From the NCBI RefSeq assembly GCF_030389965.1, contig NZ_CP128399.1, positions 620,001-684,000 of the forward strand: 64,000 nt of DNA, in the 5' to 3' direction. The position numbers and the translations under genes were made by a program. Within the stretch, counting starts at the first letter, position 1; each line of letters starts with the position of its first letter. The notes below the pieces were generated by a model. That model was given only the letters and a program-made list of their open reading frames with translations, was not told the DNA's origin and ran no database searches. The stretch is from Candidatus Chlorohelix allophototropha. GTDB taxonomy: Bacteria; Chloroflexota; Chloroflexia; Chloroheliales; Chloroheliaceae. Below are positions 1 through 64,000 of the stretch, piece after piece.

Positions 1-510
1 CTCAATATCCAGAAGCAAACCGGGATGTTACATCTCTATAACGGGGATACTTCTGGCTTCATTTACATTGAACGGGGAGAAGTTTACGATTCTAAACTGG
101 ATACTATGACCGGGGCGCTGGCGTTGTTCCAGCTTTTTGGTTGGAAAACCGGAGACTTTGCTTTTGAGGTAAACGTACCGCCTCCCGGTCGTCGCACCAT
201 TCAGGCATCTTTGCCGGTATTGCAAGTGCGGGCTACTCTCTGGTTGGATAACTGGAACAAGCTGAATCCGATTATACCCACAACTTCGCATCGCATTGGG
301 ATTGCCTCTGACCCGGGTACTAACGTGGTTATTGAACCTTATCACTGGTCAATTCTAACCAAAATTGTCAATTCCCCGATTAGTATGTCACAACTCGCTT
401 CTGAGTTGAATCAGGATGTAATGACCGTAACCCGCATCGCTGCCGACTTGGTGAAAATGAAGATCGCGGTAGTTTACCCGCCCACTTCCGAGCCATCATC
501 CGAGAACTAA
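1..510 (+). CDS. DUF4388 (PATAN-like) domain protein, 5' end missing
   Basis: The reading frame is open from the first base, so the gene starts outside the window; the first in-window ATG is at 25. The visible part reads TGMLHLYNGDTSGFIYIERG followed by a tract ending in GWKTGDFAFEVN, which is the pattern of DUF4388/PATAN domains (a sensed strand pair, then a G-rich 'A..al..l..W..G.F.F' helix). The last 60 residues look like a winged-helix-type segment (ISMSQLASELNQDVMTVTRIAADLVKMK). Such proteins often occur beside small GTPase, kinase or response-regulator systems. A Ser/Thr kinase gene lies downstream, but a terminator separates them. The function is otherwise unknown. Confidence 0.7.
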   Translation, partial: LNIQKQTGMLHLYNGDTSGFIYIERGEVYDSKLDTMTGALALFQLFGWKTGDFAFEVNVPPPGRRTIQASLPVLQVRATLWLDNWNKLNPIIPTTSHRIGIASDPGTNVVIEPYHWSILTKIVNSPISMSQLASELNQDVMTVTRIAADLVKMKIAVVYPPTSEPSSEN

Positions 511-540
511 TGTCGGTATAACTTCAGAAAAGTGCAAAGA

Positions 541-572
541 CAAGGGGCGTAAAACCCCTTGTTTTGCTTTTA
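541..572 (+). terminator. Rho-independent terminator after the DUF4388 gene
   Basis: The perfect 7-bp stem CAAGGGG/CCCCTTG has loop CGTAAAA and is followed by TTTTGCTTTT. It lies 31 bases after the DUF4388 stop codon. Confidence 0.85.
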
Positions 573-764
573 TAATTTTAAGATTCGATTCATTTCATAT
601 AATGTAGCGAAGACTTGCTCTGTTGGGTATAATTAAACCGTAGTCGCGTTACAGATAAACTTTAGTCTTTCGGAATCCACTGTACTATCTTATCAAGTCA
701 AACGGCAAGAACTTGCTTCCGATAGCAATGACAAAACCATCACACACTACACTAATGGAAAAGT

Positions 765-2654
765 ATGAATGACACTATTCTTGTTGTAAAAGAACTCCAA
801 GCGGGCTATCAGGTTGATAGATACCTCCTAGAAGAACCTTTGGGTAGAGGCGGATGTGGTGAGGTGTGGTTGGCATGCCACCAAAACAAGAATCTGCATA
901 CCAAGAAATACGCCATCAAGTTTCTGACTAACCCCGGGCCTAGAGAACAGAACCGCTTTGAGCGGGAAATGCAAATTCTGGCACAGCTTGACGACAATCC
1001 GCACATTATTAAAGCGCTTGATTGCGGAGAAATCATTGGAACTCTTCAGGCGTTAGATTTGGTCAACCGGAAAGTAACGGGCGAACAGAAGGGTCAAACA
1101 ATCCCTTTTCTGGTGATGGAATATGCCACAAAAGGGGATATTTCAAAGCAAATCGGGAAAGTATCCCCGCAGGAAATAGCCGAACATCTGGAGCAAATAG
1201 CCGATGGGTTGGATTATGCCCACAAGTTGGGGATTATTCACCGAGACTTAAAACCGGGCAATTTGTTGCTGGATAGCCGAAACGAGATTAAAATAGCCGA
1301 TTTTGGAATAGCTCATACTGAGGATAGCCACCTTACAAGCGCTGGTAGCAGTTTTGGTACTCCCGCTTATATGGCTCCAGAACAGTTTAGCGATGCCGGG
1401 AATGTAGGCAACGCCGCTGATGTTTACAGTCTAGGCGTGGTGATATTTCAGCTACTTACAGGTAGCTTGCCTTTTGAGAGTACAGATTTTGCCCAGTTGA
1501 TAATAGCTCACTACCAGAAACCGCTACCAAAGCTGAGAAATTACGGGGCGAATTTGCCAGAACAACTTCAGGAAGTGTTGGAGAGGGCGACGGCGAAAGA
1601 ACCAAGCAGTCGGTATCTATCGGTGGGGGCATTTGCGACAGCTTTCAAGCAAGCACTTGTGCCGAAAGTAGCCGCGCCAAAAATAGACGGTTATTCCGCT
1701 AACATTAAACCTATGCAAAAGGCTCAGTTTGCACCAGCGCCTGTTATAAACCCGAATCTTGTCACACCAACCGAAGCACCGCGGTTACTCAGGGAAATTG
1801 CCGACCCGCGCACCACTCACAAACGCCGCATGGAAATCGGTGACCGCCTGAACGAAATCGGTGACCCTCGTTCGGGTGTGGGATTACGCTCGGATGATAT
1901 CCCCGATATAGCGTGGTTGCTGGTAGCACCGGGGGGCTATCTGCAAATAAAGGGAACACCTTTTGATGTGCAACCCTTCTATATTGCCCAATACCAGATA
2001 ACCTACGCCCAATATGAGGCATTTGTGAAAGCAACAGACGGCTATAACAATCCGTTATGGTGGAAGGGCTTTCCCAGAGAATGCCGGCGGCAAAAGCTGG
2101 ATAAACAAAGCTATGGCTTGTTGAGTAACCCGCGTGACAGTTTATCGTGGTATCAGAGCGTAGCGTTAGGGCGCTGGTTGAATAATTGTTTGCGCGGAAT
2201 GCAATTCCCGAATCCGAGCGGGGGTGACTATCCATTAATTGTTGGTGATAACGCGCAAGTACGGTTACCTACGGAGTGGGAATGGCAATGGGCAGCGCAA
2301 GGGGGCAGCGAGCAGCGGAAATTTCCTTGGGGCAAGTGGCAAGAAGGTTATGCCAATACTGATGAAATAAAATTAGGACGAGCGATTGCGGTGGGCATGT
2401 ATCCGCAGGGAGCGGCGAAATGTGGCGCAATGGATATCAGCGGCAACCTGTGGGAGTGGTGCTTGAATAAGTACAAGAAACCGGGTGAGGCAGATGCAGA
2501 CGAAAGTGAGGCTGCAAAGGTGCTGCGGGGAGGTTCTTTCTCACTCAATCAAGCATATGCCTCATGTATATATCGCTACCATGATGAACCAAAGGGCAGT
2601 CTCTACGATGTTGGCTTTCGGTTAGTGCTGTCCACCCCCATCGCGGGTCTTTGA
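765..2654 (+). CDS. Ser/Thr protein kinase fused to a C-terminal FGE/SUMF1-like domain
   Basis: This 629-residue protein has an N-terminal Hanks-type kinase: glycine loop GRGGCG at 27-32, ATP lysine in YAIKF (K52), catalytic HRDLKPGN at about 159, DFG at 179-181 and GTPAYMAPEQ near 205. A linker with the DPR..GV pattern (about 345-385) leads to a formylglycine-generating-enzyme/SUMF1-type C-type-lectin-like domain (about 390-625) with LPTEWEWQWAA, GNLWEWC and LRGGSF motifs. No membrane helix is visible, so it is probably cytosolic. In known kinase-FGE fusions the FGE part is usually thought to bind ligand or substrate rather than oxidise cysteine; that applies here only by inference. The ATG follows a GGAAAAG-like site. 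It is flanked by terminators, so it is a single-gene transcript. Confidence 0.9.
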   Translation: MNDTILVVKELQAGYQVDRYLLEEPLGRGGCGEVWLACHQNKNLHTKKYAIKFLTNPGPREQNRFEREMQILAQLDDNPHIIKALDCGEIIGTLQALDLVNRKVTGEQKGQTIPFLVMEYATKGDISKQIGKVSPQEIAEHLEQIADGLDYAHKLGIIHRDLKPGNLLLDSRNEIKIADFGIAHTEDSHLTSAGSSFGTPAYMAPEQFSDAGNVGNAADVYSLGVVIFQLLTGSLPFESTDFAQLIIAHYQKPLPKLRNYGANLPEQLQEVLERATAKEPSSRYLSVGAFATAFKQALVPKVAAPKIDGYSANIKPMQKAQFAPAPVINPNLVTPTEAPRLLREIADPRTTHKRRMEIGDRLNEIGDPRSGVGLRSDDIPDIAWLLVAPGGYLQIKGTPFDVQPFYIAQYQITYAQYEAFVKATDGYNNPLWWKGFPRECRRQKLDKQSYGLLSNPRDSLSWYQSVALGRWLNNCLRGMQFPNPSGGDYPLIVGDNAQVRLPTEWEWQWAAQGGSEQRKFPWGKWQEGYANTDEIKLGRAIAVGMYPQGAAKCGAMDISGNLWEWCLNKYKKPGEADADESEAAKVLRGGSFSLNQAYASCIYRYHDEPKGSLYDVGFRLVLSTPIAGL

Positions 2655-2659
2655 TAAAG

Positions 2660-2715
2660 AAGGGCGGTTCATGCCTGTTTACGTATTTGATTCACAGGCA
2701 AGCGAACCGCCTTTC
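2660..2715. terminator. Bidirectional terminator between convergent genes
   Basis: A long two-part stem is formed by GGCGGTTC (2663-2670) with GAACCGCC (2704-2711) and GCCTGT with ACAGGC. It is flanked by A-rich sequence on the left and CTTTC on the right. It lies between the kinase gene (+) and the SGNH hydrolase gene (-) and can serve both. Confidence 0.7.
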
Positions 2716-2721
2716 TAGATG

Positions 2722-3564
2722 TTATGTCCAACCAAACGCGGCTTTGGCAGAAGCGAAGGTTATTTCGGCGAGTTTGGTTTGACCCGCTAGGGAAGGGTGA
2801 AAGTAATCGCGGGTGGATACTTGGCTGGCGGTAAATTGGTAATTGTACACGGTGTTTGAGTCAAAGCGGCAGTTGGCGTATTTGGCGCATTCGGTGGCAA
2901 GTGCACTGTTAAAGTCCTTTACGCGCTGGTCAACTCTGGTGCGGCGGGCGGTATCGGTAGCGCTGGTTGAGGTTGGGTTAGCCAGCATCGACTGACAAGT
3001 GCCTAATAACCCCCATATGGTACGCGCCCAGAAATTACCTTTCAACAATGACCAAAGCTGTTTTATATTGGGGATGCTGGCAACGAAAATCTGGGCATTG
3101 GGGTCTTTAGCTGCAATCGCGGTGAGCGCGCTCGCGAACTGGCTTTGATAATTGGCTACAGTGGTCATGGCGGCTTCGCTGCTGGCGCAGGCATCGTTTG
3201 CGCCCATCAGTATGGTGACATATCCCATTCCGGCGGGTGAGGCATTTACCTGACCGAGCAAATTGCTCATCCTCGCTCCGGTAACGGCGTTGTTGTAATT
3301 TTTGCCGGAAATAGCAGGGTTAGCCGCGAGAATACGTAAATACTGGCTGTTAACCGAAGCGGTGGTGCCGGTTGACCACGCATTCTGAGTTGCGTCTGAG
3401 AAGGCAGTAGAACCGGTGTTGAAAGCGCGAGAGATAGAATCACCGAAAGCAACCATCGAGTTGGGATAGGGATTAGCTGCCTCTGCCATTGGCACCAATA
3501 GCATGGAAAGCGTTACAACCATCAGGAGCGAAACCTTCATCCTAGAAAACAACCTTTTGGACAT
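2722..3564 (-). CDS. Secreted SGNH/GDSL hydrolase
   Basis: This 280-residue protein has an N-terminal signal peptide (KR-rich start, a hydrophobic stretch to about residue 25, cleavage likely after AEA). The SGNH family blocks are present: VAFGDSIS (block I, nucleophile Ser), the block III GAND motif (GANDAC), and DYFHPSLAGQ with the catalytic His (block V). Secreted members with this layout act as lipases or esterases on lipids or acylated sugars; the substrate here is unknown. Start chosen because GAAGGAGAATTAGCC precedes the ATG. It is monocistronic and convergent with the kinase-FGE gene. Confidence 0.85.
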   Translation of the reverse strand: MSKRLFSRMKVSLLMVVTLSMLLVPMAEAANPYPNSMVAFGDSISRAFNTGSTAFSDATQNAWSTGTTASVNSQYLRILAANPAISGKNYNNAVTGARMSNLLGQVNASPAGMGYVTILMGANDACASSEAAMTTVANYQSQFASALTAIAAKDPNAQIFVASIPNIKQLWSLLKGNFWARTIWGLLGTCQSMLANPTSTSATDTARRTRVDQRVKDFNSALATECAKYANCRFDSNTVYNYQFTASQVSTRDYFHPSLAGQTKLAEITFASAKAAFGWT

Positions 3565-3644
3565 GGCTAATTCTCCTTCAAATGCTAACTTTTCAACTTT
3601 ATAAAAATAAGGGGAGTTTAAAAATTATAGCATGTAAACTTTAA

Positions 3645-4901
3645 TCATGCTACCCAATATCCGGCGCAAAAACGCGCTACCAGCAAGCCTAAAAGTGGCA
3701 GGGAAGCGGTGAAATATCCCTGCTTCAGTAGCGGGAATCGCTTTGAAGTTGCTGCGAGAAAGAGGAAAGCGGGAAATATTATCAGCATAAAGCGCGACAT
3801 CGAGTATAATCCTACGTCGGTGGCAGGCGCAAAAAGCGGTTGTATTAGGCAGAACAGGAAATAGACGAAATACATGCCTCGCATGCGCCCTTTCCACACT
3901 AACCAACCGCACCCGACCAATAGCAACAGGAACAGGTAAGTGAGCGGTACGTTGATAAAAGACATATCAGTTTGGAGTTGCGCTGGTGGATACCAGATTT
4001 GGCGATCAAAAAGCTTGTTCCAGAAATTTCCGGTAACGGTTGCCATCGTTTCCCACGGTAGGCTGAATTCGCGTTTCCAGAAGCGTTGGCTATCGCTGAG
4101 AAAGGCGAGCGGGTTGCCATAATTAGCCCAGTTGTAAGCCGCCCAACTTACCAACGCCAACCCCGGCAAAGCGAAATAAAGCAGCTTAAAATCGAGCTTG
4201 CGCCAGCGCCATTCACGCTGCTGCCCGTATTCCACCAGTAGCGCCAACGCCACGAAAATACCTTGATTCTTGGTGAGGGTTGCCAGCGCTGCTAATACTA
4301 GCGCTAATAGCCAGCGTTGTTGTCGTGCTGCTAGGAACGCCCCCAACGCCAGCGCAAGGAACAGGCTCTCGGAATAGACCGCGACCATGTAATACGAGGT
4401 AGGGAAAGCCAGTAAGAACGCCACGCTAAGCCACGCAGTGTCGTGTTCGTAGTCGTGCGCCACCAAACGATAGAGCAGGACGCAAGCGAACAACGCCGCT
4501 AGACTGGCAAGCAATAGTCCTGCCCATTTGTAGGCAGTTTCAACCGGACTACCTACTCCCAGCACAAAGCCTATCCAGCGCACCAGATGTGGGAAAAGCG
4601 GGTAAAAAGCGTTTGAACCTTCGCGGGTATAGCCCTTTTCGGCGATGGTGATGTACCAACCTCCATCCCACCCCGTCCAATTCCAGATCAAATGCTCGAA
4701 CCAACCATCCGATACTTTGGCAGGTAATGCGGTTGGAACTTCGGCAGGTGGTATCAGCATTCCCACTAATGCCGGGAATATAAAAAGTCCCACGCGCCAC
4801 AATAGCCATGTTTTGAGAACAGGCGCAGGGAAAACCGCGAGTATAGAAGAACCGACTCCGTGGAGTATAGCGGCATTTTTCGGCTGTGCATTTTCAATCA
4901 T
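3645..4901 (-). CDS. PIG-V-like integral membrane mannosyltransferase
   Basis: This 418-residue polytopic protein has roughly ten hydrophobic segments. The N-terminal region carries WTGWDGGWYITIAEKGY followed by NAFYPLFPHLVRW. This WDg.WY...A..GY..........fPLyP pattern is characteristic of PIG-V-like GT-C glycosyltransferases that use polyprenyl-phosphate-linked mannose or similar donors. The Asp in WDGGWY is the expected catalytic or metal residue. Acceptor and donor cannot be told from sequence. It lies downstream of ftsH but is separated from it by a strong terminator, so it is probably expressed on its own. Confidence 0.75.
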   Translation of the reverse strand: MIENAQPKNAAILHGVGSSILAVFPAPVLKTWLLWRVGLFIFPALVGMLIPPAEVPTALPAKVSDGWFEHLIWNWTGWDGGWYITIAEKGYTREGSNAFYPLFPHLVRWIGFVLGVGSPVETAYKWAGLLLASLAALFACVLLYRLVAHDYEHDTAWLSVAFLLAFPTSYYMVAVYSESLFLALALGAFLAARQQRWLLALVLAALATLTKNQGIFVALALLVEYGQQREWRWRKLDFKLLYFALPGLALVSWAAYNWANYGNPLAFLSDSQRFWKREFSLPWETMATVTGNFWNKLFDRQIWYPPAQLQTDMSFINVPLTYLFLLLLVGCGWLVWKGRMRGMYFVYFLFCLIQPLFAPATDVGLYSMSRFMLIIFPAFLFLAATSKRFPLLKQGYFTASLPLLGLLVARFCAGYWVA

Positions 4902-4950
4902 CAGCGCGATTGTAGAGTCTGGATTGCTTAACTGTCAAATCAGGCATAGA

Positions 4951-4987
4951 AAAATCCCCGCTCCGGCGTTTGTCCGGAGAAGGGATT
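4951..4987 (-). terminator. Rho-independent terminator of ftsH
   Basis: Read on the minus strand, a CTCCGGA/CCGGAG stem is enclosed by AATCCC/GGGGATT, has loop CAAACG, and is followed by TTTTTC. It begins about 40 bases after the ftsH stop. Confidence 0.85.
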
Positions 4988-5027
4988 ATGAAAACATCTG
5001 ACTTGTTAGCAAAAAGTAAGTGTCACT

Positions 5028-6947
5028 CTAGCCATTAGTGCCGGTTCCGGTTTTCCCCGGCTCGGTTTTCCGTTCGAAAGGCTTAGTAGCGTCATTATAT
5101 TTGTAGGTGAGCAACTTTATGCTTTCTTCAGCCTGAAATTCCTGTAGCACCTGCTCGAAAAGCGCATCCATCTCATCACCGCTGATAACCTCTTTTTCTA
5201 GCACCAGATTAGAGATGGCTACCAAATGTCTGCGATAGGTGGAAAGAATGGAGCGAGAACGGTTCAATGCCTCGTTTATCATCGCCGTTACTTCACGGTC
5301 AATTTCGAAGGCAACCGTATTGCTGTAATTGGCGACACGCTGACGACCACCCATGTTTTCGCCGTAAGCCACCGGACCAAGCCTGCTCATACCATATTCT
5401 GTCACCATCGCCCGTGCCATTTGGGTGACGCGCTCAATGTCATTGCTAGGACCGGTGCTAGCTTCGCCAAACATCAACTCCTCGGCAGCATGCCCGCCCA
5501 AAGCAAAAGTCATAAAGCCTTCGAGTTGCGTTTTGGTCATCAAGCTGCGATCTTCATCGGCGGCGACACGGGTATAACCGCCCATTCTCCCGCGCGAAAT
5601 AATAGAGATTTTTTGCACCGGGTCAACCCCACCCGCCAGTTTAGCGCACAGGGCATGCCCTACTTCGTGATAGGCAGTAACAATTTTTTCGTGTTCGCTA
5701 ATAACTCGGCTTTTGCGTTCCGGTCCGGCTACTACCCGATCAATTGATTCTTCCAGTTCATCCATTCCAATCTGGCGTTTGTTGCGGCGCGCAGTGAGAA
5801 TAGCAGCTTCGTTGACCAAGTTTGCCAGATCAGCGCCGCTAAAACCAGCGGTTTGGCGGGCGATACGGTTGTAATCCACTTCAGGAGCAAGTGGTTTGCC
5901 TTTGCTATGTACCTGTAGAATAGCGACTCGCCCAAGGTAATCCGGGTTGTCCACCTGTATCTGACGATCAAACCGACCGGGGCGCAGGAACGCCGGATCA
6001 AGGATATCGGCGCGGTTGGTAGCAGCGATGATAATGATATTTGTGGCGCTATCAAAGCCATCCATTTCAACCAGAATCTGGTTCAGGGTTTGCTCGCGTT
6101 CCTCAGTGCCACCCCCTACGCGCACCCCACGTTTGCGGGCGAGGGCATCGACTTCATCAATAAAAATGATGCAAGGCGCCATCTTTTTAGCTCTAGCGAA
6201 CAAATCGCGCACACGCGCCGCGCCTACACCTACGAACATTTCTACAAATTCGCTACCGCTAACGCTCATAAAAGGAACGTTAGCTTCCCCTGCTACTGCT
6301 TTTGCCAGCAGGGTTTTACCGGTGCCGGGCGGACCTACCAACAGCACGCCTTTGGGAATGCGCGCTCCTAATTCGGTAAAGCGGGTATGATCCTTGAGAA
6401 ATTCAACTACTTCTTCCAACTCTTGCTTGGCTTCTTCGTTTCCGGCAACGTCGGCGAAAGTGACGCCCACCTTTTGAGGAGTGACGGTTTTCGCGTTACT
6501 ACGCCCGAAGCTAAACTGTGAGTCCATCCCTCCCCCTGACCCGGCAGAGCGGCGACTCATCAAGAACCAGAAACCGAGGATAATGATAACCGGCAGCAGC
6601 ATCAGCAATACGCTGCGTACTCCGCTGATCCACGCGCTACTATCGGTTTTCAGCATAGGGTATTTGTCCAGCGGTACACCGTAACTGATTAATACATCAT
6701 CTATGCGAGTAAGACCGCCGGGCAAAGTAGTGGTATAGCTTTTATCCGGTTCGCTCCCAACTGTAAAGTTGATAGTATGATTGCTTTGGTTAGTGGTAAT
6801 GGTGGTAACTTCACCGTTTACCGCTTTCTTCAAGAAATCATTGTAATTTACCGTTGTACCAGTCGGACCAGAGGTAAATAATATAAGAAAAAAGGCGACG
6901 ATTGCCGTTAGTATGACCGCGCCTATTATTAGTTTTCTTTTGCTCAT
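5028..6947 (-). CDS. ftsH: ATP-dependent zinc metalloprotease FtsH
   Basis: This 639-residue membrane AAA+ protease degrades membrane and soluble proteins as a hexamer. The order is: TM1 (about 7-25), periplasmic/extracellular domain (about 30-105), TM2 (about 112-130), AAA+ domain with Walker A GPPGTGKT at 205-212, Walker [10 protein letters not shown] at 260-268 and an SRH near 318-326, then the M41 peptidase with HEVGH at 427-431. The pore motif (F-V-G, around 238-242) and a later acidic zinc ligand in the EASTGPSND region are also present. Length and motifs are those of a full functional enzyme. It has its own terminator and appears monocistronic. Confidence 0.97.
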
Positions 6948-7078
6948 AAGTACATTTTACTTTCGATTGGAGACGGAATTGCTCTATTTTATTAATTCCA
7001 GAAAATTATAAGGTAAATATCAAGATAAGACTACCCATAAAGGGGGAGTGTTTATTGTATTATAGGGGAAGAATCGGT

Positions 7079-8257
7079 TTATAGGTCCTGTTTTTGTTCT
7101 TGCTGATTGGGTTTGCGATTGCGAGGGTGATAATAAACGCTGTAGAGGATGATGGGCAGCAGCAGGATTACCAATACAACCAACGCTAGGAATTTTATCC
7201 ACGGCTCTTGCGTGATGGGCATTATACCCACCAACCCAAAGATGATGGTTAGGGCGTAGAAAAAGAGTACGATTTGACGCTGGCTGTAGCCCATTTCGAG
7301 CAAGCGGTGGTGTATATGGCTTTTATCGGCTTTCCCGGCGCTACGGCGGTTGTAGAGCCGATACAGCACTACCCAGATGGCATCCATAACCGGTAATCCC
7401 ACCACTAATAATACCGTTGCCAGTTTTGCCCCATCAATGATAGACAGAACGCCCAGCGCAAACCCAAGAAACATTGCGCCGCTATCGCCCATAAAGATAC
7501 TGGCGGGATGCCAGTTAAAGGGCAGGAATCCGGCTATTGAAGCTGCCAGTACCACTGCAATCAGCGCGCTGGTAAATTGCCATTGATAACCATGCTCGGC
7601 ATTGCGCCCACCCAAAAGATTTTCGAGGAATAGCATTATCGCTGCAATGAAGACGATACCGCCCGAAAGCCCGTCCAACCCATCTATCCAATTGATGGTA
7701 TTCATCATGCCCACAATCCAAACGAGGGTGATGATGAGGGCGAGAATTGGAATGTCTCCCAGACGGATGATCCCCCCAAAAGGATTGTTTATGATGTCGA
7801 TCAGTACGCCCGGTCTGCCGGTAGGGTAGAGTACTTGCGGCACTACAATTATTGCAGCGCCCAGAAAGTGAGATAGCAGGCGAGGTAAGGGGGAAAGTTC
7901 TTTGATATCGTCAATGGTGCTGATAACCGCAATCGGTAATGAACCAAGCAACAGCAGGATAATACGCCATAAATCGTCGCCGAGCCAGAACTGTCCTTTA
8001 AATAATCCGGCGGCAATGAGCAGAAAGCTGATGGCGATACCTGCTATGATGGCAAATACAAAGCTGAGATAGATAGCAAGCCCGCCGATTCGTGGGGTTG
8101 GGTTAACATGCACTCGGCGCGGAGAAGGCGGCACAACCCACCCCCGCGTAACCGCCCAGTTTCGCAGAAAAGGGGTGAGCCAGATTGAAACGCCAAATGC
8201 CACTATGCCGGAAACGCAAAGTATGATTGTATCAGCCCATGACTTGTCAACGCTCAT
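7079..8257 (-). CDS. WecA/TagO/MraY-type undecaprenyl-phosphate sugar-1-phosphate transferase
   Basis: This 392-residue protein has about eleven membrane segments. It shows the cytoplasmic-loop motifs of the polyprenyl-phosphate N-acetylhexosamine-1-phosphate transferase family: TIDDIKEL (the DD motif), NTINWIDGLDGL, NWHPASIFMGDSGA, and DKSHIHHRLLEMG (the HIHH motif that separates WecA/TagO-type enzymes from MraY). It should transfer GlcNAc-1-P (or a related sugar-1-P) to undecaprenyl phosphate, starting a cell-wall or exopolysaccharide glycan. No other glycan gene is adjacent, apart from the PIG-V-like gene beyond ftsH. Confidence 0.9.
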   Translation of the reverse strand: MSVDKSWADTIILCVSGIVAFGVSIWLTPFLRNWAVTRGWVVPPSPRRVHVNPTPRIGGLAIYLSFVFAIIAGIAISFLLIAAGLFKGQFWLGDDLWRIILLLLGSLPIAVISTIDDIKELSPLPRLLSHFLGAAIIVVPQVLYPTGRPGVLIDIINNPFGGIIRLGDIPILALIITLVWIVGMMNTINWIDGLDGLSGGIVFIAAIMLFLENLLGGRNAEHGYQWQFTSALIAVVLAASIAGFLPFNWHPASIFMGDSGAMFLGFALGVLSIIDGAKLATVLLVVGLPVMDAIWVVLYRLYNRRSAGKADKSHIHHRLLEMGYSQRQIVLFFYALTIIFGLVGIMPITQEPWIKFLALVVLVILLLPIILYSVYYHPRNRKPNQQEQKQDL

Positions 8258-8299
8258 AGGCTGTATTTTAGCATAACTAAAGTAATATTGCCGTGAAGT

Positions 8300-11026
8300 C
8301 TAAAGCGCTATCCAGACTTCTATTAAGCCTTCCTCCATCGAATAACGGCGTTTGAAACCGACTCGCTCGCAGACTCGCTGCATGTCCATGTTCTCAGGGT
8401 GGATGTAGCCTATGATTTTGTCGAGCTTCTCATCGCGTCCAATCTGAATTAGGCGCAAAAGCAGTTCTTTGCCGTAGCCGCGTCCCTGTTGGTTATCGCT
8501 GATTAATATGGCAAATTCCGCCTCATTTGTGCCGTAAACCTTGCTCAAGCGTCCGATTCCAAGTATTTGATGTTCTTTGGTTTCGGGGTCTTCATAATCA
8601 ATCACCAGCGCAATTTCCCGGTCATAATCAATGAAGCAGATTTTAGTTAAACGATCATGCTCGATACGTTGATTCAGACTGAGCATGTGCAGGTATCTAA
8701 AATAGACGCTACGCTCGGAGAGGGTTTCGTGGTATTTGACGACCAGCGGCTCATCTTCCGGGCGAATCGGGCGAATGATGACAGAAGTTTTATCTTTGGC
8801 AAACCACTGTTCGAGATAATGGGTAGGGTAGGGTCGGATGGCGAGTTGCGGCAGGTTTTCTTCGGCTACTGAGGGGTCGTGCAACACCATGCGGGCGTGT
8901 AAAGCTACCAGTCCTTCGGGAGAAGCCAGCACCGGGTTAATATCAATTTCTTTAATCCAGCGTTGTTCAACCACCAAACGGCTGAACCTGACCAAAAGCC
9001 TCTCCAATTCTTCAAGGTCAACTCCACCACAAATTTTATTATTGGCAAGAGCGCCAAAAATTCGGGTGCGTTCAACCATACGACGCGCTAGAGTGGTATT
9101 CAAGGGTGGCAGAGTAATGGCGCGGTCGTTGTAGCTTTCTACCAACTTGCCACCTGAACCGAACATGAGGATTGGACCGAACTGGGGGTCAACGCTGCTG
9201 CCGATGATCAATTCAATCCCTTCCCAGAAAGTGGAAGGCTGTACTGTGACACCGAGGAAATTTTCCTTGCCTATCTGGTTGCTGATTGACTCGGCAATAT
9301 CAAGATACGCTGTCCGTAACGCCCGTTCGTCCAGCAGGTTATTTTTTTCTCCGCAATATTCCGCGCTTCGAATGTTGCCGCGGATGTGCGCCATAATAGA
9401 AACCGGATAGCTGATTCCGTCAGCACATTGCAACGCTTCTTCCAGAGTTACCGCAAGTTGCGCCGGAATAGTAGGGATGTGGTAGGCTTCCAGAATATGT
9501 TTCGACTCAATCTCGGAAAGGGTGGTGCGATTGTCTTTACGGGCGGCGGCGATGATCGCTTCTACCTCGGCGCGCCCTGCCACCTCATCCTTGATTGTAT
9601 CCGGGATAGCAACAGGAGTCTCGTAAAGGTTGTGTAGATTTTCGTTGTAGCGCCACATATGGCAAAACATACGGGCGGCAGTATCTGGGTAAGGGAAGGT
9701 TGGGATGCCGAAACGGTTCAGGCTGGCAGTACCTTCTACCGCATCCGAGCGTCCCATCCAACTTGCCAGTACCGGAACGCGGATATTTTTCACCACTTCC
9801 TTGAGAGCTTCAGCAGTTTCGTTGGGCGCTGATTCTGGATGTGCCGCAAGGATTACCATCGCCCCATCGCTTTCCGGGTTTTTGAGGGCAATTTCAAGGG
9901 CTTTGGCGTAACGCTGTGGGCTGGCATCTCCCATAATATCAATCGGGTTAGATTTACTCCAGTGAGTTGGCAAACTCTCGTTCAATTGCTGTATTATAGA
10001 TTCTGGCAAGGGTGCAAGTTCGCCTTTAAGCGCGGTGAGCGCATCCGTAGCCAATATTCCGGCAGCCCCTGTATTGGTAATAATGGTCAAGCGGCGACCT
10101 CTTGGGCGAGGTTGTTTGGCAAGTACCTCTGCCAGATCGAACAGTTCCGATATGCGATTGACTCTTAATACACCGCAGCGCCGGAAAGCTGCTTCAAAAA
10201 CGTCGTCTCTACCGGTTAACGTCCCGGTATGTGAAAGGGCAGAATGCCTGCCGTTCTGAGTGCCAGCTTTTAGCACAATCAGCGGCTTGTTGAGCGAAAC
10301 TTCCCGTGCTGCCGACAAGAAAGAACGCACATCGTTCAGGGTTTCCATATAAACTACGATACTTTTGGTCTGTTGGTCGCTACCAAAATAGCTGATGAGT
10401 TCCCCCCAACCGACATCTAGCATCGAGCCAACCGCTACCACTGCGCTAAAGCCGACATTTTCACTTAGGCTCCAATCCAATACGGTGCTTGTCACGGCGG
10501 CGCTTTGGCTGATGAAAGCCACGTTACCCGGTTGGGCGGTATGGCGCGCGCAAGTAGCATTTAAGCCGCTGGGGGGGCACATTACACCGAGGCTATTCGG
10601 TCCCACCAAGCGCATTTTACCGCGCCGCGCTTCTTCTAGGATTTGCTTTTCCAGCCGCACACCCTCTTCACCCCGATCTTTGAAGCCGGAAGATATAATG
10701 ATGGCATTTTTAATGCCCACTTCAACACACTCACGCATCAGCTCTGGCACTCCCTGGGCGGGGGTAGCTATAATTGCTAGGTCGAGTTTTTCCGGTATAT
10801 CCTTAACTTTGTGGTATGCTTTGATACCTAGCACGCTATGGTGCTTGAAGTTTACGGGAAAAACAGTGCCGCCGAAGGGGCTACTGATAAGGTTCCAAAG
10901 GACAGTACGTCCGATACTACCTGCTGTATCGGTTGCGCCGATCATGGCTACGTTGCGGGGCGCAAAGAAAGAGTCTAGTGGATGTCTTTGATGATAAAGT
11001 ACATTGCCTGCTTGTCCACCGGGCAT
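8300..11026 (-). CDS. Bifunctional ADP-forming acyl-CoA synthetase-like / GNAT acetyltransferase (PatZ-like)
   Basis: This 908-residue fusion has a CoA-binding domain (about 18-135, [20 protein letters not shown]), a succinyl-CoA-ligase-like region (about 150-480, with FISQSAAV and the phospho-His region LSHTGTLTG), an ATP-grasp domain (about 500-720, [19 protein letters not shown]) and a C-terminal GNAT domain (about 740-905, [14 protein letters not shown] as the acetyl-CoA loop). This architecture is that of PatZ/Pka lysine acetyltransferases, which acetylate central metabolic enzymes such as acetyl-CoA synthetase. The His in LSHTG is present, so nucleotide-dependent ligase activity cannot be excluded, unlike in enterobacterial PatZ. 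GAAAGGATCCTGCCT precedes the ATG. Confidence 0.92.
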
Positions 11027-11336
11027 AGGCAGGATCCTTTCAATATTCCATTGCTATATCTAACCTCTATAACACACTATTATGAAGTGTAGCATAATTG
11101 TGAAATTAGAAACAGTCTTTAAACAACAAAGCCGAGTAAAATATTTATATTGCCGTTAGCTTAACAGGGTTGGAGGTACTCGTTTTCAGAAGATATAAAT
11201 TTTGCCATCGGTGGGTTGAAATAGTAGGGGTTGTAAAAGTGTCCGGTCTAGTTCTTGCTGGTGGTTGATTACTTACAATATAGAAGAAATTTTGACAGCA
11301 TTTATCTCAATAAGTCAGAAACTGATTCCAGGAGTT
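11027..11336. other. Intergenic region with no recognisable feature
   Basis: These 310 bases between the PatZ-like gene and the DUF2625 gene are AT-rich. I found no convincing ORF, hairpin with U-tract, or consensus promoter. They probably hold the promoter of the PatZ-like gene. Confidence 0.4.
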
Positions 11337-11993
11337 TTAAAATTCCATATGCAATTTCCACAAACTAGAAATTGGCACAACTTTTCTGCTTCTTGCCTCT
11401 ACCGCCTCGCCTTTTGCCCATAGCGGTGGGTATATTGAAAAACCCTCTTCGCCTTTTAGCTTTAATACTTCCTCTTCCCAACTATGCCATCTGGCGTTTT
11501 GGTAAAATAGGGCTAAATCTCCCACTATCGCCCAGTACAGGAAGTCGGAATAGGTTTTTTCCATGTCCTCCCACTCTAGTGTATCCGGGGCTAGATAGAA
11601 AATATTTCCTTGTGTACCTTTAAATGCGCCACCGTTTATGGCAAAGAAACCCCCTATCACATCATAGGCGATTATCAACGCATCCTTTAATTGAGGTTCT
11701 ACGCCCATATCTAAATACTTGTTCCAGCTTAGAAGATTACCCGAAATGTTACTATTACCAGAACCTAAGAATCTTAACCAGCCATAATCAAAGAGAATCC
11801 CGCCACAATGAAATGCTATCGCGCCCATCGGGGAACGAGTCGTAACCTGAAGTTTTAAAAGAGTATGCGCTTTGGCAGTTTCTGTTCCCGGAAGGATTTG
11901 ATAATTATTCTTGGCGTGGGCTAACCAAGTATGAATAAGAGACCAAGCTGAATCAGTTGAATCAATAAGCTCAGTTAAAGTGCGATTTTTCAC
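11337..11993 (-). CDS. DUF2625 family protein
   Basis: This 218-residue soluble protein has the hallmark segments of DUF2625: an N-terminal LTELIDSTDSAWSLIHTWLAHAKN, then LQVTTRSPMGAIAFHCGGILFDYGWLRFLGSG, then AYDVIGGFFAINGGAFKG and WEDMEKTYSDFLYWAIVGDLALFYQNARWHSWEEEV. The family has no assigned biochemical role; it resembles SMI1/SUKH-like immunity or regulatory proteins in overall layout, but that is only my impression. It is monocistronic, with no toxin-like neighbour. Confidence 0.8.
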   Translation of the reverse strand: MKNRTLTELIDSTDSAWSLIHTWLAHAKNNYQILPGTETAKAHTLLKLQVTTRSPMGAIAFHCGGILFDYGWLRFLGSGNSNISGNLLSWNKYLDMGVEPQLKDALIIAYDVIGGFFAINGGAFKGTQGNIFYLAPDTLEWEDMEKTYSDFLYWAIVGDLALFYQNARWHSWEEEVLKLKGEEGFSIYPPLWAKGEAVEARSRKVVPISSLWKLHMEF

Positions 11994-12091
11994 CTTTTCC
12001 TCGATTCAAAACCAATGGAGTTGCGCTATTGCGGATTTCGAGATCGCCCATGCTATCGCGTAAATGGTGGAAGAGGTTTCAAGCTGAAGGG

Positions 12092-12125
12092 CGGGAACAG
12101 ACTTTTTAGCCTGTTCCCGTTCTTA
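12092..12125. terminator. Hairpin downstream of the FHA gene
   Basis: The perfect 9-bp stem CGGGAACAG/CTGTTCCCG has a 10-base loop. It lies just past the stop of the minus-strand FHA gene. The T-tract is weak on the minus side, so terminator function is likely but not certain. Confidence 0.55.
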
Positions 12126-12130
12126 TAATC

Positions 12131-13261
12131 TTATTGTTGCAACTTAGACTTATCAATTCTGATAACCGTAGTAGGCGCATCGTCCGGGTCATATTCTGGC
12201 TCTTTCTTCTCCTCTTTAGGAGGAGTCGGCGGAGTCGGAGTCGGTTGTGGGTTATATTGGTTGTAGTTTACATAACTGGTAGGAGCTTCTTCATTTTCCG
12301 GCGTTTTGTTGGCAGTGCTGCCACCTATTACCTTAGTAGAGTCGTTTTCGGTTGGCAAGTTACTCCCGTATTGTGGCTGCTCATATTGCTGGTAATTTTG
12401 CTGCCCGTATTGCCCATACTGTCCATATTGCCCGTATTGACCATACTGCCCGTACTGGTTGTATTGGTCATAGCTTTGATAAGGCTGTTGCTCAGGCTGC
12501 TGTGGCGGTTGCGACGCTGGCGGGGTTTGTGGCTGTACTGGTTGGTAAGGTTGGCTATACTGACTATAATTACCGACCATTGTAGAACCGGCATCCTCTT
12601 CCGAAATCGGCGGTGCATATGAAACCGGAGGGTTGGTGGGTTTGTCGTCCGGGTATGCGGCTTGCACCGGGGGCGGCGTAGGCGCAACAGGTTCTTCAAC
12701 TATAGGCGCAGGCGGTGGTACAGGCGCAGGTTCTGGCGTAGGCGCTGGGGTTGTCATCATTGCCGCGTAGTTAGTACCAACCACGGTTGCTCCGGCATCG
12801 GGGACAGGTGGCGCATATACTTGCGCTGGGGGTGGGGTTGGCGCATCGTAGTTAGAAACCGGCGCTGTGTAAACAGGTTGAGCGGGTTCTGGCACTTTTA
12901 ATGAATCTGCCACCGATACTTTTTCTGGAATTGGCGCAACCGGGCGTGCCGGAGCGGTAGCCGGGTTCTGGTAGCTTAAAATATTCTGCCCGATTCGTAC
13001 AATGTCACGATGCAGGAGGTTATAAGGTGTCCCCGCTTCAAGCGCGGTATCCTTGATTAATACCGGGTTTTCACTTCCTAGATCGATTATTGCCCATTCA
13101 CCTGACAGAACCTTAATAACCGCGTGGTAGCGCGAAACATACGGATCGTCAAACGAAATATCATTATCATCGCTGCGTCCGATGGTAATCTGGTTTTTTT
13201 CCAATTCGTAGCGTCTGCCTATATCAGGTCCACGCTGTACAATGAAGAAAGGATTTGGCAT
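12131..13261 (-). CDS. FHA-domain protein with long P/Q/Y-rich tail
   Basis: This 376-residue protein has an N-terminal FHA phosphothreonine-binding domain (about 1-100) with ITIGRS at 26-30, the SRYH core at 43-46 and an N at the GSEN turn. From about residue 105 onward the protein is low-complexity (P, Q, Y, A, T), including a run of seven Gly-Gln-Tyr triplets around 265-290, and ends in DDAPTTVIRIDKSKLQQ. The tail contains several TxV/TMVG motifs (ATVVG, STMVG, TKVIGG) that could be kinase phosphosites, an inference. No TM helix is visible. It is the last gene of a four-gene minus-strand block after the S8 lipoprotein (82-base gap). GCAGGAGAATTCAA precedes the ATG. Confidence 0.85.
   Translation of the reverse strand: MPNPFFIVQRGPDIGRRYELEKNQITIGRSDDNDISFDDPYVSRYHAVIKVLSGEWAIIDLGSENPVLIKDTALEAGTPYNLLHRDIVRIGQNILSYQNPATAPARPVAPIPEKVSVADSLKVPEPAQPVYTAPVSNYDAPTPPPAQVYAPPVPDAGATVVGTNYAAMMTTPAPTPEPAPVPPPAPIVEEPVAPTPPPVQAAYPDDKPTNPPVSYAPPISEEDAGSTMVGNYSQYSQPYQPVQPQTPPASQPPQQPEQQPYQSYDQYNQYGQYGQYGQYGQYGQYGQQNYQQYEQPQYGSNLPTENDSTKVIGGSTANKTPENEEAPTSYVNYNQYNPQPTPTPPTPPKEEKKEPEYDPDDAPTTVIRIDKSKLQQ
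12404..12466. repeat. 9-bp tandem repeat encoding (YGQ)n
   Basis: Seven consecutive 9-bp units of the pattern NCCRTAYTG lie on the plus strand. On the coding strand they read CAR-TAY-GGN and give the Gln-Tyr-Gly tract of the FHA protein. The third positions vary, so protein sequence rather than DNA seems to be what is kept. Units of this kind are prone to length variation by slippage. Confidence 0.8.
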
Positions 13262-13343
13262 TTGAATTCTCCTGCATTATGGAGCGGGCTACCCCGCATT
13301 AATTTACACTCTGCTTTTTGCTTGATAATTACTTTATAATATT

Positions 13344-15638
13344 TTATTGACTCGATAAAGGTGTAATTGCTAAATCACTGAACATTGCCAACGGTTGGTT
13401 AAAAATCCCCCCGGTAATAGCAGCCGTCCCTCCAAATTTCCCTGTAACGAAACCCATATTTCCGCCTAATGTGGGATTTTGGAGCGGTACACTGATTAAA
13501 CCCATACCCTGCGCTTTTATTTTAAGATATCCGGCGGTTGCTTCAAGACTAAATCGCAAATTCCCGCTATTTATATTAAACATATTACTGGCTGTCCAAG
13601 GTACAATCTCGCGCCAACTATCTCCGTTGCGTTCAAGCACTGCAAAGGCGTTGCCGCTTACGCAGAAAAGGTAGTAAGCGGTAGCACTGCGTTGCCAGAA
13701 TAATACCCCGTAAAAGTAGCCATCCTCTTTAACTGCATTTGAGAATCCCGCCGTGAAATCTATTTTGAACTCACGATAAATTCGGTTTGAATACACACTC
13801 CAATTAAGTTCGTTTGGTTTGCCTACCCTGACAAAATAGGCGGTTGTACCATCCGGCAATGTACCGTAATATGCTTGATAGTTATCCGGCAAACCCCCTC
13901 GATAATCGGTAAAGTTGTCGTTCACAACCGGGCCAGCTACCTCAGCCCCTAATAATTCTGCTACGCCACCCTGCAACGCCTCAATTGCTCCAAAATGAGC
14001 TTCTCCCCATCCGGTGGCGTTGGGGTCTTCGCTCTTAAAAGGCTGGATGTTGCGGTGAAGGTATGTTTCCAATTGGTTCGCGTTCAAAGCTGGGGCTGCG
14101 CTCAAAATTACCGCTGCTATCCCTGCCACTTGAGGGGCTGCTGCACTTGTTCCGCTGAACACCTGATTTTGCCCTACACTCCGCAAGGTTACTCCCGTTG
14201 GCGCTACCAATTCCGGTTTCTTGCGCCCATCCTGAGTGGGACCACGACTGCTATAGGGTTCAAGCGTATTATCACGCCACGATACTGCTCCAACTGTAAT
14301 TGCCCCTTTTGCATCACCGGGAGCAGCAAGGCTGCCTGATGGATCATATTCCTCGAAACTGGCGTTATAGGCATATAGGTTAAAATGTACCCCTTCACCA
14401 CCTTTGCCTGCGTTACGCACCTGAATATAATAAGTCCGATTAGGTTCAGCGTGGAAAGGCGCCAATTCAACCGGGGGCTTATTGCTGCCATCTCCTTGCA
14501 AATTACGAGAACTGCCTTTAGGCTGCTTATTCTCATCCAAAATGTAAAGGTCCAGATTCGTTGAAGGTGCGTCCCAATTCTCATCCCAGCGCAACGAAAC
14601 CCAGCAATTATCAGATGTAGCGGTAAACTTCAGGGTTATTGCTCCCTCAGTGCTACCAAAGCGGTTAAAGCCGTTAGTATCAGGCTTAAAATTGCCTGCA
14701 TAATGCGCTCGTCCGTAGTTACCTGCTGATACAACCGGCAATGCCCCCGCGTTTCTCGCCTCAGTCAGTTTCGAAGAAAGAAGGCTGCTACCATCGCTAG
14801 GCCATAAACCACCCCATGCCAGCGACACTTGAATAATCTGCACCCGATTTTCCATCAGCCAATTCACTGCTTTGGCAAATCCGATCTCATCCTCGATAGC
14901 TGCCAAATACAATTGCGCTTCCGGGGCGTAGCTATTGATTATTTCTGATACCGATACGCCATGTTTTCCAGAACCTTCCCCCTCCCCATAAACGAAGGAT
15001 TGGAAAGTTACTTGATTGCTTGGTGGTAGCCCGTTTCCAAAATAATCGCGGAATCCGGCGAAACCGCTATCTATTATCCCTACTTTGACCCCTTTACCGT
15101 TATAACCCGCCTGTTGCCAAACCTCTGCCCCTGTCGCTTTCAACCCTTCCTGTGGCGCAAAAATATCGGCGGTGGGCGGTTGGAGAATCACTTTTAGGTC
15201 GCGTACTGCGCTTAAAGAGCCTAAATCATTCCAAAAATCTTGTTGACCACTGCGTTTTACCAGTTCTGGTAGGCTGACTCGTATCGACAGGTAATGTTCG
15301 TAGGAAGCCGTCACAATTGCCCCCATCTGTTCCAGCTTTTGCTTAACAGTCGGCAAGTTTGTGCTACTATCTAGCGTTAGTTCGAAGCGTACCCGATCCT
15401 GTTCATCTAATAAACCGCTATCGTGGGCGAATTGTCTAGCTGCATCCAGACCGCCCGTGTTGTATTTCAGCAATAAATCCGATAGCATCGTATCCGTTTT
15501 GCTATCGATAATTACCGGATGTGGGGCAGGCGTAGGTTCTGTGCCACAAGCCAGCAGCAATAGGTTGGCGAGTAGCACCCATATAAGACAAAGAACGGGC
15601 GGTAACCCGTGTTTTATTACCGTCCCTTTTAGTATCAT
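13344..15638 (-). CDS. Subtilisin-like (S8) serine protease, predicted lipoprotein
   Basis: This 764-residue protein has an N-terminal signal with a lipobox LLLAC (Cys about residue 31), so it is probably anchored outside the membrane. The catalytic triad is visible: D190 in VGIIDSGF, H226 in GKHGVSVSEI and S498 in FSGTSAAAPQVAG; the oxyanion Asn is in SAGNYG near 306. A region of about 85 residues between Asn and Ser (about 330-425, SLRWDENW through TYYIQVRNAG) resembles a pre-peptidase C-terminal beta domain. The C-terminal 170 residues look like a jelly-roll/LamG-type beta domain. It sits between PP2C and FHA genes on the same strand (21 and 82 base gaps), suggesting a shared transcript. 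Confidence 0.88.
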   Translation of the reverse strand: MILKGTVIKHGLPPVLCLIWVLLANLLLLACGTEPTPAPHPVIIDSKTDTMLSDLLLKYNTGGLDAARQFAHDSGLLDEQDRVRFELTLDSSTNLPTVKQKLEQMGAIVTASYEHYLSIRVSLPELVKRSGQQDFWNDLGSLSAVRDLKVILQPPTADIFAPQEGLKATGAEVWQQAGYNGKGVKVGIIDSGFAGFRDYFGNGLPPSNQVTFQSFVYGEGEGSGKHGVSVSEIINSYAPEAQLYLAAIEDEIGFAKAVNWLMENRVQIIQVSLAWGGLWPSDGSSLLSSKLTEARNAGALPVVSAGNYGRAHYAGNFKPDTNGFNRFGSTEGAITLKFTATSDNCWVSLRWDENWDAPSTNLDLYILDENKQPKGSSRNLQGDGSNKPPVELAPFHAEPNRTYYIQVRNAGKGGEGVHFNLYAYNASFEEYDPSGSLAAPGDAKGAITVGAVSWRDNTLEPYSSRGPTQDGRKKPELVAPTGVTLRSVGQNQVFSGTSAAAPQVAGIAAVILSAAPALNANQLETYLHRNIQPFKSEDPNATGWGEAHFGAIEALQGGVAELLGAEVAGPVVNDNFTDYRGGLPDNYQAYYGTLPDGTTAYFVRVGKPNELNWSVYSNRIYREFKIDFTAGFSNAVKEDGYFYGVLFWQRSATAYYLFCVSGNAFAVLERNGDSWREIVPWTASNMFNINSGNLRFSLEATAGYLKIKAQGMGLISVPLQNPTLGGNMGFVTGKFGGTAAITGGIFNQPLAMFSDLAITPLSSQ

Positions 15639-15659
15639 AAGTCTTTTACAAAACTAGGT

Positions 15660-17357
15660 CTAACCCCGAGGTGTTGTAGTGCCGGGTGGCAAAGGCGTTG
15701 CCCCGGAAGAAAAGGGTTCCACCTCACCACGTGTAGTGCTTTCCGCAGTTTCGAGGCTGTAAAGCATCTTCAGGACACCGGAGTCGAATTTAAGTTGTGC
15801 GCCGGAACCGGCACTAACGCCATTATCTTCGATACGTAAATCTTTACCGCTAAACTTCAATCCAAATGTTTCGGCAGGTTGGTTTTGGCAAATTGCGCTG
15901 ACAATATAGGTGGAAGCCGCTAATTCAAGGTTGGCATCCTGAGAGGTGCTGAATACAAAATACTGCTTACCCTCAATGATTTGGTCACCTACATAGCCTA
16001 ACGATAACCCGGAACTAGAGACACGCTCAAGCCTGAATACGCAATCCTTAGCTGCTACAGTTGAAGGCCATCCTGAAACGGTCAGCCAGATTTCAAGCCG
16101 CTTTATCTGGCTTCGGTCAATCTGGATACCCGGTGAAACAGGCGGTTGTGGCGCGTTACCACCAGCGGTGGCAGGATTGGTAGTAGAGACGGCTACGGGT
16201 AGTGCGCTGGTTTTAGCAATAGCGGCAGCAGCCTGTGTAACAGTTGGAATTATGGTTTGTGCCGAGTTGGTGGTTGTGGAAGTAGTCGGGGTTTGAGTTG
16301 TGTTTCCAGAAGTTGATGAATTGGAGCTAATATATAGAAATGCTGCAATTGCCGCTGCTGCCAGCAAAACAAATAAAGCCGCAAAAATAAAGCCGCCTGA
16401 GCCTTTGGCTTTCTTAACCTGCACAGGAGTCTGAACAGTAGGTTTATTATCCACCGGGGCGGGAACTTTTAGAGTTTCTGCGGCAGCAGGTGTGCGTGTG
16501 GTTACCTGGTCAATGGCTGGAATTTCCAAAGTAGCGGCATTACCGTTGGTTTGCGTGCTAGGAGTACCAAGAAATGAAGGTATCGTCGGACCTAATTCAT
16601 TAATCCCGATCAACAATACGCTGATATTGTCGCTGCCCCCGCGTGAATTAGCAAGGTCAATCAACTCCTGAGACGCTTTCTGAAGATTAGGAGCTGCCGC
16701 TACAATAGTACCCATCTCCATTTCTTTGACCAGACCATGCAATCCGTCCGAACAAAGCAGAATTACATCTCCCGGTTGAAGTTCTTGCTCAAAAAGATCA
16801 GGCTCAACTTCGTCCCGATGCCCGATGGCGCGGGTGATGATGTTGCGGATAAGGCTTTTTGAAGCCTGTTCAGGGGTTAGCGCGCCCATTTCGATCTGCT
16901 CTTGCACCAGCGAATGGTCGCGGGTGATGCGCAACGGAATGCCTTTCCTGATAAGATAGGTGCGACTATCACCGACATTACCCACCAATACCCGGTTACC
17001 TTTAATTACGGCAATGGTTAGAGTAGTACCCATCTGCCCCTTACCCGGTTCGGTACCGGCTTTATAAACTTCAGTATTGGTAGTAATGATGGCTTGCATC
17101 AGGTCATTATCAAGCCGACCCGAAGTCGGCCCGTTGTAATAGCGGTCGAAGAGGGTGTTTATTGCCAATTCACTGGCAACCTCACCGGCAGCATAGCCGC
17201 CCATGCCATCGGCAACAGCAAAGAGATGCCCTTTTTCTTCCACCTTACGGGGGTCAAAGGCAGGCTCACCCTTTATTAAAAGGTCGCCGAGGTAATCTTC
17301 ATTATGTTCACGTTTGCGCCCTACGTCAGTAAGCGCAACAGGATCAAGCTTGAGCAA
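15660..17357 (-). CDS. PP2C-type protein phosphatase with one TM helix and extracellular domain
   Basis: This 565-residue protein has an N-terminal PPM/PP2C domain (about 1-255) with metal-binding motifs: GRKREHNED, VADGMGGYAAGE, GNVGDSRTYLI, LLCSDGLHGLV and RGGSDNISVLL. It should dephosphorylate Ser/Thr phosphoproteins in the cytosol, opposing Hanks kinases. A T/P-rich linker leads to a TM helix (about 325-347, GGFIFAALFVLLAAAAIAAF), a T/S/N-rich stalk and an extracellular beta-like domain of about 150 residues. The start is TTG: GGAGG lies 9 bases upstream and no better ATG exists. It is located between the FHA-TM gene and the S8 protease gene. Confidence 0.92.
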   Translation of the reverse strand: MLKLDPVALTDVGRKREHNEDYLGDLLIKGEPAFDPRKVEEKGHLFAVADGMGGYAAGEVASELAINTLFDRYYNGPTSGRLDNDLMQAIITTNTEVYKAGTEPGKGQMGTTLTIAVIKGNRVLVGNVGDSRTYLIRKGIPLRITRDHSLVQEQIEMGALTPEQASKSLIRNIITRAIGHRDEVEPDLFEQELQPGDVILLCSDGLHGLVKEMEMGTIVAAAPNLQKASQELIDLANSRGGSDNISVLLIGINELGPTIPSFLGTPSTQTNGNAATLEIPAIDQVTTRTPAAAETLKVPAPVDNKPTVQTPVQVKKAKGSGGFIFAALFVLLAAAAIAAFLYISSNSSTSGNTTQTPTTSTTTNSAQTIIPTVTQAAAAIAKTSALPVAVSTTNPATAGGNAPQPPVSPGIQIDRSQIKRLEIWLTVSGWPSTVAAKDCVFRLERVSSSGLSLGYVGDQIIEGKQYFVFSTSQDANLELAASTYIVSAICQNQPAETFGLKFSGKDLRIEDNGVSAGSGAQLKFDSGVLKMLYSLETAESTTRGEVEPFSSGATPLPPGTTTPRG

Positions 17358-17436
17358 TTATCTATTCCTCCGAAACGCGGGCAGCAGCACAATCAGGTAT
17401 ACGCCGGAAAACTGCAAGATACCGCCTCCTTTACTA

Positions 17437-18693
17437 TTAGCTAAATTGGAGTGAGTCTAGAATATCTCCAAAAGTGTTGTTAAAGGAGGCGATTTTGCTT
17501 TTCTCCGCGCCCAATTCAATCAAATAAGCGTCCCGGTTTGAATTTTGAGTCAACATAATATATTCGTGAAAGGTAAGTGAATTCGGGTTCGGATATTCCA
17601 CCTCAAAAGTTACCACACCATTGCGGTTGACTTCTGGTTGAACGGTAACACTAAGTTTGGAATTCTGGTTCTTGAAGGCGCTAATAAATTGATCGGCACG
17701 AGCTTGCAAATCTCCACCTAATCCGGGAAAGCGCAGGATTGAGACAAAAGCTCCTTCAGGGCTAATGCCTTGAATGGTTCCTACATTATTGGTTTCTTCC
17801 CGCGAACTGGTTTTCCAGTCGTTAGGAAAGGTAACGCTTACTCCAAAGTTATTAACCGTACCACCAGTCCCACCAACTGAGGCTACGGTTGTAACCGGAA
17901 TAACCGGCACTTTAGTTGCTACTGCCGCAACCGTAGAAGGGGCGGGAGAGGGTGGCGGTGCGTTGGTACCGCTTGCCCCGGTAGCTACGGTAGTCACTAA
18001 AATAGCGGTTGTGGCTATTCCGGTTGTACCATTTGCACCACCGGTGGTTCTCACTCCGCCGGGAGTGTTGGCAACTGCCGTACCGGGAGTTGGCGTGTTA
18101 TCCTTGTTGCCACTCAGTACAAAAAATCCCGCTACTGCGCCCCCACCGATCAATACCAGCAAAGCTACAATCAAGACAATTATGCCAGCGCCGCCCTTTT
18201 TCTTGGGAGCAGGGGCAGGGGCATAAGGTTGGTATGCCTGCGGTTGATAAGCTTGGGGTTGGGGCTGATAAGCCTGCGGCTGGTAAGCTTGGGGTTGGGG
18301 TTGTACCGGAGGCGTGTTGTAGGGCTGATACCCCTGCGGTTGCACAGGATAAACCGGAGGTTGCATCGGTGCGCTGGGCATTGCCATCTGGGTAGGGGCG
18401 GCTGTTGCTGCAAATTGCATACTGTTGTCGCCAATTTTAATAATATCTCCGGGTTGCAAAGCGCGGGGAGTATTCGGCGCGAGCCTTTGGCTATTAACAT
18501 AACTTCCGTTAGCGGAACCGAGGTCGGTTATAAATATCGTACCACTACGGTTTTCAAATTGGGCGTGACGGCGGGATATTTGCGTGTCATTTAGGACAAT
18601 ATCACAACCAACCTGCCTGCCCAAAACTACTAGCTGGTTCTCTAGATTGAAAGACTTTCCAGCGTCCGAACCGCTTTGCACGATTAGCTGCAT
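17437..18693 (-). CDS. FHA-domain protein with one TM helix and extracellular PsbP/DUF-like domain
   Basis: This 418-residue protein has an N-terminal FHA domain (about 1-95; LGRQ, SRRH at 40-43, GSANGSYVN). A Q/P/A/Y-rich linker with repeated QPQAY units (about 125-165) leads to KKK and a TM helix (about 172-195). A T/P-rich stalk then precedes a C-terminal globular domain starting FGVSVTFPNDW, which resembles PsbP-like or lipoprotein-associated domains exposed outside. The topology (FHA in, sensor-like domain out) mirrors that of the neighbouring PP2C. It is the first gene of the block; GGGAG lies 6 bases before the ATG. Confidence 0.85.
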   Translation of the reverse strand: MQLIVQSGSDAGKSFNLENQLVVLGRQVGCDIVLNDTQISRRHAQFENRSGTIFITDLGSANGSYVNSQRLAPNTPRALQPGDIIKIGDNSMQFAATAAPTQMAMPSAPMQPPVYPVQPQGYQPYNTPPVQPQPQAYQPQAYQPQPQAYQPQAYQPYAPAPAPKKKGGAGIIVLIVALLVLIGGGAVAGFFVLSGNKDNTPTPGTAVANTPGGVRTTGGANGTTGIATTAILVTTVATGASGTNAPPPSPAPSTVAAVATKVPVIPVTTVASVGGTGGTVNNFGVSVTFPNDWKTSSREETNNVGTIQGISPEGAFVSILRFPGLGGDLQARADQFISAFKNQNSKLSVTVQPEVNRNGVVTFEVEYPNPNSLTFHEYIMLTQNSNRDAYLIELGAEKSKIASFNNTFGDILDSLQFS

Positions 18694-18883
18694 TTTTGGC
18701 TCCCGTTCTGGCTAGCTGAGGATTTCTTTGCCGCACAAGTGAATTATTTATTACCCCTTCAAGTCTCTTAAGAGTGGGATTTCTGCTCAAAATTGACGCT
18801 GTGAAGCCTTGTTACATTTTAAGGTATCCCATAAATAAAATCAATAGTGACTGAATCGGGTAGTTGTAATGTTATTATTTATG

Positions 18884-19678
18884 CTATCCCAGAAGAATAT
18901 TTCCGATAAATGCTAAAGCACGACTTTTTTCTTCTGCGCTTCGTCCTGCATCCAATACACAACGGCAGGTGCGGGTGTAAGAACCGATAGTTTGAAGCTC
19001 GGTTCGTCCTTCTTGCCATCGAAAAGGTTGCCCGCTTTTATCACGTAAGTATTGTTCTGCTTCAGCTTTGCCAAATGGATATGCAATCTGAAAACGCCTT
19101 GAACGTGCCGAACCCTCAAAAATGTAAAAACCATCGTACCAACGCGGGTCATGCTGCGCTCTTCTAAAATGGGCGTTATGCATATATCGCGCAAAGTTAG
19201 CAGGTTCAAGTTGGGCGCGAATATCTTTTAAGATTCTGGCTATTTCTAGAAAGCCCACCAGATAAAAACCGGCTTGCCCGGTAAACAGCCCATTGTGATA
19301 ATCTGCCAACCTTGCCAGAAATACCAGTATATCGCCGGGTTGCGCTTGCTTGAGAGCGGCGGCGCGAGGGGTTCGCCCACATTCATCGCCGTAAGTCAGC
19401 GCGGTAAAATCAGGGTCGGCATGTACCGCTAAATCTGCCCGGTTTATAGGTATATAACGCGCCAACGATTCATTTGTTTCGTTCCAGCATTGAAGTTGGT
19501 TATATCGCACAAAGCCGGATGCTTGTTGGAATTCTTTTAGCTCTGGAATGGGTATAAACTCAAAACGCCCGTCTGGGAAACGTGGGCTTTGCAAACCGAG
19601 ATTGATATGGCTGGCATTCACCCCTACATTAGCCAGAAAAATGCGTGGCAAGGGTTGATTCGCATGAATTAATGACAT
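18884..19678 (-). CDS. Uncharacterised protein with possible Nmad3-like fold
   Basis: I do not recognise this 264-residue soluble protein with certainty. It begins PRIFLANVGVNASHINLGLQ, then RFEFIPIPEL, HADPDFTALTYGDECGRTPR and a QPGDILVFLARL strand. The order (N-terminal Asn/Ser-rich loop, 'lPIP', H-D-P, G-R, GD-f-hydrophobic) is reminiscent of Nmad3 (nucleotide modification-associated domain 3) proteins, which have been linked to hypermodified-base biosynthesis. This is pattern recall and weak. No DNA-modification, phage or restriction gene is adjacent. The gene is divergent from a small membrane-protein gene. Confidence 0.45.
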   Translation of the reverse strand: MSLIHANQPLPRIFLANVGVNASHINLGLQSPRFPDGRFEFIPIPELKEFQQASGFVRYNQLQCWNETNESLARYIPINRADLAVHADPDFTALTYGDECGRTPRAAALKQAQPGDILVFLARLADYHNGLFTGQAGFYLVGFLEIARILKDIRAQLEPANFARYMHNAHFRRAQHDPRWYDGFYIFEGSARSRRFQIAYPFGKAEAEQYLRDKSGQPFRWQEGRTELQTIGSYTRTCRCVLDAGRSAEEKSRALAFIGNILLG

Positions 19679-19776
19679 TTTTGTGGTTTGGCTTAAAATA
19701 AAAAGAAACTTTCCGGGCGCATTTTAGTATATATTCCTGAACTTGGCTATTTTGGTAGTGAAAAGGAGAATGAAAA

Positions 19777-20034
19777 ATGGGCATACTGAGTTTTGTAGCA
19801 GGAATTGCACTTATTGTAATCGGCGCGTTTGGCGTTTACAACGCATGGGGTCGTTTTAACATTGGGTTTAAATCGGCGGAGAAGTTGGCGCCGCTTTTCA
19901 CCGGCGCTGCTACCGTTGTACTTGGCTTATTGTTCCTGATTTGGCAATTTGACATATGGTGGGCGGTTCTTGGCTTACTGCTATTCGGCCTGGGTTACCT
20001 GCTGCGCGGACCTAACCGCACCATTAGCCGATAA
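19777..20034 (+). CDS. Small membrane protein, three hydrophobic segments
   Basis: This 85-residue protein has hydrophobic segments at about 3-22, 40-58 and 60-78, a short charged tail (RGPNRTISR), and no known motif. Start supported by AAAAGGAG nine bases before the ATG. A terminator follows directly, so it is an independent transcript. The function is unknown. Confidence 0.7.
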   Translation: MGILSFVAGIALIVIGAFGVYNAWGRFNIGFKSAEKLAPLFTGAATVVLGLLFLIWQFDIWWAVLGLLLFGLGYLLRGPNRTISR

Positions 20035-20043
20035 ATTCAGGCA

Positions 20044-20077
20044 GGGGCGTATTCTGAGCAGTACGCCTCGTATTTTT
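20044..20077 (+). terminator. Rho-independent terminator of the small membrane protein gene
   Basis: The stem GGGGCGTA/TACGCCTC (one G-T pair) is followed by GTATTTTT, about ten bases after the stop codon. Confidence 0.8.
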
Positions 20078-20112
20078 ATGGTAATCTTTCCCGCTCTCAT
20101 TCTGTCTGCTTG

Positions 20113-20547
20113 CTAGTGTACACAGAACTCGTTGCCTTCCGGGTCGGTCAAAACAATCCAGTATTCATCTTGGGTTTGCATTTCGCGCTGTAATTTTGCG
20201 CCATGCGTAATCAGGCGCGCTGTTTCTGCTTTAACCCGATCAATCCGATCTTGAAGCGGAGTCGAAAAGCCCCCACTCACATTCAAGTCCAGATGCACTC
20301 GATTTTTAACGATTTTAGGCTCCGGTACTTTTTGGAAGAAAATACGCGAGCCTTTGCCCTCCGGGTCTTCAATCGCGGATTTGCTATCCCACTCACTTTC
20401 AGGAATGTTTCGCGCTTTGAGAAATTCATTCCATGTATTAAAACCGGACGGTGGGTTGGGAATTTTGTAATGAAGGGCATCCGCCCAAAAATGAGCTAAC
20501 TTGTCCGGGTTGCTACAATCAAAAGTAACCTGAAAACCTATTGCCAT
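20113..20547 (-). CDS. VOC-superfamily (glyoxalase-like) protein
   Basis: This 144-residue protein starts MAIGFQVTFDCSNPDKLAHFWADAL, contains KNRVHLDLN and ends LTDPEGNEFCVH. The conserved H, E and the 'DPEGN' terminal turn match the glyoxalase-like VOC family (type PF18029). Members are metal-dependent or bind antibiotics or small metabolites; the substrate is unknown. CAGGAG lies 11 bases before the ATG. It is downstream of metH by 93 bases on the same strand order, but its own ribosome site and the gap do not show whether it is separate. Confidence 0.8.
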   Translation of the reverse strand: MAIGFQVTFDCSNPDKLAHFWADALHYKIPNPPSGFNTWNEFLKARNIPESEWDSKSAIEDPEGKGSRIFFQKVPEPKIVKNRVHLDLNVSGGFSTPLQDRIDRVKAETARLITHGAKLQREMQTQDEYWIVLTDPEGNEFCVH

Positions 20548-20640
20548 AGGAAATACTACTCCTGCTAAAAGAGGTTATCATGTTTGTTGAGTAGGGGATG
20601 CCGGATAATTATTAATCCAGCATCCTCTATTACTATTTTA

Positions 20641-23600
20641 CTACAGGCGGGAAACCGATTCGCGATCTAGGGTGGAGTAGTATTTGGCGGAGGTGTGGTG
20701 TACCACCAGCGCGGCTGTGCTTTGCTCAGGGTCAAGTTGGTGCGCTTCGGTAATGCTCACCCCAATTTCGCTGGTGATGGGCATCAGTTGGAACAACTTT
20801 TGCTGGTCTTCCAGATCTGGGCAAGCAGGATATCCCCAGCTATAGCGTTTGCCTTGTCCTTCGTGCAACCCTAATTCCGCGATAATCTGTCGGTTGAGAT
20901 ACTCTGCGGCAGCTTCCGCTATGCTGCTGGCAAGCCCATGCACAAAGTAGGCGCGACTATAATCGCCTTGCTTGTTGAGTCGGTCGCAATATTCGCCCGC
21001 AACTTGCCCGGCGGTAACTACCTGTAAGGGTATTACATCGTATTTGCCGGCGGCGGTTTGGCTAGTGGCAAAATAGTCGGCAAGACACAGCTTTTCGCCA
21101 CCGGGTTGACGTGGGAAACTGAAGCGGGTCAGTTCGCGTTCCCGATTCTCAGGGTCATAAATTACTACTTCTTCGCCTTCGGTGCGACATGGGAAGTAGC
21201 CGTAAATCGCCTTGGGAGCAAGGAAGCCTTCGCGCTCTGCCGACTCGCGTAGTTCCGCCAACAACGGCTCGAACTCATCCTTTACCAGCGTTTCATAGCC
21301 ACCCTCAAGCTTTTTTTTGCTGCTACCGCCGCCCCAATGCAATCGGAACAGGGTGTTTTTATCCAGCAAGTCAAAAAGCTGCTCTAAAGGCAATTGCTTA
21401 AGGGTGCAGTAACCCCAGAAGGGTGGTTCGGGTAAGTGCTTAAGGTCTTCAACGCCACTAGGACGAATGCTACCGTTCAAGGCTGCTTTGGTAGCTGCTT
21501 CCGCTTCTAGCCGGGCATGTGTTTGTGCTACGCGGGCATCTCGTTCATGCTCTTTCACAATCGATGCATGCGCCTCTACCAACAACTGGTTTTTAAATTG
21601 GGCGCTGGCAGCTTTATCGGTGAGTTTGTCTATAACCGACAAGCCTTCAAAAGCGTCTTTACAGTAAAAGACACCGGGCGTGTAGGGCGTTTCAGGATTG
21701 TTATTGACAAAATTGGTGCGATATCCAAAAGCCCGATTGATGGCGGCTCCACCAATGAGGACGGGGAAATCCAAACCGCGCCGTTGTAATTCCTGCACAC
21801 ACAGCGGCATTTGCTTGCTGGTACTGACCAACAAGGCGGAAAGACCGATGGCATCCGCGCCCACTTCCACCGCTTTCTCGATGATAGTATTGACCGGAAC
21901 TTGCTTGCCTAAATCGTACACGGTGTAGCCGTTGTTGGTGAGAATGGTATTCACCAGGCTCTTGCCGATGTCATGCACATCGCCAAAGACGGTAGCAATT
22001 ACCACCTTACCTTTGGTATAGCCTTCTTTCTTTTCTAAGTATTGTTCAAGCCACGCCACCGCTTTTTTCATCACTTCGGCGCTTTGCAGCACGAAAGGCA
22101 GAATGAGTTCGCCCGCGCCAAACTTGTCGCCAACCTCTTTCATGGCAGGCAGCAACACCTCGTTGAGTACCGGCACTGCGCCCCGGTTTTCCACCTCGGC
22201 ATCTACCAGCGCTTCAATGCCTTCTTTCTTGCGGTGCAGAATCTGGTAATGCAACTTCTCAGCCACCGACATACCTGCGGTTGCGTCTTCCGCTTCGGCT
22301 TTGACCCCGGCGCTGGTATTCTTCTCGAAAAATTCGATAAAGCGGGGCAAGGCATCCTGATCGTGATTGAAAATCAGGTCATCGCACAGTTTGCGCTGCT
22401 CGTCCGGGATTTCAGCGTAGGGGGTAATGTGGCTAGGATTTACAATCGCCATATCTAGCCCGTATTGTACTGCGTGGTGCAGGAACATCGAGTTAAGCAC
22501 TGCACGCGCCCTTTGAGCCACCCCGAACGAAACGTTGCTAACCCCCAGAATAGTCAAAACTTCCGGGTACGCCTCTTTTAGGCGTTTGATACCAAGCAGC
22601 GTCTGATAGGCATCTTCTCGCAAGTCTTCTTGTCCGGTAGTAAGCGGGAAGGTCAGCAAATCGAAAATAAGGGCGTTATCCGGTAGGTCGTAATTTTCAT
22701 GTACGATCTGGCGTATGCGTGTGGCAATCTCAAATTTTCGCTCGGCGGTATGCGCCATGCCCTCTTCGTCAATGGTAAGCGCAATAACGGCAGCGCCATG
22801 ATCGCGCACCAACGGCATAATCGCTTCGATACGCTCAGTGCCTCGCTCCATATTTATAGAGTTAATGATACAGCGACCGGGCGCAGCTTTCAGGGCAGCT
22901 TCAATTACATCCGCTTCAGTTGAGTCGATTACCAGCGGGGCTTCGATGGCGGTAGAAAGTTTCTTGACGGTACGGCGCATCTGTTCCGCTTCATCGGTGC
23001 GCTCGGTCAATGCCACCTGTACGTCTAGCGTATGTGCGCCACCCTCCACCTGTTCGCGGGCAATGGTCATCAACCCATCGTAATCATCTGCCAACAGCAG
23101 TTGCCGCACCTTCTTGCTGCCGGTGCTGTTCACCCGTTCGCCTACCAGCATTGGTGGCGGGTCTTGGAGTAATGAGGTAGCGCGAATACCGCTCGAAACC
23201 AGCGCTTCAGCTTGAAGTGTACGCACAGGCTTTTCATGTCCCCACACCTGTTTTGCGAGTTCGGCGGTGTATTCAGGGGTAGAGCCGCAGCAAGTCCCGA
23301 CGATGTTAATTCCCAGTTCTTCTACAAATTCTTTCAGGATTTCTGCCATAGGTACAGCCTGAAGCGGGTAAACGGTGCGCCCTCTTTCATTAATCGGCAA
23401 TCCGGCGTTAGGTAGGCAACTAAGCTTAACCTTGCTATGTTCGCTTAGGTAGCGCATCGGTTCGCGCATCAGGTCGGGACCAACGGCGCAATTAAGCCCG
23501 ATAATATCGGCGCGTAAACTCTCTAGCGTAACCATAACGGCGGCAATATCTGTACCTAACAACATTCGCCCGTTACCGTCCAACACCGAAACCTGCGCTT

Positions 23601-24231
23601 GAATCGGCACCCATTTTCCGGTTTGGATAATCGCTTCACGAATCCCGAAAATTGCTGCTTTAACTTCCAGAATATCCTGTGAGGTTTCGATTAGCAGCAC
23701 ATCAGCGCCGCCTTCGATGAGCGCTTTGCTCTGTTCGGCGTAAGTCTCTTTAAGCTGATCAAAGGTGATGTTGCCAAGCACCGGGTCTTCTGAGGAAGGC
23801 AGGAGTCCGGTAGGTCCGATACTTCCGGCAACGAAGCGGGGACGTGAAGGGTCGGCAGCGGTAAAACGGTCGGCGACTCGGCGTGCAATCTGAGTGGCGG
23901 TGAAATTAATCTCATAAGTCAGATGACCGAGTTTGTACTCGTCCAGTTTGAGGCGACTACCCGTGAAACTATCGGATTCGACTACATCTGCGCCTGCTGC
24001 GAAGTAAGCGGAATGGATTTCTTCAATAACATCAGGGCGGGTTAAGACCAGATATTCATTGCAACCGTGATACTGCTCCCCACCGTAATCATCGACGGTC
24101 AAGTTGCGTTCCATCAATTGTGTACCCATCGCGCCATCGTAAACCAACACGCGCTTTTCCAGTTCCCGCATAAAGCTGGAAGCCTGATACTTTTCCGGGC
24201 TGCCGAATGGATTAAAAATCTGGTTGCTCAA
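20641..24231 (-). CDS. metH: Cobalamin-dependent methionine synthase
   Basis: This 1196-residue, four-module enzyme transfers methyl from 5-methyltetrahydrofolate to homocysteine via cobalamin. The homocysteine domain (about 20-340) has the zinc ligands C in GLNCAVGPD and CC in GTCCGST. The pterin-binding domain (about 360-630) follows. The B12 domain (about 660-900) carries DVHDIGKSLV, whose His is the lower cobalt ligand. The AdoMet-binding reactivation domain is at about 940-1196 (the YPACPDL turn and a final VHHTSAKYYS). Length is close to E. coli MetH (1227). Start is TTG, fixed by AGGAGG eight bases or so upstream. Expression is controlled by a SAM-I riboswitch and terminator in the leader. 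Confidence 0.97.
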   Translation of the reverse strand: MSNQIFNPFGSPEKYQASSFMRELEKRVLVYDGAMGTQLMERNLTVDDYGGEQYHGCNEYLVLTRPDVIEEIHSAYFAAGADVVESDSFTGSRLKLDEYKLGHLTYEINFTATQIARRVADRFTAADPSRPRFVAGSIGPTGLLPSSEDPVLGNITFDQLKETYAEQSKALIEGGADVLLIETSQDILEVKAAIFGIREAIIQTGKWVPIQAQVSVLDGNGRMLLGTDIAAVMVTLESLRADIIGLNCAVGPDLMREPMRYLSEHSKVKLSCLPNAGLPINERGRTVYPLQAVPMAEILKEFVEELGINIVGTCCGSTPEYTAELAKQVWGHEKPVRTLQAEALVSSGIRATSLLQDPPPMLVGERVNSTGSKKVRQLLLADDYDGLMTIAREQVEGGAHTLDVQVALTERTDEAEQMRRTVKKLSTAIEAPLVIDSTEADVIEAALKAAPGRCIINSINMERGTERIEAIMPLVRDHGAAVIALTIDEEGMAHTAERKFEIATRIRQIVHENYDLPDNALIFDLLTFPLTTGQEDLREDAYQTLLGIKRLKEAYPEVLTILGVSNVSFGVAQRARAVLNSMFLHHAVQYGLDMAIVNPSHITPYAEIPDEQRKLCDDLIFNHDQDALPRFIEFFEKNTSAGVKAEAEDATAGMSVAEKLHYQILHRKKEGIEALVDAEVENRGAVPVLNEVLLPAMKEVGDKFGAGELILPFVLQSAEVMKKAVAWLEQYLEKKEGYTKGKVVIATVFGDVHDIGKSLVNTILTNNGYTVYDLGKQVPVNTIIEKAVEVGADAIGLSALLVSTSKQMPLCVQELQRRGLDFPVLIGGAAINRAFGYRTNFVNNNPETPYTPGVFYCKDAFEGLSVIDKLTDKAASAQFKNQLLVEAHASIVKEHERDARVAQTHARLEAEAATKAALNGSIRPSGVEDLKHLPEPPFWGYCTLKQLPLEQLFDLLDKNTLFRLHWGGGSSKKKLEGGYETLVKDEFEPLLAELRESAEREGFLAPKAIYGYFPCRTEGEEVVIYDPENRERELTRFSFPRQPGGEKLCLADYFATSQTAAGKYDVIPLQVVTAGQVAGEYCDRLNKQGDYSRAYFVHGLASSIAEAAAEYLNRQIIAELGLHEGQGKRYSWGYPACPDLEDQQKLFQLMPITSEIGVSITEAHQLDPEQSTAALVVHHTSAKYYSTLDRESVSRL

Positions 24232-24251
24232 TCCCTTATCCTCCTAATCGC

Positions 24252-24283
24252 AAAAAAACCCTCCGTACATACCGGAAGGTTTA
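24252..24283 (-). terminator. Expression-platform terminator in the metH leader
   Basis: On the minus strand AACCTTCCG and CGGAGGGTT form a stem with loop GTATGTA, followed by TTTTTTTG. It lies between the SAM-I aptamer and the metH ribosome site. A second hairpin between the two (CCCGTG/CGCGGG, about 24285-24308) could take part in the switch. Confidence 0.85.
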
Positions 24284-24310
24284 CAAGTTCCCGCGCTATT
24301 ACACGGGCTT

Positions 24311-24404
24311 CTATCTTTCCCTACCGGGCTGGATTTAGCACCTTGCCAGTGGCGACAGGTTGCTAGAGGTTCAACGTGCCAGTTCACTCCCCTCTTCTTG
24401 ATAG
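24311..24404 (-). ncRNA. SAM-I (S-box) riboswitch aptamer upstream of metH
   Basis: On the minus strand the P1 5' arm CTATCAAGAAGAGG is followed by the core AACTGGCACG..GAACCTCTAGCAACC, then GGTGCTAAATCC, then AGGGAAAGATAG closing P1. These are the conserved S-box blocks (kink-turn region, GCAACC, GGTGC.AA.TCC, and the final GA.AGATA.). SAM binding should stabilise P1 and allow the downstream terminator to form, shutting off metH when SAM is plentiful; this direction is inferred from the family and terminator position. Confidence 0.92.
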
Positions 24405-24437
24405 TGCAAGATATTTGCTATTTTTCCTATCAAAACC

Positions 24438-24466
24438 ATACTAACATACTCGTTAATCAGGGTCAA
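24438..24466 (-). promoter_or_regulatory. Predicted sigma-70-type promoter of metH
   Basis: On the minus strand TTGACC, a 17-base spacer and TAGTAT lie about 30 bases before the SAM-I aptamer. The neighbouring IS4-like element ends 38 bases upstream of the -35 and so has spared it. Confidence 0.55.
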
Positions 24467-24504
24467 ACCGGGCTGAACAGGGCTGTTGCACCACAGGAAT
24501 TACC

Positions 24505-25739
24505 TTTTGCAAATTTGCTACCGTACAGATATAAAGGAGAGGAAAAGGAGGAGAAGGTTGAGGCAGAGTGGTAAACTGTAGTTTTCTTACCGACCAAAGT
24601 AGAAAGCAAAAGGATACCAAAATGAGTGACAACCTTCGCCGACATCGTGCCATAAAACAGCAATTGTTGCAACTCCACCCACAAGCGCAGGGGCGCGAAT
24701 TACAATATTTAACAATTCTAGCGATGGTGATCAGTGGGATTGTAGGTAGTCGGCATAGTGCGTTGCCTAATATCGCCGCCAAAGTGCCAGATAAAACTAA
24801 ACGGGAAAGCCGCATCATCCGAATGCGCCGATTGCTCAAAAATGATAACTTTAACCAAAAAGTGGTGTATGCTCCTTTCGCCAAACAATTGCTGAGTAGC
24901 CTGTGTCATTGTCCACTGGTACTGGTGATAGATGGCAGTCAGGTTGGTGCTGGTGGAATGGGCTTAGTAATCAGTGTAGTATATCAGGGGCGGGCTTTAC
25001 CTTTGGGTTGGTTGGTGGTTAAGGCTAAAAAGGGACATTTAGCTCAAGCTTTGCACATCAGATTGTTAAAGCAAGTTCACTCGTTGGTTCCGTCTGGTAG
25101 CCAAGTAGTCTTTTTGGGTGATGGTGAATTCGATGGCTGTCGTTTGTTAAGACGGTTAGATTATTACGGTTGGCAGTATGTCTGTCGTACTGCTAAAAAT
25201 AGCCAGGTCTGGTTGGATGAACAAGCTCATTATGCCATCAGTAAGTTAGGGGTTCAGCCTGGTCAGGTAGTGAGTCAGAGCGGCGTAGCATTCAGCAAAC
25301 ACGAGTACGGACCAGTACTGGTCATAGCGGTCTGGCAAAAGCCTTACCGTGAGCCACTTTATCTGGTGAGTAATTTGGCTCTAGCCCAGGAAGCAATCCG
25401 GTACTACAAAAAGAGGTTTAGGATTGAAACCTTCTTTTCCGATAGCAAGAGCCGAGGGTTTCGGCTGGACAAGAGCCATTTGGATGACCCTAAACGGCTA
25501 GAAAGGTTATTGTTAGCGGCTTGTCTGGCTTATCTTTGGATTGTACATCTGGGTACGATAGCTTTAGCTGAAGGCTGGAACCGGGTCATTCATCGCACCG
25601 AACGACTGGATTTGAGCCTGTTCAATTTAGGTTTGAACCTGCTTGAGCATTTTTTGAATGAACATTTACCCTTACCAGTCGCCTTTATCCCTTTTCTTTT
25701 AGAGGATTTCTAATTGTGTACGGTAGCAAATTTGCAAAA
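24505..25739 (+). mobile_element. IS4-like insertion sequence, intact
   Basis: It is bounded by 23-bp perfect inverted repeats (24505-24527 and 25717-25739; core GCAAATTTGCTACCGTAC). Outer bases CC/GG extend the match with one extra A on the right. The element carries one complete transposase gene. I could not fix the target duplication with confidence. It sits upstream of the metH promoter. Confidence 0.85.
24622..25713 (+). CDS. IS4-like DDE transposase
   Basis: It is about 363 residues from ATG at 24622; an upstream ATG at 24568 would add 18 residues. The DDE-fold sites are: first Asp in LVIDGSQVG, second in FLGDGEFDGC, and Glu in RIETFFSDSKSRGF (a Y/F-R..E-like signature with downstream K). 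A C-terminal hydrophobic helix (LLLAACLAYLWIVHLG) is typical of the family. It catalyses cut-and-paste transposition of the element defined by the flanking repeats. No frameshift or stop is seen, so it is probably functional. Confidence 0.85.
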   Translation: MSDNLRRHRAIKQQLLQLHPQAQGRELQYLTILAMVISGIVGSRHSALPNIAAKVPDKTKRESRIIRMRRLLKNDNFNQKVVYAPFAKQLLSSLCHCPLVLVIDGSQVGAGGMGLVISVVYQGRALPLGWLVVKAKKGHLAQALHIRLLKQVHSLVPSGSQVVFLGDGEFDGCRLLRRLDYYGWQYVCRTAKNSQVWLDEQAHYAISKLGVQPGQVVSQSGVAFSKHEYGPVLVIAVWQKPYREPLYLVSNLALAQEAIRYYKKRFRIETFFSDSKSRGFRLDKSHLDDPKRLERLLLAACLAYLWIVHLGTIALAEGWNRVIHRTERLDLSLFNLGLNLLEHFLNEHLPLPVAFIPFLLEDF

Positions 25740-26020
25740 AGGTTTTTATAGGAATTTGGCTACAAATTAGGCTCGGTACGAAAGTGGTAAATTACCAGTT
25801 TAAAGAACTGAACCCACTTGAAACTTACAGATTTTGCAAGGCTGTGTTTTGACCGAAAGCGGTGGTAAAAAAATCGGTTTCCAAAACCTTTACAACTTAA
25901 ACCCTCGCTCTTCTCTACCGTAATAGCCGCTGAGGTAAAACAATGCTTTGCGCCCAAAGGTTAAGGAGTCTGGGCGCAGCCATTGTAAAGCAAGTATAGA
26001 GGATTAAAGAGGGTAAAGAT
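25740..26020. other. Non-coding spacer with an imperfect hairpin
   Basis: There is no convincing gene between the IS4-like element and the 75-residue coiled-coil gene. At 25941-25985 an imperfect inverted repeat (CAATG..GCGCCCA / TGGGCGC..CATTG) could form a stem of 12 pairs around a 14-base loop. There is no T-tract, so its role is unclear. Confidence 0.4.
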
Positions 26021-26248
26021 TTAGGAAACTTTTGAGTACATCCAGAATCTTACCGGAGCCTCATATTGTTCATTAGGAATTTCTTCTAGCACATCTTGGA
26101 CTTCGGTAATTGCACGATGTAATGCAATCCGTTTTTCCTGATATTCTTTTTCTATCTTATATAAGGCTTCGAGATATTTCTGTTCTCGCTCTAGTAACTC
26201 ATTTCGAGACTCTTTGCCACTCAAAGGCTCGATCTTATTTTTATTCAT
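26021..26248 (-). CDS. Short coiled-coil protein
   Basis: This 75-residue, charged protein is predicted to be largely alpha-helical, with a heptad-like stretch ESRNELLEREQKYLEALYKI. Start set at the ATG at 26248 because GGAGG lies 9 bases upstream; a longer frame beginning at 26293 lacks such a site. I do not recognise it. It stands alone between mobile elements, so it may be a cargo or orphan gene. Confidence 0.5.
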   Translation of the reverse strand: MNKNKIEPLSGKESRNELLEREQKYLEALYKIEKEYQEKRIALHRAITEVQDVLEEIPNEQYEAPVRFWMYSKVS

Positions 26249-26293
26249 ATTTTGTACCTCCATTGACCATATCTCTGAAACCGATATAGCCAA

Positions 26294-26627
26294 GCTTTCT
26301 GGTAATCAGCAAAGAAAGAGTTTGAATTAGCTCCCTTGCTAAAGAAATGCTATTTATTATTAGGATTTTACACTTATATATAGATCACCTATAAATCACC
26401 TAATAATATAGGTGCATTATACACTTATTCGCAAAATTATGGAAGTTGTTGAATTTTAATGATGGGAAAATGTGTCATAATTTGGGTAGTTCTTTTTTCG
26501 CGGTGCGGCTGTACTTAAAATGGTATGGATACTATTTATGCGGTTACCATTGGATTTTTATTTGCCCATCAATTTTACCTATGGTAAATTTCTGAGTGAA
26601 GCGCAATTCTAGCCTTTTAATACTATT
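26294..26627. other. AT-rich intergenic region, small palindrome only
   Basis: These 334 bases hold no ORF or terminator I would defend. A short palindrome CACCTA-N6-TAGGTG near 26397-26414, preceded by a direct repeat of ATCACCTA, might be a regulator site. Confidence 0.35.
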
Positions 26628-26735
26628 TTTGACGTTTAGATAAACCAAAGGGCAAGCAGTGTTGGCACAACTTGCCCAGACGAGTAATGTTCTAATTGAG
26701 AAAGGACACTACTCGTATGAACCTTAACACACTTA

Positions 26736-27617
26736 GAGCCATTCTTAAAACTAGATCAAGGCGAAAGTTTAGAAAGCCTTTTGAGAGCCAAACGGATCAT
26801 AGAAATGTAAATATTGGCTTCCGAATGCTGTGGTAAACGCTCATACTCTTTCGCCATTCGTCGGTTCCGCCCGATCCAGGCATGCGTCCGTTCTACTACC
26901 CAACGACGCGGTTGTACCTTAAAACCTTTAATATCGTCGGTGCGTTTGACTATTTCCAGTTCAAAATCGAACATTCCAGCCACCCACTCTACCAACTTTC
27001 CGCTGTAACCTCCATCCGCCCATACCAACTTCAGGGTACGGCATTTATTCTCAGCAGTGGCCAGCACTTCTATTGCCCCATCTCGATCTTGTATATTCGC
27101 AGCTTGTACTTTGACCACGATCGGAAAGCCCAAGGTGTCCACCAGCAGGTGCCGCTTGCGCCCATTCACCTTTTTTCCTGCATCGTAACCCCGTATTCCT
27201 CCAACTTCGGTGGTTTTTACTGACTGGCTATCGATGATACCAGCGCTGGGTTGGGGATTTCGTCCTGCCTTAACTCGCACTTTTTGGTGTAGTGCCTCGT
27301 AAATACGTTGCCAAAGACCGTTCCAGCGCCACAGACGGTAGTAGTGATAGACTGTTTTCCAATGAGGAAACTCTTGTGGAAGCATTTCCCATTGGCAACC
27401 AGTTTTGAGTAAGTAGAAGATGGCGCAGACTATTTCACGATAGGGATGTACTCTGGGACGACCTTCTCGACTGTTAGGGGGGAAATATGGCATAATGATT
27501 TCCCACTCGGCATCGCTCGGGTCGGTAGGGTAAGCTTTTCTTGTACTCATAATACGAGCTTACCCATTATTCTTTTTTATTTCAACTTTCTTCTTTACTC
27601 AGTTTTAAGAAACGCTC
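26736..27617 (-). mobile_element. IS5-family insertion sequence, intact, nested
   Basis: Imperfect inverted ends GAGCCATTCTTAAAACT (left) and AGTTTTAAGAAACGCTC (right) are flanked by TTA at 26733-26735 and 27618-27620, the duplicated target. The element is 882 bp with a single transposase gene on the opposite strand to its host. Confidence 0.9.
26756..27550 (-). CDS. IS5-family transposase
   Basis: This 264-residue single-ORF transposase has an N-terminal DUF4096-type domain (YPTDPSDAEWEIIMPYFPP.....GRPRVHPYREIVCAIFYLLKTGCQWEMLP). The DDE residues are in IIDSQSVKT (Asp), WADGGYSG (Asp) and RRWVVERTHAWIGRNRRMAKEYERL (Glu, the IS5 Y-(2)-R-(3)-E-type block). It is complete with no lesion. It is the transposase of the element nested in the 26.6-29.0 kb insertion sequence. 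Confidence 0.95.
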   Translation of the reverse strand: MSTRKAYPTDPSDAEWEIIMPYFPPNSREGRPRVHPYREIVCAIFYLLKTGCQWEMLPQEFPHWKTVYHYYRLWRWNGLWQRIYEALHQKVRVKAGRNPQPSAGIIDSQSVKTTEVGGIRGYDAGKKVNGRKRHLLVDTLGFPIVVKVQAANIQDRDGAIEVLATAENKCRTLKLVWADGGYSGKLVEWVAGMFDFELEIVKRTDDIKGFKVQPRRWVVERTHAWIGRNRRMAKEYERLPQHSEANIYISMIRLALKRLSKLSP

Positions 27618-29091
27618 TTAAAGAATTTCGGCACGAAATCTATGACTGCTTTGAATACGCCAGTGACGCATTGTTTAATCTGGCGGATGCCCTTATGACA
27701 GAAAGCCAGGCTCAATCGGTACTGGAACTGACCCTTTCGCCCAATTTTGAGCGAAAATGGCCCAGTTTGTATGAGGCTTTGCAAATGGGTCAAGTTAACC
27801 AAACTCGCTTCGAGCAAACCATGGTGCGCTACGCCCCTCATCCCTTCGATGGTGAAAGATTGGTACTGGCAGTGGATGCTACCAATATCGAGCGACCCTT
27901 TAGCACTACATCTGCAGATCGTGGCTGGCTTTACAAACACAATCTGCCCAATTGTGATAAGCCCGTGACCGTGGGTTGGCAATTCTCGACCGTGGTGGTG
28001 GTGCCGGCTCAAACCAGTAGCCATACATACATTGTCTCCAACCGCAGGATCAAAACCAGTCAAACACCAGCAGAGGTAGCCAGCCAGCAACTGAGCGAAT
28101 TGCGCCCATATTTTGCTGAAAGACCGCTCAATCTGGGAGACCGGTACTACCCCACCAAAGCATTTATTCAAAATAGCAGTAAGGACTATGACTTGCTGCT
28201 GCGGCTCAAGTCTAACCGAGTATTCTATCGAAAAGTGGTGAGAGATGAGCAGAAACGAGGTCGCGGCGCTCCCGCTAAACACGGTGCTCGTTTCCAATGT
28301 AATGATCCCAATACGCACGGTTTGCCGCAGCGAGTGTGGGTTGGGACGGACGAAAATGGACACAAACTGGTAGTAAGCGCATGGACTGAGCTGCATTTGA
28401 GGGAAGCACCTGAACTGGCACTGAGCATAATCCGAATACAGCGTGAGGCAGCCAGTGGTAAAACCCATGACCCTCTGGAAAGTTGGTATGTGTGGTCGGG
28501 TCAAACTGAGCTTGACCTGACGCAAGTCTGGTCGTATTACAAGAGGCGTTACTCGATAGAACACGGCTATCGTTTTGACAAACAAGATTTGTTGTGGGAA
28601 AAACCACGCTTGCGCTATCCGAGCCAGTTTGAGTTGTGGACGGCGATAGTCAGTTTGGTACACGACGAATTGCAAATCGCTCAAGGCTTGGGCTTGGAAG
28701 TGTTGCGACCTTGGGAAAATAGTCAACGACAGCCAAGCCCTCAGCAAATTCGACGAGGCTTGTCCGGAATAATTGTGCAGTTGGGCAGTCCGGCCAAAGC
28801 CAGCAAAGTGCGAGGAAATGGGAAGGGTCGAGCGGTTGGCACCAAAGTAAGACCAGCTACCCGCTATAAGGTGGTCAAAAAGGGGGTTTCTACCTCTAAT
28901 TTGACGAATATTCGCTGTTAAATTTGCTGGTAACTGGCTACAAACTGTCATTCTTTTGTAAGTTCCGATACGGGTTTCTATTTCCTATAGCCCCGTTTAT
29001 CTAAACGTCAAACTATTTATTAAATGATTTAATTAGTTTAAACTTCAATTTGGCATTTAATATGTTTATTTCTTTGAGGATGAAATTCGAT

Positions 29092-30447
29092 ATGGGTAAA
29101 ACGAAATACTTCTTTAGAATCGCACTTGTATTGCTAATACTGTCACCTTTACTTTTGGTAGCGCCGGGATTCACCAACGCCGAAGCCTTTGCCGATCAAG
29201 CTTTTGCAAATATTTGGCAAAAAACCGATCAGGCGATTGCTAACGGAAGCCTCAAAGCCAGTTGGATTTGGGGACCCGAACCGCGCTTGAATCGCTATGA
29301 AGCATACAAAGATTCGCCCGGTGGGCAACGCCTTGTTTCTTATTTTGACAAAAGCCGCATGGAAATTAACAATCCCAACGGTGATCGCAATAGTATCTGG
29401 TTTGTTACTAATGGCTTGCTATGCCGTGAGTTGGTTTCGGGGCAAATGGCGCTTGGCGATTACACCACCGAGGCAAAAGCGCCTGCCGCTGTGCCGGTTG
29501 GGGGCGATCTTGATAGCCCTTACGGTCCAACCTACGCTACCTTTAATAGTATTGCCTCGCTAAATAATGACCATCGCGCTGGCAATAAAAACGGCTATGT
29601 TACTGATTTTATTGACCGACAGGGCGCTATCAGCAAAAATACAGTCTATCCACAGCGTGCCAGTTATGCTTTCTATGAAAACAACCTAGGGCACAACATC
29701 CCGGACGTATTCTACAATTGGATGGCGGGTCTTAAAGGTAGAGGTATAGATTGGCAATATGTTATCGGTCTGCCTATTACCGAACCCTACTGGGCTAAAT
29801 TTAAAATTGCAGGAGTTGAACGCGAAGTACTGGTGCAACTTTTTGAGCGGCGCGCCCTTACCTTTAACCCTGCAAATGACCCGGTTTGGCAAGTAGAGAT
29901 GGGGAATATTGGGATACATTACATGGCATGGCGCAATAGCGTAACGCCTATCACTACTACACCAGTAGCTGCTCCCACTACCACGCCACCTAAATCTACG
30001 ACTCCCTCTACTACACCGCCAACAACTGCTGCACCCACTCCTATTCCAACAAATGGGCTGGATACAGAGGAACAGGCTTTTCTCGGTACTATTAACCAGT
30101 ATCGGGCTGCCAACGGTAAAGGTGCATTGAGCGTTAACCAGAAGTTAACCGCTGCTTCACGTTGGATGAGCGGTGATATGGGCGCTAAAAACTACTTCAG
30201 CCATACCGACTCGTTGGGACGTGACCCTTTCAAGCGCATGAACGATTTCGGTTACACTTATCATGCGGCAGCGGAAAATATAGCAGCAGGCTATGAAACC
30301 GCCCAAGATGTATTCACCGGATGGAAGAACTCACCCGGACATAATACTAATATGCTAGGAAATTATACTGAAATAGGCATTGGTAGGGTCTATACTGCCA
30401 GTTCGCTTTATAAATGGTACTGGACTACTGACTTTGGTACGCCGTAA
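29092..30447 (+). CDS. Secreted CAP/SCP-domain protein
   Basis: About 451 residues from ATG 29092; AGGA lies about 11 bases upstream. ATGs further upstream lack a site. A signal peptide (RIALVLLILSPLLLVAPGFTNAEA) is followed by a region typical of Chloroflexota exoproteins (SWIWGPEP, GGQRLVSYFDKSRMEINNP, WFVTNGLLCRELVSG; about 35-280). A T/P-rich linker (about 283-325) and a C-terminal CAP domain (about 330-450) follow, with NQYRAANGKGAL, SHTDSLGRDPF, AENIAAG and SPGHNTNML. The CAP His/Glu cavity residues are present. The ligand is unknown; extracellular location is likely. Confidence 0.85.
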   Translation: MGKTKYFFRIALVLLILSPLLLVAPGFTNAEAFADQAFANIWQKTDQAIANGSLKASWIWGPEPRLNRYEAYKDSPGGQRLVSYFDKSRMEINNPNGDRNSIWFVTNGLLCRELVSGQMALGDYTTEAKAPAAVPVGGDLDSPYGPTYATFNSIASLNNDHRAGNKNGYVTDFIDRQGAISKNTVYPQRASYAFYENNLGHNIPDVFYNWMAGLKGRGIDWQYVIGLPITEPYWAKFKIAGVEREVLVQLFERRALTFNPANDPVWQVEMGNIGIHYMAWRNSVTPITTTPVAAPTTTPPKSTTPSTTPPTTAAPTPIPTNGLDTEEQAFLGTINQYRAANGKGALSVNQKLTAASRWMSGDMGAKNYFSHTDSLGRDPFKRMNDFGYTYHAAAENIAAGYETAQDVFTGWKNSPGHNTNMLGNYTEIGIGRVYTASSLYKWYWTTDFGTP

Positions 30448-30486
30448 CCCCCAACCCCTCCCCAACCGTTATTCCTAAAGATAAAG

Positions 30487-30519
30487 CTTGCGCCTTGCCT
30501 AAAAAGAGGTGCAAGTTTT
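30487..30519 (+). terminator. Rho-independent terminator of the CAP protein gene
   Basis: The stem CTTGCGCC/GGTGCAAG (one G-T pair) has a loop of about 14 bases and is followed by TTTTAA, 40 bases past the stop codon. Confidence 0.65.
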
Positions 30520-30648
30520 AACCTGATTTTAAGACAAATTTGACTCACTCACCTGAATTTGGTATTTTTACTGGATATGGGTTTGTGCATTTATGCGCTA
30601 AATTGGTGAGTTAATTTTTCTCGCCGGTAATTCAGGAGGAATATTACC

Positions 30649-31539
30649 ATCTCAACATCTTTCAAACGTGCCGATAAACCACAAATTGGTAGATTTGATT
30701 CTAGCCATACCTCACTCTGGCATAGCCTGATTAATCTCTATCGTTACCGAGAACTGGTTAAACAACTAACTTTAAAGGATCTAAAACTTCGGTATAAAAG
30801 CTCAATATTGGGTTTTGTCTGGTCGTTGGCGAATCCTTTAATGATGATGTTTGTTTTTTATTTGGTATTTGTAGTGCTGCTGCCGCAAACAGCGCCACAG
30901 AACTGTGATGTTGCCAATACACGGGAATGCCGCATTTATAATAGTTATACCGCTTTTATTCTGGTGGGGCTGATGGCGTGGAATTTTACCGCTAACTCCA
31001 TCTCAACCGGTATGATGTCCTTGCTCAGTCATGCTTCCATGATAAAAAAGGTTTATTTCCCAAGAGAAACACTGGCGATAGCTTCGGTGCTGGCGGTATT
31101 CGTAAACTTCCTGTTATCCTTGATCCCACTCTTCCTGATTATTTTCATCAACGGAATTGGGCTAACTTGGTATGTTTTGTTGTTGCCCGTGATACTTTTC
31201 TTTCATCTCCTTTTTATGTGTGGGTTAGGTTTGTTCCTATCGGTCGCCGTAGTTTATTTCCGCGATCTAACACACATAATGGAAGTAGGGTTAACCGCTT
31301 GGTTCTTCCTTACCCCGATTCTCTACACAATGGATAGAGTTTTCCCAAGCGCACAGCAACTGGTGTATTGGCTCAACCCGATGGCTTCATTTATTGAGAG
31401 CTATCGCGCGATTCTTTTCTTTCACTATTCCCCTGAGCCGCTCTTTACACTGCGCACCTGTTTAACAGGGGTTCTCTCATTTGTGTTGGGTTATTACTTT
31501 TTTATAAAGGCTTCTCGCTCTTTGGGCGAAGTGCTGTAA
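30649..31539 (+). CDS. ABC-2 polysaccharide export permease (Wzm/TagG-like), unusual start
   Basis: About 296 residues if started at ATC 30649. The frame is open upstream of TTG 30808 and encodes the family's N-terminal block YRYRELVKQLTLKDLKLRYKSSILG, so the true start must lie before it. AGGAGG at 30634-30639 sits 9 bases before ATC 30649, and there is no ATG, GTG or TTG in this frame between that site and 30808. Six hydrophobic segments follow, with the family pattern GFVWSLANP, then YFRDLTHIMEVGLTAWFFLTPILY. It pairs with the ATPase gene 15 bases downstream to export a lipid-linked glycan. The real start may be the rare ATC (or ATT 30643). Confidence 0.85.
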   Translation: MSTSFKRADKPQIGRFDSSHTSLWHSLINLYRYRELVKQLTLKDLKLRYKSSILGFVWSLANPLMMMFVFYLVFVVLLPQTAPQNCDVANTRECRIYNSYTAFILVGLMAWNFTANSISTGMMSLLSHASMIKKVYFPRETLAIASVLAVFVNFLLSLIPLFLIIFINGIGLTWYVLLLPVILFFHLLFMCGLGLFLSVAVVYFRDLTHIMEVGLTAWFFLTPILYTMDRVFPSAQQLVYWLNPMASFIESYRAILFFHYSPEPLFTLRTCLTGVLSFVLGYYFFIKASRSLGEVL

Positions 31540-31554
31540 CCGGACAGTAAAATT

Positions 31555-32322
31555 ATGAGTTCAAGCAAATATTTGATCGAAGTTGATAATGTTTCTAAGT
31601 ATTACAAATTGCACCACGAGCGAAAAGGCACCTTGCAAAGTTGGTTTATCAACTCTTTGGGACGCAAAAAGAAACTAGATGAGGATTTCTGGGCGCTAAA
31701 GGATGTTAGCTTCAAATTGGGACGCGGGAGAACACTCGGTGTAATTGGGCGGAATGGCGCAGGTAAAAGCACTCTCTTGAAACTGGTAACAGGCATCATC
31801 CAACCTACTGAAGGACGCATCAGGGTAAACGGACGAGTGTCGGCTATGCTGGAGTTAGGTACGGGCTTCCATCCCGACCTGACCGCCCGCGATAACATTT
31901 TTCTCAACGGCGCTATTTATGGTTTCTCGAAAAAAGATATGGAACAACGCTACGATAGAATTGTAGATTTCAGTGAGCTTGGAAAGTTCATTGACACTCC
32001 CGTAAAGCACTATAGTAGTGGAATGTATATGCGCCTTGCCTTTGCGGTTGCTATTACCGTAAACCCGGAAATTCTCGTAGTGGATGAGGTATTAGCAGTT
32101 GGGGATGCCGCCTTTGGTCGCAAATGTTACGATGAATTGGAAAGAATGAAGAAGGCGAATGTTTCTATCCTGTTCGTATCGCATGGTCCGGGTGAAATAG
32201 CGCGTTTCTGTGATGAGGCAATTTACCTTGCAAACGGGCGTATTGTGGCACAGGGAACGCCCCCTGAAGTCTTAAAAATGTACGAGCAACAAACAAACCC
32301 CACTTTTATTAGCACACGTTAG
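31555..32322 (+). CDS. ABC transporter ATPase of polysaccharide export (Wzt/TagH-like)
   Basis: This 255-residue nucleotide-binding subunit has Walker A GRNGAGKST at 65-73, Q-loop region, signature YSSGMYMRLAFA, Walker B ILVVDEVLAVGD and H-loop VSH. The signature YSSGM and the N-terminal extension before the core (KGTLQSWFINSLGRKKK) are typical of Wzt/TagH enzymes that power O-antigen or teichoic-acid export. No C-terminal carbohydrate-binding domain is present, so chain-end recognition may not apply. It is coupled to the permease gene 15 bases upstream. Confidence 0.93.
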   Translation: MSSSKYLIEVDNVSKYYKLHHERKGTLQSWFINSLGRKKKLDEDFWALKDVSFKLGRGRTLGVIGRNGAGKSTLLKLVTGIIQPTEGRIRVNGRVSAMLELGTGFHPDLTARDNIFLNGAIYGFSKKDMEQRYDRIVDFSELGKFIDTPVKHYSSGMYMRLAFAVAITVNPEILVVDEVLAVGDAAFGRKCYDELERMKKANVSILFVSHGPGEIARFCDEAIYLANGRIVAQGTPPEVLKMYEQQTNPTFISTR

Positions 32323-32337
32323 CTGTAAACCTAGAAT

Positions 32338-32362
32338 CAAAACAAGGGGCGCAAGCCCCTTG
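32338..32362 (-). terminator. Terminator of the cation exchanger gene
   Basis: The perfect stem CAAGGGGC/GCCCCTTG has a GCAA tetraloop. On the minus strand it is followed by TTTTGATT. It may also stop transcripts of the ABC genes. Confidence 0.8.
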
Positions 32363-32401
32363 CCAGAAATTTATAAAGCTTATTACAGAACCGACACTAC
32401 A

Positions 32402-33709
32402 TCAATGCTTTATAGCGGGGCGCAAGCTAGGTTCTTCCTTCCCATGCAATCTCAGTTCTTCTGCTTCTTCCTTACGAACAAATTTTACACTCACAAGGCT
32501 AACTAGAGTCGGTACAAACTGCCGATATTCGCGTATAGCGATATAAATAGCCAATCCAAAATATATTGCCGCAATCGGATAATGCGAATCGACTCCGGCA
32601 ATATATTTTGGCACCAAGAATTGACCCACAAACAAGCCAAGTAAAATCAATGCCCCTTTCAAACTAACTCGCAGATTGAGAATAATCATTGATGCCAGTA
32701 TGGTTTGTGCCGAAGTTACCAACATAGGACCGATCAGGTCATATTCAATCGTTTTGCCGGTAGTATCAATTATTGTATCGTGCAAAGGTAAGGCTTTGAG
32801 TTCTTTCGCACCCAAACTGAAAACTAGCGGTAACGTACCGACCAATAAAGTCCATTGGTTAACTTTACTGGCAACCAACGCGCCAAGCCCATCACCAGCC
32901 AATCCCCTCCAGGTAAACAGTACGCAAACTACTATTTCAGGCGCTTCCGAGGCGAGCGGCGCAAACCACTGTAAAAGCAGAACCTCGTCTACTCCAATAC
33001 TTAACCCGGTTTGAATCAGCGATTCGGCAAAAGGATGAGAACATAAAAAAATAACAAAACCTGAGAATAACAATATGAGCGCCACTATTATTCGCCGCTT
33101 GTTCTTAGGTAATTCTCCCAGTGTGGCGGCAGGTCCTACCAGTTCTGGCTCATGCACATCTGATTTTGCGATACGAATGGTGTATAGAACAAAACAACCT
33201 ACAAATACGATTACGTCCAAAAGGTCGATATAACCTTTAATCGGCAAAATCAACGAATATAGTCCGGCAAATAAGAGGAAGCCGATTTCCACCCGCTGCC
33301 CTTTTGCGAGATTAACCTGTGGTTTACGAAATTTAAAAAGAAATATCAGGATTACCAGAGGCCAAGCAAAACCGACAATCATACGGTTTGCGCCTATCAG
33401 GTTCGCCAACGCATATTCCTGATAAGCTTCTTCAGTACCGGCTCGATAAGTTAGAGCAAAATCAATCGAGTATTCAGGAAGTACTGCCAGCAACGCCAGC
33501 GCCGAAAATGCCAATGCCTTGGGAACATCTTCTTGTGCTGCTTCCACCCCCCAACTTAACAGGAAGGCTGCGCCAATCACCGCCAGACCCCAGAGAAGAG
33601 AACCAAGTAACGGTTGTTCTTTCTCAAGATACTTTAAGGCAACAAACTGACCAATAACACCGGGTAGTGTCATGATAAAGGCAACCACTATCCACTTCCA
33701 ACCTTTCAA
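32402..33709 (-). CDS. Na+/Ca2+ (cation) exchanger family membrane protein
   Basis: This 435-residue protein has about eleven membrane segments arranged as an inverted repeat. The two alpha-repeat signatures are visible: LLAVLPEYSIDFAL with GANRMIVGFAWP (first), and PLASEAPEIVVCVLF with SKVNQWTLLVGTLPL (second). These acidic and Asn/Ser residues bind the cation in CaCA-superfamily antiporters. Start is TTG with AGGAG seven bases upstream. It follows the HAD gene by 48 bases and could be the last gene of that operon. Ion specificity (Ca2+ or other) cannot be read from sequence. Confidence 0.85.
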   Translation of the reverse strand: MKGWKWIVVAFIMTLPGVIGQFVALKYLEKEQPLLGSLLWGLAVIGAAFLLSWGVEAAQEDVPKALAFSALALLAVLPEYSIDFALTYRAGTEEAYQEYALANLIGANRMIVGFAWPLVILIFLFKFRKPQVNLAKGQRVEIGFLLFAGLYSLILPIKGYIDLLDVIVFVGCFVLYTIRIAKSDVHEPELVGPAATLGELPKNKRRIIVALILLFSGFVIFLCSHPFAESLIQTGLSIGVDEVLLLQWFAPLASEAPEIVVCVLFTWRGLAGDGLGALVASKVNQWTLLVGTLPLVFSLGAKELKALPLHDTIIDTTGKTIEYDLIGPMLVTSAQTILASMIILNLRVSLKGALILLGLFVGQFLVPKYIAGVDSHYPIAAIYFGLAIYIAIREYRQFVPTLVSLVSVKFVRKEEAEELRLHGKEEPSLRPAIKH

Positions 33710-33757
33710 ATTAAGCTCCTATGCTCTACCCATTATTCTTTGATGGGATTAACTAAT

Positions 33758-34459
33758 TCAGTTAAGCGTCTTGTATTGCTGCGTTTCAGGCAACAAAAGA
33801 GCCTGCAAGTGTTCAGGAGTAGATACGATAGCATCGGGAGAAAGTTTCAAAAGATTTTCTTCGCTCCATGCTCCCCAGATTACACCTACCGAAGCAACTC
33901 CAGCGCGTTGGGCGCACAAAATATCGTTGTCGGTATCTCCAATCATAATAGTATCAGCCGGAGTCATATGCGCCTTTTCCATGAGCAGTTGCAGAATAAA
34001 CGGGTCAGGCTTGAGGGGAAAGCCCTCGCGGTCGGTTGCTTGTACAAAATCCACATAGGGGCGCAAGCCGAAGTAATCTGCCAATTTATCGGCGGTAGTT
34101 TGCCATTTGGTAGTGGCTATCGCCGTAATACGTCCTAATTCTTTTAAAGTAGCAAGTATAGGGAGCATACCGGGAAAAAGATGAGTAGTTGTGGTCATAT
34201 TGAGGCTATAGTAATCGCGGTAAGCCGCTACCATAGCTGGATAAAGGTCGCGCCTATCGGGCAGAAAATTTTCAAAAACTTCTTCAAGTCCCTTACCCAT
34301 CAAGGCTGCCACACGCCGCTGGTCAATATCTTCAGGGCGAAGTCCGCCAATGGTGGTCATGCTGTAATTCAAAGCTGTGGCAATATCGCGATTACTATCT
34401 AACAGTGTACCATCCAGATCAAATACAACGAGTTTACGACGATTAAGGCTATTATTCAT
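33758..34459 (-). CDS. HAD-superfamily hydrolase, phosphoglycolate-phosphatase-like
   Basis: This 233-residue enzyme has motif I FDLDGTLLDS (nucleophile D14, acid/base D16), a helical cap (about 20-90), motif II-like ATTKW, the conserved Lys near KPDPF, and motif IV GDTDNDILCAQRAG. These match Gph/PgmB-type phosphatases. The substrate is probably a small phospho-ester, such as phosphoglycolate, but is unproven. The ATG overlaps the stop of the upstream gene as ATGA, so translation is coupled. Confidence 0.85.
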   Translation of the reverse strand: MNNSLNRRKLVVFDLDGTLLDSNRDIATALNYSMTTIGGLRPEDIDQRRVAALMGKGLEEVFENFLPDRRDLYPAMVAAYRDYYSLNMTTTTHLFPGMLPILATLKELGRITAIATTKWQTTADKLADYFGLRPYVDFVQATDREGFPLKPDPFILQLLMEKAHMTPADTIMIGDTDNDILCAQRAGVASVGVIWGAWSEENLLKLSPDAIVSTPEHLQALLLPETQQYKTLN

Positions 34460-34914
34460 CTATTACTTTTCAATATTTCCAGTAAGCCGCCACCGATAAA
34501 CAAGGCTAGGGATGCAGGCGTTGAGAAATAAATATTCAACATCCCGTCAAAAATACCCGGCGCTTGCAATTCCAGAAGCCAACTTGCAATAACTAACAGG
34601 AAGGGCGGGAACGCAAACCACGAACCTGCTCTTTTAAGGGACAAGATTTCGTAAACTGTGCGTATCCCGCAGGCTATTATAAGGCATTGCAGCGACCATA
34701 ACAGCACGCTCAGCCTTAATTCCAAATTAAAGCATATATAAAATAGAGCAAAAAGAGTGCCCAAACCCCCCGAAATAATCAGCACAATAGCGGCGTGGCG
34801 CAAATCTTCTTGGGGGTTGCGCTCGCCGGTAAAAAGGTAGCGCATGGCATAATCAGGCGGTTCACCCGAATTTTCAGGCGGCTCAGGTTCTTTTTGATTG
34901 GTCAGAATCGGCAT
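34456..34914 (-). CDS. Hypothetical membrane protein, four TM segments
   Basis: This 152-residue protein has a soluble proline-rich N-terminus (PEPPENSGEPPDYAMRYLFTGERN) and four hydrophobic helices (about 43-62, 68-88, 98-117, 128-145). I do not recognise a family. It starts directly after the aminotransferase stop codon and overlaps the HAD gene by four bases, so it is in the same operon. Confidence 0.75.
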   Translation of the reverse strand: MPILTNQKEPEPPENSGEPPDYAMRYLFTGERNPQEDLRHAAIVLIISGGLGTLFALFYICFNLELRLSVLLWSLQCLIIACGIRTVYEILSLKRAGSWFAFPPFLLVIASWLLELQAPGIFDGMLNIYFSTPASLALFIGGGLLEILKSNR

Positions 34915-36084
34915 TTACTTCTTTAGCCCTTCAAAAGCTTTCTGCATCCGGCTTAATGCCTCTTTGAGATTTTCGCGGCTGTTGGCGTAGCTTAAACGCA
35001 GATAGCCTTCTCCCTCCGCGCCAAAAGCAGTTCCGCTCAGAGTGGCAACTCCTGCCTCATGCAAGAGATAGTCCGCAATTGCTTTGGCGCTTTGCCCAAA
35101 ACTTTTGATATTAGGGTAAGCATAAAACGCGCCTGCCGGTATCTGACAGGTTACACCCGGTATGGTGTTCAACCAATCTAATACCAAATCCCGGCGCGCC
35201 CAGAATTCCGATATCATTGCTTCGGAGTTAGCTTGCGAACCGTTCAATGCCGCAATGCCCGCGTATTGGGTGAAAGTGGCAGTGCAAGAGTTGGTATTGA
35301 CCATCAATTGCGCCATTTTCTGCGCCATCTCTTTGGGCATAAGTCCATAGCCCAAGCGCCACCCGGTCATTGCATAGGTCTTGCTAAAACCGTCCAACAA
35401 AACGGTACGGGCGGTCATACCTGGATATTGGGTTGGGCTACAAAACTCACCGTCATATACGATTCGAGAATAAATCTCATCGGAAAGCACCCAAAAATTA
35501 TGACGGTTTGCCAGTTCAGCAATACCTTTCATATCATCGGACGTTAGCATTGAACCGCAAGGGTTGTGGGGGCTGTTGATTATCAATAGGCGGGTGCGCG
35601 GTGAGATTCGGGCTTCAAGATCGGCAAGCGAAAAGCGGAAGTTATGATCTTCGCGTAGCGGTAGCGAAATCGCCCTGCCTCCCGCAAACTTTATGATCGA
35701 TTCGTAAATCGGAAAACCGGGGTCAGGAAAAATCGCTTCGTCATCCTGCCCGATAAGCGCCATAATGGTGTAAAAGATTACGGGCTTTGCGCCGGGAGTT
35801 ACTACCACCTGATCTGCGGTATACTCGACCCCACGAGTACGGTTTATATATGCTGCAATTGCCTCTCGAAATTCGGGAAGTCCGGCAGCAGGACCATAAT
35901 GAGTTTTACCGTCGCGTATTGCTTTTATGCCCGCTTCAGCCACATGCGGCGGAGTATCAAAATCAGGCTCTCCAATTTCAAGGTGGATAATGCTACGACC
36001 TTGTGCTTCCAATGCTTTGGCACGCGCCAATACTTCAAAGGCGCTTTCGGTGCCTAAAAGCCCCATACGTTCGGCAAAACTCAT
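34915..36084 (-). CDS. PLP-dependent class I/II aminotransferase
   Basis: This 389-residue fold-type I enzyme has the cofactor Lys in DGFSKTYAMTGWRLGYG (K235), the ribose/phosphate loop residues in TPGAKP and NSPHNPCG, and the carboxylate-binding Arg in LRLSYA. Start set at ATG 36084 because AAGGAGG lies 8 bases upstream; a frame start at 36117 would make the site lie inside the gene. It likely transaminates aspartate, alanine or aromatic amino acids. It is the second gene of an operon of four or five. Confidence 0.9.
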   Translation of the reverse strand: MSFAERMGLLGTESAFEVLARAKALEAQGRSIIHLEIGEPDFDTPPHVAEAGIKAIRDGKTHYGPAAGLPEFREAIAAYINRTRGVEYTADQVVVTPGAKPVIFYTIMALIGQDDEAIFPDPGFPIYESIIKFAGGRAISLPLREDHNFRFSLADLEARISPRTRLLIINSPHNPCGSMLTSDDMKGIAELANRHNFWVLSDEIYSRIVYDGEFCSPTQYPGMTARTVLLDGFSKTYAMTGWRLGYGLMPKEMAQKMAQLMVNTNSCTATFTQYAGIAALNGSQANSEAMISEFWARRDLVLDWLNTIPGVTCQIPAGAFYAYPNIKSFGQSAKAIADYLLHEAGVATLSGTAFGAEGEGYLRLSYANSRENLKEALSRMQKAFEGLKK

Positions 36085-36119
36085 AGGTTTGACCTCCTTG
36101 TCAAACAAAGGACACAAAT

Positions 36120-36389
36120 TTAGACAATCTTGAGACTCTTTTTCCCTTCATTTGGGTTGTTGAAGGCTTTACCGGGAGTCTCTCCGGCAATATCATAACC
36201 CTCTTCCTCGATGGCAGCTTTTAAAGCAACTTCATCGACACTACCCGTATCAAATACCAGATATACTTTTTTGGTAGTCAGATCGACCTGCACATCATTA
36301 ACCCCCAAACCGGTTGCGGCAGTGGTAATGCTGTTCACGCAATGCTGGCAGCTTACTCCCGGTACATCATAAGTAACTTCTTTTTTCAT
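36120..36389 (-). CDS. Heavy-metal-associated (HMA) domain protein, CopZ-like
   Basis: This 89-residue protein begins with the HMA fold motif GVSCQHCVNSI (Cys-x-x-Cys for Cu+ or similar), then VNDVQVDLTTKKVYLVFD and EEEGYDI. A short lysine-rich extension (GEKSLKIV-like, residues 75-89) is extra to the usual domain. It likely shuttles a soft metal. It lies 35 bases upstream of the aminotransferase; no P-type ATPase is near. Confidence 0.85.
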   Translation of the reverse strand: MKKEVTYDVPGVSCQHCVNSITTAATGLGVNDVQVDLTTKKVYLVFDTGSVDEVALKAAIEEEGYDIAGETPGKAFNNPNEGKKSLKIV

Positions 36390-36797
36390 TTAATAATCTC
36401 CTTATATAATAAATCGTCTCCGGGTAATAAACCCTTATCCTAATTTTAACCCTCTACCATCCTTTTGCAAAGGGCATTATGACCTAATACAGGGTAAATT
36501 ACAGGCAATCCTTAAGTTTTGTCATATAATTAAATATTTTAACTCGTTTAGGATGTGCTACCTTCAGCCCATTGCAATCAAATTTTTCCGTATTACCTAA
36601 TCAGAGCCTTTCAATTATGTAATCTATATTTGTTATACGTTTCACCACAAAGTTAGGAAAATTATATAGAATTATTCTATTAAAGAAGTTAATCCTTCTG
36701 GTGTTGGCTAATGAACAGGGAAGCGGTCAAAAAATTAATTCGAGACGTTGGGTGTTATTACTGTATTTATGCATAGGTGTAGCCAGAGAAGGGCACA
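36390..36797. other. Intergenic region upstream of the exopolysaccharide operon
   Basis: These 408 AT-rich bases separate divergent genes. They should contain promoters for the HMA gene and the polyprenyl sugar transferase, but I could not find a clean -35/-10 pair. There is no ORF or terminator. Confidence 0.35.
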
Positions 36798-38375
36798 ATG
36801 AAAATGGATTACGCAAAACGGAACGAAACCTTGGACTTCAAGCCTAGCATAGGTTTGCATATTATTGAAGATAAAATGAATGAAATTACTCTAAATAGGC
36901 CTTTTACAGAATTAGAAAATTTGAAGAAACCTCGCTGGATGCGATTGGGTCGCTATGTGTTGGAATTGTGTCTAATAAATGCTGCTTTCGTTAATGCTTA
37001 TGCAATGCGCTTCTATTTTCAACTTGGTAGTGATGTTTATCCTGAATATCAGACTCCGTTAAGTGAATATCTAGGCATTCAACTCGGTTTTACTCTTAGT
37101 ATGTTTGTAATATTGCACTTGAGAGGCTTCTACCGGATGCAACGTATTGCCGGTTATCTGGATGAAGTTGGCAATATTATAAGTTCTACCTTCATCTCGA
37201 TGGGTATTTTAATGGTCGCTCTCTATATTATGCGTCCGTTTGACCCTTCGCGGTTGATGTTTGTATATCTACTGGTCTTATCAATCATCTTTTTATCTTT
37301 AGAACGTCTGGGTGTACGTGCTATCTACCGCGCACTATGGTCTCGCGGCATCTGGGTTAGCAATACCCTAGTGGTAGGCACTACCGACGTGGCAATGCGT
37401 CTGATACATGGGATTGTACAACGCCCTTCCACCGGTTATCGCGTTGTTGGCTACGTGGATGATGAAGAACGTTTCTCCAAATGGACATTGCGCGCTAATT
37501 ATGGCAAGCGCGGTGATAAGCAAAGTGAAGTAAATCTACTTGGTCCTATCAGCAAATTGACCGAACTAATCCGTAAAAAAGATATTAAACAGGTATTTGT
37601 AGCGTTGCCGGGTAGTGAGCATGATCTGATTGATGAAGTAATTCAGCAGTGCCGTATGATGGGAGTTGCCTTCACTCTGGTTCCAGATATATATGCGCTA
37701 AAGATCAACACTTTGAGCATACAGGAACTTAATGGTGTTCCCTTAATCAGCTATGATGTAAATAAATTAACCGGTTGGAATTATTTCTTGAAACGCAGCA
37801 TGGACATAGTATTGTCTTTAATAGCAATCCTAATTACTGCAATCCCGATGCTGCTTGTTGCCCTAGCAGTCAGGCTTGATAGCCCCGGCTCGGTGCTTTT
37901 CCGCCAGACTCGCGTTGGTAAGGATGGAAAATTATTCACCTGTTTCAAGTTCCGTTCAATGTATGTAAACGCAGACGAAATGCTGGCAAAATTGAAGGGC
38001 TTTAACCAGACCGGCGGCGTAACCTTTAAAATGAAAGACGACCCGCGTCGCACTCGGGTTGGCAAGTTTATCCGCCGCACCAGCTTGGATGAGTTACCGC
38101 AGTTCTTCAACATTTTGCTTGGTCAAATGAGCTTTGCAGGTCCCCGCCCGCCTATACCTCGCGAAGTTGAGCGATACGATGATTGGCACTATCGTCGCTT
38201 GGAGGTTACACCCGGTTTGACTGGTCTGTGGCAAGTGAGTGGGCGCAGTAATATCAGTTACGAAGAAATGGTTAAGCTTGATATTTATTACGCAGAGCAT
38301 TGGTCGCCTTGGTTGGATTTGAAGATTATCCTCAAGACAATCCCGGCAGTACTGAATGGAGATGGAGCTTTCTAA
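36798..38375 (+). CDS. Polyprenyl-phosphate sugar-1-phosphate transferase (exopolysaccharide initiation)
   Basis: This 525-residue protein has a hydrophobic N-terminus (about 50-175, four or five TM), a Rossmann-like CoA_binding_3 region (about 185-310, TLVVGTTDVAMR) and the C-terminal Bac_transf catalytic domain (about 325-525: KRSMDIVLSLIAI, SPGSVLFRQTRVGKDG, FKFRSM, RRTSLDELPQFFNILLGQMSFAGPRPP, GLTGLWQVSGRS). It starts glycan assembly by placing a hexose-1-P on undecaprenyl phosphate. It lies upstream of UDP-glucose dehydrogenase and UDP-glucuronate decarboxylase genes. Confidence 0.93.
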   Translation: MKMDYAKRNETLDFKPSIGLHIIEDKMNEITLNRPFTELENLKKPRWMRLGRYVLELCLINAAFVNAYAMRFYFQLGSDVYPEYQTPLSEYLGIQLGFTLSMFVILHLRGFYRMQRIAGYLDEVGNIISSTFISMGILMVALYIMRPFDPSRLMFVYLLVLSIIFLSLERLGVRAIYRALWSRGIWVSNTLVVGTTDVAMRLIHGIVQRPSTGYRVVGYVDDEERFSKWTLRANYGKRGDKQSEVNLLGPISKLTELIRKKDIKQVFVALPGSEHDLIDEVIQQCRMMGVAFTLVPDIYALKINTLSIQELNGVPLISYDVNKLTGWNYFLKRSMDIVLSLIAILITAIPMLLVALAVRLDSPGSVLFRQTRVGKDGKLFTCFKFRSMYVNADEMLAKLKGFNQTGGVTFKMKDDPRRTRVGKFIRRTSLDELPQFFNILLGQMSFAGPRPPIPREVERYDDWHYRRLEVTPGLTGLWQVSGRSNISYEEMVKLDIYYAEHWSPWLDLKIILKTIPAVLNGDGAF

Positions 38376-38400
38376 GCTCAAAGGTAAATCATAGACTACA

Positions 38401-38427
38401 GGGCGGGATTTATACCCGCCTTTATTA
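38401..38427 (+). terminator. Terminator or attenuator between sugar transferase and ugd
   Basis: The stem GGCGGG/CCCGCC has loop ATTTATA and is followed by TTTATTA. The downstream GTG start is only about 40 bases away, so it may act as partial terminator within the operon. Confidence 0.7.
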
Positions 38428-38465
38428 CGAGTAAAAACAGTAATTATACAAGGAGAATTTGGCAG

Positions 38466-39872
38466 GTGAGCAAAATTTGTGTGGTTGGCACTGGATACGT
38501 TGGCTTAGTAACCGGTACATGTCTTGCTGACCTTGGTAACACCGTAATTTGTTTGGATGTTGATGCAGAAAAAATCGCTCGTTTGAAATGCGGTGAATTG
38601 CCGATTTACGAGCCGGGTTTAGAAGAATTGGTTAAACGTAACTATGAGGCCGGTCGTCTGATTTTTACAACTAACTATGCTGAAGCTGTTCCAGAAGCAG
38701 AATTCGCTTTTATCGCGGTGGGTACACCACAGGGTGAAGATGGTAGCGCTGATCTTAAATACGTAGAGATGGCTGCCGAGTCAATAGCCAAAGTGCTAAA
38801 GGGACATACAATTATTATCAACAAAAGCACTGTACCGATTGGTACGGGTGATTGGGTTGCTAGTATTTTGGAGCGCAGCCTGAATGACAGTAGCGTTGAA
38901 GCTACTTTCGAAGTGGTGAGTAACCCCGAATTCTTGCGGGAAGGTTCCGCCGTCTTTGATTTTATGAACCCTGATCGCATTGTTTTGGGCAGTACCAAAC
39001 GCGCTGCTGCCGAAATGGTTTCCTCGCTCTATTCTGCCCTTAAATCGCCTATTATCATAACTGATCTGCGTACCGCCGAGATGATTAAATACGCTTCCAA
39101 TGCGATTCTCGCAACCCGCATTAGTTTCATTAACGAGATTGCCCAGATTTGTGACACCTTAGGAGCAGATGTCAAAGTCGTAGCAGAAGGGATGGGCTAT
39201 GACAAACGAATAGGTCCTCAATTCTTGCAAGCGGGTATCGGATACGGCGGTAGTTGCTTTCCGAAAGATGTCAAAGCCTTGGCACATATGGCGGCTACTC
39301 ACAATTGCCACCCACAATTATTGCTGGCAGTAATGGATATAAACCAAGATGCTCGCCGTTTGTTTGTTCAGAAAATTGAACGCAAGCTCGGCTCGGTTAC
39401 CGGTAGACGCATCGCCGTGTGGGGTCTGGCATTCAAGCCCAATACTGATGATATGCGTGAAGCTCCTGCTCTCGATATTATTACCGCTCTTGTACGAAAA
39501 GGAGCAGAAGTTATTGTTTACGATCCGGTAGCGATGAAAAACGCGCGAATGCTTCTTCCCGGTGCCGTCGAATTTTGCAACGATCCATATACAGCGGTAA
39601 CAGAAGCAGAAGCAGTGCTGCTACTAACCGAGTGGAACGAATTCAAGCAAGTTAATTTCCAAAAAGTGAAGAAATTAATGCACCGCCTCAACCTGTTTGA
39701 TGGACGTAATCTTTATGACCCTGAAGAAATGCGCCGATTTGGCTTCAATTATGAAGCAATTGGTCGTCCTGACGAAGAGCTACAGGATAGCAGCAGTTTT
39801 AACAGCTTTCGTGCTTTGGCTGGCATCCTAGGTTCAGGCCCGCTTGAAATGAGCAGAGTAGCCAAGCGATAA
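38466..39872 (+). CDS. ugd: UDP-glucose 6-dehydrogenase
   Basis: This 468-residue NAD+-dependent enzyme oxidises UDP-glucose to UDP-glucuronate. The Rossmann motif VVGTGYVGL is at the start, the catalytic Cys is C264 in YGGSCFPKD, with K in the dimerisation-centre region. The C-terminal UDP-binding domain is at about 310-450. Start is GTG with AAGGAG about 11 bases upstream. UDP-glucuronate would feed the decarboxylase two genes on or be built in directly. Confidence 0.95.
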   Translation: MSKICVVGTGYVGLVTGTCLADLGNTVICLDVDAEKIARLKCGELPIYEPGLEELVKRNYEAGRLIFTTNYAEAVPEAEFAFIAVGTPQGEDGSADLKYVEMAAESIAKVLKGHTIIINKSTVPIGTGDWVASILERSLNDSSVEATFEVVSNPEFLREGSAVFDFMNPDRIVLGSTKRAAAEMVSSLYSALKSPIIITDLRTAEMIKYASNAILATRISFINEIAQICDTLGADVKVVAEGMGYDKRIGPQFLQAGIGYGGSCFPKDVKALAHMAATHNCHPQLLLAVMDINQDARRLFVQKIERKLGSVTGRRIAVWGLAFKPNTDDMREAPALDIITALVRKGAEVIVYDPVAMKNARMLLPGAVEFCNDPYTAVTEAEAVLLLTEWNEFKQVNFQKVKKLMHRLNLFDGRNLYDPEEMRRFGFNYEAIGRPDEELQDSSSFNSFRALAGILGSGPLEMSRVAKR

Positions 39873-39978
39873 CAAACTAATGACGTGCGGCACTACTCAA
39901 ATGTGCTGCCCTAAATCGCACTTATATTATGAAACTCAAGTTTAAATAGTAAAGTCCTCTTAAATAAGGAGTAATGTA

Positions 39979-40953
39979 GTGAGAGTATTGGTTGCCGGTG
40001 GTGCCGGATTTATAGGTTCACACTTATGCGAGGCTTTGCTTGCGCAAGGTCATCAGGTTATCGCAATAGATAATTTTATTACCGGTAACATACACAATAT
40101 TGCTCATTTGATAGGGCATTCTTATTTTGAATTTCATGAACATGACATTATAGAGCCCTTAAAAATCGAAAGTGGTCCGGTAGATGCAATTTTCCATTTG
40201 GCAAGTCCGGCAAGTCCAGTTGGCTATTCTCGCCATCCCATCGAAACTCATTTAGTCAACTCGGTTGGAACTCATAATCTTTTGAAAATGGCGTTGTTGG
40301 ATAAAGCCAAATTCCTGATTACGTCTACCTCCGAAGCATATGGTGACCCGTTGGTACATCCACAGCGCGAAGATTATTGGGGTAACGTAAACCCGGTTGG
40401 TCCTCGTAGTTGCTATGATGAGAGCAAGCGTTTTTCTGAAAGCCTTACAATGGAATATGTGCGGCAATTCGGACTAAATGCGCGTATCGTGCGCCTTTTC
40501 AATACCTATGGTCCCCGCAATGATCCGCAGGATGGGCGTGTAGTTCCCAATTTTATTATGCAAGCTCTCAACGGTCACGACCTGACAATCTACGGAACCG
40601 GCATGCAAACTCGCTCTTTCTGTTATGTTTCTGATCTGGTAGCCGGATTATTAAAAGCAATGCACACCGAAGGGACTGCCGGAGAGGTTATTAATTTAGG
40701 CAATCCAGACGAGCGCACCATTACTAATTTTGCCCAAGTAGTTGCCAATATTGTGAACCCGGATGTAGAAATCGTGTATCTGCCCGGCAGAGTGGATGAT
40801 CCTAATCGTCGCTGCCCCGATATCACCAAAGCGCGTACACTTCTCAATTGGGAACCGAAAGTTTCATTGGAAGAGGGCATACGGCTTACTGCTGAATATT
40901 TCCGAGAACTCATCAACAAACCGTTGGATAATATTGAGTTGCTGGCAAGCTAA
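39979..40953 (+). CDS. UDP-glucuronate decarboxylase (UDP-xylose synthase) / NDP-sugar epimerase family
   Basis: This 324-residue extended SDR has NAD-binding GGAGFIG at 7-13, ITSTSEAYGDP, the active-site YDESK (Tyr-x3-Lys) and the GPRNDPQDGRVVPNFI and YGTGMQTRSFCYV blocks. These are typical of UXS-type enzymes, which convert UDP-glucuronate to UDP-xylose. Adjacent ugd supports this over an epimerase role. GTG start with AAGGAG eight bases upstream. It ends the glycan precursor operon. Confidence 0.88.
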   Translation: MRVLVAGGAGFIGSHLCEALLAQGHQVIAIDNFITGNIHNIAHLIGHSYFEFHEHDIIEPLKIESGPVDAIFHLASPASPVGYSRHPIETHLVNSVGTHNLLKMALLDKAKFLITSTSEAYGDPLVHPQREDYWGNVNPVGPRSCYDESKRFSESLTMEYVRQFGLNARIVRLFNTYGPRNDPQDGRVVPNFIMQALNGHDLTIYGTGMQTRSFCYVSDLVAGLLKAMHTEGTAGEVINLGNPDERTITNFAQVVANIVNPDVEIVYLPGRVDDPNRRCPDITKARTLLNWEPKVSLEEGIRLTAEYFRELINKPLDNIELLAS

Positions 40954-41080
40954 AGCACTTGCGCTTGAGAAAAAGGCGACGTTATACAAGCCAAGTGGCG
41001 GGAAAATTAGAACAGACATAGCACCTCTGAAAATCTAATCCCATTCTATTCCGTTAGATCGAAAACGGTTGAGTTCTTGT

Positions 41081-41680
41081 TCAGCTTACCAGCTTTAAAA
41101 TGTGTTTGGCGATGGTTTCAGCCTCCTGCGCACGGAGTGGTTCACGCTTTTCTGCGAAGAAATCGTTTAACACTAAGCGACTAGCTTCCGGCATTTGTCC
41201 CGGAAATGTCCCGAAACCGGGTAGGTCAGGGTGCTTTTCCCAAAATTCCTGAAACCAATCTGCCATCAATTCCATTACAAATAGAGGGCGCTCGATAAAG
41301 GTTCCCAACTCGTCACCCTTAGTATTGTAGAAAATGTAAGTGGGCAGATGATTTCTTCCACTTCGTAAAATGTATTGAGCGGCAATATCCTGATTATTTG
41401 AACGGCGCAGCAGATGTATGTTTAACTTGCCTGTGCAGTCAGCCAATTTCATCAGGATGGGAAGATTGAAAACTACATCCCCGGAAGTATCCTCCACTAA
41501 CCCTAATACTTCTAACGTTTCCGGTAAAGCGGCAAAGAGCGTCAGAGTTTCAGGTCGAAATTCGGTAGCTTCGTAACCTGACTCCAGTCTTTCGCGATAA
41601 ATTTCCATACTTTCTACAAATTGGCGCGGGGTCATTGCGTTGTTAAAGGCATGTTGCCGTCGTTCTTCGCTTAAAGGCAT
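41081..41680 (-). CDS. Thioredoxin-fold family protein lacking the active-site cysteines
   Basis: This 199-residue protein matches the Thioredoxin_9 layout: an N-terminal helical segment (AMTPRQFVESMEIYRERLESGYEA), LGLVEDTSGDVVFNLPILMKLAD, LHLLRRSNNQDIAAQYI-like strand and LPTYIFYNTKGDELG. Usual members read EDWCGD at the active site, but here the WC is replaced by TS, so no redox CxxC is present. The cis-Pro equivalent (in HLPTYI) is kept. A structural or chaperone role is more likely. GGAG before the ATG; it precedes pncC on the same strand. Confidence 0.65.
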   Translation of the reverse strand: MPLSEERRQHAFNNAMTPRQFVESMEIYRERLESGYEATEFRPETLTLFAALPETLEVLGLVEDTSGDVVFNLPILMKLADCTGKLNIHLLRRSNNQDIAAQYILRSGRNHLPTYIFYNTKGDELGTFIERPLFVMELMADWFQEFWEKHPDLPGFGTFPGQMPEASRLVLNDFFAEKREPLRAQEAETIAKHILKLVS

Positions 41681-41699
41681 GTTGTACTACTCCAATCTG

Positions 41700-42191
41700 T
41701 TAAAGACTTTGCAGATATTCCAGCAAAATTTTTAGAGCTGCTTCAGAAGATTCTCGCTTATTCTGGATACGATCACCTGACCAGATAAAACGCTCTACTC
41801 GTTCGTAACCATCGGCAGAGAGGGCAATATAAACCAGACCAACCGGCTTTTGCGGCGTACCACCCCCTGGTCCGGCAATTCCGGTGGCGCTTACGCCGAT
41901 GTCGGTATTCAGCAAACGGCGAACGCCCTGCGCCATTGCCAACGCACATTCGCTACTTACTGCTCCCATCGTTTCCAGTACCGACATCGGGACACCTAGT
42001 ATCTTTTCTTTTACCCCATTACTGTAACTCATCACTCCACCCATAAAATAGTCACTTGAACCAGCTATGTTGGTAATGCGATCTCCGATCAGCCCACCGG
42101 TGCAACTTTCGGCGGTGGCAACGGTGAGGCGTTTTTCGCGGAGTAGCACGCCTACCACTCCCTCCACCAGTATCGAGCCAATATCAGCCAT
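41700..42191 (-). CDS. pncC: CinA C-terminal-type nicotinamide-nucleotide amidase
   Basis: This 163-residue single-domain protein has the family blocks TVATAESCTGGLIGDRIT, GGVMSYSNGVKEKILGV, and GVSATGIAGPGGGTPQKPVGLVYIA. It hydrolyses NMN to nicotinate mononucleotide in the pyridine nucleotide cycle. No CinA/COG1058 domain is attached. AGGAGAATATA before the ATG. It is transcribed with the thioredoxin-fold gene (20-base gap). Confidence 0.92.
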   Translation of the reverse strand: MADIGSILVEGVVGVLLREKRLTVATAESCTGGLIGDRITNIAGSSDYFMGGVMSYSNGVKEKILGVPMSVLETMGAVSSECALAMAQGVRRLLNTDIGVSATGIAGPGGGTPQKPVGLVYIALSADGYERVERFIWSGDRIQNKRESSEAALKILLEYLQSL

Positions 42192-42487
42192 TATATTCTC
42201 CTAGCTAGTGTTTTGGTATATGAAACCGAATAGAATAGTAAATATTTGGTTAAAGAAACGGTAATTTATAGCCTTGACAAAACCGAACATATATGCTAAT
42301 ATCTTAGTGTGCTATTCCTTGATTATCTACATAAATATCCATCAATACCTTTGCACTTTTGGCGTTTTAAGCTGATTTTGGAATGACTTACTACAATATG
42401 CAGTAGGCTACCAAATCAAAACTATACCATTAATAGAAAGTGCAAACATAATGTATCCATGAATTTGAACTTAGGAAAGGAAAAAAG
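42192..42487. promoter_or_regulatory. Intergenic region with a strong VOC-gene promoter
   Basis: TTGACA (42275-42280), a 17-base spacer and TAATAT (42298-42303) form a near-consensus sigma-70-type promoter. A leader of about 180 bases follows to the ATG at 42488; I see no riboswitch-like fold in it. AGGAAAGG precedes the start. Confidence 0.75.
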
Positions 42488-42877
42488 ATGGCAGATCATT
42501 CAATAAATCACATAGAAATTTCGACTACTAACCCTACTATCTCCGGTAAATTCTATAAAGAGTTGTTTGGGTGGAACTTTGTTGCGATTCCTGTCCCTAG
42601 TCCAGACGACCCCAATATGGTGTACCACATGTACTCGCCTGAATCCGGTGCAAGTATCGCATTTTCCCTTGTTGATAATCAAATGGTGAAAGCCGGGCAG
42701 ATTTTGCCCTATTTTACCACTGCTGATGTGGAGGGTACACTGGCACAAGTTTCTTCACTGGGTGGGAAAACCATTCTACCAAAAATGGAAATTCCGGGTG
42801 GTGATTTTATCGGTATTTTCTCAGATCCTGTGGGGAATCTTGTAGGTGTGATCGAACAAACCCATCATGCTGCTTAA
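42488..42877 (+). CDS. VOC-superfamily (glyoxalase-like) protein
   Basis: This 129-residue protein has HIEISTTNPTISGKFYKELFGW at the start and GDFIGIFSDPVGNLVGVIE at the end, a complete beta-alpha-beta-beta-beta VOC pair. Members include glyoxalase-like and antibiotic-binding proteins. The N-terminal metal-ligand His is present; the substrate is unknown. It has its own promoter and terminator. Confidence 0.85.
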   Translation: MADHSINHIEISTTNPTISGKFYKELFGWNFVAIPVPSPDDPNMVYHMYSPESGASIAFSLVDNQMVKAGQILPYFTTADVEGTLAQVSSLGGKTILPKMEIPGGDFIGIFSDPVGNLVGVIEQTHHAA

Positions 42878-42944
42878 TCAGCTCTCTTAGACAACCTACC
42901 CCCAATTAACTACCTCACTTAATAGCAGTTAAGTGTCCCAACAT

Positions 42945-42973
42945 GGTCGCCGGAAGGCGACCTCTTTATTTTC
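42945..42973 (+). terminator. Rho-independent terminator of the VOC gene
   Basis: The perfect stem GGTCGCC/GGCGACC has loop GGAA and is followed by TCTTTATTTT. Confidence 0.9.
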
Positions 42974-43137
42974 CCGGAAAATCGATCCATTCCGGTGGCA
43001 TATTACTGGCAAGCCAAACTTGATTGTTGAGCAATAATAAGAACTTAAGAATTGCGCAGGGCATCACGAGAAATCTAACCCTGCCTGGATACTTGCCTCA
43101 CGAGTAATATTACCCGACGCTTTGACCAATAACTAAA

Positions 43138-43509
43138 ATGGAATCAGGCGAAGGGGATAACATGAGGTCATCAATGAGCTATCAATCCAAACGAGAATTA
43201 TTAAACCAAACGACGCCTCGTTACCGAGAAGCTAATCATTCTCAAAACCCGCTAATTCTTAACGAATTCATTGCCGCTATCGGTTATGCTCGTAAGTACG
43301 CCATTCAACTTCTTTCCAAACCACTCCTGCTCAAAATACCCATCGGCATTCTCAGAATAAGAGAACCCATTATGAGATTGAGGTCTAACAAGCTTTGCAA
43401 ATCGTCTAGGCTTGCCGCTAACTTTATTTGCTCTAAGCTCGAGTGGGCAAATACATTGCATCCTGTTGTAAAATTTGTTTGCCAAAACACTTTTACCACT
43501 CGAGCTTAG
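43138..43509 (+). pseudogene. Fragment of an integrase-core transposase (N-terminal part)
   Basis: The frame starting at ATG 43174 reads MSYQSKRELLNQTTPRYREA..LILNEFIAAIGYARKYAIQLL, which matches the N-terminal HTH region of integrase-core transposases ('R.RYL.A.K..K..ILDEFVAATGYHRKYA'). It then degenerates into unrelated sequence, with no DDE domain. It is a decayed insertion-sequence remnant of about 0.3 kb. An adjacent inverted repeat lies at 43432-43510. Confidence 0.6.
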
Positions 43510-43510
43510 A
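43432..43510. repeat. 15-bp perfect inverted repeat with 49-base spacer
   Basis: TCTAAGCTCGAGTGG (43432-43446) is repeated inverted at 43496-43510. The spacer also contains GGCAAA and TTTGCC, so a stem of about 20 pairs could form. It lies 12 bases beyond the RND permease stop, so it may act as a terminator or be the end of a small element. Confidence 0.7.
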
Positions 43511-43521
43511 TTGTCTAGATT

Positions 43522-46500
43522 TTAGATACCCGATAAAACTGCTTTCTGCTCCTCCTCGAATTCCCCACTCTTTTTACCACGTCCGGTCAAGCGGTCTTTT
43601 AACCCGATTAGTAGGCTATAGATTACCGGGACAACCACCAGCGTTAATACGGTTGAGGTGACAAGACCACCGATTACCACAGTACCCAATTCGGCGGCGA
43701 TAATCGAACCCTCGCTCAGTCCTAATGCCAATGGCAAGAGGGCTAGAATTGTGGCAACCGCCGTCATCAGGATTGGGCGTACCCGATTGCGTCCTGCTTC
43801 GATTAATGCCTCATTTTTCTCCTTACCATCTCGGTGAAGTTGGTTTACTTTGTCAATCAACACAATGGCGTTTGTAACCACGATGCCGATTAGCATCAGT
43901 AATCCGATCATTGCCGGAAGACCCAACGCGCGGTGAGTGATGAACAGCGCGGTAAAAGCCCCGATAGTGGCAAGCGGGAGACTGAAAAGAATAACGAAAG
44001 GTTCTAGTAGGCTGCCGAAGGCGATAACCATGATGATATAAACCATCGCAATCGCTACACCCATCGCCGCTATCAACCCAATAAAGGCATCGCCCTGTTG
44101 CTGGCTTACCCCGGTTAGAGTGTAGGTTACACCGGTGGGTAATTGCACATCCTTAAGCTGTTTTTCTACTTCTTTTGTGACACCGCCGGTATTATCACCA
44201 ATCAGCGCGGCTGAAATGCTGGCAGTGGGTTTTTGACCTAAGCGGGTGGCTTTAACGGGAGCTTCAACACGGGTGAATGTGGCAATTTGCCCGAAAGTTA
44301 AGTTACCGGCTGCAGGGGTAGCTTTCAGGCTCTCAAGCCACTGATCGATAGTTTGCCCGTTCAGGTCAGGCGGGTAAATTACTACGTTGTTTGCGGTACC
44401 GTTATCAAAACGGATAGAAGTGACGGTGGTGGGTTGCAGCGCACTGCTGAGAAGATATCCCAAAGTCTGGGTGCTTATCTTTCCCGCTGTCGCCGCAACA
44501 TTTGGCTTTACCACTATCTGGGGAACTACCGCCGAGACATCGCTGGAAAGATTGGTAAGTTCGCTTATACCCTTGATTTTTTCCAGAACCATGTCGCTCC
44601 CTTTGCGAACACTCTCTTCGTTAGGTCCCTGTACTACCATTGAGAAGCCACTACTGAAACTGGTCAACGAAGCCACCTTGATATTGCCGCTTTGGGGTTT
44701 CAAGGGATTCATTTTATTTTGTATGTCTTTAATAGCAGCATCCAAGTTCGCATCTTTGTTTAATCTTAACAGGAAGGTAGCATCGCCTCCGCCTCCAGAA
44801 AACGCAGCTTGGGCGCGAGTAAAGCTACTTTTGCCGCTAATAATGGACTCGGTAAGTTCTACCCGACTATCCGCTTGTAGCACCTTTTCCAATTCCGTAA
44901 CCTTAGCAAGTGTTGAAACCTGATCGGAACCGGTTGGCATTGACAGGGTAATATTGAGCAATTTATCCCCACTACTACCGATAAATGCTACCGGAACCTG
45001 TGTGACCAAACCGTTACCGATGATAAACAGCAAGAAAGCGATCAACAAAGTTTTCCAGCGGTTTTTAAGTGACCAGCGTAAAACTGGAGTATAGAGTTTC
45101 TGAAGCCACGTATCCTGCTTCTCGTCATGCGTTCCGACTGCCTTATGGTTAATAAAGTAACTGGCAAAGACCGGAACAACTGTCAATGCTACTACCAATG
45201 AAGCCAGTAGGGCAAAGGTTACGGTAAGGGCAAAGGGTAAGAAGAATTGCCCGGTAATGCCCCCTACAAAACCAAGCGGCAAGAATACTGCTACAGTAGT
45301 GAGGGTGGAACTGGTGATAGCATTGGTTACTTCCCGTGTACCGGTTTTAACCGCTACCGAGATAGGTTCGTTCGGTCGCTCTTGTACATGGCGGAAGATA
45401 TTTTCCAGCACCACAATCGCATCGTCTACCACGCGCCCGACGGCAATTGCCAGCGCACCGAGGGTCATAATATTAAGGGTGATTGCCTGAGTCCACAGCA
45501 GTAATAACGCCACCACGATTGAGGTAGGAATGGAAATAGCGGTGACCAAAGTACTTCTTACATTGCGCAAAAACAGAAATATTACTAGGATAGCAAAGAA
45601 TGCGCCTAGTAAACCTTCGCGTACAAGACCATCAATGGATTGTTTAATGGAGCTGGCTTGTTCATAAATGGTACTGATTTTAACACTGCCATTCAGGTTT
45701 TGGTTAAGCTCATCCACCTTTTTTTGAACAACATCTACCACGTCAACTGTATTGCCGTTCTGGGTTTTTAAAACCTGAACTAATAACCCCGGATTGCCGT
45801 TGGTGCGGCTGATACTGCTGCTCGGCGCATCTACCAAAACTACGTCTGCTATATCGCTTAACTTTGCAGATGTTGCACTTGTAACGGTAGCAGCGGGTGC
45901 AATAACCAGATTCTTCAGGTCGTCTAAGCTGCCAAAGGTGAAGGTAGTGCGTATAGAGACATCCTTCTGCTCTAGGCTTACAGTTCCGGCAGGAAAGCTG
46001 AGGTTAAACCCCTTCAGGGCATTAGTAATATCGCTCTGGGTTAGACCGTGCTGTTTGAGTTGGTCAGTTTTTATACTGAGGCGTATTTCTTTCAATACAT
46101 CCCCGGTAATTTGTACACTCGATACTCCCGCCAATCCAGAAATCGCAGGTTTAAGCTGTTCTCTAGCAACTATCCCTAGTTCTTCGGTAGTCTGCCCTTT
46201 CAAAGCTTCTACGCCCATATAAACAACGGGCTGGCTGGCAAAACTCAATTCACTGACAGTAGGTTGGAGAGTTTGCCCCCTCAAGTCGGTGGGCAGTGAT
46301 AAAGTACGGAACTGCGTGTTTAGAGTCTGCTGTATATCCTTCAGATTAGTGCCAAATTCAAATTCGGCAATAACGATGGAAAAACTCTCGGTAGAAGTTG
46401 AACGTACCGATTTAATGTGTTGGGTCGAGCCTACTACCTGCTCAATCGGTTTGGATACTTGCTCTAACACATCGGCGGGGGCTGCTCCCGCATAAACAGT

Positions 46501-46647
46501 AGTAATGGTCAGATATGGTAAATCGATATTGGGTAATAGTTCGCTTTTTAATTGAGTGAGAGAAAATACCCCAAAGAGAAAAACTATTAGGGTGATTAAA
46601 ACTGTAGCAGTTTTTCGCTTAAGTACCCAATTTGTTAGGGCTGTCAA
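43522..46647 (-). CDS. RND-superfamily efflux permease (AcrB/SwrC-like)
   Basis: This 1041-residue polytopic transporter has two homologous halves: TM1 at about 13-32, a large extracellular loop (about 35-335), TM2-6, a second extracellular loop (about 560-860), and TM8-12. The proton-relay acids are in AVGRVVDDAIVVLENIFRH (DD in TM4), with the TM10 Thr/Asn region in GIVVTNAIVLIDKVNQLHRDG. The substrate is unknown, probably hydrophobic toxicants or lipids. TTG start with GGAGG six bases upstream. There is no membrane-fusion or outer-membrane partner in the window. It is coupled to an upstream TetR gene. Confidence 0.92.
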   Translation of the reverse strand: MTALTNWVLKRKTATVLITLIVFLFGVFSLTQLKSELLPNIDLPYLTITTVYAGAAPADVLEQVSKPIEQVVGSTQHIKSVRSTSTESFSIVIAEFEFGTNLKDIQQTLNTQFRTLSLPTDLRGQTLQPTVSELSFASQPVVYMGVEALKGQTTEELGIVAREQLKPAISGLAGVSSVQITGDVLKEIRLSIKTDQLKQHGLTQSDITNALKGFNLSFPAGTVSLEQKDVSIRTTFTFGSLDDLKNLVIAPAATVTSATSAKLSDIADVVLVDAPSSSISRTNGNPGLLVQVLKTQNGNTVDVVDVVQKKVDELNQNLNGSVKISTIYEQASSIKQSIDGLVREGLLGAFFAILVIFLFLRNVRSTLVTAISIPTSIVVALLLLWTQAITLNIMTLGALAIAVGRVVDDAIVVLENIFRHVQERPNEPISVAVKTGTREVTNAITSSTLTTVAVFLPLGFVGGITGQFFLPFALTVTFALLASLVVALTVVPVFASYFINHKAVGTHDEKQDTWLQKLYTPVLRWSLKNRWKTLLIAFLLFIIGNGLVTQVPVAFIGSSGDKLLNITLSMPTGSDQVSTLAKVTELEKVLQADSRVELTESIISGKSSFTRAQAAFSGGGGDATFLLRLNKDANLDAAIKDIQNKMNPLKPQSGNIKVASLTSFSSGFSMVVQGPNEESVRKGSDMVLEKIKGISELTNLSSDVSAVVPQIVVKPNVAATAGKISTQTLGYLLSSALQPTTVTSIRFDNGTANNVVIYPPDLNGQTIDQWLESLKATPAAGNLTFGQIATFTRVEAPVKATRLGQKPTASISAALIGDNTGGVTKEVEKQLKDVQLPTGVTYTLTGVSQQQGDAFIGLIAAMGVAIAMVYIIMVIAFGSLLEPFVILFSLPLATIGAFTALFITHRALGLPAMIGLLMLIGIVVTNAIVLIDKVNQLHRDGKEKNEALIEAGRNRVRPILMTAVATILALLPLALGLSEGSIIAAELGTVVIGGLVTSTVLTLVVVPVIYSLLIGLKDRLTGRGKKSGEFEEEQKAVLSGI

Positions 46648-46686
46648 ATTTAACCTCCAAGTATATAATAGGTGATATTGCCAAAC

Positions 46687-47349
46687 TTAATTTCTATTTA
46701 AAATTTGGTCGGGGTTACCAATGCCTTTGAACAAGATTTCTAATACCTGCTTGGCATACTCTTCCGGTTGCTGCTCGAAAGGGGTTTCCATACCGGGTCG
46801 AGATAAAAATGCCATAAGAGTAAATTGAAGCAACTCGGTCGGAATTGCCGGGTTTATTTCCCCTGAACTTTTACCATCTTCTAGCACCTTACTAATAAGG
46901 GTTACAACCTTCTTCAGGTAATCACCCCAAGAAAGTTGTTTTTCGATAACTTCTTTACGAAGGTTAGTACCTGTGATGAGCGCAAAAAACAGTTGTCCGT
47001 GTTCCTTTTTCTTGCCCTTGCAAGAGAGACCTACTATTTGCTCCATGCGCGCTCTGGCGGATATCGGTTTCATAACGACCTGTTCTAAGTCGTGCAAAGA
47101 AGCTTCTAAGGCGCGCTTTAAAAGCGAAATAACCAGTTCTTCTTTACTGGAAAAATGCAAGTATATGGTAGCCTTAGCAATGCCAACTTGCGCAGCAATT
47201 TCATCGAGGGACATCTCGTGATAACCTTTTTCCAGCAAAGCTGTTTCAGTGGCTTGCAAAATAAGCTCAAGCCTTTCCTGACGCTGCCGTTCTTTCAAAG
47301 AAAGTGAACCGATTCCGCTGCTTTTGGGTGTGTCACTACTATCGGTCAT
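46687..47349 (-). CDS. TetR-family transcriptional repressor of the RND pump
   Basis: This 220-residue regulator has an N-terminal TetR HTH domain (about 18-75: RLELILQATETALLEKGYHEMSLDEIAAQVGIAKATIYLHFSSKEEL) followed by the helical ligand domain. It is 39 bases upstream of and in the same orientation as the RND permease, so it is likely cotranscribed and autoregulated. A 26-bp perfect palindrome lies 57-82 bases upstream of its start and is the predicted operator. Confidence 0.9.
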   Translation of the reverse strand: MTDSSDTPKSSGIGSLSLKERQRQERLELILQATETALLEKGYHEMSLDEIAAQVGIAKATIYLHFSSKEELVISLLKRALEASLHDLEQVVMKPISARARMEQIVGLSCKGKKKEHGQLFFALITGTNLRKEVIEKQLSWGDYLKKVVTLISKVLEDGKSSGEINPAIPTELLQFTLMAFLSRPGMETPFEQQPEEYAKQVLEILFKGIGNPDQILNRN

Positions 47350-47405
47350 ATTTGAACCTCATGATAGTAAAAAATACTAGGAAGACTATATAAGTATGCA
47401 AATAT

Positions 47406-47431
47406 ATATTATGACTTGCAAGTCATAATAT
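47406..47431. promoter_or_regulatory. Predicted TetR operator: 26-bp perfect palindrome
   Basis: The central part is TATGACTTGCAAGTCATA, extended by ATAT on each side for 26 symmetric bases. It resembles known AcrR/QacR/TetR-type operators with TGACTTGCAAGTCA core. It is 57-82 bases upstream of the tetR start and is the only such site I saw in the region. Confidence 0.75.
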
Positions 47432-47579
47432 TAGCAGTAAAGATTATAAACGTCAATATCATTGTCTACAGGACACAGGGGTGCTACTCTTCTGAAATAT
47501 TATCTCTCTCGCCCCAAAAGGGTCGGAACTACTTTACTGCTGTGGTACTAGCCCGCTTTTTGAAGTTGTACGGCATAGC

Positions 47580-47959
47580 TGGAGTGAATCCTGGAATACC
47601 AGACCACAAACCAAGAAGAAATGGGTAGAATAGAAGCAGCTTAGTTTGAGAAAGGACTGGAAAAATGCAGGGTAGAAGCTTTAATCCGGAGTTTAAGCTA
47701 AAAATAGTGAGAGCAGTACTGAGTGGGGAGAAAACCGTAATCCAAGTGTGCCGAGAGCATAATCTGAGTGAGAGCCTGATCCATAACTGGAAGAAATTAT
47801 ACCGGGAAAAGGGAGAAGTCGCCTTCACAACTGCTACCCAATCGCGCATTACTCCTGTTACCACTGAGCAGCAGGAGATAACCGCGCTGAGGCAGCGGGT
47901 AGCAGAACTGGAACGGCTGGCTGGTCAGCAGGCTCTTGAAATTTCTATTTTAAAAAAAG
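47580..47959 (+). mobile_element. Truncated IS3-family element (left end plus orfA)
   Basis: It shares near-identical sequence with the left part of the complete IS3 element at 59905-61244, from the TGGAGTGAATCC end through orfA. Homology stops at 47959 inside the reading frame; orfB and the right end are missing. It sits between the TetR gene and fakB. Confidence 0.85.
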
Positions 47960-47970
47960 GGATTGTTTAG
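47665..47970 (+). pseudogene. Truncated IS3 orfA transposase
   Basis: This 101-residue product has an HTH domain (FNPEFKLKIVRAVLSGEKTVIQVCREHNLS) and a leucine-zipper-like coiled-coil (EITALRQRVAELERLAGQQALEISILKK). It is identical to the complete orfA at 60818-61159 except for two substitutions (T/I, T/P positions around 60-65), then ends early. Without orfB it cannot transpose; it could still bind element ends. Confidence 0.85.
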
Positions 47971-48095
47971 TTTTGGTACAGCCCTCTTGACAAGTAAAAA
48001 CATCGGTGACCCCTCACCGCAGCTTTGTTCCTTTCTCCCCAGTATAGCGAATTCACAATGTTGGGATTGTTATTCAAGTGTTTAGGGAAAAGAAT

Positions 48096-48126
48096 TTAAA
48101 AAGGAGTTCGAAGTTAACGAACCCCT
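48096..48126 (-). terminator. Terminator of the first fakB gene
   Basis: On the minus strand GGGGTTCG/CGAACTCC form a stem around TTAACTT, followed by TTTTTAAATTC, 16 bases after the stop. Confidence 0.85.
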
Positions 48127-48141
48127 CTATTTGCACAGGCT

Positions 48142-48990
48142 TTAGATAGCCTTACGTTCGGCGCAAACTCCCAGAGTTTTAGGTCCAGCGTAAGTTCCTA
48201 CGACAGGTCCTACCATTGAAATATATATATCCTTTAGAGGGAAAACGGAGGCTAACATAGAAGCTAACTCGCCCGCTTCGTCCGGGCTATCGGCATGCAA
48301 TATCGCCAATCGCTCTAACGGACCCCATTGGGTTTTGACCACTTCGGCGATTCTTTCCAAAGCTTTCCGCTTGGTGCGTACATTTTCAAAACGGTCAACC
48401 TTACCGTTGCGGATTGTAAAGAGCGGTTTTACGCTCAGAATTGTACCTGCCAGCGCCGCTAACCCACCAATACGCCCCCCTTTTTTGAGGTATTCAAGGG
48501 TATCGGCTACTGCCAGAAGCTCTATGTAGGGTAGCGTATCTTTTATGGTTTGGATGATTTCGGGAGCTTCCTTACCGCTACGCGCCAACTCGGCTGCCTT
48601 TATCACGGGTAATGCCAACGCTGCTGTTACCCACCGTGTATCTATAACGGTCACCTGTCCGGGCGCAAAACCTTGGGCTGCCAAACTGGCGCTGTTGAAA
48701 GTTCCGCTGAGGTCGCCGGAGATATGCAGCGATATTACTTGAGAACCGTCAGAGGTTAATTTTTCGAAGGTTTGTTGGAACAACCCAACAGGTGGTTGGC
48801 TGGTGGTAGGCATTTTGCTAAGTTTCGGTAGTCTTTTGTAAAATTCTGGGGGTAATATATCTATCCCATCGCGATAAATTTGATCATCCATGTTTACAGT
48901 AAGGGGAACTACTGTAATGCCATATTTTGCGGCTTCTTCCTGACTCATGTCTGATGTGCTATCTGTAACGATTTTTACCGTTTGACCCAT
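48142..48990 (-). CDS. fakB: DegV/FakB fatty-acid-binding protein
   Basis: This 282-residue two-domain EDD-fold protein has TDSTSDMSQEE at the N-terminus, SLHISGDLSGTFNSA (fatty acid carboxylate-binding Ser/His loop), the GGRIGG motif and a C-terminal hydrophobic lid. DegV-family proteins bind a free fatty acid and present it to FakA for phosphorylation. Lying two genes from FakA with another FakB supports that role. GAGG precedes the ATG. Confidence 0.9.
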   Translation of the reverse strand: MGQTVKIVTDSTSDMSQEEAAKYGITVVPLTVNMDDQIYRDGIDILPPEFYKRLPKLSKMPTTSQPPVGLFQQTFEKLTSDGSQVISLHISGDLSGTFNSASLAAQGFAPGQVTVIDTRWVTAALALPVIKAAELARSGKEAPEIIQTIKDTLPYIELLAVADTLEYLKKGGRIGGLAALAGTILSVKPLFTIRNGKVDRFENVRTKRKALERIAEVVKTQWGPLERLAILHADSPDEAGELASMLASVFPLKDIYISMVGPVVGTYAGPKTLGVCAERKAI

Positions 48991-49121
48991 CTGGAAATAT
49001 TCCTCTCTTTTCCACTAGCTTAGGCTTGATTTATAGCGGATAGCGTGCAGTTGGGGCATTATAGCATAAGTAGCCTCAAATTGATTAAGGCTACCTTAGA
49101 ATGGATAAATTGTTAAAGAGG

Positions 49122-49988
49122 TTAGAAGATGCCGCCTTCGTAAACAGTTACACCCATTGCACCCGGACCAAGGTGAGTAGCAAGCACCGGACTGAACAAT
49201 CCCACAAAGACTTTTTCTCTTGGGAAAACCGGAGCGATGCGCGTTAATAAGGTATCAACATCGCTAGCGCTATTGCTATGCATTATCGCCATTTCATCAA
49301 TGTGTGGGAAATCCTCGATGAACTCACAAAGTCCTTCAATGGCTTTAGTGCGGGTACGAGTGCGCTCAAACGGCACAATCAAACCATCTTCGAGGCGCAA
49401 AAGAGGACGGAAATTGCTGGAAGGGGTTACGCCTAACGCTGCCTGCGCCTTTCCGATACGACCGCCGGCAGTGATATGAGTCATGGTATCTGTAAAGAAG
49501 ATTACATGAGTCTGATAGATCATGCGGTTAATCAACCGTACAAGTTCCACATGATGCGCCCCTTTGCGGGCACGCTTGGCTGCTTCGATAGCAATTATAC
49601 CTAAACCGAAGCTGGCAGTTAGTGAATCTATTACTGCAATTTGGGTTGTAGGTGCTAAAATACTGTTCTTAGCTGCTACCGCTGAGGCAAATGTACCTCC
49701 TAGCTTTGCGGAGTGGTGTATTGAAATGACGCTTTCACCATCTTTAAGAATCTGCTTGTACAAATCCTCAAAAACCTCCTGCCGGGGATGGGTGGTTGTC
49801 GGCAAAGGGAGGTTTGAAGGCCAATTAGCCAAACGACGATGAAATTCTTCGACACTTATTTCTACTCTGTCCAGATAATTATCCCCGTTGATATGAATCT
49901 GGAGTGGGACTACGATTATGCCGTACTGTTGAGCCAATTCTGGTGGCAGGTCGCAGGTACTATCGGTGACGATTCTAACGCCCGGCAT
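49122..49988 (-). CDS. fakB: DegV/FakB fatty-acid-binding protein (second paralog)
   Basis: This 288-residue paralog has TDSTCDLPPEL, SIHHSAKLGGTFASA, AGGRIGKAQAALG and a C-terminal variable tail. The two paralogs share the fold but differ in the loop (HHSAKLGG against HISGDLSG), suggesting different fatty acid preference, as in organisms with two FakBs (saturated against unsaturated). It stands 97 bases downstream of fakA. Confidence 0.9.
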   Translation of the reverse strand: MPGVRIVTDSTCDLPPELAQQYGIIVVPLQIHINGDNYLDRVEISVEEFHRRLANWPSNLPLPTTTHPRQEVFEDLYKQILKDGESVISIHHSAKLGGTFASAVAAKNSILAPTTQIAVIDSLTASFGLGIIAIEAAKRARKGAHHVELVRLINRMIYQTHVIFFTDTMTHITAGGRIGKAQAALGVTPSSNFRPLLRLEDGLIVPFERTRTRTKAIEGLCEFIEDFPHIDEMAIMHSNSASDVDTLLTRIAPVFPREKVFVGLFSPVLATHLGPGAMGVTVYEGGIF

Positions 49989-50085
49989 AGTTTTCTGGTT
50001 ACCTCTTCTTGTTATCCGGTAGTAAATATCTGAGGTCTAGCCTCTATTTTTCTACCTTAGTATGCTAATGCTCATTAGTTCTGAG

Positions 50086-51792
50086 CTATTCAGCCGATAT
50101 AATATAGTGATAATGAGGCTGCCCTCCCGGAACCATCTGAACCGCCTGGTTTGGGAAGCGTGCTTCTACCTGCGCTTGAAATATTTCTGCTTCAGCCTGA
50201 CTGACATCCCTACCGAAATAGAAAGTCAGTAACTCGTATCGACTGGCTGCCATCTGAAGGAGTAAGCCCCATACGGTTTCTTCCTTGCTTTCGGCGGCTA
50301 TACTTAATTCGTCGTTTAGAAGACCAATCCACTGACCCTCATTAACTTGGATGCCGTTGATAGTAGCAGTACGAACAGCACGAGTTACCTCACCGGTTTG
50401 GACTTCTTTCAAACTGGTAGTCATACTATCAACATTTTCTTCCAGCGACTCTACTGCGTTAAAACGGTTGAGCGCAGATATACCCTGTGGCAAAGTCGCA
50501 GAAGGTACTACAGCAACTTTCTTTTTCGAAAGGTTACGCACTTGATTGGCTACCATGATGATATTTTTGTTATTAGGTAGAATAATAACCTCATCGGTTG
50601 GCAAGCTATCCACTGCTTTTAACATTTCTTGTGTACTGGGATTCATGGTTTGCCCGCCATGAACTACAGCGTTTGTACCGAGCGCACGGAACACCTCTAC
50701 CAGGCCCGCACCGGGAACTACACTAACAATTGAAATTGAACCGCTAGGTTCAATGAAATCCTCGTTATGGGCGACCCCATTTTCCTGCTTTGCGCCTTTA
50801 TCCTTGAGAAAAGCTTCTTCGTGTTGGAGACTCATATTGTCTAGCTTAATTTGACCTAATGAGCCGAGCGAGGTAGCAAATGAAATAATTGCCCCGGGAT
50901 TTTCAGTGTGGATATGCACCTTGACCATTGTTTCGTCACCCACTATTACAGCGCTGTTGCCCATTGCTGCAATTTTATCGCGTACTTCTTCAAAAACAAT
51001 CGGCTTTTCTGCGTATAACATGAAATTTGTACAATATCCGTATTCGTCCATTTCATGTTCTTCTTCGGAGTTGACGGTGAATTGTGGCTTGGCTTTTTCA
51101 ACTTCGCTAAGCTCGGTCTTTATCAGTTTCTCTCCTCGTAAATGTTTGAGGAAGCCTTCAAGTATAACAAAAAGACCGTGCCCACCGGCATCTACCACCC
51201 CGGCTTCTCGCAAGGTTGCCAGTAGTTGGGGGGTGCGTTGTACAGAGGCTTTGGCGGCAGCAACCGTTTCAGAAAGCACATGCAAAAAATCATTCTTGAA
51301 ATCGGCAGCTTTAACCGCCGCTTCCGCCGCTTCGCGTACCACCGTTAGCATTGTACCTTCTACCGGCTTCATAACGGCTTTGTAAGCCATATCCTTTGCT
51401 TTTACCAATGCATGCGCAAAGTCGTGAGCGGTAATGGTATCTTTTCCGACCATTCCATCTGCCAGCCCGCGAATAATCTGGCTTAGAATGACCCCGCTGT
51501 TGCCACGCGCGCCCATCAGCGCCCCGTAGCTAAGACGTTTGGTTACATATTCGGCTGTGCCATCATCAATAGGTTCTATTTCAGCGACCGCCGCTTCCAT
51601 AGTCCGAGTCATATTTGTTCCGGTATCCCCATCGGGAACAGGGAAAACATTAAGCGCGTTAATGGCATCAGTATGTTCTTTAAGCCATGTACTAGAGGCT
51701 AAGAGCGCTTCTTTTAAATTAGAACCGTTCCAGAGATGAGTGGGGTGGGCTGCAATCCTGGACTCTACTGTGGTTGTATTATCGCTGTCCAA
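50086..51792 (-). CDS. fakA: Fatty acid kinase subunit FakA (DAK2/YloV type)
   Basis: This 568-residue kinase has the DhaL/DAK2 ATP-binding domain (about 20-215) with NALNVFPVPDGDTGTNM (Mg-binding Asps) and GARGNSGVILSQ, a middle region, and a C-terminal DegV-like domain (about 340-560). It phosphorylates FakB-bound fatty acids to acyl-phosphate for PlsY/phospholipid synthesis. Start set at TTG 51792 because GGAGGAAAAGCG lies just before it; an ORF start at 51807 would place that ribosome site inside the gene. It is between asp23 and the two fakB genes. Confidence 0.9.
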   Translation of the reverse strand: MDSDNTTTVESRIAAHPTHLWNGSNLKEALLASSTWLKEHTDAINALNVFPVPDGDTGTNMTRTMEAAVAEIEPIDDGTAEYVTKRLSYGALMGARGNSGVILSQIIRGLADGMVGKDTITAHDFAHALVKAKDMAYKAVMKPVEGTMLTVVREAAEAAVKAADFKNDFLHVLSETVAAAKASVQRTPQLLATLREAGVVDAGGHGLFVILEGFLKHLRGEKLIKTELSEVEKAKPQFTVNSEEEHEMDEYGYCTNFMLYAEKPIVFEEVRDKIAAMGNSAVIVGDETMVKVHIHTENPGAIISFATSLGSLGQIKLDNMSLQHEEAFLKDKGAKQENGVAHNEDFIEPSGSISIVSVVPGAGLVEVFRALGTNAVVHGGQTMNPSTQEMLKAVDSLPTDEVIILPNNKNIIMVANQVRNLSKKKVAVVPSATLPQGISALNRFNAVESLEENVDSMTTSLKEVQTGEVTRAVRTATINGIQVNEGQWIGLLNDELSIAAESKEETVWGLLLQMAASRYELLTFYFGRDVSQAEAEIFQAQVEARFPNQAVQMVPGGQPHYHYIISAE

Positions 51793-51818
51793 ACGCTTTT
51801 CCTCCAAAAAGCAGCATT

Positions 51819-52226
51819 TTACTCCTTATGCAAGCCTTGCACATTCACATTTACCTGAGATACAGCCATACCCAGGTGGCTTTCAACTTCGAATTTAACA
51901 TTTTGCATAATGTTATGAGCTACTTCGCTGATGCGGATGCCATACTGTATGATAACAAAGAGGTCAATAATGATTTCATTATTCTCAATTCTTACCAAGA
52001 TACCATCTTTTGAACGAGGAGTCGGTAGCATTTCAGCGCGTCCATTTTTTAAGCGTGGCGCAGCGATGCCAACAACACCATAACCTTTTTCCATAACCGC
52101 GTTGGCAGCTACCGTAGCAATGGCTTCGGGAGAGATCTCAACTTTCCCAAGATTATCTAACGCCGGCGGTGGTGGTGTTTGCCCTGTTGCCGCCCCAAAA
52201 CTCTCCAACCCTGATTTGTTCTTCAT
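51819..52226 (-). CDS. Asp23/Gls24 family envelope-stress protein
   Basis: This 135-residue protein shows the Asp23 pattern: GKVEISPEAIATVAANAVMEKGYGVVGIAAPR, then GILVRIENNEIIIDLFVIIQYGIRISEVAHNIMQNVKFEVESHLGM.VSQVNVNVQGL. In Firmicutes Asp23 coats the membrane and responds to cell-wall stress. Here it begins an operon with fakA (gap of 26 bases), and is divergent from rpmB, a recurrent arrangement. Confidence 0.88.
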   Translation of the reverse strand: MKNKSGLESFGAATGQTPPPPALDNLGKVEISPEAIATVAANAVMEKGYGVVGIAAPRLKNGRAEMLPTPRSKDGILVRIENNEIIIDLFVIIQYGIRISEVAHNIMQNVKFEVESHLGMAVSQVNVNVQGLHKE

Positions 52227-52333
52227 AAATTATTCAGCTCAAATTTAATCAAGGAACTATGCGCTATACTCAATATAATCGATTTTACAAGGAGTCCCCG
52301 CCTCAAGCAAAGTCCCATATGAGGCTAAGTAGT

Positions 52334-52362
52334 TTGCTAAACAGAGCAGGATGTGCTAAACT
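52334..52362 (+). promoter_or_regulatory. Possible promoter of rpmB
   Basis: TTGCTA, 17 bases and TAAACT lie 95 bases before the rpmB start. Each element matches 4 of 6 consensus bases, so this is tentative. Confidence 0.4.
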
Positions 52363-52456
52363 GTAACTTCTGTTCAACCCTGACAACCCGTCTTGGGTCG
52401 AATCCGGGCTTTATGATACAGCAAAAAAAATGATTCGTAAAGGGGGTAATTCGCAA

Positions 52457-52651
52457 TTGTCCGGCAAATGTGATGTATGTGGTAAGATACCCGGTTTCGG
52501 GCATAATGTTAGCCATTCAAACAGAAAAACCAATCGCATGTGGCGACCAAATATACAGGTAAAGACCCTTCAGCTAAAGGGTGATACCGCACCGGTTAGG
52601 CATAATGTTTGCACTCAGTGCATGCGAACTATGGTAAAAGATAGAGTCTAG
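52457..52651 (+). CDS. rpmB: 50S ribosomal protein L28
   Basis: The 64-residue protein has the L28 signature GKCDVCGK.PGFGHNVSHSNRKTNRMWRPNIQ and a zinc-binding pair of CxxC motifs (CDVC near the start, CTQC near the end). TTG 52457 is preferred because GGGGG lies about 10 bases upstream and the protein then starts like other L28s; ATG 52430 would add nine residues. It belongs to the large ribosomal subunit. Confidence 0.92.
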   Translation: MSGKCDVCGKIPGFGHNVSHSNRKTNRMWRPNIQVKTLQLKGDTAPVRHNVCTQCMRTMVKDRV

Positions 52652-52771
52652 CTCTTTCCTAAAAGTACCCGGCTCGATCCTGTACAATTTTGACAGAAGG
52701 TTATCCCCCCTTTGTGAATTTCTACAGGTTCGAGCTTTTGTTTTGCCTTTTTAAAATACTGGCTATATAGA

Positions 52772-52814
52772 ACTGTAATAACTAAAACTCAAGCTTAATT
52801 TCAGTTATTACAGT
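52772..52814. repeat. 12-bp perfect inverted repeat between convergent genes
   Basis: ACTGTAATAACT (52772-52783) and AGTTATTACAGT (52803-52814) form an AU-rich stem with a 19-base loop, between rpmB (+) and the P/Y/Q-rich gene (-). A weak bidirectional terminator is possible, but no U-tract is present. Confidence 0.55.
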
Positions 52815-52832
52815 AAAAATTTACCAGATATT

Positions 52833-53423
52833 TTACCACTTGCCATATCTGAACTTAGCTCGATAGCGATCTACCATCATTAAGGGAATAGCTAACCCGG
52901 AGAATATCAGGCATAGTACAAATACTGCCGCCGGATGGCTTGCTGAGGCAGGTCCATATCGCTTCCGCCGCTTCGACGTATCTACAGTTAGCCAAATGGC
53001 TATTCCAAATATGAACATGTAAATGATGCCTACCAAACTATTCCTAGCTTGATCTAGAGCTGCGGTAGTATAGTACGGTCCTTTGAAAAAAAGCTGTGCC
53101 AAAACAAAGGCGAGTACCCATGTTACCACTCCCTCTCCAATAAACCATGCGAGGAACAGAAAAAACAATACTAATTTTGATGGCCCGGCTTTGGCTTGAG
53201 CTTGATAGGGGTACTGTCCGTATGGCTGGGGTTGCTGATAATAATAGCCGGGTTGCGGTTGCCCTTGCGGTGGAGGATAATAACCTTGTGGTTGGGGTGG
53301 ATACTGCGGCTGAACTGGGTTTCCATATACCGGATATGGAGGCGGGGCATTAAACCCTTGTGGTTGGGGTGGATACTGCTGATTCCTTCCATCGGGGTTT
53401 TGTTGCGCGGGTGTCGAATCCAT
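52833..53423 (-). CDS. Membrane protein with Pro/Gln/Tyr-rich N-terminal tail
   Basis: This 196-residue protein has an N-terminal low-complexity tail of about 80 residues (PPQPQGF/PPQPQGY repeats and YGQYPY), then three hydrophobic segments (about 84-108, 125-147, 160-180). A basic C-terminus ends the protein. The function is unknown. The tail resembles those of the FHA proteins at 12-18 kb, which could be a shared low-complexity theme rather than common ancestry. GGGGA precedes the ATG. Confidence 0.7.
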   Translation of the reverse strand: MDSTPAQQNPDGRNQQYPPQPQGFNAPPPYPVYGNPVQPQYPPQPQGYYPPPQGQPQPGYYYQQPQPYGQYPYQAQAKAGPSKLVLFFLFLAWFIGEGVVTWVLAFVLAQLFFKGPYYTTAALDQARNSLVGIIYMFIFGIAIWLTVDTSKRRKRYGPASASHPAAVFVLCLIFSGLAIPLMMVDRYRAKFRYGKW

Positions 53424-53846
53424 AGGTTTCCCCTTCTACGCTATAAAAATAGTTACGAAACCAACGATGTATCTGAGAATAGCTTGGTGGGAATATCTGT
53501 GTTGAATTATAAAATCAATTTAGTAAAAAATCAAGTTAATTAAGGTTAGAATTTAGTATAACTAGGGCTTTTGATTGAAAGGAGATTTCTGGTAAGGGCT
53601 TAAACCACTTGTTCCTACGTCAGAACATGTTTTAAAATGGTTTGCCCCAACTCAAAGATTGCCAGTGCTTTGAGCCTACTATGTGAGATTTAAAGCAGGT
53701 TCACAAACCAAAGGCATTTGGTATCAGGCAACCAGTAAAATGTCTAATTGAAACACATCGATTTTATACTTTAATAGCTGTATAATTTATAATTCGATAA
53801 TTATGCTATGACTAGCAAACCAAACATCCCAGCGGAAGGTAATTTT
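53424..53846. other. Intergenic region before the Hsp70-like gene
   Basis: These 423 bases contain no ORF, IS end or hairpin I can defend. A TATAAT-like box near 53787 lacks a good -35. Confidence 0.35.
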
Positions 53847-55223
53847 ATGTTATATGGTCTGGACTTTGGCACCAGCAACTCCACCATTTCACTCTTTTCC
53901 GAAGCTGAAAAACGGATTATTACTATTCCGGTTGAACAGGGTCACGAGCGCGCCGATATTATCAATACCCTGATTTACATAGGGCGCGATGGGCGACAGT
54001 TGATTGGGCGCGAAGCCAGCGATGCCTACTTTAAAGATAATGTTGGTCGTGAAGTAGTCAAATCAAAGGTCAATACAGGCGAAACCTTCAAGAGCTATGT
54101 TTCGGTAATGGGTGAAGTAACCGAGTCTATTGTTATTGAAGTGGATACCGGAGTACCGGGACGTTTTTTTCAGTCCATCAAATCTTTTCTGGGCGATGAA
54201 TTTTACTCTGGGACTGAAATCTGGGGTAAATTTATGGGCATTGAGGAATTAGTGGCGCTCTTTCTAGGCGAGCTAAAGAAACGTGCCGATAGTTATAACG
54301 GACAAGCGGTGGATGGGGTGGTATTGGGTCGTCCGGTTTACTTTTCGCCGGATGGCACAGGTGACGAAATCGCACAAGAGCGGTTACGAGAAGGCGCAAA
54401 ACTTGCCGGGTTTAAAGAGATACATTTTCAGTATGAGCCGGTGGCGGCGGCTCTCCACTATGAGAAGGATATGGCACAGCAGGAAGAATTTGTGCTGGTT
54501 TTCGATTTTGGCGGCGGCACGCTCGATACAAGCGTCATTCGGGTTAACCCTGCGCGTATAAACGAAGGAAACAGGCGTGACGATATATTGGCTACTAGCG
54601 GGCGCGTAATCGGCGGTAATACTCTTGACGAAGAAATTATGGAGCAACGCCTATTTAAATATTTTGGGGAGAATGCGCTCTGGAGTGAGCAGCGTTTGCG
54701 TTTGCCTAGCTATATCTTCGGTATGTTACGCCATTGGTACACGATTCCCAACCTTCAGGTCAACCGGGTTTACAGTTTTCTGGAAGACATCAGCCGCATG
54801 AGTGACGGGCGCAAGCAGATAAAGGCGCTGGATTGTCTGATACGCAAAAACTACGGCTTTGCGCTTTACCAAGAGATTGAACGGGCTAAAGTTTTACTTT
54901 CGAGCGAATGGGAAACCCGTATTACCTTCATTGAGGAGGCAATTGCTATTGACGAATATCTCAGCCGCATCAACTTTGAAACCATAATCACCGGCTATTT
55001 GAAGAAGATTGAACAGTGTATTGATGAAACGCTGACACAAGCCGGAATTAAGCCTGAGCAAATACAAGCGGTGTTACGAACCGGCGGTAGTAGCAATATC
55101 CCGGCGGTACAGAAGTTGCTGGAAAGAAAATTTGGACGGCGCACGCTACGTTTTCAGGATGCTTTCGCCAGTGTTGCCAGCGGGTTAGGGATTGCCGCCG
55201 CACGCGGCACATGGTTTGACTGA
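53847..55223 (+). CDS. Hsp70-like protein of the YegD type
   Basis: About 458 residues. The actin-like ATPase motifs are present: DFGTSNSTISL (phosphate 1), VFDFGGGTLDTSVI (phosphate 2) and AVLRTGGSSNIPAV (adenosine). There is no substrate-binding domain or EEVD tail, and the ATPase domain has an inserted segment as in YegD proteins. Start at ATG 53847 with GGAAGG seven bases upstream; ATG 53808 lacks a ribosome site. It ends two bases from the convergent TetR gene. Function unknown, perhaps chaperone-like or regulatory. Confidence 0.85.
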   Translation: MLYGLDFGTSNSTISLFSEAEKRIITIPVEQGHERADIINTLIYIGRDGRQLIGREASDAYFKDNVGREVVKSKVNTGETFKSYVSVMGEVTESIVIEVDTGVPGRFFQSIKSFLGDEFYSGTEIWGKFMGIEELVALFLGELKKRADSYNGQAVDGVVLGRPVYFSPDGTGDEIAQERLREGAKLAGFKEIHFQYEPVAAALHYEKDMAQQEEFVLVFDFGGGTLDTSVIRVNPARINEGNRRDDILATSGRVIGGNTLDEEIMEQRLFKYFGENALWSEQRLRLPSYIFGMLRHWYTIPNLQVNRVYSFLEDISRMSDGRKQIKALDCLIRKNYGFALYQEIERAKVLLSSEWETRITFIEEAIAIDEYLSRINFETIITGYLKKIEQCIDETLTQAGIKPEQIQAVLRTGGSSNIPAVQKLLERKFGRRTLRFQDAFASVASGLGIAAARGTWFD

Positions 55224-55224
55224 T

Positions 55225-55863
55225 TTACTTTTTCTCGATACTTAATCCAAAAAGAAGATTTGAGACCATCTCCTTGATAAACTGATTCCGATGCATGGGT
55301 GGGTTAGGCGCGATTCTTTGTGATTCTCTAACAATGGGTATCATCAAGCTTGTCATTGTCCCAAAAAACTGCGTCAGGATTACTCCGGTATGACAGCGCC
55401 TTAACTTTCCTTGCTCTATCATTGCATAAAGATATTCATTAGTAGGTATCACGAACGCAGAAACTATAACATGCGCTACCAACTGGGTAATTTCTGGTTT
55501 TTTGAAACCCTCTATAAGATTTATCTGGAATAGACTGGCAATCACACGGTCGCGCATCAGATTCATGTAGATACTGGCTACCACTTGCAAGAATTGCTCA
55601 GGTGGCAGGTGCATCGAGGCTCGAATATGGGTTCCCACGTCTTCCAAGCCGGCAGCCTGTTGCATAACCGCTGTGAACAACGCTTCCTTGCTTTCAAAAT
55701 AGTGGTAAATTAGCTGAGGGCTGAAATTCCCGCCCTTTTGCTTCATTTCCTCCGCGATTAGTCGATTGGTTGTACCCTCATAGCCGTTTTTTACAAAGAC
55801 TTGGGTTGCAGCGTGAATAATCTCTGCTTTTCGCTCTCCAAAATTCTTGTCAGTTCGTGCCAT
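55225..55863 (-). CDS. TetR-family transcriptional regulator
   Basis: This 212-residue protein has a TetR HTH at about 12-65 (AEIIHAATQVFVKNGYEGTTNRLIAEEM, QLIYHYFESKEALF) and a C-terminal ligand-binding domain. GAAGGGCGG precedes the ATG. It has a palindromic site 22 bases upstream (55885-55908), consistent with autorepression. No obvious target gene adjoins it apart from itself. Confidence 0.85.
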   Translation of the reverse strand: MARTDKNFGERKAEIIHAATQVFVKNGYEGTTNRLIAEEMKQKGGNFSPQLIYHYFESKEALFTAVMQQAAGLEDVGTHIRASMHLPPEQFLQVVASIYMNLMRDRVIASLFQINLIEGFKKPEITQLVAHVIVSAFVIPTNEYLYAMIEQGKLRRCHTGVILTQFFGTMTSLMIPIVRESQRIAPNPPMHRNQFIKEMVSNLLFGLSIEKK

Positions 55864-55884
55864 CTTTTAACCGCCCTTCTCTTT

Positions 55885-55908
55885 AATTTACTTACTAATC
55901 AGTAAATT
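55885..55908. promoter_or_regulatory. Predicted TetR operator (FadR-like palindrome)
   Basis: AATTTACT and AGTAAATT form 8-bp arms around TACTAATC. The TTACT..A.....AGTAA pattern resembles TetR-family operators of fatty-acid regulators. It lies 22 bases from the TetR start. Confidence 0.6.
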
Positions 55909-55986
55909 TATACTTCTATTTTACCCTGAATATTTCTTATAGTCAATAATTTTTAACCTTTTGAACGAGCAGTTGCAAGAAAGAAA

Positions 55987-56130
55987 TTGCCCCTAACTGA
56001 CATCGAGACTTTTCTCCAAACCGCGCTCTGCTCATTTGCCCCTGAACCTGAGCGTAGCGAAAGAAGAGGACGCCCCGCCATCATACCCCATCTGTGCTTA
56101 TGGTCTGGTTTGTTGGTGTGGGGCTTTTCT
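55987..56130 (+). pseudogene. Fragment of an IS4-type transposase N-terminus
   Basis: The frame reads DIETFLQTALCSFAPEPERSERRGRPAI.P.LCLWSGLLVWG, a plausible N-terminal region of IS4-type transposases, then is cut at 56130 by the end of an IS3-type remnant (TGGAATGCGCCCC). There is no downstream DDE part. The family assignment is tentative. Confidence 0.55.
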
Positions 56131-56203
56131 GGAATGCGCCCCTTTATACCAGACCACCAGAGAGTGTCATTTGAGTCAGCCAGTTGTGTTCAAATTCCAC
56201 TGG
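56130..56203 (-). pseudogene. Remnant of the IS3 element's right end and orfB C-terminus
   Basis: Minus-strand 56144-56203 encodes PVEFEHNWLTQMTLSGGLV and a stop, clearly related to the C-terminus PVEFEHNWLAQKQLECGLVI of the intact orfB at 59916. The outer end TGGAATGCGCCCC matches the terminal repeat at 59905. The rest of the element is gone. Confidence 0.85.
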
Positions 56204-56265
56204 CGATTGGAAACACTAAGCTCGGCTTATATAATAGTTTTGAAGAAAGAAGCCATCGTAGTTTG

Positions 56266-57068
56266 TCAAGCCACCTGAGCAACCAATGGTAACTCTTTGG
56301 CCACAAACTTAGCACCGATCCAGACTTTTTTCGGGTCGAAGGTGCTGTCGTTCTTTAACAAAGAGTAAGCTGTGATTAACATCTTACGCATAACCGCCAT
56401 CAATGCACTGCGCCCATTCATGCCACGCTTCCTTAATTCGCGGTAATAGTCCCCAAAGGCAGATACTTTAAGACGCAAACTGACTAATGCCGCCATGTAT
56501 AACAGGCGCCGCAACCGACCACTGCCACGCTTGGAAAGTTTCACCTTGCCTTTCCATTTTCCGCTTTCCTTCACGGTTAAATCTAGCCCAGCGTAGGCCA
56601 CCACCTGATTACAATTGGTAAAACGTCCAACTTCGCCTAGCTCTGCCCGTAACCCTGCGATGGTTTTTGGTCCAAATTCGGGGATTTCAGCCAACTTCTT
56701 GGCTGCTTCATCTTTTTGCAGTAGTTGAGCAATTTCACTTTCTAAAATCTCAAGGTTAGCCTGGGTATGTAGCAATTGGTCGCACAAAATCACTAAGCCA
56801 TGGGCACGGGCATTACTGGCAAGCCCACTACTGGCAGATTTTTTACTCAATGTAAGTAGCCGTTCAGCGGTTTTCAAACCATAATGACCGTTACTTAATT
56901 CAATGAGTTTAGCACTTAGAATTCCTATAGGAACTTCTGCAATTGCTTGAGGGCTAGGATATAGCTTTAATAAGGACAGGGCAGTGGGGCGGCAGGGGTC
57001 AGCAAAGACCTGAGTATATTCTGGAAATATAACAAAAAGTAAGGCGTGAATTTCATTTCGGTAGCGAC
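56266..57068 (-). pseudogene. C-terminal half of an IS110-family transposase
   Basis: This part continues from GRYRNEIHALLFVIFPEYTQVFAD through the IS110 C-terminal transposase_20 region (LAEIPEFGPKTIAGLRAELGEVGRF, VAYAGLDLTVKESG, KRGSGRLRRLLYMAA). The conserved Ser (in KRGSGRLR) is present. An apparent start at TTG 56877 is internal; the frame is open to 57068 where the insertion begins. With the N-terminal half at 61251-61695 it makes one ORF of about 415 residues. Confidence 0.9.
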
Positions 57069-57071
57069 CAA

Positions 57072-57691
57072 TGAAATGACCCAGTTTGTCAAGACAAAAA
57101 TAAAAGCTTGGTTAAGGAGTGATACAGTCCTTTCTATAGAACTAATAATGTTAAATAGCTAGTAACTCTTTTTAGCTCTTTAACATAATTACTGGTGTCA
57201 CGGTATTGAAATAAACCTGAGCCGGTGTCTGATATTTCAAAGCCTGATGAGGTCGAGTATTATTGTAGAAATCGAAATACTCACCAATCCCTAGCTTTGC
57301 TTCTTTGGGGTTCTCAAATTGTGCTAAATAAACACACTCATATTTTAAGGAACGCCAGAGCCTTTCGGTGAAAACATTATCTAGTGCTCGCCCACGTCCA
57401 TCCATACTTAACTTTACACCTGCGCCCAATATCAAAGCAGTGTATTTAGGACTGGTAAAATGACTACCTTGGTCACTGTTAAAGATCTCCGGTTTTATCT
57501 TCGCCAACGCTCGCTCGGTAGTTCTAAGCACAAAATCGATTTCCAGAGTATCAGATAATTCCCAACTTACCACATATCTGCTGTACCAGTCGATGACAGC
57601 CACCAGATAAAGCCAACCGTGTTTGAGCTTGATATATGTGATGTCGGTACCGAATACCTGAGCGGGTCTGGTTATAGCCAGGTTCCTTAAG
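57072..57691 (-). mobile_element. 3' part of an IS3-type element (copy A), inserted in IS110
   Basis: The right-end repeat TGAAATGACCCAG begins at 57072, next to CAA (57069-57071). The same CAA and the first six bases of this element's left end (read TATAAT on the minus strand) recur at 61245-61253. The DNA of 57072-57691 is essentially identical to the 3' part of the complete copy B at 58184-59499. At 57691 it breaks into foreign sequence starting GTGGAATGCCCC. Confidence 0.88.
57172..57691 (-). pseudogene. C-terminal part of the copy A IS3-type transposase
   Basis: The frame encodes the rve catalytic core from about RNLAITRPAQVFGTDITYI to the C-terminus, identical to copy B where it can be compared. 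It includes the second Asp (NSDQGSHF) and the Glu (NVFTERLWRSLKYE). The N-terminal HTH part is missing because the element is broken at 57691. Confidence 0.85.
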
Positions 57692-58183
57692 TGGAATGCC
57701 CCATAAGCGTATAGTTAAGAGAATCACAAATAGAAAGAGGTGAGTTCCTCTGGTAAGATGTAAGACTCTTCAACTCTTACTACAAAACCAAAGGAAACTC
57801 ACATGCCTAGTATAGACGAAATAGTTGGAGCTTTGCAAAAAATATTTGGGGAACGAGCCAAAGCACTAGCGAACGAGCAAGGAGTGAACAAACGCAGCTC
57901 GAAAATCACAGGGACAATTTTGGCACTGGTGTTGGTAACAGGCTTTATGAGCCAGCCCGGCGCCAGCCTTAACCAATTGAGCCAAATAGCCCAACAATTC
58001 GGTGTAAATGTCACCCGCTCGGGGTTGAGCCAACGCTTAACCTCAGTGACAGTGGAGTTTTTACGCTTGCTATTCGAAGAAGCGCTACAAGTGTGGCAGC
58101 AGCGAGAAGGTTTGTGGTTGGAACTGTTTGAACCTTTTAGAGGAGTGTACCTGATAGATAGCACTCATATAGGGCTAGCTAAC

Positions 58184-59499
58184 TATAATGAACCAGAAGA
58201 ACTGAACAACTAAAAAGGGTTTGGTAAGGTGTATACTTAAAAACATGACAACACCTAGAAAAAAGTATTCACCCACATTTAAGTCTCAAAGAGTGCAAGA
58301 AGTGCTGGAAGGTAATAAAACCCTTACCCAGATAGCTTCTGAATATGGTATTCATCCGAATATGCTCACTAAATGGAAACAACTGGCTCTAAAAGGTCTG
58401 CCACAATCCTTTGATGAGCGTACTCAGAAGCAAATCGCGCTGCTGACCGCACAGTACGAACAAGAAAAAGAACAACTTTACGCCGAAATAGGTCGCCTGA
58501 CTACACCGCTCAGGTGGTTAGGAAAAAAAGTGAAGCAGGCTTTGCCCAGGTCGGTCAGATTAAGCCTAATCGAAACCCAAAAAGCTGAACTTTCACTCTC
58601 AAAACAAAGTGAGTTGCTAGGAATTAGCCGTTCCAGTTTGTACTACCGCTCAGTAGCACCAACCGAACGAGAAATTGAGCTCAAACACCGAATTGATGAG
58701 ATTTACACCGTTTACCCTTTTTATGGATATCGGCGAATTCATCAACAATTACTGCGGGAAGGCAAGCACCTCAACCGCAAAACGGTGCAAAACTATATGC
58801 GGGAGATGGGGCTAGAAGCAATCTATCCTGGTCCTAATCTTTCGAAACGAGATCAAAAGCAGCGGGTATATCCCTATCTCTTAAGGAACCTGGCTATAAC
58901 CAGACCCGCTCAGGTATTCGGTACCGACATCACATATATCAAGCTCAAACACGGTTGGCTTTATCTGGTGGCTGTCATCGACTGGTACAGCAGATATGTG
59001 GTAAGTTGGGAATTATCTGATACTTTGGAAATCGATTTTGTGCTTAGAACTACCGAGCGAGCGTTGGCGAAGATAAAACCGGAGATCTTTAACAGTGACC
59101 AAGGTAGTCATTTTACCAGTCCTAAATACACTGCTTTGATATTGGGCGCAGGTGTAAAGTTAAGTATGGATGGACGTGGGCGAGCACTAGATAATGTTTT
59201 CACCGAAAGGCTCTGGCGTTCCTTAAAATATGAGTGTGTTTATTTAGCACAATTTGAGAACCCCAAAGAAGCAAAGCTAGGGATTGGTGAGTATTTCGAT
59301 TTCTACAATAATACTCGACCTCATCAGGCTTTGAAATATCAGACACCGGCTCAGGTTTATTTCAATACCGTGACACCAGTAATTATGTTAAAGAGCTAAA
59401 AAGAGTTACTAGCTATTTAACATTATTAGTTCTATAGAAAGGACTGTATCACTCCTTAACCAAGCTTTTATTTTTGTCTTGACAAACTGGGTCATTTCA
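58184..59499 (+). mobile_element. Complete IS3-type insertion sequence, copy B (1316 bp)
   Basis: The ends TATAATGAACCAG (left) and CTGGGTCATTTCA (right) are 10/13 matching inverted repeats. AAC flanks both sides (58181-58183 and 59500-59502). It carries one uninterrupted transposase gene. It is a second copy of the element that split the IS110 gene. Confidence 0.9.
58245..59399 (+). CDS. IS3-type transposase in a single fused ORF
   Basis: This 384-residue protein has an N-terminal HTH (FKSQRVQEVLEGNKTLTQIASEYGIHPNML), a coiled coil, the HTH_21-like region (YGYRRIHQQLLREGKHLNRKTVQNYM) and an rve core with GTDITYI (Asp), NSDQGSHF (Asp) and NVFTERLWRSLKYE (Glu). IS3 elements normally need a -1 frameshift between orfA and orfB, but here both are in one frame. 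ATG 58245 is favoured over TTG 58221. Confidence 0.92.
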   Translation: MTTPRKKYSPTFKSQRVQEVLEGNKTLTQIASEYGIHPNMLTKWKQLALKGLPQSFDERTQKQIALLTAQYEQEKEQLYAEIGRLTTPLRWLGKKVKQALPRSVRLSLIETQKAELSLSKQSELLGISRSSLYYRSVAPTEREIELKHRIDEIYTVYPFYGYRRIHQQLLREGKHLNRKTVQNYMREMGLEAIYPGPNLSKRDQKQRVYPYLLRNLAITRPAQVFGTDITYIKLKHGWLYLVAVIDWYSRYVVSWELSDTLEIDFVLRTTERALAKIKPEIFNSDQGSHFTSPKYTALILGAGVKLSMDGRGRALDNVFTERLWRSLKYECVYLAQFENPKEAKLGIGEYFDFYNNTRPHQALKYQTPAQVYFNTVTPVIMLKS

Positions 59500-59915
59500 A
59501 ACAAACTGGCGGATAGTCAGCCTGCCAGTGGTGGACAGGCTGGCAAAGCCGGTATGAAGTTACAAATAACCTATGATTATTTGCAGCAGCAAGTGGAGGT
59601 TGTGACGGCACAAGCGGCGCTGGAACCAGATCAGAGCTTTGAAGATAAGTTGGAAAAATTACCGGAAGGCAGTTTGGTACTGTTTGATTTGGGTTATTGC
59701 ACCCTGGAACGGCTAAAACGGCTGATGGCAGCTCATTATTTTGTGAGCCGCTTGCCCCCCAAGGTGCATTTGTATGAGCAGGGGAGTAACCAGCCCCTGG
59801 CTTTAGGGTCGGAATTAAGGCGCAGAGGAGGTACCTGCGCAGGAACAGTAATAGAGTTAAGAGTGGAAGTAGGGCAAAAAGAACGGTTGAAGTTACGGGT
59901 AGTGTGGAATGCCCC

Positions 59916-60821
59916 CTATATGACCAGACCACATTCTAGCTGCTTTTGAGCCAACCAGTTATGTTCAAATTCTACTGGGGCTAAGTAACCCAAAGACGAA
60001 TGTAAGCGACCTTCATTATAAATCCGTTCTAGCCAATGTTCCAAACCCACTGCTACCTCTGCCAAATTCTGAAATTCTTCTAAATAGAGTTTCTCATAAC
60101 TAACCGTCTTGTTAAAGCTCTCCGCCATCCCGTTCTGCTGTGGTCGCCCCGGTTGGCTGTGGCTTACTACCGCCCCGATTGCAGTTAACTGCTCACGATA
60201 CTCTCGACTGGTGTAGTTCGAGCCCTTGTCGGTGTGATGGATCAAACCTGCTTCTGGTCGCCTCTGCCCTATTGCCATTTGCAAGGTCCGCAGGGTCAAC
60301 TGAGTATCATTGTGACGGCTCACTGCCCAACCCACCACTTTCCGGCTGAACCCATCCAATAAAGTTGCTAGGTAACCTTCCTCTTTTTTGGTGGCTACGA
60401 ACAACACATCCCCTACCCAAGCCCGATTCGGGGCGTTGATCTCCCCAGCTTGTTTAGCCGTCACCAACCGATTTGCCTCTCTGGCAGCTTTAGGATCATT
60501 GACACTAATCAGTGGTTTTCTCCTTTTCCACCGTTTCCAGCTTAAACCCCATTTCTTCAGCAAGCGCCTCACTCGCTTGTGGTTGATCTTTTCCCCACCC
60601 TTCTGTAAGGCTTTGGTTACGCGCCGATAGCCATAGCCGCTGTAAGTACCTAGTATTTGCTCCACCCGTTGCTTCAGGCTTTCCTCCTCCGGGTTGGCTT
60701 TTTCCACCTTATTTTGGCGTTGGTAATACCAAGCCCGATTGACCCTAAACAGGTGACATAATTTCCTCAGAGAATAGCCCAGTCCTTGCTTTTGGCTGAG
60801 CCGGTATAACCCACCGATCAT
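59916..60821 (-). CDS. IS3-family transposase OrfB
   Basis: This 301-residue catalytic part has an HTH_21 region (LRKLCHLFRVNRAWYYQ), YSGYGYRRVTKALQK, and the DDE/rve core: WVGDVLFVATKKEEGYLATLLDGFSR (Asp), HTDKGSNYTS (Asp) and NGMAESFNKTVSYEKLY (Glu). It overlaps the end of orfA by four bases, so it is probably made as an OrfAB fusion by -1 frameshifting, as is usual for the family. Confidence 0.93.
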   Translation of the reverse strand: MIGGLYRLSQKQGLGYSLRKLCHLFRVNRAWYYQRQNKVEKANPEEESLKQRVEQILGTYSGYGYRRVTKALQKGGEKINHKRVRRLLKKWGLSWKRWKRRKPLISVNDPKAAREANRLVTAKQAGEINAPNRAWVGDVLFVATKKEEGYLATLLDGFSRKVVGWAVSRHNDTQLTLRTLQMAIGQRRPEAGLIHHTDKGSNYTSREYREQLTAIGAVVSHSQPGRPQQNGMAESFNKTVSYEKLYLEEFQNLAEVAVGLEHWLERIYNEGRLHSSLGYLAPVEFEHNWLAQKQLECGLVI

Positions 60822-61159
60822 TTCACACCGTTGGGCGACGCTGAGGTATTCAGCATCTCCGAGACTTTTTTTAAGATAGAAATTTCAAGAGCCTGCTGAC
60901 CAGCCAGCCGTTCCAGTTCTGCTACCCGCTGCCTGAGAGCGGTTATCTCCTGCTGCTCAGTGGTAGCAGGGGTAGTACGGGATTGGGTAGCAGTTGTGAA
61001 GGCGACTTCTCCCTTTTCCCGGTATAATTTCTTCCAGTTATGGATCAGGCTCTCACTCAGATTATGCTCTCGGCACACTTGGATTACGGTTTTCTCCCCG
61101 CTCAGTACTGCTCTCACTATTTTTAGCTTAAACTCGGGATTAAAGCTTCTTCCCTGCAT
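60818..61159 (-). CDS. IS3-family transposase OrfA
   Basis: This 113-residue HTH protein (FNPEFKLKIVRAVLSGEKTVIQVCREHNLSESLIHNWKKLYREKG) with a C-terminal coiled coil (TEQQEITALRQRVAELERLAGQQALEISILKKVSEML) binds element ends. It is the full-length version of the truncated copy at 47665. AAAGGAC..AAAAATG precedes the start. Confidence 0.93.
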   Translation of the reverse strand: MQGRSFNPEFKLKIVRAVLSGEKTVIQVCREHNLSESLIHNWKKLYREKGEVAFTTATQSRTTPATTEQQEITALRQRVAELERLAGQQALEISILKKVSEMLNTSASPNGVK

Positions 61160-61250
61160 TTTTCCAGTCCTTTCTCAAACTAAGCTCCTTCTATTCTACC
61201 CATTTCTTCTTAGTTTGTGGTCTGGTATTCCAGGGTTCACTCCAATTATA

Positions 61251-61695
61251 CAATTTCATCGGCTAGGTTGGAATGAAGCCGAACCAATTCGCGATAGGTC
61301 GCCACCAAATCACCTGGCACATAAGCTGGTCGAGCCTCATCGCTTAGGACTACCCTGACAATCGTTCCAGCATCCAAGGCATCAGTTTTAGCCCGTAAAC
61401 CACGACGTTGTGCGAACTGATGGGTTTGGACCGGATGTAAAAGAATTAAATTATAACCCAATCTGGCTAGATAGTGATACAAGTTTTCCCAGTAACGTCC
61501 AGTCGCTTCCAAGCCGATGGTGATTTGAGCTGGTATTACCCCTAAACTTTCGAGCTTAGTCAGCACAAAAGCATAACCTTGCGCGTCATTAGTAAATTCG
61601 AGAGGCTTGATGACTACTGTTTTGTCAGGGCGAAGTACACTTATACTACACTTCTCACAACCTACATCAATACCCATGTAGATTGCGGTTGTCAA
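61251..61695 (-). pseudogene. N-terminal half of the split IS110-family transposase
   Basis: It starts MTTAIYMGIDVGCEKCSISVL and holds the DEDD-type residues in GIDVG (Asp), GLEATGRYWENL (Glu) and KTDALDAGTIVR (two Asps). It continues to HSNLADEI, then meets the insertion. Adding the C-terminal half at 56266-57068 restores DEIGRYRNEIHALL. It is interrupted by 57072-61250 with target duplication TTG (CAA on plus). Confidence 0.92.
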
Positions 61696-61699
61696 GACC

Positions 61700-61856
61700 T
61701 AATATTCCGGGCTAAAAATGCATCTGAATTTAACCCACTTTTTTAAGAAAAAGCTCCAGGCAGTGGCCTGTCGCACGCTGGCGTTCGCACAAAAGCCAAG
61801 CTTTTGCGCTCAACCAGCTCTTATTAGGCTGAAATAATCTTAGCCTCTTGAAATCT
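61700..61856. other. Spacer between IS110 and IS21 elements
   Basis: About 150 bases without a gene. It may contain the right end of the IS21 element (a TGCATCTGAATTTAACCC-like tract near 61720), but its partner end is outside the window so this is unproven. Confidence 0.35.
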
Positions 61857-62654
61857 TTAAGAACCAGTTCCCGCTTCCGGTTTCTTTTCTTCTGGTGGAA
61901 GTTGCCGACGCTCTAAGCCGTAACTCTCCTTTCCTAAAGTGCGGTAACTGCTACCTCTTAAATAAAAAACTTCTCCGTGATGCAATAAACGGTCAATAAT
62001 CGCCACCATCAAGGCAGTATCACCACCCTCGATCAGTTCGCCCCAGTTAGAAAGGCTTTTGTTACTGGTAATGATCGTGGCACCTCTGAGGTAACGTCCG
62101 CTGATCAGCTCATATAAGGCCGGACCTACACGTGCGTCCATCGGTAAATAGCCCAGTTCGTCTAATACCAACACCTGACATTTCAAAAGCGGCTCTAAAA
62201 TCCTGGCTATTTCCTGGCGAGTGCTAGCCGCAATCACTTGGTTCGCCAGTTGTTGAGCCGTAATGAACTTTACGGTGTAACCCAACTGCACCATCTTAAT
62301 TCCGGCTGCAATCGAAAGATGGGTTTTCCCAAGCCCACTTGCCCCGATTAGGAGTAAATTCCCAGCTTTTTCTACAAAACTGCTGTCGAAATAGCGTAAA
62401 ATCACGCTGCGCTTCAGTTCCGGGTGGCGACTGAAATCGAATTGTTCCAGGCTGGCTTCAAAAGGGAAACTGGCTGAGTGCAAACGCTTTTTGAGTTGGT
62501 TCTCCTGACGAGATAGCAACTCTTCGCTTAACAATTCTTCTAAAAACTCCCCGTAATCCATTCCGGTTTCGCGTGCCCGTTCAATCCAATCGCTGTATAC
62601 CTGTTTTACCCTGCCCAGTTTTAGGCTGGTGAGTTTATGTTCCAGACTATTCAT
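61857..62654 (-). CDS. istB: IS21-family helper ATPase IstB
   Basis: This 265-residue AAA+ protein has Walker A GASGLGKTHLS, Walker B VLVLDELGYL, sensor TSNK and the characteristic WGE..(G/D)TALMVAIIDRLLHHGEVFYLRGSSYR region. It forms oligomers on target DNA and stimulates IstA. Its ATG overlaps the end of istA by four bases. Confidence 0.95.
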   Translation of the reverse strand: MNSLEHKLTSLKLGRVKQVYSDWIERARETGMDYGEFLEELLSEELLSRQENQLKKRLHSASFPFEASLEQFDFSRHPELKRSVILRYFDSSFVEKAGNLLLIGASGLGKTHLSIAAGIKMVQLGYTVKFITAQQLANQVIAASTRQEIARILEPLLKCQVLVLDELGYLPMDARVGPALYELISGRYLRGATIITSNKSLSNWGELIEGGDTALMVAIIDRLLHHGEVFYLRGSSYRTLGKESYGLERRQLPPEEKKPEAGTGS

Positions 62655-64000
62655 CCCACCGCCCTTTCTATTTCATTTTCCTCAGGTATGGCCGAAAAAC
62701 GGTTGGCCACCAGTGGTTCGTATTCACTGAGTAGCCGTTCCACCGCTGGTTGAGTGGGCTTGAGGGTAGCGGCATTACTGCCTGAACCCGCTGGCTTGAG
62801 TAATAAACCCTTGAGATATTCCGCCCCGTAAAGCTGTTGTTCCGTTGCCAATTCCACCGCCGCCTGGAATTCTTCCAGCCCTACCTGCTGGGCCAGCGCG
62901 TATAGTTGGTGGATTTGTTCACTCATGGTGGCTCTTTGCCGTCGACAGATTACCGCCACATACTGGTACACTTGCGGTCCTAAATTTAACAACCAATCCC
63001 GCCACACCATGGTTCTGGCTCTGGGTTTGATCTCAAAAGCTTGGGTGTAATGTTCCGGTATTACTAAGCGGCGGTTTCGGGAATAACAACGGGGGTGCTG
63101 TGCCACCAGTTCCGTACCCCGCCATAACTTCAGCCATTCCCGATGTATCCGGGCTGTCAGGGTTTGTCCCATTAGTTCCGCCGGTACGCTATATTTGTTG
63201 GTCTCAAAAATGACTACCCCTTCCCGGTTTACCACCAGGCTGGTAAATAAACCGTAATCCCGGGCACTAGCAGGCAATGGGCTGAAGTGTTTACGCTCTA
63301 TTTCCAGTAAGCTACCCGGAATTTCCCCGGTCGCTGCGCATGTACGCTCGTAATTCACTACCCCTAACCATTCTTCCAACTGCCTTACCAGATCCGCCGC
63401 ATCGTAGAATGTACGACCAGCTAGAAAATTGTTTTTGGTATACTTTACCAAATTTTCTACGGCACCTTTCTGGTTTCCGCTGGCCGGGGCACAGGCTTCC
63501 GGGTGAAACTCGAATTCTAGTGCCAGTTTCTGCCACACCGGATGCCACACTGGTTGGTTCTTTTCATCTCGCCTCAGTACCACCGTCTTCATATTATCCG
63601 TGGTAATTACCCACGGTACTCCCCCCATCCGGTTGAGGGCTTCCACCAGGCAGCGCACCAGCGTTTCTTCGGCCATATCTTTCTGAAAGCTCACATACAT
63701 AAAACGCGAGTATTTCAGCCGGGCACAGAAAAAGTAGAAGGTTTGGGGTACACTATCTTGTTTACTGAACAGCACTCCCCGAATTTCACCCCAGTCTATT
63801 TGCAAAAACTCTCCAGGTAAGCCCTCAAAACGTATCTGTACCTGATGAGCCTGGTTCTCTCTGGCTTTTTTGAGCTTGCGCACATAGTCATAGAAGGCGG
63901 TGGGTCTGCCACAGTAGGGCTGTTTGGGATCTTCCCACGCTAGTTCCAGCATTCTTTTCACTTGTAGTTTTTGTTCTAGCCAGCCTTCAATCTGTTCTTT
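62651..64000 (-). CDS. istA: IS21-family transposase IstA, 5' end outside the window
   Basis: Visible as at least 449 residues; the frame is open to base 64000, beyond the ATG at 63961. The rve core shows LQIDWGEIRG (Asp), WVITTDNMKTVV (Asp) and SGNQKGAVENLVKYTKNNFL (Glu). The C-terminal beta domain (FETNKYSVPAELMGQTLTARI) is complete. The N-terminal HTH region lies outside the window. It is paired with istB. Confidence 0.94.
   Translation of the reverse strand, partial: KEQIEGWLEQKLQVKRMLELAWEDPKQPYCGRPTAFYDYVRKLKKARENQAHQVQIRFEGLPGEFLQIDWGEIRGVLFSKQDSVPQTFYFFCARLKYSRFMYVSFQKDMAEETLVRCLVEALNRMGGVPWVITTDNMKTVVLRRDEKNQPVWHPVWQKLALEFEFHPEACAPASGNQKGAVENLVKYTKNNFLAGRTFYDAADLVRQLEEWLGVVNYERTCAATGEIPGSLLEIERKHFSPLPASARDYGLFTSLVVNREGVVIFETNKYSVPAELMGQTLTARIHREWLKLWRGTELVAQHPRCYSRNRRLVIPEHYTQAFEIKPRARTMVWRDWLLNLGPQVYQYVAVICRRQRATMSEQIHQLYALAQQVGLEEFQAAVELATEQQLYGAEYLKGLLLKPAGSGSNAATLKPTQPAVERLLSEYEPLVANRFSAIPEENEIERAVG

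Follow-up and report, generated by a model that had tools for sequence, protein, structure and literature searches.

The four-gene block and its proteins

The window, that is, the whole 64,000-nucleotide stretch analysed, spans positions 620001-684000 of contig C1 of Ca. Chlorohelix allophototropha L227-S17, a bacterium with two chromosomes (PMC10972752), whose 6.09 Mb genome assembly has 5 contigs, C1 being 2.96 Mb and C2 2.45 Mb long. The block comprises the following genes and features (window coordinates):

17437-18693, minus strand: FHA1 (418 aa), with an N-terminal FHA domain, a Pro/Gln-rich linker, one transmembrane (TM) segment and an extracytoplasmic PsbP-like domain
18430-18630, minus strand: FHA domain of FHA1, with Gly25-Arg26, Ser40, His43 and Asn62 kept
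18106-18204, minus strand: TM segment of FHA1 (hydropathy, residues 164-196)
15660-17357, minus strand: PP2C (565 aa), an Stp1/PstP-type Ser/Thr phosphatase with a cytosolic linker, one TM segment and an extracytoplasmic tail
16317-16409, minus strand: TM segment of PP2C (TM scan, residues 317-347)
13344-15638, minus strand: S8 lipoprotease (764 aa), with a lipobox, an N-terminal alpha/beta region, a subtilase core with an insertion and a C-terminal beta-sandwich
15069-15071, minus strand: codon of catalytic Asp190 (protease triad)
14961-14963, minus strand: codon of catalytic His226 (protease triad)
14349-14708, minus strand: beta domain that interrupts the subtilase between Asn307 and Ser498, at the same place as the CspB jellyroll
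14145-14147, minus strand: codon of catalytic Ser498, invariant in 13 sequences
12131-13261, minus strand: FHA2 (376 aa), with an N-terminal FHA domain and a disordered tail carrying acidic-x-Thr-x-Val/Ile repeats and a Tyr-Gly-Gln tract
12383-12466, minus strand: low-complexity Tyr-Gly-Gln tract of FHA2 (residues 266-293; DNA tandem repeat at 12401-12457)

An earlier note on this DNA described four genes on one strand with gaps of 21 to about 80 bases, and we confirmed the open reading frames and found gaps of 79, 21 and 82 bp in the order of transcription (FHA1, PP2C, S8, FHA2). The PP2C frame starts with TTG, and Shine-Dalgarno-like stretches (GGAGGAA / AGGAG) precede the starts of PP2C and FHA2. 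Between the four genes there is no strong terminator-like site on the minus strand, and promoter-like sites are only in mild excess (23, compared with 13.5 +/- 4.0 by chance); judged from these sequence features, the four genes are likely co-transcribed. All four proteins keep their signature residues intact. Just upstream of FHA1, a gene at 18884-19678 encodes an Nmad3 (nucleotide modification associated) protein.

FHA1 matches the Pfam FHA domain (1.4e-21), and its phosphothreonine-pocket residues (GR..S..H..N) are invariant among orthologs. PP2C matches the Pfam PP2C family (4.4e-15), passes the curated NCBIfam Stp1 profile NF033484 (233.9 bits, cut-off 230) and has metal-site motifs that are likewise invariant among orthologs. 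Both proteins had been described as a cytosolic signalling domain followed by one TM segment and an outer beta domain; the single TM segment holds for each, but the outer domain of FHA1 is, as modelled, an alpha/beta PsbP-like fold (the FHA1 prediction is poor, with a pLDDT of 51.7, and the outer domain alone was used, which matches PsbP structures).

The protease matches Pfam Peptidase_S8 in two stretches (7.7e-28) and begins with a signal peptide and lipobox (Cys31). Its catalytic Asp190, His226 and Ser498 and its oxyanion Asn307 are invariant in all 13 aligned protease sequences, and the oxyanion Asn and catalytic Ser are 191 residues apart, compared with 66 in subtilisin BPN'. The predicted structure (mean pLDDT 77.8) has, from the N-terminus, an alpha/beta region, a subtilase core interrupted after the oxyanion Asn by a beta insertion, and a C-terminal beta-sandwich; its best PDB matches (Foldseek) are CspA, CspB and CspC. 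CspB carries a jellyroll insertion of about 130 residues, described as unique to Csps (PMC3567191). As in these clostridial proteases, the triad is intact and a beta domain lies between the oxyanion Asn and the Ser, the insertion point coinciding with that of CspB; unlike them, the window protease is a lipoprotein with an extra C-terminal beta-sandwich and no spore context, and it scores far below the curated Csp profiles (CspBA, 35.6 bits compared with 1250; CspC, 20.4 compared with 675). On the model, then, the kinship is one of likeness of architecture and not of membership. Because the architecture is CspB-like, and CspB activates a zymogen, the cortex hydrolase SleC, a narrow processing role for the protease is plausible by analogy.

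FHA2 matches the Pfam FHA domain (2.3e-17) and has no TM segment in the TM scan. Its closest solved relatives are GarA/OdhI, FHA regulators with a phosphothreonine switch, although it scores only 50.5 bits with the curated OdhI profile (cut-off 200). Like those regulators, it has acidic-Thr-hydrophobic sites in a disordered segment; unlike them, it has several such sites, at the C-terminal end, together with the Tyr-Gly-Gln tract, and lacks the single N-terminal switch. The tail holds five threonines that are followed by Val/Ile at +2 and preceded, at a distance of no more than four residues, by an acidic residue; shuffled sequences give 0.74 (P 0.0008). The enrichment recurs at P<0.02 in five of six FHA2 orthologs (L047, L112, L113, L114 and L115; L065 is not significant, P 0.11), of which L112-L115 are the independent tests, the motif having been picked with the window and L047 sequences in view. 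Elsewhere in the cassette, protein linkers carry the motif once or never. With its Tyr-Gly-Gln tract, FHA2 has the most YGQ-rich 60-residue stretch among 220 sampled ORFs (second in Tyr/Gly/Gln content in that sample is a 196-aa ORF at window 52833-53423). It has 6 YGQ repeats, compared with 26-37 in sister genomes G083-G085, where the tract is much longer; the FHA2 genes of L112, L113 and L114, with 26-37 repeats, are enlarged to 854-883 aa. The threonine sites and the tract suggest that FHA2 is a phosphorylated scaffold.

A larger cassette and its second chromosomal locus

The earlier note had named a lack of neighbourhood conservation as grounds for refutation, but FHA1-PP2C-S8 is adjacent, in the same order, in each of the four other family genomes (Chloroheliaceae), with orthologs 33-48% identical. 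This conservation supports the proposed phospho-signalling group, one that spans the membrane and has its protease on the outside, but the four genes are only half of the unit. The fuller unit, FHA1-PP2C-S8-FHA2-(FHA-FHA-ABC exporter)-Hanks kinase-FHA3, is nearly contiguous in sister genomes. In G086, FHA1-PP2C-S8 is followed by FHA2, FHA-FHA-ABC, a membrane protein and FHA3 (a small FHA protein), with gaps from FHA1 through the exporter of 142, 52, 31 and 13 bp; in G083 and G084 an FHA2-FHA-FHA-ABC-kinase line starts 13-14 kb downstream of S8 on the same contig, and in G085 the FHA2-ABC-kinase-FHA3 line is on a different contig. Two FHA domains, an NBD and an ABC-2 TMD are fused in one chain in the exporter orthologs of L047 and L065 (Pfam). 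Hanks kinases adjoin the exporter in five loci (L080, L112, L113, L114 and L115), and none lies inside the window block.

Outside the family, G098 has FHA-PP2C-S8-FHA-FHA-FHA-ABC (its S8 gene, L065:7838-10364, is split over reading frames, by assembly error or as a decaying gene), G097 has FHA1-PP2C-FHA2-FHA-FHA-ABC-kinase with its S8 homolog elsewhere, and in the further Chloroflexia G009 and G043 the exporter stands beside PP2C, kinase and FHA genes without S8. Because G097, G009 and G043 keep the core without S8, the signalling-exporter core is the older or wider part, and S8 a member added in a subset. FHA2 is absent from the S8 run in G083-G085 and the G097 cassette lacks S8, so the protease cannot be obligatory. 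A search of open-licence papers for this gene combination found nothing.

A PP2C gene also follows an FHA gene in the mycobacterial fhaB-pstP-rodA-pbpA-pknA-pknB operon. Unlike that operon, the block has no RodA/PBP and has an exporter and a protease instead; FHA1 scores 71.3 bits with the curated FhaB profile, below its cut-off of 125, and the neighbours are S8 and FHA2.

The genome of the window contains 39 Hanks kinase, 32 FHA and 6 PP2C matches, and both FHA and kinase genes are thus plentiful. A kinase lies within about 3 kb of four of the PP2C genes, but not of the one in the block. The exporter ortholog of this genome is on C2 at 1,110,554, aligns over the full profile and is 62% identical to the G086 and G083 exporters. 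The gene order on C2 is exporter, ferredoxin-like gene, kinase with a WD40-like ectodomain, kinase with a TPR-like ectodomain, FHA3; the ferredoxin-like gene (380 aa) and the WD40-like-ectodomain kinase lie between the exporter and the TPR kinase at L080:9734-13414 (C2 ~1,113-1,117 kb). The best match of the G083 cassette kinase among the kinases of this genome is the TPR kinase at C2:1118 kb (identity 65% over the kinase domain, 39% over the ectodomain), which is also the only one to match its ectodomain, and FHA3 shows 44% identity. Because the C2 exporter, TPR kinase and FHA3 match the sister-genome cassettes, FHA1-PP2C-S8-FHA2 on C1 and exporter-kinases-FHA3 on C2 are the halves of a single set, parted next to FHA2.

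The nearest Hanks kinase in the window is indeed 9.5 kb off, as had been reported, ending at 2654. With the exporter, kinase(s) and FHA3 on the other chromosome, it is not a likely partner. We rejected this kinase (765-2654) as a candidate, its kinase domain being 33-39% identical, compared with 65% for the C2 kinase.

The protease clade across Chloroflexota

We built a tree of 55 S8 proteins, 15 linked to signalling genes and 40 solitary. All 15 linked proteins fall in one clade (support 99/96 in the careful tree), within which nine solitary proteins are nested (eight duplicates within the window family and the G097 copy), the other 31 lying outside. The linked/solitary label changes 3 times on the tree, compared with about 12-13 times in shuffles. 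Most of the linked loci were picked up through their similarity to the query, which biases their frequencies; the tree result is independent of that. Linkage of the whole S8 family to signalling is ruled out by the 40 of 55 solitary rows.

In other Chloroflexota classes, S8 stands beside FHA-ABC on one strand (L072-L076 and L078), directly after it in L074, L075 and L076. Across the phylum, the FHA-ABC exporter is the nearest gene partner of the protease clade. A contig scan, by a pattern method of limited reach, found relatives only in Chloroflexota. In a sample of 400 genomes of the phylum, S8 occurs in 31 and FHA-ABC in 80, with both in G000, G005 and G031 only and no case of a shared contig, and S8 linkage is therefore a trait of a clade and not a general one.

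Several members of the wider set differ in form. Two more S8 lipoproteases of the same architecture are encoded on C1 (L006 and L007, ~2.23 and 2.65 Mb), as duplicates without signalling neighbours. The linked S8 proteins of L072, L073 and L078 have an N-terminal TM segment in place of the lipobox, and zinc-ribbon-like Cys motifs at the C-terminus after a second hydrophobic stretch; because of these two hydrophobic segments, both of their ends may be cytosolic. In L074 (8473-13641), a tandem pair of S8 lipoprotease genes directly follows the FHA-ABC exporter, and L104 contains two adjacent ORFs of great length, each more than 2,000 aa, with an S8 domain.

Proposed mechanism and alternatives

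In Mycobacterium tuberculosis, phosphorylation by PknF makes the FHA part of the exporter Rv1747 condense, and PstP undoes this (PMC9312465); the module is proposed to work through phosphorylation-dependent clustering (PMC9312465, PMC3908365). The Chloroflexota cassette resembles it in having an FHA-FHA-NBD-TMD exporter, an adjacent Hanks kinase, a PP2C and a disordered FHA-containing part; it differs in its separate FHA1, FHA2 and FHA3, its dedicated S8 lipoprotease, the TPR or WD40-like kinase ectodomains and the division between two chromosomes. We regard it as probable, if only just, that the block forms, on chromosome 1, one half of an ABC-exporter cassette under phospho-regulation, of the Rv1747/PknF/PstP kind and with a dedicated extracytoplasmic protease.

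The sequences themselves show the genes present, their conservation and linkage, the intact residues for catalysis and binding, the repeated threonine sites and the divided locus; we infer who phosphorylates whom, the clustering, the control of the exporter and the protease substrate, as follows. The TPR-ectodomain Hanks kinase (C2, ~1,118 kb) would phosphorylate the FHA2 tail, with Thr159, Thr227, Thr309 and Thr364/365 as candidate sites. FHA1, FHA2 and FHA3, together with the exporter's own pair of FHA domains, would read these marks and cluster into an assembly at the membrane that sets how active the exporter is; and PP2C would reverse the phosphorylation. The S8 lipoprotease would be the extracytoplasmic arm, processing an exported product or envelope protein with narrow specificity. 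As a hypothesis, FHA2 is the likely hub of the cassette, because of its threonine sites, its Tyr-Gly-Gln tract and the precedent of Rv1747 condensation. A stronger version, which we offer tentatively and rate well short of even, is that FHA2, with its several phosphothreonine sites and FUS-like Tyr-Gly-Gln tract, is a phosphorylation-driven condensate scaffold gathering the exporter, the kinase and the TM-FHA protein at the membrane, with the Csp-like lipoprotease as a dedicated outer processing step.

The protease could instead be a sheddase or sensor protease that alters phospho-signalling by cleaving the outer domain of FHA1, PP2C or the kinase. In each of these proteins a single TM segment carries the outer domain, and FHA1, PP2C and S8 are always adjacent within the family; yet several more distant loci (L052/L071, L073, L074, L075 and L078) keep S8-FHA-ABC with no PP2C or TM-FHA in the stretch seen (some contigs being cut), and no recognisable cleavage site was found, so that we consider shedding unlikely. 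We give slightly less credence to the protease as a passenger, an ordinary secreted protein of a quality-control or nutrient-protease group travelling with signalling genes, as the mostly solitary wider family and the duplicates and G097 copy out of the block would allow. Against this, the linkage is held in one clade across several Chloroflexota classes, the solitary relatives are almost without signalling neighbours, and in the negative-control class (that of G281, 177 genomes) 23 S8 and 5 FHA-ABC matches never share a contig. That the block is a type VII secretion-like unit, with FHA proteins and a mycosin-type protease, is highly improbable: among NCBIfam profiles the protease matches mycosin (TIGR03921) best, but at 50 bits compared with a cut-off of 278.75, a score so far below threshold that mycosin membership is ruled out; the insertion corresponds to that of CspB, which is also the top match by fold; and no EccC/WXG100 gene was noticed in the neighbourhoods examined.

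We favour the exporter cassette with a protease arm, a variant of the FHA-ABC exporter kind. An uncommon gene block thereby becomes a defined cassette with a list of partners that includes a kinase and an exporter outside the window, and a signalling locus is seen to be split cleanly between the two chromosomes of one bacterium. With this cassette, Rv1747-type exporters can be compared in a non-pathogen, and a protease of CspB-like architecture is tied to Ser/Thr phospho-signalling. If the condensate version is true, Chloroflexota would possess a phospho-gated export-and-processing machine that has so far gone undescribed.
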